A model generated the notes under the pieces. It worked only from the letters and a program-made list of their open reading frames with translations. It was not told where the DNA came from and ran no database searches. Both the position numbers and the translations under genes were made by a program. Of a stretch of 15,156 bases of DNA, positions 1-15,156 are shown piece after piece. The DNA is from Mycoplasmatota bacterium. GTDB taxonomy: Bacteria > Bacillota_I > Bacilli_A > RF39 > UBA660. Every line of letters begins with the position of its first letter. The first letter of the stretch is position 1. The stretch lies in assembly GCA_012840755.1 (NCBI GenBank), contig DUWA01000112.1, positions 1-15,156 of the forward strand, given 5' to 3'.

Positions 1-217
1 AACTTTAAATATAAAAATATTTAATGTATGTTTTAAAATCATTTTTAATTTAATAATCAATATAGTTGTAATGTTTATACATAAAAAATATATCTGATTA
101 TCCTGTTGTGGTTTATATAAATTAAGTATTTTTTGTAATTTTCTTACAATTTATAGTATATTTTACATTTATAATTGAAAAAAATATTAAAAAAATCAAA
201 AAAAATCAAAAAAGTAT
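1..217. other. AT-rich intergenic sequence, no gene seen
   Basis: Extremely AT-rich DNA with no convincing open reading frame, RNA gene or strong hairpin. It ends in short A-rich direct repeats (AAAAATCAAA, twice in tandem around 191-210) just upstream of the tRNA promoter. Such A-tracts may act as an UP-like element for the tRNA promoter, but that is only inference. Confidence 0.5.
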
Positions 218-245
218 TTGTAAATTTTATAATATATGCTATAAT
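218..245 (+). promoter_or_regulatory. Predicted sigma-A promoter of the tRNA cluster
   Basis: A perfect -10 hexamer TATAAT lies at 240-245 with an extended-10 TG at 237-238. TTGTAA at 218-223 is a fair -35 with a 16-bp spacer. A second TATAAT at 228-233 is possible. Transcription would start near 252, about 24 nt before the first tRNA. The A-rich tract upstream resembles an UP element. Confidence 0.55.
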
Positions 246-275
246 TTATATGTTCCCTTTTGAAGTGGAAAAATT

Positions 276-364
276 GCCTGAGTGGCGAAATAGGTAGACG
301 CACAGGACTTAAAATCCTGCGGGAGTCAAATCCCGTGCCGGTTCAAGTCCGGCCTTAGGCACCA
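276..364 (+). tRNA. tRNA-Leu(UAA)
   Basis: Full class II cloverleaf with long variable arm. Acceptor strands GCCTGAG and CTTAGGC pair with one G-U. The anticodon stem CAGGA/TCCTG encloses loop CTTAAAA, giving anticodon TAA at 310-312. The T arm GCCGG-TTCAAGT-CCGGC is intact. Discriminator A and CCA are encoded. It is the first gene of a five-tRNA cluster and reads UUA, a codon very common in these AT-rich genes. Confidence 0.97.
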
Positions 365-371
365 TCGTAAT

Positions 372-462
372 GGAGAAATACCCAAGTCTGGTTGAAGGGG
401 CCGGTCTTGAAAACCGGGAGGTCGGAAACGGCGCGGGGGTTCAAATCCCTCTTTCTCCGCCA
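372..462 (+). tRNA. tRNA-Ser(UGA)
   Basis: Class II tRNA with a long variable arm. Acceptor GGAGAAA pairs with TTTCTCC, followed by discriminator G and encoded CCA. Anticodon stem CCGGT/ACCGG encloses CTTGAAA, giving anticodon TGA at 408-410. It lies seven bases after tRNA-Leu and is surely co-transcribed with it. Confidence 0.97.
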
Positions 463-484
463 TTACGTTTATTAAAATTTATAT

Positions 485-561
<77 letters not shown>

Positions 562-562
562 T

Positions 563-638
563 GGTCCCGTAGTGTAGCGGTTATCACGTCTGCCTGTCAC
601 GCAGAAGATCGCGAGTTCGATTCTCGTCGGGACCGCCA
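563..638 (+). tRNA. tRNA-Asp(GUC)
   Basis: Acceptor GGTCCCG pairs with CGGGACC, followed by discriminator G and encoded CCA. Anticodon stem TCTGC/GCAGA encloses CTGTCAC, giving anticodon GTC at 596-598. The gene starts one base after the initiator tRNA ends, so the cluster must be processed from one precursor. Confidence 0.97.
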
Positions 639-646
639 TTTTTTTT

Positions 647-722
647 GGCTCTGTAGCTCAGTCGGTAGAGCAAGGGACTGAAAATCCCTGTGTCGATGGT
701 TCGATTCCATTCGGAGCCACCA
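647..722 (+). tRNA. tRNA-Phe(GAA)
   Basis: Acceptor GGCTCTG pairs with CGGAGCC (one T-G pair), with encoded ACCA. Anticodon stem AGGGA/TCCCT encloses CTGAAAA, giving GAA at 680-682. It is the last gene of the tRNA cluster; the terminator follows 12 bases later. Confidence 0.97.
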
Positions 723-734
723 TGAAAATAAGTT

Positions 735-768
735 AAGTTAATACTGTTAAAAGTATTAACTTTTTTTT
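735..768 (+). terminator. Intrinsic terminator of the tRNA cluster
   Basis: A perfect 11-bp stem, AAGTTAATACT (735-745) with AGTATTAACTT (752-762), a 6-nt loop, then a run of T through 768. Confidence 0.9.
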
Positions 769-780
769 GGGAAAATGACT

Positions 781-808
781 TATTGAAATATTATGTAATA
801 TTTCAATA
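781..808. repeat. Perfect 28-bp palindrome between the tRNA terminator and the NAD operon
   Basis: TATTGAAATATTA (781-793) is repeated as its exact inverse at 796-808 around a central TG. No T-run follows on either strand, so it is not a normal intrinsic terminator. It may be an operator for a dimeric regulator, or simply a by-product of AT-rich sequence. Confidence 0.5.
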
Positions 809-895
809 GCTAACAAATTGTTTGACTATATTAATATTATCTAAATATAAAATTGCTCTTTTTTATTATATATAAAGCTATATTTTATGAATTTT

Positions 896-928
896 ACATC
901 TCTTTTTAATTTTTTGTTAAAAAGATGT
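896..928. promoter_or_regulatory. Inverted repeat abutting the -35 box, possible operator
   Basis: ACATC plus TTTTTAA (896-909, with a 2-nt insertion) faces TTAAAAAGATGT (917-928). The right arm touches the first base of the TTGACA -35 box of the NAD operon promoter. This is a suitable place for a repressor or activator, and the NrtR-type regulator at the end of this operon is the obvious candidate. The binding link is inference only. Confidence 0.35.
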
Positions 929-956
929 TGACAAAAATAATTGTTTTTAATATAAT
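928..956 (+). promoter_or_regulatory. Consensus sigma-A promoter of the NAD-salvage operon
   Basis: TTGACA at 928-933 and TATAAT at 951-956 are separated by 17 bp, a full consensus match. Transcription should begin near 963, leaving a leader of about 140 nt before pncA. Confidence 0.85.
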
Positions 957-1073
957 GTTAATAACAGAGGAAGAAATTTAAATAATTATCTAAAAACACC
1001 ATTTTTTGCGGGAAATTAATCATTAGTAAAATATGCTAATAGATAGTATAAAAACGCGAACTCTGTTATTAAT
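957..1073 (+). ncRNA. Candidate structured 5' leader (cis-regulatory RNA) of the NAD operon
   Basis: A 12-base inverted repeat, TTAATAACAGAG (958-969) with CTCTGTTATTAA (1061-1072), extended by a G-U at 957/1073, closes the whole leader. Inside, 1005-1010 can pair with 1055-1060, stacking directly on the closing helix. 1022-1026 can pair with 1036-1040. 985-991 can pair with 1041-1047 and would cross the 1005-1010/1055-1060 helix as a pseudoknot. The outer repeat is clear; the inner helices are short and AT-rich and could be chance. The repeat begins just upstream of the predicted transcription start, so it might instead act on DNA. I see no match to a riboswitch class I know, including the NAD+ classes. 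No U-tract terminator follows, and the ribosome binding site (about 1091-1098) is outside the closing helix. Confidence 0.4.
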
Positions 1074-1101
1074 GAAACGTTAAAAAGAAAGAGGAGAGAA
1101 A

Positions 1102-1722
1102 ATGAAAAAGTTTTACAAAAAAATGAGATTGAAAAAAATGAAAGAGGTTTTAGTCGTTATTGACATGGTAAAAGGTTTTGTACAAGAAGGTAATATGTAT
1201 GATGAAGGAATTAATAATATAACAGAGGAAATTGTTAATATAGTAAAAAAATTCATAAATAAAGATGATAAAGAAATTATAGCTTTTAAAGATGTACACA
1301 CAGAAAGTAGTAAAGAATTGGAAGTGTTTCCAGAACATTGTCTTGAGGGAACTATAGAAGCAGAATTGATTGATCAATTAATACCTTATGAAAAAGCAAT
1401 GAGAGTTTTTGAGAAAAACTCTACGAGTGGTTTTGTAACAAAAAAATTTATGAAATATCTAAGAAAAAATAAATATAAAATAAATAAGTTTGTTATTGTA
1501 GGTTGTTGCACTGATATATGCATAGCAAATTTTGCAATTCCTTTAATTAATTATATAAATGAATATAATCTAGATATTGATGTTGAAGTAGTAGTTAATG
1601 CAATTGAGACATATGATGCGGAGTATCATAATAGAGAAGAGTATAGTAATTTAGGTTTAAAAATGATGAGATTAAATGGTATCTCTTTAGTGAAAAAATA
1701 TAATGGTGATAAATATGAATAA
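1102..1722 (+). CDS. pncA: Nicotinamidase (cysteine hydrolase / isochorismatase-like family)
   Basis: Predicted to hydrolyse nicotinamide to nicotinate plus ammonia, the entry step of NAD salvage, in the cytosol. The 206-residue protein carries the family's catalytic triad: Asp21 in VVIDM, Lys105 in FEKNSTSGF, and Cys140 in GCCTDIC. A likely metal pocket is formed by Asp64 and His66 (KDVH) and His79 (FPEHC), which favours nicotinamidase over isochorismatase. The start at 1102 is chosen because GAGGAGAG lies just upstream. Met13 at 1138 would give the usual family N-terminus, so the lysine-rich first 12 residues may be an extension. It is the first gene of the operon and overlaps pncB by 8 nt. 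Its partner pncB next door makes the assignment strong. Confidence 0.88.
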   Translation: MKKFYKKMRLKKMKEVLVVIDMVKGFVQEGNMYDEGINNITEEIVNIVKKFINKDDKEIIAFKDVHTESSKELEVFPEHCLEGTIEAELIDQLIPYEKAMRVFEKNSTSGFVTKKFMKYLRKNKYKINKFVIVGCCTDICIANFAIPLINYINEYNLDIDVEVVVNAIETYDAEYHNREEYSNLGLKMMRLNGISLVKKYNGDKYE

Positions 1723-3184
1723 TAAAACAATGATGACAGATCTATATGAACTTACAATGTCTCAAGTATACTTTAATGAAAATAAAAAAGATGAAATTGC
1801 TATTTTTGATGCGTTCTTTAGAAAAGAACCAATGGAAAGTGGATATGCAGTAATGGCTGGATTGGATAATTTAATAGAATATATTCAAAACCTAAAATTT
1901 ACTAACGATGATATAGAATATCTCAGAACATTAAATTTGTTTAATGAACCATTCTTAGAATATCTAAAAAATTTTAAATTCACAGGTGAAATATATGCTA
2001 TTCCTGATGGGACGCCTGTTTTCAGAAACACTCCATTAATTACAGTTAAAGCTCCAATTATTGAAACTCAAATTATTGAAACCGCACTTTTGTCTTATTT
2101 AAATGCTGGAATATGTTATGCCACAGCAGCTAGAAGAATTATAGAATCAGCAGGCAATATAAATGTAATGGAGTTTGGTGCAAGAAGGGCATTAGGTCCT
2201 GATGCAGCAGTTGAAGCCAGTAAATGTGCGATAATGGTGGGTGCAATAGGAACAAGTAATGTATTAGCTGGTAAAAAATATAATATTCCAGTAATGGGAA
2301 CAATGGCTCATAGTTTTGTTACGGAGTCAAATAGTGAATACGAAGCATTTTTAAATTTTGCAAAAACATATCCTGACAATTGTTTTTTGCTAGTTGATAC
2401 TTATGATACATTAAAAAGTGGCATACCTAATGCTATTAAAGTGGCGAAGGAATTTTTGCTCCCTAATGGTTATAGATTAAAGGGAATTAGAATAGACTCT
2501 GGCGATCTAGCGTATCTATCAAAAGAGGCAAGAAAAATGTTAGATGATGCAGGCTTTAGAGATGCTAAAATATGTTTATCTAATGGAATAAATAATAAAA
2601 CAATTGAATCATTAAAAATACAAGGTGCAGAAATGGATGTTATTGGTCTAGGAGATAATATTGTTCTGCCTGATAAAGCGAGAGTTGGATGTGTATATAA
2701 AAATGTTGCTATTATTAAAAAAAATCAAATAATTCCAAAAATTAAGCTAAGTGGAGATATAATTAAAACAATTAATCCAGGCTATAAAAAAGTTTACAGA
2801 ATATATGATAAGAAAACAAAATATGCATTAGCTGATTTGATTGCTTTACATGGTGAGGAAATACCAAAAGATAAATATTTATTAATAGATCCTGATGATG
2901 AAACTAATATAAAACATATAAAAGATTATGAAATAGAAGAATTACAAATTCCAATATTTATTGAAGGAAAGTTAGTTTATGAAAATCCAAATGTGTTCAA
3001 GAAAAGAGAATATTGTAATGATCAAATGAAAACATTATATCCTGAAATTAAAAGAATTGAAAAACCACATAAATATTATGTTAATTTAAGTAAGAATCTT
3101 TTAGTTTTGAAAAGAGATATGATTATGAAAATAAAAAACAATAATATTGAAAATAAAAAACAAAAAGTAAAAGGATTAAAATAG
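1715..3184 (+). CDS. pncB: Nicotinate phosphoribosyltransferase
   Basis: Joins nicotinate and PRPP to nicotinate mononucleotide (NaMN), with ATP hydrolysis; cytosolic. Its 489 residues match the usual length of Gram-positive NAPRTases. Visible landmarks are the N-terminal TDLYELTMSQVYF, FGARRA (154-159), GTMAHSF (195-201) with the His199 that is phosphorylated in this family, DTYDT (228-232), RIDSGDL (259-265) and a GDN motif further on. The start at 1715 is preferred over the in-frame ATG at 1703 because GGTGAT sits 4 nt upstream of it. It overlaps the pncA stop, suggesting translational coupling. Its PRPP substrate could come from the PRPP synthetase encoded at 4898 in the same operon. The last ~25 residues are very lysine- and asparagine-rich. 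Confidence 0.95.
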   Translation: MNNKTMMTDLYELTMSQVYFNENKKDEIAIFDAFFRKEPMESGYAVMAGLDNLIEYIQNLKFTNDDIEYLRTLNLFNEPFLEYLKNFKFTGEIYAIPDGTPVFRNTPLITVKAPIIETQIIETALLSYLNAGICYATAARRIIESAGNINVMEFGARRALGPDAAVEASKCAIMVGAIGTSNVLAGKKYNIPVMGTMAHSFVTESNSEYEAFLNFAKTYPDNCFLLVDTYDTLKSGIPNAIKVAKEFLLPNGYRLKGIRIDSGDLAYLSKEARKMLDDAGFRDAKICLSNGINNKTIESLKIQGAEMDVIGLGDNIVLPDKARVGCVYKNVAIIKKNQIIPKIKLSGDIIKTINPGYKKVYRIYDKKTKYALADLIALHGEEIPKDKYLLIDPDDETNIKHIKDYEIEELQIPIFIEGKLVYENPNVFKKREYCNDQMKTLYPEIKRIEKPHKYYVNLSKNLLVLKRDMIMKIKNNNIENKKQKVKGLK

Positions 3185-3190
3185 TGTTTT

Positions 3191-3783
3191 ATGAAAAATG
3201 AAAAACTAGAAGAATTAAAAAAATATATTGAAGAACTTAAGTTAGTAAAAGTTCTTCAAAAAGAAAAAGTGGATGAAGGATTTATAAGTTTGGTACAAAA
3301 AAATGTCTTTTAAATAATGGAAATATAATAACAAGAAATCAAATTTTAAAAAATAATAAAGATGGTAACGCAGCAACTGTGCTACCTATGACAAAAGAAC
3401 ACAATATAGTACTTGTAGTACAACCACGAATATTAACAGAAAAAACAGTTACAGTAGAACTTCCTACTGGATATATAGATGATAATGAAGAGGCAGTTGA
3501 TGCAGCTAGAAGAGAACTAGAAGAAGAAACGGGATATGTATCGGATGAATATATAAACCTTATTAATTATTATCAGGATCAAGGATGCTCAAAAGCCAAA
3601 ATATATAGTTTTTTGGCTTTAAATTGTAAAAAAATAAAAAAACAAAATCTTGATAATGATGAATATATTAAATATTTTGAATGTTCATATGATGAAGCTT
3701 TTGAACTGATAGATCTTGGTTATATTTGTGATGCTAATTCTATACTAGCACTAGAAATGTCTAAAAAATATATAAGAAGGTGA
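3191..3783 (+). pseudogene. Nudix hydrolase, split by a -1 frameshift at a poly-A run
   Basis: A Nudix hydrolase, probably of the ADP-ribose pyrophosphatase type. The reading frame opens at ATG 3191 and stops at 3311-3313 after ~40 codons. The rest continues in the -1 frame to 3783, with the join at or near the A7 run 3297-3303. One extra A there would give a continuous ~197-residue protein reading QKKCLLNNGN across the join. The intact downstream part contains a complete Nudix box, GYIDDNEEAVDAAR followed by RELEEETGY (G-x5-E-x7-REL-x-EE-x-G-Y). An internal ATG at 3379 could start a truncated 134-residue product, but no good ribosome binding site is seen there. Alternatives to a true pseudogene are a sequencing error in the homopolymer, slippage-based phase switching, or programmed -1 frameshifting on A-AAA-AAT. 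It sits 6 nt after pncB and 4 nt before the nadE remnant. Confidence 0.75.
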
Positions 3784-3787
3784 TAAT

Positions 3788-4192
3788 ATGTTGAAAATTT
3801 ATGGATACGTCAGATTAGGAACTGAAGTCCCAAGCCTTAAAGTTGCTAATATAGATTACAATATTATAGAAATTATAAAACAAAAAACTGAAAATACAAT
3901 TGCTTCATACATGTTACATGATTATTTCTTATTTCAATTTTTAAGAAATAGGTATAATCTATCAAAAATTATTATGCATATAAAAAATACTTTAAAATGT
4001 ATATATAATAAAGACAAAATAAGAAAATACCTATGTATCTTTATAAAAAAATTTCTTAATAATCATTTAAAAAGAAACTGTATGACAGATAGACTAAAAA
4101 CAGGAAGTGTTTGTTTGTCTTCAATGAAATATTCTAAGTTGAGAAGTGATGCAGATGCTGATATTAGGTTAAAGGATATAGATAATTCATGA
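3788..4192 (+). pseudogene. nadE: Internally deleted glutamine-dependent NAD+ synthetase
   Basis: Intact NadE amidates NaAD to NAD, and the glutamine-dependent form normally has ~600-650 residues. This 134-residue frame joins its two ends. Residues 1-31 are the start of the glutaminase (nitrilase) domain (GYVRLGTEVPSLKVANIDYN). From about residue 32 on it is the very C-terminus: LHDYFLFQFLR, KRNCMTDRLKTGSVCLS and LRSDAD correspond to the LHDFFLYxFLR, KRSCxPDGPKVGSVSLS and MPSDA blocks of that enzyme. Everything between is missing: the glutaminase Glu-Lys-Cys residues and the ATP-binding SGGxDS loop. The junction lies near 3878-3888. The frame has a strong ribosome binding site (AGGTGAT) and its TGA overlaps the next start as ATGA, so it is probably still translated, but it cannot be an active synthetase. 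The family call is made from memory of the conserved blocks. Confidence 0.8.
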
Positions 4193-4959
4193 AGAGTCTT
4201 CAAGTTTTAACACCTAAAAGGGAATGCATATTTAATTGTCCTTTCTGTATATCAAAAACTCATGTGCATGATAATATGTTTGAAAATAACTATGAGAATA
4301 ATTATGAATTATGGGAAAATAACTTTATTAAAATATTAAAAAATTATGAAGATTTGAAAACAATTGTAATTACAGGAACAAATGATCCTATGCAGGATAT
4401 ATGCTGTATTGAAAAAATAATAGAAATAGTAAGAGAACATAGAAGTGATATTAAAATAGAACTTCAGACTAGATATTATATTAAAAATCAAATATATAAA
4501 AAATTAGATATTGTTGCTTTTAGTATAGATAAATTTAACGTCATTAAGAAAATAGATACAACTGATATAAATGCTCGTTTTGTAATATTGTTAACAGATG
4601 ACTTTAATCAAAAAAGTTTGTATGATATAATAGATTTGATAAATAACAAAGATGTTCAAATAACTTTTAAGTCACTACATTATGGCGAAAACAACAATAA
4701 AATAAGTAATTGGATAAAAAAACACAAAATCGATAGTGCAACATTAGATAAATTGCGTACAGAGATTAATAATTATAGAGGTATTTTATCTATAAGAATT
4801 GATGAAAATTGCATGGATTCAAAGGGCAGATATATGGTTTTTAGAGAAGATGGAAATTTATACCTCGATTTTTATAGTAAAGATAAGGAGTATATAAATG
4901 AACAATATGAAGCTTATAGTAATGGAAAATTGCAAAGAATTAGGAGAAAAAGTAGATGA
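4189..4959 (+). CDS. Radical SAM protein of unknown function
   Basis: A 256-residue protein with the radical SAM cluster motif CIFNCPFC (Cys13, Cys17, Cys20; C-x3-C-x2-C) right at the N-terminus. These cysteines bind a 4Fe-4S cluster that cleaves S-adenosylmethionine. The following VITGTNDPMQD (around residues 60-70) resembles the glycine-containing SAM-binding strand of the family. No second cysteine-rich (SPASM-like) domain is visible, and the protein is short. It overlaps the nadE remnant by ATGA and runs 62 nt into the PRPP synthetase gene, so it is deeply embedded in the NAD operon. It has no signs of decay, unlike its neighbours. I cannot name a substrate; a nucleotide or pyridine-related role is only suggested by context. 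Confidence 0.85.
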   Translation: MKSLQVLTPKRECIFNCPFCISKTHVHDNMFENNYENNYELWENNFIKILKNYEDLKTIVITGTNDPMQDICCIEKIIEIVREHRSDIKIELQTRYYIKNQIYKKLDIVAFSIDKFNVIKKIDTTDINARFVILLTDDFNQKSLYDIIDLINNKDVQITFKSLHYGENNNKISNWIKKHKIDSATLDKLRTEINNYRGILSIRIDENCMDSKGRYMVFREDGNLYLDFYSKDKEYINEQYEAYSNGKLQRIRRKSR

Positions 4960-5983
4960 ACATTTAAAAAGAATGAATCACAATGGTAGTTATATTGCTT
5001 CTATAAGTAATGAGAGATTTAGTAACGGTGAGGGTAAAATAAAAATTAATGAAACTGTAAGAGAAAAAGATTTATACATAATAACAGATATAGGAAATTA
5101 CAGTCAATATTACAAAATGCATGGGCAACCTCATTATATGTCTCCAGATGAACATTATCAAGATGTAAAAAGAGTTATTTCTGCAACATGTGGAGGAGCA
5201 AGCAAAATAACACTTATAATGCCACTTTTATATCAATCAAGACAAGATAAAAGAAAAGGAAGAGAATCGTTAGACTGTGCTATTGCATTACAAGAACTAG
5301 AACAATTGGGAGTAAATACAATAGTTACATTTGATGCTCATAATCCTGGTATTTGTAATGCTATTCCTAAATTACCTTTTGAAAATTTTTATCCAACCCA
5401 TATAATTTTAGAAAAATTTATAGAAAATGAAACTGAAGATATTGGCAATTTATTAGTATTTGCTCCTGATATGGGAGCGACTGAAAGGGCGAGATACTAT
5501 GCAGAGATGCTAGGTTGTGATATGGGTGCCTTTTATAAAAGAAGAGATTTGAGTAAAGTCGTAAATGGCAAAAATCCAATTATTGATCATGTGTATATGG
5601 GACCTGATATTAAGGGAAAAAATGCTATTATAGTTGATGATATGATAGCATCAGGCCAATCTATGATTGAAGTAGCAGAATTATTAAAAGATAAGGGAGC
5701 TAAAAATATATACCTAGTAGCAACATTTGCTCTTTTAACAGAAGGTGTTGAAAATTTTGTTAAAGCCTATGAGAAGGGTATTTTTACTAAGTTATACTCA
5801 ACAAATTTATCTTATGTACCAGAAAAAATAAAAAAAGAGAGATGGTACTGTGATGTTGATTGTTCATATCAAATTGCTCAAATAATTAATTATTTGAATA
5901 ATAAAAAATCATTAGCTCCTTTGTATAATGGAAAAAAAGATATTTTAGATAAAATAGAGAGAGTTATGGTTAAATGCGAATAG
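4898..5983 (+). CDS. prs: Ribose-phosphate pyrophosphokinase (PRPP synthetase), long divergent form
   Basis: Makes PRPP from ribose 5-phosphate and ATP; PRPP is the co-substrate of PncB two genes upstream. Landmarks are FSNGE (41-45), the ATP loop SRQDKRKGRE (114-123), FDAH (145-148), FAPDMGATERA (188-198) and the PRPP loop VDDMIASGQS (246-255). At 361 residues it is longer than the ~315 of housekeeping Prs. It has an insertion around 67-90 and a C-terminal tail, and its PRPP loop differs from the usual VDDxxDTxGT. This suggests a dedicated second copy rather than the housekeeping enzyme. The start at 4898 is set by AAGGAG at 4885-4890 and lies inside the radical SAM gene. The final codons overlap the nadD remnant. 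Confidence 0.9.
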   Translation: MNNMKLIVMENCKELGEKVDEHLKRMNHNGSYIASISNERFSNGEGKIKINETVREKDLYIITDIGNYSQYYKMHGQPHYMSPDEHYQDVKRVISATCGGASKITLIMPLLYQSRQDKRKGRESLDCAIALQELEQLGVNTIVTFDAHNPGICNAIPKLPFENFYPTHIILEKFIENETEDIGNLLVFAPDMGATERARYYAEMLGCDMGAFYKRRDLSKVVNGKNPIIDHVYMGPDIKGKNAIIVDDMIASGQSMIEVAELLKDKGAKNIYLVATFALLTEGVENFVKAYEKGIFTKLYSTNLSYVPEKIKKERWYCDVDCSYQIAQIINYLNNKKSLAPLYNGKKDILDKIERVMVKCE

Positions 5984-6197
5984 GCATTTTTGGAGGAAGA
6001 TTTATTTGTTAATAACTATTTAGATAAATTGATATTTGTACCGATAGGTAATAAATATAAAAAGTCAAATTTAATTAATGGAAAAAATCAGATATAATCT
6101 GATCAATTGAAAGTATGTTAGATAAAGATATTTTTATGTATATAATAAAAATAACATATAGAAGAATAATAAAGCAACATTATATCAATATATAAAA
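5974..6197 (+). pseudogene. nadD: Remnant of nicotinate-nucleotide adenylyltransferase
   Basis: NadD turns NaMN into NaAD. ATG 5974, inside the end of prs, opens MRIGIFGG, the typical NadD start with the GxFGGSFDP nucleotide-binding segment, then stops after 12 codons. In another frame from 6011, NNYLDKLIFVPIGNKYKKSN resembles the NadD LDKVIFVPTG region. Short scraps further on (around 6118-6140 and 6170-6197) recall later parts of the protein. The Hx(G)H active site, and most of the ~190 to 200-residue length, are gone. The gene position (after prs, before the regulator) fits a NAD operon. Confidence in decay is high; the exact end is uncertain. Confidence 0.6.
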
Positions 6198-6207
6198 GAG
6201 GTGTTAT

Positions 6208-7026
6208 ATGGAACAATATAATTCGGAAGAGGAATTTTTAAAAAATTATGATTCAAGTGTCTTTGAAAAACTTTCTATGACAACAGATATTATTATATTT
6301 AGTGTATCTAATGGAAATCGCACAAATTATAGAAAATTAAAGGAAAAATATTTTAGTGTTTTATTAGTAAAAAGAAATACCTATCCATATAAAGAAAAAT
6401 GGTGCTTACCAGGTGGATTTTTAAACATGGATGAAACATTAGATGAAGCAGCTACAAGAATATTAGCTACAGAGACAAATCTTCACAATATTTATATGGA
6501 GCAATTATATACTTTTAGCGATTTAAATAGGGATCCTAGAATGAGAATAGTGAGTACTTCATATATGGCGCTTGTGGATAAAAACAGATTAAACGATAAG
6601 TTATATCCTAATGCGAGTTGGTTTAATATGATCATTCTTGAAGATGAAAAAGGTATTAACATAATGTTTGATAATGGAATTGAAGAATTTAATATTGTTT
6701 TAGAAAAACATTTAATAGAGAAGACATCAGGACGTTATGATTACGTGGTTGTAAAAAATGATCATCTTGCTTTTGATCATGCTTTAGTCCTTGCCACAGG
6801 AATATCTAGACTTAAAAATAAGATAGAATATACTGATATAGTATTTAATATGATGCCAGAGTATTTTTCATTAGGGGAATTACAGCAAGTATATGAAGTT
6901 ATTTTAGGAAAAAAATTATTAGATCCAGCTTTTAGAAGAATTATTGCTGATAAAGTTGAAAAAACAGATAAAATTAAAACTGGTGGTGGTCACCGGCCAT
7001 CAGCTCTATTTAGATATAAAGGTTAA
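6208..7026 (+). CDS. NrtR-type transcriptional regulator (Nudix sensor domain plus winged helix)
   Basis: 272 residues with two parts. Residues ~20-160 form a Nudix-fold domain and ~210-272 a winged helix-turn-helix (LGELQQVYEVIL, then a GGGHRPSALFRYK end). This architecture defines the NrtR family, regulators of NAD metabolism that sense ADP-ribose or related compounds. The Nudix box (Gly70 to Leu92) is degenerate: the REUxEE core reads RILATE, so two of three metal-binding glutamates are lost. It is therefore expected to bind a ligand rather than hydrolyse it. The start follows AGAGGTG at 6197-6203. Last gene of the NAD operon, it probably controls the operon and itself; candidate operators are the inverted repeats near 896-928 and 958-1072. 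Confidence 0.85.
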   Translation: MEQYNSEEEFLKNYDSSVFEKLSMTTDIIIFSVSNGNRTNYRKLKEKYFSVLLVKRNTYPYKEKWCLPGGFLNMDETLDEAATRILATETNLHNIYMEQLYTFSDLNRDPRMRIVSTSYMALVDKNRLNDKLYPNASWFNMIILEDEKGINIMFDNGIEEFNIVLEKHLIEKTSGRYDYVVVKNDHLAFDHALVLATGISRLKNKIEYTDIVFNMMPEYFSLGELQQVYEVILGKKLLDPAFRRIIADKVEKTDKIKTGGGHRPSALFRYKG

Positions 7027-7044
7027 TTAGTTAACCTTTATTTT
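7018..7044 (+). terminator. Intrinsic terminator of the NAD operon
   Basis: Perfect 9-bp stem AAAGGTTAA (7018-7026) with TTAACCTTT (7031-7039), loop TTAG, then ATTTT. The stop codon of the regulator lies inside the stem. Confidence 0.75.
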
Positions 7045-7124
7045 GGTTAGGGGAATAAGTATATAAAGTTTTAAAAAATAATATTTTAAAATAAAATCAT
7101 GATATGATATAGAAGAGGTATATT

Positions 7125-7646
7125 ATGAAATTAATGTTAAGCATTAATAAAAAGTTTTTTGAACTCTCCCAAAAATAATTAATTGAAAAAGTTAAACAAG
7201 TAGATAAAAATAATTTATCACCCTTTTTCTACATCAGTAGATTGCAACGAGTGGATAAAACTAGTAACATATGAGTAAAATAACAAATTATGTTAAGGAT
7301 AATAAATATAATCTATCAATTTCTGTGGAAAACTTAAATAATATGAATAGTGTAACTATACTAGGATATTTGAATCTAGTTTAGCTTTTAAAAATAATGA
7401 TATCTAAAATTCCAAAAGTTAACTTGCATACATATAAGGATGAAAAAGACCATAATCCATTAAGTAGGGATAATAAAAATAAGGAACTATGGATAAAGGT
7501 TTTTGATTATTAAAAGAAATCAATATAATAAAACTAATGTACTTGAATACGATTTGTTTGAATTTTATGGCGATGACTGTTAAACTAAGTTTATTAATTA
7601 TGTAAGGTCTACATGTTATGGACATAAATATTTTGAAGAAAGGTGA
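7125..7646 (+). pseudogene. Decayed coding region, identity uncertain
   Basis: This ~600-nt gap has no intact gene but holds protein-like fragments in changing frames. It starts with a good ribosome binding site (AGAGGT) and ATG 7125, giving MKLMLSINKKFFELSQK then a stop. Later pieces include PFSTSVDCNEWIKLVTYE, NYVKDNKYNLSISVENLNN, KVNLHTYKDEKDHNPLSRD and EYDLFEFYGDDC (around 7553-7588), the last running on past one stop to RSTCYGHKYF. Several stops and frame changes separate them. The beginning and the LHTYKD stretch faintly recall TIM-barrel sugar-phosphate isomerase/epimerase proteins, but I would not assign a family. It lies between the NAD operon terminator and ldh. Confidence 0.45.
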
Positions 7647-7649
7647 AAT

Positions 7650-8558
7650 ATGAATAATAAAGTTGTGATAATTGGTTGTGGTAATGTTGGCATGAGTTAT
7701 GCTTATGCTTTGTTGAACCAAAGAACATCAGTAAATGATCTTGTTTTAATAGATATAAATAAAAAAAAGGTTGAAGGTGAAGTGATGGATTTAAACCATT
7801 GCTTAGCTTTTGCTCCTTCTAAAATTAATATTAAAGTTGGTGATTATACAGATTGTAGCGATGCAAAAATTATATGTATTGCTGCAGGGGCTAACCAAAA
7901 TCCAGGGGAAACTAGAATGGATCTTATTACAAAAAATGCTAAAGTCTTTAAGAATATAATTAACTCTGTTATGGAAACAGGGTTTAATGGTATTTTTTTA
8001 ATAGCTACAAATCCCCTCGATGTTATGACTTATCTTACTTGGAAATATTCAAAATTAGATACATCTCAAATTATCGGTAGTGGGACAAGTTTAGATACTG
8101 CAAGACTTAGATATATGATAGGAGAAAGACTTAATATTAATCCTAAGAATGTACACGCTTATGTAATAGGAGAACATGGTGATTCGGAATTTGTTCCTTG
8201 GAGTATAGCAAGTATTGGGCTTCAAAGTATATATGATTTTTTAAATGAGGAAGAGTTAAATAAAATATGTACTGATGTTAAAAATGCCGCTTACGAAATA
8301 ATAGATAGAAAAGGGGCTACATATTACGGAATAGGAATGTGTTTGGTGAGAATTACTAACGCAATTCTTTCTGATGAAAATAGTATTATTACAGTTTCTT
8401 CATACGATTCTAATAATAATGTGTTTGTAGGTGGTCCTACAATTATTAATAAGAATGGTATAAGAGAAAGAGTATTCGTAAATTTGACACAAAAGGAAGA
8501 GAGACAGTTACAAAAATCAATTGACATTATAAAAGAAGCCATAAGAAATATAGATTAG
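7650..8558 (+). CDS. ldh: L-lactate dehydrogenase
   Basis: Reduces pyruvate to L-lactate while reoxidising NADH; a cytosolic fermentative enzyme. The 302-residue protein shows the Rossmann start GCGNVG (9-14) with Asp35 for the NAD ribose. GANQNPGETR (80-89) has the lactate-specific Gln83 and catalytic-loop Arg89. TNPLDVM, GTSLDTAR (Asp149, Arg152) and GEHGDSE with catalytic His176 follow. Gln rather than Arg at position 83 separates it from malate dehydrogenase. The start has AAGGTGA 3 nt upstream. The methyltransferase follows 10 nt later with its ribosome binding site on the ldh stop, so the two are co-transcribed. It implies fermentation to lactate and a steady need for NAD. Confidence 0.95.
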   Translation: MNNKVVIIGCGNVGMSYAYALLNQRTSVNDLVLIDINKKKVEGEVMDLNHCLAFAPSKINIKVGDYTDCSDAKIICIAAGANQNPGETRMDLITKNAKVFKNIINSVMETGFNGIFLIATNPLDVMTYLTWKYSKLDTSQIIGSGTSLDTARLRYMIGERLNINPKNVHAYVIGEHGDSEFVPWSIASIGLQSIYDFLNEEELNKICTDVKNAAYEIIDRKGATYYGIGMCLVRITNAILSDENSIITVSSYDSNNNVFVGGPTIINKNGIRERVFVNLTQKEERQLQKSIDIIKEAIRNID

Positions 8559-8568
8559 GAAGTGTATT

Positions 8569-9441
8569 ATGTTAAGAGTAAGTGATTTATGGGAAGATTA
8601 TGAATGTATAGATGCTGGATGTGGTGAAAAATTAGAAAGATGGGGAAACATTGTTTTAAGAAGACCAGACCCACAAGCAATATGGGATGTATCATACGAT
8701 AATAAATTATGGAAAAACGCGGATGGACATTATTTTAGATCTGAACGTGGCGGTGGACAGTGGGTCTTTAAAACTAAGTTGAAAGATTATTGGACTATTA
8801 AATATAAACACCTTATATTTAAAGTAAGTCCCACAAATTTTAAACATACTGGACTATTTCCAGAGCAATCTACAAATTGGGATTACATGTATGAGAAAAT
8901 TAAAAACACAAATAGAAAGATAAAGGTTTTAAATTTATTTGCATACACAGGAGGAGCAACACTTGCTTGTTCATCTGCTGGGGCTGACGTTGTTCATGTT
9001 GATGCTTCAAAAGGAATGACTGAGTGGGCAAAAGAGAATGTTAAATTGTCTGGTTTGGAATCAAATCATATAAGATTTATTGTTGATGATTGTTTAAAAT
9101 TTGTTGAAAGAGAATATAGACGTGGGAATAAATACGATGCAATAGTTATGGATCCTCCAAGCTATGGCCGTGGTCCAAATGGTGAAGTATGGAAGTTTGA
9201 AGATAATATATATGCTTTAATAAATGCATGTTTAAAAATAATGAGTGATACTCCTTTATTCTTTTTAATAAATTCATATACAACAGGAATATCAAGTATA
9301 GTGTTAGAAAATATTTTAAAAACCACAATATTGCCACTATATCCAAACGGTGTGGTAGATGCAGGCGAAGTAGGTCTACCAATTACTAAAGACAATATGA
9401 TTTTACCATGTGGTATTTATGGAAGATGGCAAAGTAAATGA
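8569..9441 (+). CDS. Class I SAM-dependent methyltransferase (RlmI/YccW-like, PUA-less)
   Basis: 290 residues. An N-terminal ~110-residue region is followed by a Rossmann methyltransferase domain. The SAM-binding motif I is VLNLFAYTGGATLA (120-133), the acidic strand end is VDAS (144-147), and the catalytic motif IV is DPPSYG (195-200). A DPPSYG motif with this layout is typical of enzymes that methylate bases in rRNA, related to RlmI/RlmK but lacking the PUA domain. The exact target is unknown. SD AGGAAG overlaps the ldh stop. Its own stop overlaps the next start (ATGA), pairing it with a pseudouridine synthase, which supports an RNA-modification role. Confidence 0.85.
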   Translation: MLRVSDLWEDYECIDAGCGEKLERWGNIVLRRPDPQAIWDVSYDNKLWKNADGHYFRSERGGGQWVFKTKLKDYWTIKYKHLIFKVSPTNFKHTGLFPEQSTNWDYMYEKIKNTNRKIKVLNLFAYTGGATLACSSAGADVVHVDASKGMTEWAKENVKLSGLESNHIRFIVDDCLKFVEREYRRGNKYDAIVMDPPSYGRGPNGEVWKFEDNIYALINACLKIMSDTPLFFLINSYTTGISSIVLENILKTTILPLYPNGVVDAGEVGLPITKDNMILPCGIYGRWQSK

Positions 9442-10100
9442 TAAATATCTTGTATGAAGACAATCATATTTTAGTAGTAGAAAAACCAATAAACGTTCCT
9501 GTTCAACTAGATTCAAGTAATGATAAAGATTTACATTCAATGCTAAAAGAATATATAAAAGAAAAATATAATAAACCAGGAAATGTATATTTAGGTATTG
9601 TTCACAGATTAGATAGACCGGTTGGAGGGGTTATGGTATTTGCAAAGACAAGTAAAGCTGCTAATAGAATAACTAGTCAAATTAAACAATATCAATTTGA
9701 AAAAATATATCATGCTGTTATTGATGGGAACATTTTGGAAGAAAAGGGTTTATTAAAAGATAAATTATTAAAAAACAATCATACTAATATTGTTAGAGTT
9801 GATGAGAATGGAAAAGATTCTGAATTAGAATATGAAGTGCTAATGAAAAAAAGTAATTTAACGTTAGTTAAGATAAATTTAAAAACGGGTAGATCTCATC
9901 AAATTAGGGTTCAGTTTTCTTCAAGGAATTATCCTTTATATGGGGATCAAAAATATAATTTTAAGGTAAAAGAAAAAGAACAAATTGCACTTTTTGCATC
10001 GTCATTATCTTTTTACCATCCAATTACAAAAGAAAGGATGACTTTCAAACTAAAATTACCTAAAAGAAAACCTTGGAATTTGTTTTCAACTACTATATAG
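9438..10100 (+). CDS. RluA-family pseudouridine synthase
   Basis: Isomerises uridine to pseudouridine in RNA. 220 residues with the family signature HRLDRPVGG (56-64), where Asp59 is the catalytic aspartate, and the later KTGRSHQIRVQ block. There is no N-terminal S4 domain, since the protein begins directly with the catalytic fold (INILYEDNHILVVEKP). This resembles the shorter RluA/TruC-type members. It starts inside the methyltransferase stop (4-nt ATGA overlap), implying translational coupling. Its stop codon sits inside the terminator stem. The RNA target cannot be told from sequence alone. Confidence 0.92.
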   Translation: MINILYEDNHILVVEKPINVPVQLDSSNDKDLHSMLKEYIKEKYNKPGNVYLGIVHRLDRPVGGVMVFAKTSKAANRITSQIKQYQFEKIYHAVIDGNILEEKGLLKDKLLKNNHTNIVRVDENGKDSELEYEVLMKKSNLTLVKINLKTGRSHQIRVQFSSRNYPLYGDQKYNFKVKEKEQIALFASSLSFYHPITKERMTFKLKLPKRKPWNLFSTTI

Positions 10101-10110
10101 TAGTTTTTTT
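10088..10110 (+). terminator. Intrinsic terminator after the ldh operon
   Basis: Stem AACTACT (10088-10094) with AGTAGTT (10099-10105), 4-nt loop, T-run to 10110. It includes the stop codon of the pseudouridine synthase. Confidence 0.8.
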
Positions 10111-10153
10111 GTTAAAACCAAAGAATACAACATATATTTAATTAGGTGATAAT

Positions 10154-10819
10154 GTGATAAAGTATAAAGTTAGTGTACTTTGTATATTTTTAATGGGTTT
10201 ATGTGCGTTTAATTTTTTTAATGTTGGTGCGAATGATTTTCCTTTATTGGGAAAAGTTATCTATATAGATCCTGGACATGGTGGAGTGGATCCAGGAGCA
10301 ATATATAAAGATTTATATGAATCTAAATTGAATTTAGAAATAAGTTATCAGTTATCTAAAGAATTAGAAAAAAAAGGTGCATTAGTTTATATGACAAGAT
10401 ATGGAGATTATGATTTATCTGTAAAATATGCAGTAAATAGAAAAAGAAGTGATTTATCAAGAAGAGCAAATATTATTAATAAATCAGAATGTGATTTATA
10501 TTTATCTATTCATCTTAATGCTGACACCTCTCCAACATGGAGCGGTGCACAAGTTTTTTATGACGATATAAATGATGAAAATGAAAAAATAGCTAATATA
10601 ATACAAAAAGAACTTAAAGCTCATTTAAGAACAAAAAGAAAATACGAGGAAACAACAAGTATGTATCTTCATAAACGTGTTGAAAGACCAGGGGTGTTAA
10701 TTGAAGTTGGATTTATAACCAATCCAAACGAGAGATATTTGCTTAAAAAAACTTGGTATCAACAAAAAGTAGCTAATGTAATAACTGGAGGAGTTTTAAA
10801 ATATTTTGAAACTAAATAA
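10154..10819 (+). CDS. Secreted N-acetylmuramoyl-L-alanine amidase (Amidase_3, CwlD-like)
   Basis: Cleaves the bond between N-acetylmuramic acid and the stem peptide of peptidoglycan. 221 residues. A hydrophobic N-terminal segment (residues ~5-25) acts as signal peptide or anchor, so it works outside the membrane. Zinc ligands are His42 (IDPGHGG), Glu56 and His120 (SIHLNA); the catalytic Glu184 lies in VLIEVGFITNP. It has only the catalytic domain, like CwlD of spore formers, but no sporulation gene is seen nearby, so a growth or division role is equally possible. The start is a GTG preceded by AGGTGAT; the ATG two bases earlier runs at once into TGA. It lies alone, with its own terminator. 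Confidence 0.9.
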   Translation: MIKYKVSVLCIFLMGLCAFNFFNVGANDFPLLGKVIYIDPGHGGVDPGAIYKDLYESKLNLEISYQLSKELEKKGALVYMTRYGDYDLSVKYAVNRKRSDLSRRANIINKSECDLYLSIHLNADTSPTWSGAQVFYDDINDENEKIANIIQKELKAHLRTKRKYEETTSMYLHKRVERPGVLIEVGFITNPNERYLLKKTWYQQKVANVITGGVLKYFETK

Positions 10820-10841
10820 AGTAGAGCACACTACTTTTTTT
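10818..10841 (+). terminator. Intrinsic terminator after the CwlD-like amidase
   Basis: Stem AAAGTAG (10818-10824) with CTACTTT (10831-10837), loop AGCACA, T-run 10835-10841. Confidence 0.75.
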
Positions 10842-10858
10842 AATAATTTCATAAAAAA

Positions 10859-10888
10859 TTACTCATTTAAAAATCAATATGGTATAAT
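10859..10888 (+). promoter_or_regulatory. Probable promoter of the Abi-family gene
   Basis: TATAAT at 10883-10888 with a weak -35 (TTACTC, 10859-10864) and an 18-bp spacer. The start site would fall only ~10 nt before the ATG, so the message would be nearly leaderless apart from AGGTGAG. Confidence 0.4.
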
Positions 10889-10906
10889 TTAAGTATAGGT
10901 GAGAAT

Positions 10907-11833
10907 ATGGTGAAGAAAACATTCAAAAGTCTAGATGAGCAAATTCAAATATTACGTTCAAAAGGTTTAATTATAAAGGATGAAGAAAAAACAAAAGAGG
11001 TTTTACTAAGAGAAAATTATTTTTTCATCAGCGGATATAGGCATTTGTTTATGCTAAACAACAATAGATATTTCATATTTGGAACAACCTTTGAAGAACT
11101 TTATGCCACATTCTTATTTGATAGAGGAATTAGAAATATAATGTTTAAATATATTTTAGTAGTAGAAAATAATATAAAATCAATAATTAGTTACCAATTG
11201 TCTAAAAAGTATGGTTTTAAGGAAGAAGATTATTTGAATACTAAAAATTATAATCAAGATATATTAAAACAAAGACAAGTAAATGATGTCATCGAAAAGA
11301 TGAAACGACAAATAAGAGTTAATGGTAGAAAACATAAAGCAACCTTACACTATATAAATAATTATGGATATATACCTATGTGGATTTTAGTTAAGGTTTT
11401 ATCCTTTGGGATTATAGCTGAACTATATGCTATATTAAAAGAAACTGACCAATCTTCTATATCTAATTTTTATGAATTAGATATAGATACTTTAAAGACG
11501 AATCTTTATATATTAGCAAATTTTAGAAATTTGTGTGCTCATGAAGATATTTTATATGATCATAGAACACAAAAAAATATAAAAGATACAAATTTTCATT
11601 ATTTACTTGATATTCCTAAATATGATGATGAGTATATATATGGTAAAAATGATTTGTTTGCTTTAGTAATTATATTAAAACAAATGCTTACTGATGTTCA
11701 ATTTAGAGAATTCATATATGAAGTTGGTTATGAAATAGATATTTTGGATGGTAGAGTAAACACTGTCTCACTAATAGATATTTTAAATAAAATAGGTTTT
11801 CCATCAAATTGGAGAGATATAGTAAATTTTTAA
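10907..11833 (+). CDS. Abi-family abortive infection protein (Abi_2, AbiD/AbiF-like, HEPN RNase fold)
   Basis: 308 residues matching the Abi_2 layout in order: NYFFISGYRHLF (38-48), the helix around FDRGIRNIMFKYILVVENN (71-89), IPMWILVKVLSFGIIAELY (156-174) and NFRNLCAHEDILYDHR (205-220). The last contains an R-x4-H motif (Arg207, His212) typical of HEPN ribonuclease toxins. Family members stop phage growth, probably by cutting cellular RNA when infection is sensed. It has its own promoter and follows a terminator. Its stop is 12 nt before the protease start, so the two may share a message. No antitoxin gene is adjacent. Base use resembles the neighbours, giving no sign of recent transfer. 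Confidence 0.9.
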   Translation: MVKKTFKSLDEQIQILRSKGLIIKDEEKTKEVLLRENYFFISGYRHLFMLNNNRYFIFGTTFEELYATFLFDRGIRNIMFKYILVVENNIKSIISYQLSKKYGFKEEDYLNTKNYNQDILKQRQVNDVIEKMKRQIRVNGRKHKATLHYINNYGYIPMWILVKVLSFGIIAELYAILKETDQSSISNFYELDIDTLKTNLYILANFRNLCAHEDILYDHRTQKNIKDTNFHYLLDIPKYDDEYIYGKNDLFALVIILKQMLTDVQFREFIYEVGYEIDILDGRVNTVSLIDILNKIGFPSNWRDIVNF

Positions 11834-11845
11834 TTGGGAGGATTT

Positions 11846-12916
11846 ATGAAAAAGAAAATATTATATACAAGTGTAGTAATTTTATCGTTTTTTATAGGAG
11901 TAAGCTCGACAATGATCTCTTATCATTTTTATGGGCCAGAAAAAGTAATAATTGAAAAAACTGTATCTGAAGTAGAAGTTACAGAGGCAGATAGTATTAG
12001 TAGTTCAATAGAAAAAATATATGATGCTACTGTTGTTGTTGAAAACTATCAAGCAAACAGAAAAGTTGGTAGTGGAACAGGTTTTGTTTATAAAAAAGAC
12101 AAAGGAAAAGGATACATTATAACTAATTATCACGTAATTGCAGATGCGACTAAAATAATGGTGATAAATACTGAAAATGTTTCTGTTGAAGCAAAATTAC
12201 TTGGAAGTGATGAATATGCAGATATTGCAGTTTTGACAATTGAAGAAGATGCAGTACTAGATGTTGCAATTTTAGGAGATAGTTCAAAATCAAAGCTAGG
12301 AGATACAGTTTTTACGGTTGGAACACCTGTAGGTAGCGAATATATGGGAACAGTTACAAAAGGAATTTTATCAGGCAAAAATAGAACAGTATCTGTTACT
12401 CTTTCAAGAGGTACTTTTATGATGGAGGTATTACAGACTGATGCTGCAATAAATCCAGGAAATAGTGGAGGCCCTTTAGCAAATATTAATGGTGAAGTAA
12501 TAGGAGTAAATTCTTTAAAATTAGTTGAAGACGAAATAGAAGGAATGGGATTTGCAATTCCTATTGAAATAATTGTTTCATCACTTGATAGACTTGAAAA
12601 AGGAGAAGAAATTATAAGACCAGTTTTGGGTGTAGAATTGATAGATGCCAGTAGTACATACAGTCTATATAGATATGGGATATATTTTGATGAGCATTTT
12701 GAAAAAGGAGTAGTTGTTGTAAATGTGAGTGAAAATTCTACTGCTAGTTCAATTGGATTAAAAAAGGGAGATGTAATCTTAAAAATTGATGACGTTGAAA
12801 TAAATGAAACAGGTCATTTTAGATTTTTATTATATAAATATGAAATCGGAGACAATATTGAGTTTACTGTTTATAAAGATGGGAAAATTCAAAAAATTAA
12901 AGCAACTTTAAAATAA
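11846..12916 (+). CDS. HtrA/DegP-like membrane-anchored serine protease with PDZ domain
   Basis: 356 residues that degrade or refold misfolded proteins outside the cytoplasm. An N-terminal hydrophobic segment (residues ~5-25) is followed by a linker and a trypsin-like domain with triad His96 (ITNYHVIAD), Asp126 (YADIAVL) and Ser207 (NPGNSGGP). One C-terminal PDZ domain (~260-356) includes ASSIGLKKGDVILKIDD. The start at 11846 is set by GGGAGG at 11836-11841; an in-frame TTG at 11834 would overlap that site and is not used. It is a normal-length single-PDZ HtrA of Gram-positive type. The heat-shock gene hsp20 lies nearby, a loose proteostasis link. Confidence 0.95.
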   Translation: MKKKILYTSVVILSFFIGVSSTMISYHFYGPEKVIIEKTVSEVEVTEADSISSSIEKIYDATVVVENYQANRKVGSGTGFVYKKDKGKGYIITNYHVIADATKIMVINTENVSVEAKLLGSDEYADIAVLTIEEDAVLDVAILGDSSKSKLGDTVFTVGTPVGSEYMGTVTKGILSGKNRTVSVTLSRGTFMMEVLQTDAAINPGNSGGPLANINGEVIGVNSLKLVEDEIEGMGFAIPIEIIVSSLDRLEKGEEIIRPVLGVELIDASSTYSLYRYGIYFDEHFEKGVVVVNVSENSTASSIGLKKGDVILKIDDVEINETGHFRFLLYKYEIGDNIEFTVYKDGKIQKIKATLK

Positions 12917-12937
12917 GGTAGAAATATCTTATTTTTT
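12911..12937 (+). terminator. Weak intrinsic terminator after the HtrA-like gene
   Basis: Stem AAATAAG (12911-12917) with CTTATTT (12928-12934), 10-nt loop, T-run to 12937. The stem has a single G-C pair, so termination may be partial. The gene's stop codon is inside the stem. Confidence 0.5.
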
Positions 12938-12938
12938 A

Positions 12939-12967
12939 TTGACTTATTGAAAATTGTGTTATAATAT
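12939..12967 (+). promoter_or_regulatory. Probable promoter of the zinc-ribbon gene
   Basis: TTGACT at 12939-12944. TATAAT at 12960-12965 would leave only 15 bp; the overlapping TAATAT at 12962-12967 gives a 17-bp spacer. The -35 lies directly after the preceding terminator's T-run. Confidence 0.5.
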
Positions 12968-12990
12968 AGGTAAATATTTGAGGTGAAGTT

Positions 12991-13260
12991 ATGAAATGTA
13001 CAAATTGTGAGTTTGAATTAAGACAAGAAGAGAGTATTTGTCCTAATTGTAAACTAGAAGTGAAAAAAGATAATTTAGAAAACATTGATTTTAAAGATGC
13101 AACTGTAATTATTAATCCTGATGTTATTAATGCAAATGTTGATGCCTTTTTTAAAAAAGCAGAAGAGACTACAAATAAAGAAAAGGATAATAAATTAATT
13201 GCTTTAATTATTTTGATATGCATAGTGTTATTGTTGATTGCAATATATTTTTTGATATAA
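12991..13260 (+). CDS. Small zinc-ribbon protein with a C-terminal membrane anchor
   Basis: 89 residues. The N-terminus is a zinc ribbon, with Cys3/Cys6 (CTNC) and Cys17/Cys20 (CPNC). A charged middle follows, then one strongly hydrophobic helix (about residues 69-88, IALIILICIVLLLIAIYFLI) at the very end. The topology is likely tail-anchored, with the ribbon in the cytoplasm. GAGGTGA lies 4 nt before the ATG. It has its own promoter and terminator. I do not recognise a specific family beyond the common zinc-ribbon domain proteins of Bacillota, and assign no function. Confidence 0.8.
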   Translation: MKCTNCEFELRQEESICPNCKLEVKKDNLENIDFKDATVIINPDVINANVDAFFKKAEETTNKEKDNKLIALIILICIVLLLIAIYFLI

Positions 13261-13261
13261 G

Positions 13262-13282
13262 AACTACTTAGTAGTTTTTTTT
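13262..13282 (+). terminator. Intrinsic terminator after the zinc-ribbon gene
   Basis: Stem AACTAC (13262-13267) with GTAGTT (13271-13276), loop TTA, T-run to 13282. Nearly the same sequence as the terminator at 10088. Confidence 0.8.
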
Positions 13283-13360
13283 ATAAATATCTTATTTTTT
13301 GAAATACTATAATATTTTTCAATTATTTGTATATATTAATAGTTAGAGAGGAGAGATATT

Positions 13361-13759
13361 GTGTTTCCAAGTAGAATGCTTTTAAATAATCTGTTTAACG
13401 ATTTTGATAGTACTAAAAACTATGATAAGTTAATGAAGTGTGATATTTATGAAGAGAATAATTTTAATATTTTTGAGATTGACTTGCCTGGTTTTAAAAA
13501 AGACGATATAAAATTAGATTTAGAAAATGGTTATTTAGTTGTTAGTGCAGAAAAAAAGAATACTGAAGAAAACAACGATGAAAATAAAAATTATATTCAT
13601 AGAGAAAGGTATTATCATACAAAATGCGAAAGATCATTTTATATAGGGGAAATAAGTGAAAATAATATTAAAGCAACATTTAATGATGGAATATTAAAAA
13701 TTAAAATTCCAAAAGAAGATGAACAACAAAAAAGTAAAAAAACAATATCAATAGACTAG
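13361..13759 (+). CDS. Small heat-shock protein, Hsp20 / alpha-crystallin family
   Basis: 132-residue ATP-independent holdase that binds unfolding proteins. N-terminus MFPSRMLLNNLFNDF is typical of bacterial Hsp20. The alpha-crystallin domain spans about residues 25-125, with IDLPGFKKDDIKLDLENGYL, the HRERYY loop, ERSFYIG and the conserved ATFNDGILKIKIPK end. The start is a GTG with GGAG 7 nt upstream. A TATAAT at 13308-13313 may be its -10, but no good -35 is visible. I see neither a CIRCE element nor a CtsR box, so heat-shock control cannot be shown from sequence. The stop codon lies inside its terminator. Confidence 0.93.
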   Translation: MFPSRMLLNNLFNDFDSTKNYDKLMKCDIYEENNFNIFEIDLPGFKKDDIKLDLENGYLVVSAEKKNTEENNDENKNYIHRERYYHTKCERSFYIGEISENNIKATFNDGILKIKIPKEDEQQKSKKTISID

Positions 13760-13779
13760 TTAATGAAACTAGTCTTTTT
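13753..13779 (+). terminator. Intrinsic terminator after hsp20
   Basis: Stem AGACTAGT (13753-13760) with ACTAGTCT (13768-13775), 7-nt loop, T-run 13775-13779. Confidence 0.8.
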
Positions 13780-13842
13780 AAATAAAATTCAATTATAACA
13801 AAATAATAGTTAAATCATACAATATTTTGAGGAGGAATGTGT

Positions 13843-15156
13843 ATGAACTATAAAATTGTTATTGATGCAGGACATGGTGGAGATGATCCAGGAGCTAGTG
13901 GTAATGGTATAATCGAAAAAAATCTAAATTTAGAAATATCAAAACACATGTATAATGAGTTTGTAAAAAGGGGAATTACACCTAAAATGACTAGAACGAC
14001 GGATGAAACATTAAGTCCAAATGAAAGAGTTAAGAGGGTACTTAATGCGTTTGGTAATGGCAAAGATGTAATAGTTATATCGAATCACATAAATGCAGGT
14101 GGGGGAGATGGTGCTGAGGTAATCTATGCATTAAGAAATAAAAGTACTTTATCGAACTTGATATTAGAGAATTTAGAAAAAAAAGGACAAAATATAAGAA
14201 AAGCATACCAAAGAAGGTTACCTAGTGATACTTCAAAAGATTATTATTTTATGCAAAGAGAAACACCAAATACTGAGGCTATTACTGTTGAGTATGGTTT
14301 TTTAGATAGTACAGGCGATGATGTTACTCAGTTAAAAAATAATTACAAGCAATATGCAGAGGCTGTTGTAGATGCAGTAATAGAATATTTAACAGAATCA
14401 AATATATATGTTGTACAGAAAGGGGATAGTTTATGGAGTATTGCAAAGAAATTTAACACAACGGTTAATGATATTAAAGATTTAAATAATTTAACAACAA
14501 ATTCATTATCAGTAGGACAAAAAATACGAATACCATCTGCTGCAATTATAGAAAAGGGAACATATGTGGTAAAATCAGGAGATTCATTATATTCAATCGC
14601 ACAAAGATATGGAATAACAGTAGATGAATTAAAAAGAGCTAATAATTTAACGAGTAATATACTTAGTGTCGGTCAGACACTAAAGATTCCAACGACAGAA
14701 AATATTATAGAAAAGGGAACATATGTGGTAAAATCAGGAGATTCACTTTACTCAATCGCACAGAAATATGGAATAACAGTAGATGAATTAAAAAGAGCTA
14801 ACAATTTAACAAGCAATACACTAAGTATTGGGCAAACATTAATTATTCCTACAGCAGAAACACCACCAATATCAGATTATATTAACTATACAGTCGTTAG
14901 TGGTGATTCACTATATTCAATCGCAAAAAAATATAATACAACTGTTGATGAACTAATTGGATTTAATTCACTTCAAAATACTTTATTAAACCCAGGTCAA
15001 ATATTGAAAATTCCTGTTCCAGGAACAACTGTTGATGAACCGCAACAAAACTATATAAATTATACTGTAAAAAGTGGAGATAATTTGTATGCAATAGCTA
15101 GAAATTATAATACTTCTGTTGATAGTATAATTACTGCAAATAATTTAAAAAATACA
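13843..15156 (+). CDS. N-acetylmuramoyl-L-alanine amidase with at least five LysM domains (3' end outside window)
   Basis: An open frame of 438 codons that runs off the window. Residues 1-183 are an Amidase_3 domain: zinc ligands His11 (IDAGHGG), Glu25 and His82 (SNHINA), catalytic Glu150 (ITVEYGFLD). LysM repeats follow at about 189-231, 241-283, 294-336, 349-391 and 407 on, each starting near YxVxxGDxLxxIA. LysM binds peptidoglycan glycan chains, so this is a wall hydrolase. There is no signal peptide: the ATG at 13843, set by GAGGAGG at 13829-13835, leads straight into the catalytic strand. Release by lysis, a holin or a non-classical route would be needed, which recalls phage endolysins and some autolysins. 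No phage genes are seen here. LysM 2 and 3 are nearly identical. Confidence 0.92.
   Translation, partial: MNYKIVIDAGHGGDDPGASGNGIIEKNLNLEISKHMYNEFVKRGITPKMTRTTDETLSPNERVKRVLNAFGNGKDVIVISNHINAGGGDGAEVIYALRNKSTLSNLILENLEKKGQNIRKAYQRRLPSDTSKDYYFMQRETPNTEAITVEYGFLDSTGDDVTQLKNNYKQYAEAVVDAVIEYLTESNIYVVQKGDSLWSIAKKFNTTVNDIKDLNNLTTNSLSVGQKIRIPSAAIIEKGTYVVKSGDSLYSIAQRYGITVDELKRANNLTSNILSVGQTLKIPTTENIIEKGTYVVKSGDSLYSIAQKYGITVDELKRANNLTSNTLSIGQTLIIPTAETPPISDYINYTVVSGDSLYSIAKKYNTTVDELIGFNSLQNTLLNPGQILKIPVPGTTVDEPQQNYINYTVKSGDNLYAIARNYNTSVDSIITANNLKNT
14545..14703 (+). repeat. 159-bp tandem LysM repeat, copy 1
   Basis: Encodes 53 residues (LysM 2 plus linker) starting at ATTATAGAAAAGGGAACATA. The next 159 bp repeat it with few changes, largely silent in the first two thirds, pointing to a recent duplication within the gene. 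Confidence 0.85.
14704..14862 (+). repeat. 159-bp tandem LysM repeat, copy 2
   Basis: Second copy of the unit at 14545, encoding LysM 3 and linker. It is best conserved over the KGTYVVKSGDSLYSIAQ and GITVDELKRANNLTSN stretches and diverges toward the end. Confidence 0.85.

Follow-up and report, generated by a model that had tools for sequence, protein, structure and literature searches.

A nadE gene reduced to its two ends in a partly broken NAD-salvage operon of a Mycoplasmatota bacterium

The NAD-salvage operon of the window

The window, by which we mean the whole stretch of DNA analysed here (15,156 nucleotides, positions 1 to 15,156 of contig DUWA01000112.1, assembly GCA_012840755.1), carries on its forward strand an operon for NAD salvage in which three genes are broken and not one: nadE, nadD and a NUDIX hydrolase gene. 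The original prediction was concerned with nadE; by sequence comparison, the damage reaches beyond it to nadD and the NUDIX gene and spares pncA, pncB, prs and nrtR. The features are listed below, where L numbers are compared loci and P0001 is a protein match described in the next section.

928..1073, + strand: candidate promoter TTGACA-N17-TATAAT and two operator-like boxes (957-965 and 1065-1073)
1102..1722, + strand: pncA-like nicotinamidase gene (isochorismatase family), intact (PF00857, 7.8e-24)
1703..3184, + strand: pncB, nicotinate phosphoribosyltransferase, intact (NF006695, 603 bits against a cut-off of 469)
3191..3783, + strand: NUDIX hydrolase gene, frame-broken (tblastn with the L037, L038 and L021 NUDIX proteins, and frame translations)
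3775..3780, + strand: Shine-Dalgarno AGAAGG, 7 nt before the ATG of the nadE remnant and overlapping the end of the NUDIX gene (sequence)
3788..4192, + strand: nadE remnant, an uninterrupted frame of 134 codons and a stop (NF002730, NadE alignment, P0001)
3788..3880, + strand: N-terminal 31 codons of nadE (65% identity to the N-terminus of L029 NadE)
3881..4189, + strand: last 103 codons of nadE, with most amino-acid constraint gone (changed invariant columns)
4189..4192, + strand: ATGA, start of the radical SAM gene overlapping the stop of the remnant on the same strand (sequence)
4189..4959, + strand: radical SAM gene, intact (53% to L022, 51% to L015; PF04055 below cut-off)
4898..5983, + strand: prs, ribose-phosphate diphosphokinase (NF005299, 446 bits against 327)
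5974..6091, + strand: nadD scrap (tblastn with L038 and L037 NadD, E 9e-6 and 5e-5)
6208..7026, + strand: nrtR-like NUDIX regulator gene, intact (NrtR_WHD, 1.8e-16, 60 bits, above cut-off)

The NUDIX hydrolase gene is split between two frames, with one piece at 3191-3313 and the remainder, up to 3783, in another frame; the GTG at 3379 from which the open reading frame had been listed is not its true start. The nadD scrap consists of ten codons 90% identical to L038 NadD, a frame shift and about 30 residues at 52%, and tblastn with the L038 and L037 NadD found no NadD match past it. The nrtR-like protein scores 160 bits with the NCBIfam model NF050029, below the cut-off of 400. Five tRNA genes are clustered at 276-719, just upstream of the operon, and at 10907-11833, between an amidase and a trypsin/PDZ protease, lies the gene of an Abi_2-like protein (PF07751, 1.5e-39), possibly an abortive-infection gene.

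The start of the radical SAM gene agrees in position with that of the relative L022. At its other end the frame runs on for about 27 codons beyond the end of its relatives (4873-4959), overlapping the start of prs, and does so likewise in the near-identical protein P0003. Among 98 genomes of the family the gene is strongly matched in only three, with a fourth, weak match in G062 (9.4e-4), and in all three strongly matching genomes it adjoins the nadE slot, directly behind it. The small radical SAM protein has 167 relatives in the protein search.

Comparison of 25 loci showed the full order pncA-pncB-nudix-nadE-prs-nadD-nrtR in L167 and L038, while the remaining loci carry subsets of the operon, often with the addition of cinA and nadK. 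The nadE slot is occupied in the relatives either by a glutamine type of 640 amino acids or by an ammonia type of 260 amino acids. The same operon is also found in records labelled Bacilli, Tenericutes and Erysipelotrichales (L036, L037, L038, L042). The nearest pncB (69%) is that of L035, whose genome has a short nadE on another contig, beside an nrtR; unlinked replacements of nadE do therefore exist.

The two operator-like boxes of the leader can pair as a long hairpin (fold z -4.03). Of 16 loci, the window counted, 12 have boxes of the type GTTAATAAC / GTTATTAA(C or T) ahead of pncA; the other four (L168, L169, L036 and L037) lack them. Our guess is that they are putative NrtR sites, and the NAD-salvage operon of the window is probably NrtR-controlled. 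The leader matched no known RNA family at gathering scores; a sub-threshold match to U7 there (E up to 1) was taken as chance.

Extent of the nadE remnant and reality of the deletion

The frame at 3788-4192 is the dead remnant of a gene for a glutamine-dependent NAD synthetase. It begins with ATG and encodes 134 amino acids (table 11), of which residues 30-133 match positions 553-672 of the NAD(+) synthase model NF002730 (677 positions; 4.4e-16). The score of 58.2 bits, 52 bits in the genome search, is below the cut-off of 473, and a Pfam scan of the remnant at E up to 1 gave zero families. In the N-terminal part all four residues that are invariant in the family are kept, while residues 32-134 align with the C-terminus of the intact NadE of relatives at 45% identity at most (L159). 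Compared to L029 NadE (643 amino acids) the remnant is without residues 32-541, approximately 510 residues comprising the glutaminase domain and the ATP site. The solved NadE relative 3dla aligns with an intact NadE of the family over almost its entire length, so that the missing part is the enzyme itself. The nitrilase-type glutaminase, whose catalytic residues we take to be Glu, Lys and Cys, has its site in a region absent from the alignment of the remnant and gave no Pfam match, and the region of the synthetase ATP site SGGLDS is absent from the same alignment. An in-frame deletion inside nadE has thus brought codon 31 next to the final 103 codons, and the product has neither active site.

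These data agree with the original prediction, which had described a normal NadE N-terminus fused to the last ~100 residues with the loss of about 500 residues and both active sites: aligned to full-length NadE, the 134 residues match both ends and the middle is absent. The predicted preservation of the Shine-Dalgarno and of the ATGA overlap is also borne out, both being present in the sequence. The remnant is homologous at both of its ends to glutamine-dependent NadE (NF002730; 3dla) and occupies the slot that nadE has in the operons of relatives; it differs from NadE in being without the nitrilase-type and ATP-pyrophosphatase domains and in the change of 26 of 45 invariant C-terminal columns.

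The deletion junction is best placed at 3880/3881, between codons 31 and 32 (EIIK|QKTEN), with an uncertainty of a few bases, because the string EIIK on the N-side is found in L159 and L160 and QKTEN belongs to the C-side. In L029 the hexamer GAAATT is found, in identical phase, at each of the two sites where the deletion would end, which may be a hint of microhomology at the junction, the comparison being made via L029 and not with the lost ends of the window itself.

A draft assembly of 219 contigs might produce such a join by collapse or as a chimera, in an organism having a full-length nadE at the locus. In a search of 5.77 billion protein sequences, which yielded 19 candidates sharing words and length with the remnant, the sole match was P0001, a protein of equally 134 amino acids with three residue differences. 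Its cluster has three member sequences on three contigs, the longest of 3375 bases, and one of the members may be the protein of the window itself; the representative is not, given the three differing residues and a longest contig shorter than the window. The radical SAM protein likewise has a near-identical second copy, P0003 (253 of 256 residues identical), again with 3375 bases as the longest contig. Since the same join is present on a different contig in a protein with three differences, an assembly error behind the remnant is unlikely, and the sequence decay of the remnant is not what a chimera would produce; collapse or chimera is to us the least probable of all the explanations considered, and a very improbable one.

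A search of the rest of the genome for an intact nadE, which the original prediction had proposed, found none: the profile search detected no second NAD synthase in the assembly, which is 89.47% complete. Its lone PF02540 match (30 bits, positions 18-82) is inside a frame of 373 amino acids, and weak matches of a similar kind occur in most genomes of the family. A padded search for a full-length allele gave one match among 123 candidates of full-length size, P0002, of 656 amino acids and 35% identical, a result which does not exclude a full-length allele in the same species.

One further locus was considered as a second decayed nadE and dropped. In L150 (G049) the first C-terminal match contained stops; a group II intron match (RF02005, 7639-7870) lies upstream of the C-terminal piece of nadE, and 91 residues of this piece align free of stops, at 43%, to L037. 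On account of the intron match and the stop-free alignment G049 is not a parallel; tblastn found no N-terminal piece of nadE on the contig of this region (L150:7639-8542).

Amino-acid constraint, open frame and explanations for its retention

Constraint was measured, gene by gene, on columns that do not vary among the best-matching relatives (14 at most), by counting how many of them the window changes. With ten intact NadE as the reference the remnant, over residues 30-134, departs from 26 of 45 invariant columns, where the intact proteins change 0-6; in the per-gene run with 11 relatives the figure is 24/44, and when 16 NadE of the class are the reference it differs at seven of 16 invariant columns (intact NadE 0-4). 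The neighbouring genes gave 0/15 for pncA, 5/105 for pncB, 3/28 for the second piece of the NUDIX gene, 4/110 for prs (8 relatives) and 2/50 for nrtR, all of which fall inside the leave-one-out range of the relatives themselves. By this measure pncA, pncB, prs and nrtR show sequence constraint as it is in relatives. The radical SAM gene changes 51 of 144 columns, a fraction of 0.35 as compared to 0.37 and 0.38 for its two relatives; as there are only these two, and the mean identity is 0.51 between window and relatives and 0.63 between the relatives, this value says little.

The larger part of the remnant has lost most of its amino-acid constraint and has nevertheless, when set against a modelled null, kept an open frame. 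Read in either of the two alternative forward frames, the stretch contains 17 stops; the coding frame has the terminal one only. The null model took the matching codons of six intact genes as its starting point and allowed drift, with GC set close to the third-position value, up to the observed decay of 26 changed columns out of 45. Of 1800 such runs not one remained stop-free, the mean number of stops being 7.1 to 7.9. By equilibrium GC, stop-free runs were 0/750 (GC 0.16), 2/750 (0.30) and 12/750 (0.50), and at half the decay 25/750, 35/750 and 87/750, respectively. With indels added survival was lower still, where it had been above zero. These P values are flattered by the selection of the case, since open frames are those that a reader picks out, and the simulation counts changes which preceded the deletion indistinguishably from later ones. 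In a model in which stops are blocked and everything else is free, the 26 changes were only slightly milder than expected (P 0.04-0.20 in 12 settings), so that their severity is not clearly different from this model. Conservation is higher in the N-terminal 31 residues than in the rest; the stop-blocked model retained 20 or more of these 31 in 51 of 750 runs, a mild misfit. Viewed as a pseudogene, the remnant shows the loss of essential parts (~510 of 643 residues relative to L029) and the loss of amino-acid constraint (26/45 columns), and does not show a frame kept no better than chance, going by the neutral simulations; the frame of this dead gene has been retained well past neutral expectation.

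Our best reading, a tentative one to which we assign a probability of about 0.45, is that of a dead enzyme gene whose frame is kept for translation. Ribosomes would load at the strong Shine-Dalgarno of the remnant, cross it, terminate at the ATGA and reinitiate at the radical SAM gene; the SD-like AAAGGA of the latter is poorly spaced, 12 nt from its start. If ribosomes must traverse the remnant to reach the radical SAM gene, stops would be selected against and missense changes tolerated, and the frame would be a translated bridge and not an enzyme. The near-identical copies also count in favour of this reading, as they differ in 3 of 134 residues for the remnant (P0001) and in 3 of 256 for the radical SAM protein. 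The original prediction had suggested selection for the translation of both downstream genes: this is plausible for the radical SAM gene, given the ATGA and the AAAGGA at 12 nt, and unlikely for prs, which has a good site of its own (AAGGAG at 4885-4890, 7 nt before the ATG), so that the putative coupling, if it exists, would feed the former and not the latter. Against such a bridge stands that it would serve the radical SAM gene alone, a gene strongly matched in only 3 of the 98 family genomes, and that in the relative L166, whose radical SAM gene has AAAGGAG at 7 nt from its start, nadE ends 2 nt upstream of this start, the close linkage thus not being special to the window.

Of the other explanations, the one we consider least improbable, while still unlikely, is that the C-terminal changes arose in a full-length, translated gene under relaxed or shifted constraint and that the deletion is recent, leaving little time to lose the frame. 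The undecayed look of the 31 N-terminal residues, the small distance to P0001 (3 of 134 residues) and the open frame itself all speak for it, but a working enzyme is hard to picture with seven changes at columns invariant in 16 NadE, where intact proteins have 0-4, and no full-length carrier was found, the single match among the 123 full-length-sized candidates being 35% identical. We are more doubtful that the 134-residue product is a new small protein, such as a helical or regulatory remnant with the NAD operon or the enzymes encoded there as its target. Its frame is open, has a strong ribosome site and is kept in another copy, and 13 of the 26 changes score at least 0 in BLOSUM62, as simulations often do (P 0.18-0.52); on the other side only one near relative is known, and the AlphaFold2 model has a mean pLDDT of 54.8 and a pTM of 0.41, with residues 1-14, 31-38 and 96-122 below 50. 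In the AlphaFold2 run with NadE rows (8 rows) only blocks at residues 51-90 average above 70. The modelling thus lends no support to a folded mini-enzyme, and with 8 rows would not disprove a small protein.

Slightly less probable again is plain neutral decay in which the frame stayed open by chance, a possibility the original prediction had raised and which fits badly with 26 of 45 columns changed and not one of the 1800 neutral runs stop-free at the observed decay. The chance of an in-frame deletion is about one in three, the frames of the neighbouring nadD and NUDIX genes are broken and cases with open frames are the ones that get noticed; even at half the decay, however, stop-free runs were no more than 25/750 (GC 0.16) to 87/750 (GC 0.50).

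NAD supply in the family and relation to known systems

Presence of the NAD genes was counted in 98 genomes of the family, the own genome included, with thresholds set by us. NAD synthase (above 90 bits) is found in 29 of them, NadD (above 100 bits) also in 29, of which 26 are above the curated cut-off, and pncB (above 400 bits) in 28, of which 27 are above the cut-off. When G000 and G104 (68% complete) are set aside, the remaining 26 genomes with pncB all have both nadE and nadD; 66 of the 98 have none of the three at these thresholds. PnuC is present in 17 of the 98 and was not found in the own genome. A PF01467 protein of 340-420 amino acids, which we take to be TmcAL, is present in about 73 of the 98, many of them without any other PF01467 protein; in the own assembly, 89.47% complete, nothing matched PF01467 with an E value of up to 1, and the missing 340-420 residue protein may reflect a real loss or plain incompleteness.

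On balance, the tenth of the genome that is not in the assembly more likely than not holds replacement copies of nadE and nadD, in view of the 26 out of 26 pncB genomes with both genes and of the conservation of pncA, pncB and nrtR. The alternative, that the cell has given up making NAD, would be more surprising; upon total loss of nadD and nadE the product of PncB would be a dead end. We consider it a long shot that the dead nadE is purely a bridge for translation and that at the same time, without NadD and NadE, nicotinate mononucleotide is used for something else than NAD synthesis, as the constraint on PncA, PncB and NrtR might be taken to indicate.

To our knowledge a nadE remnant of such a kind has not been reported, as far as titles and the beginnings of abstracts tell. 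Translated leader and upstream frames exist which are kept for their translation and not for their product. The remnant would share with these a free amino-acid sequence and a kept frame and differs by its origin as an eroded gene in the middle of an operon. Termination-reinitiation coupling at ATGA overlaps is the subject of PMC6728339; the remnant and the radical SAM gene likewise overlap by ATGA, with the difference that here a dead enzyme gene supplies the upstream frame and that the coupling is a putative one. Reduced genomes and lost pathways are known from gut bacteria, as outlined in PMC12306168 and PMC6784871. With the uncultured gut bacteria of the latter, whose genome reduction comes with lost vitamin pathways, the small genome is shared, in a family with 66 of 98 genomes free of nadE, nadD and pncB at our thresholds; in the window the loss is seen at an intermediate stage, at which pncA, pncB and nrtR remain constrained. 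NAD-independent strains of Mycoplasma synoviae (PMC8540111) share a route toward deamido-NAD without a recognised final step; their pathway reaches deamido-NAD, whereas the searches of the own genome turned up no adenylyltransferase either.

The remnant offers a countable case in which selection seems to act on the open frame and not on the protein. If this is true, bacterial pseudogene calls that look only at the frame would overlook dead genes like this one, and lost constraint combined with a kept frame could be used to look for them. For the family, the window represents the dismantling of an NAD operon seen part-way, where nadE, nadD and pncB are all missing at our thresholds from 66 of the 98 genomes, and the constrained pncA, pncB and nrtR without a visible nadD or nadE pose a direct question that a complete genome can test.
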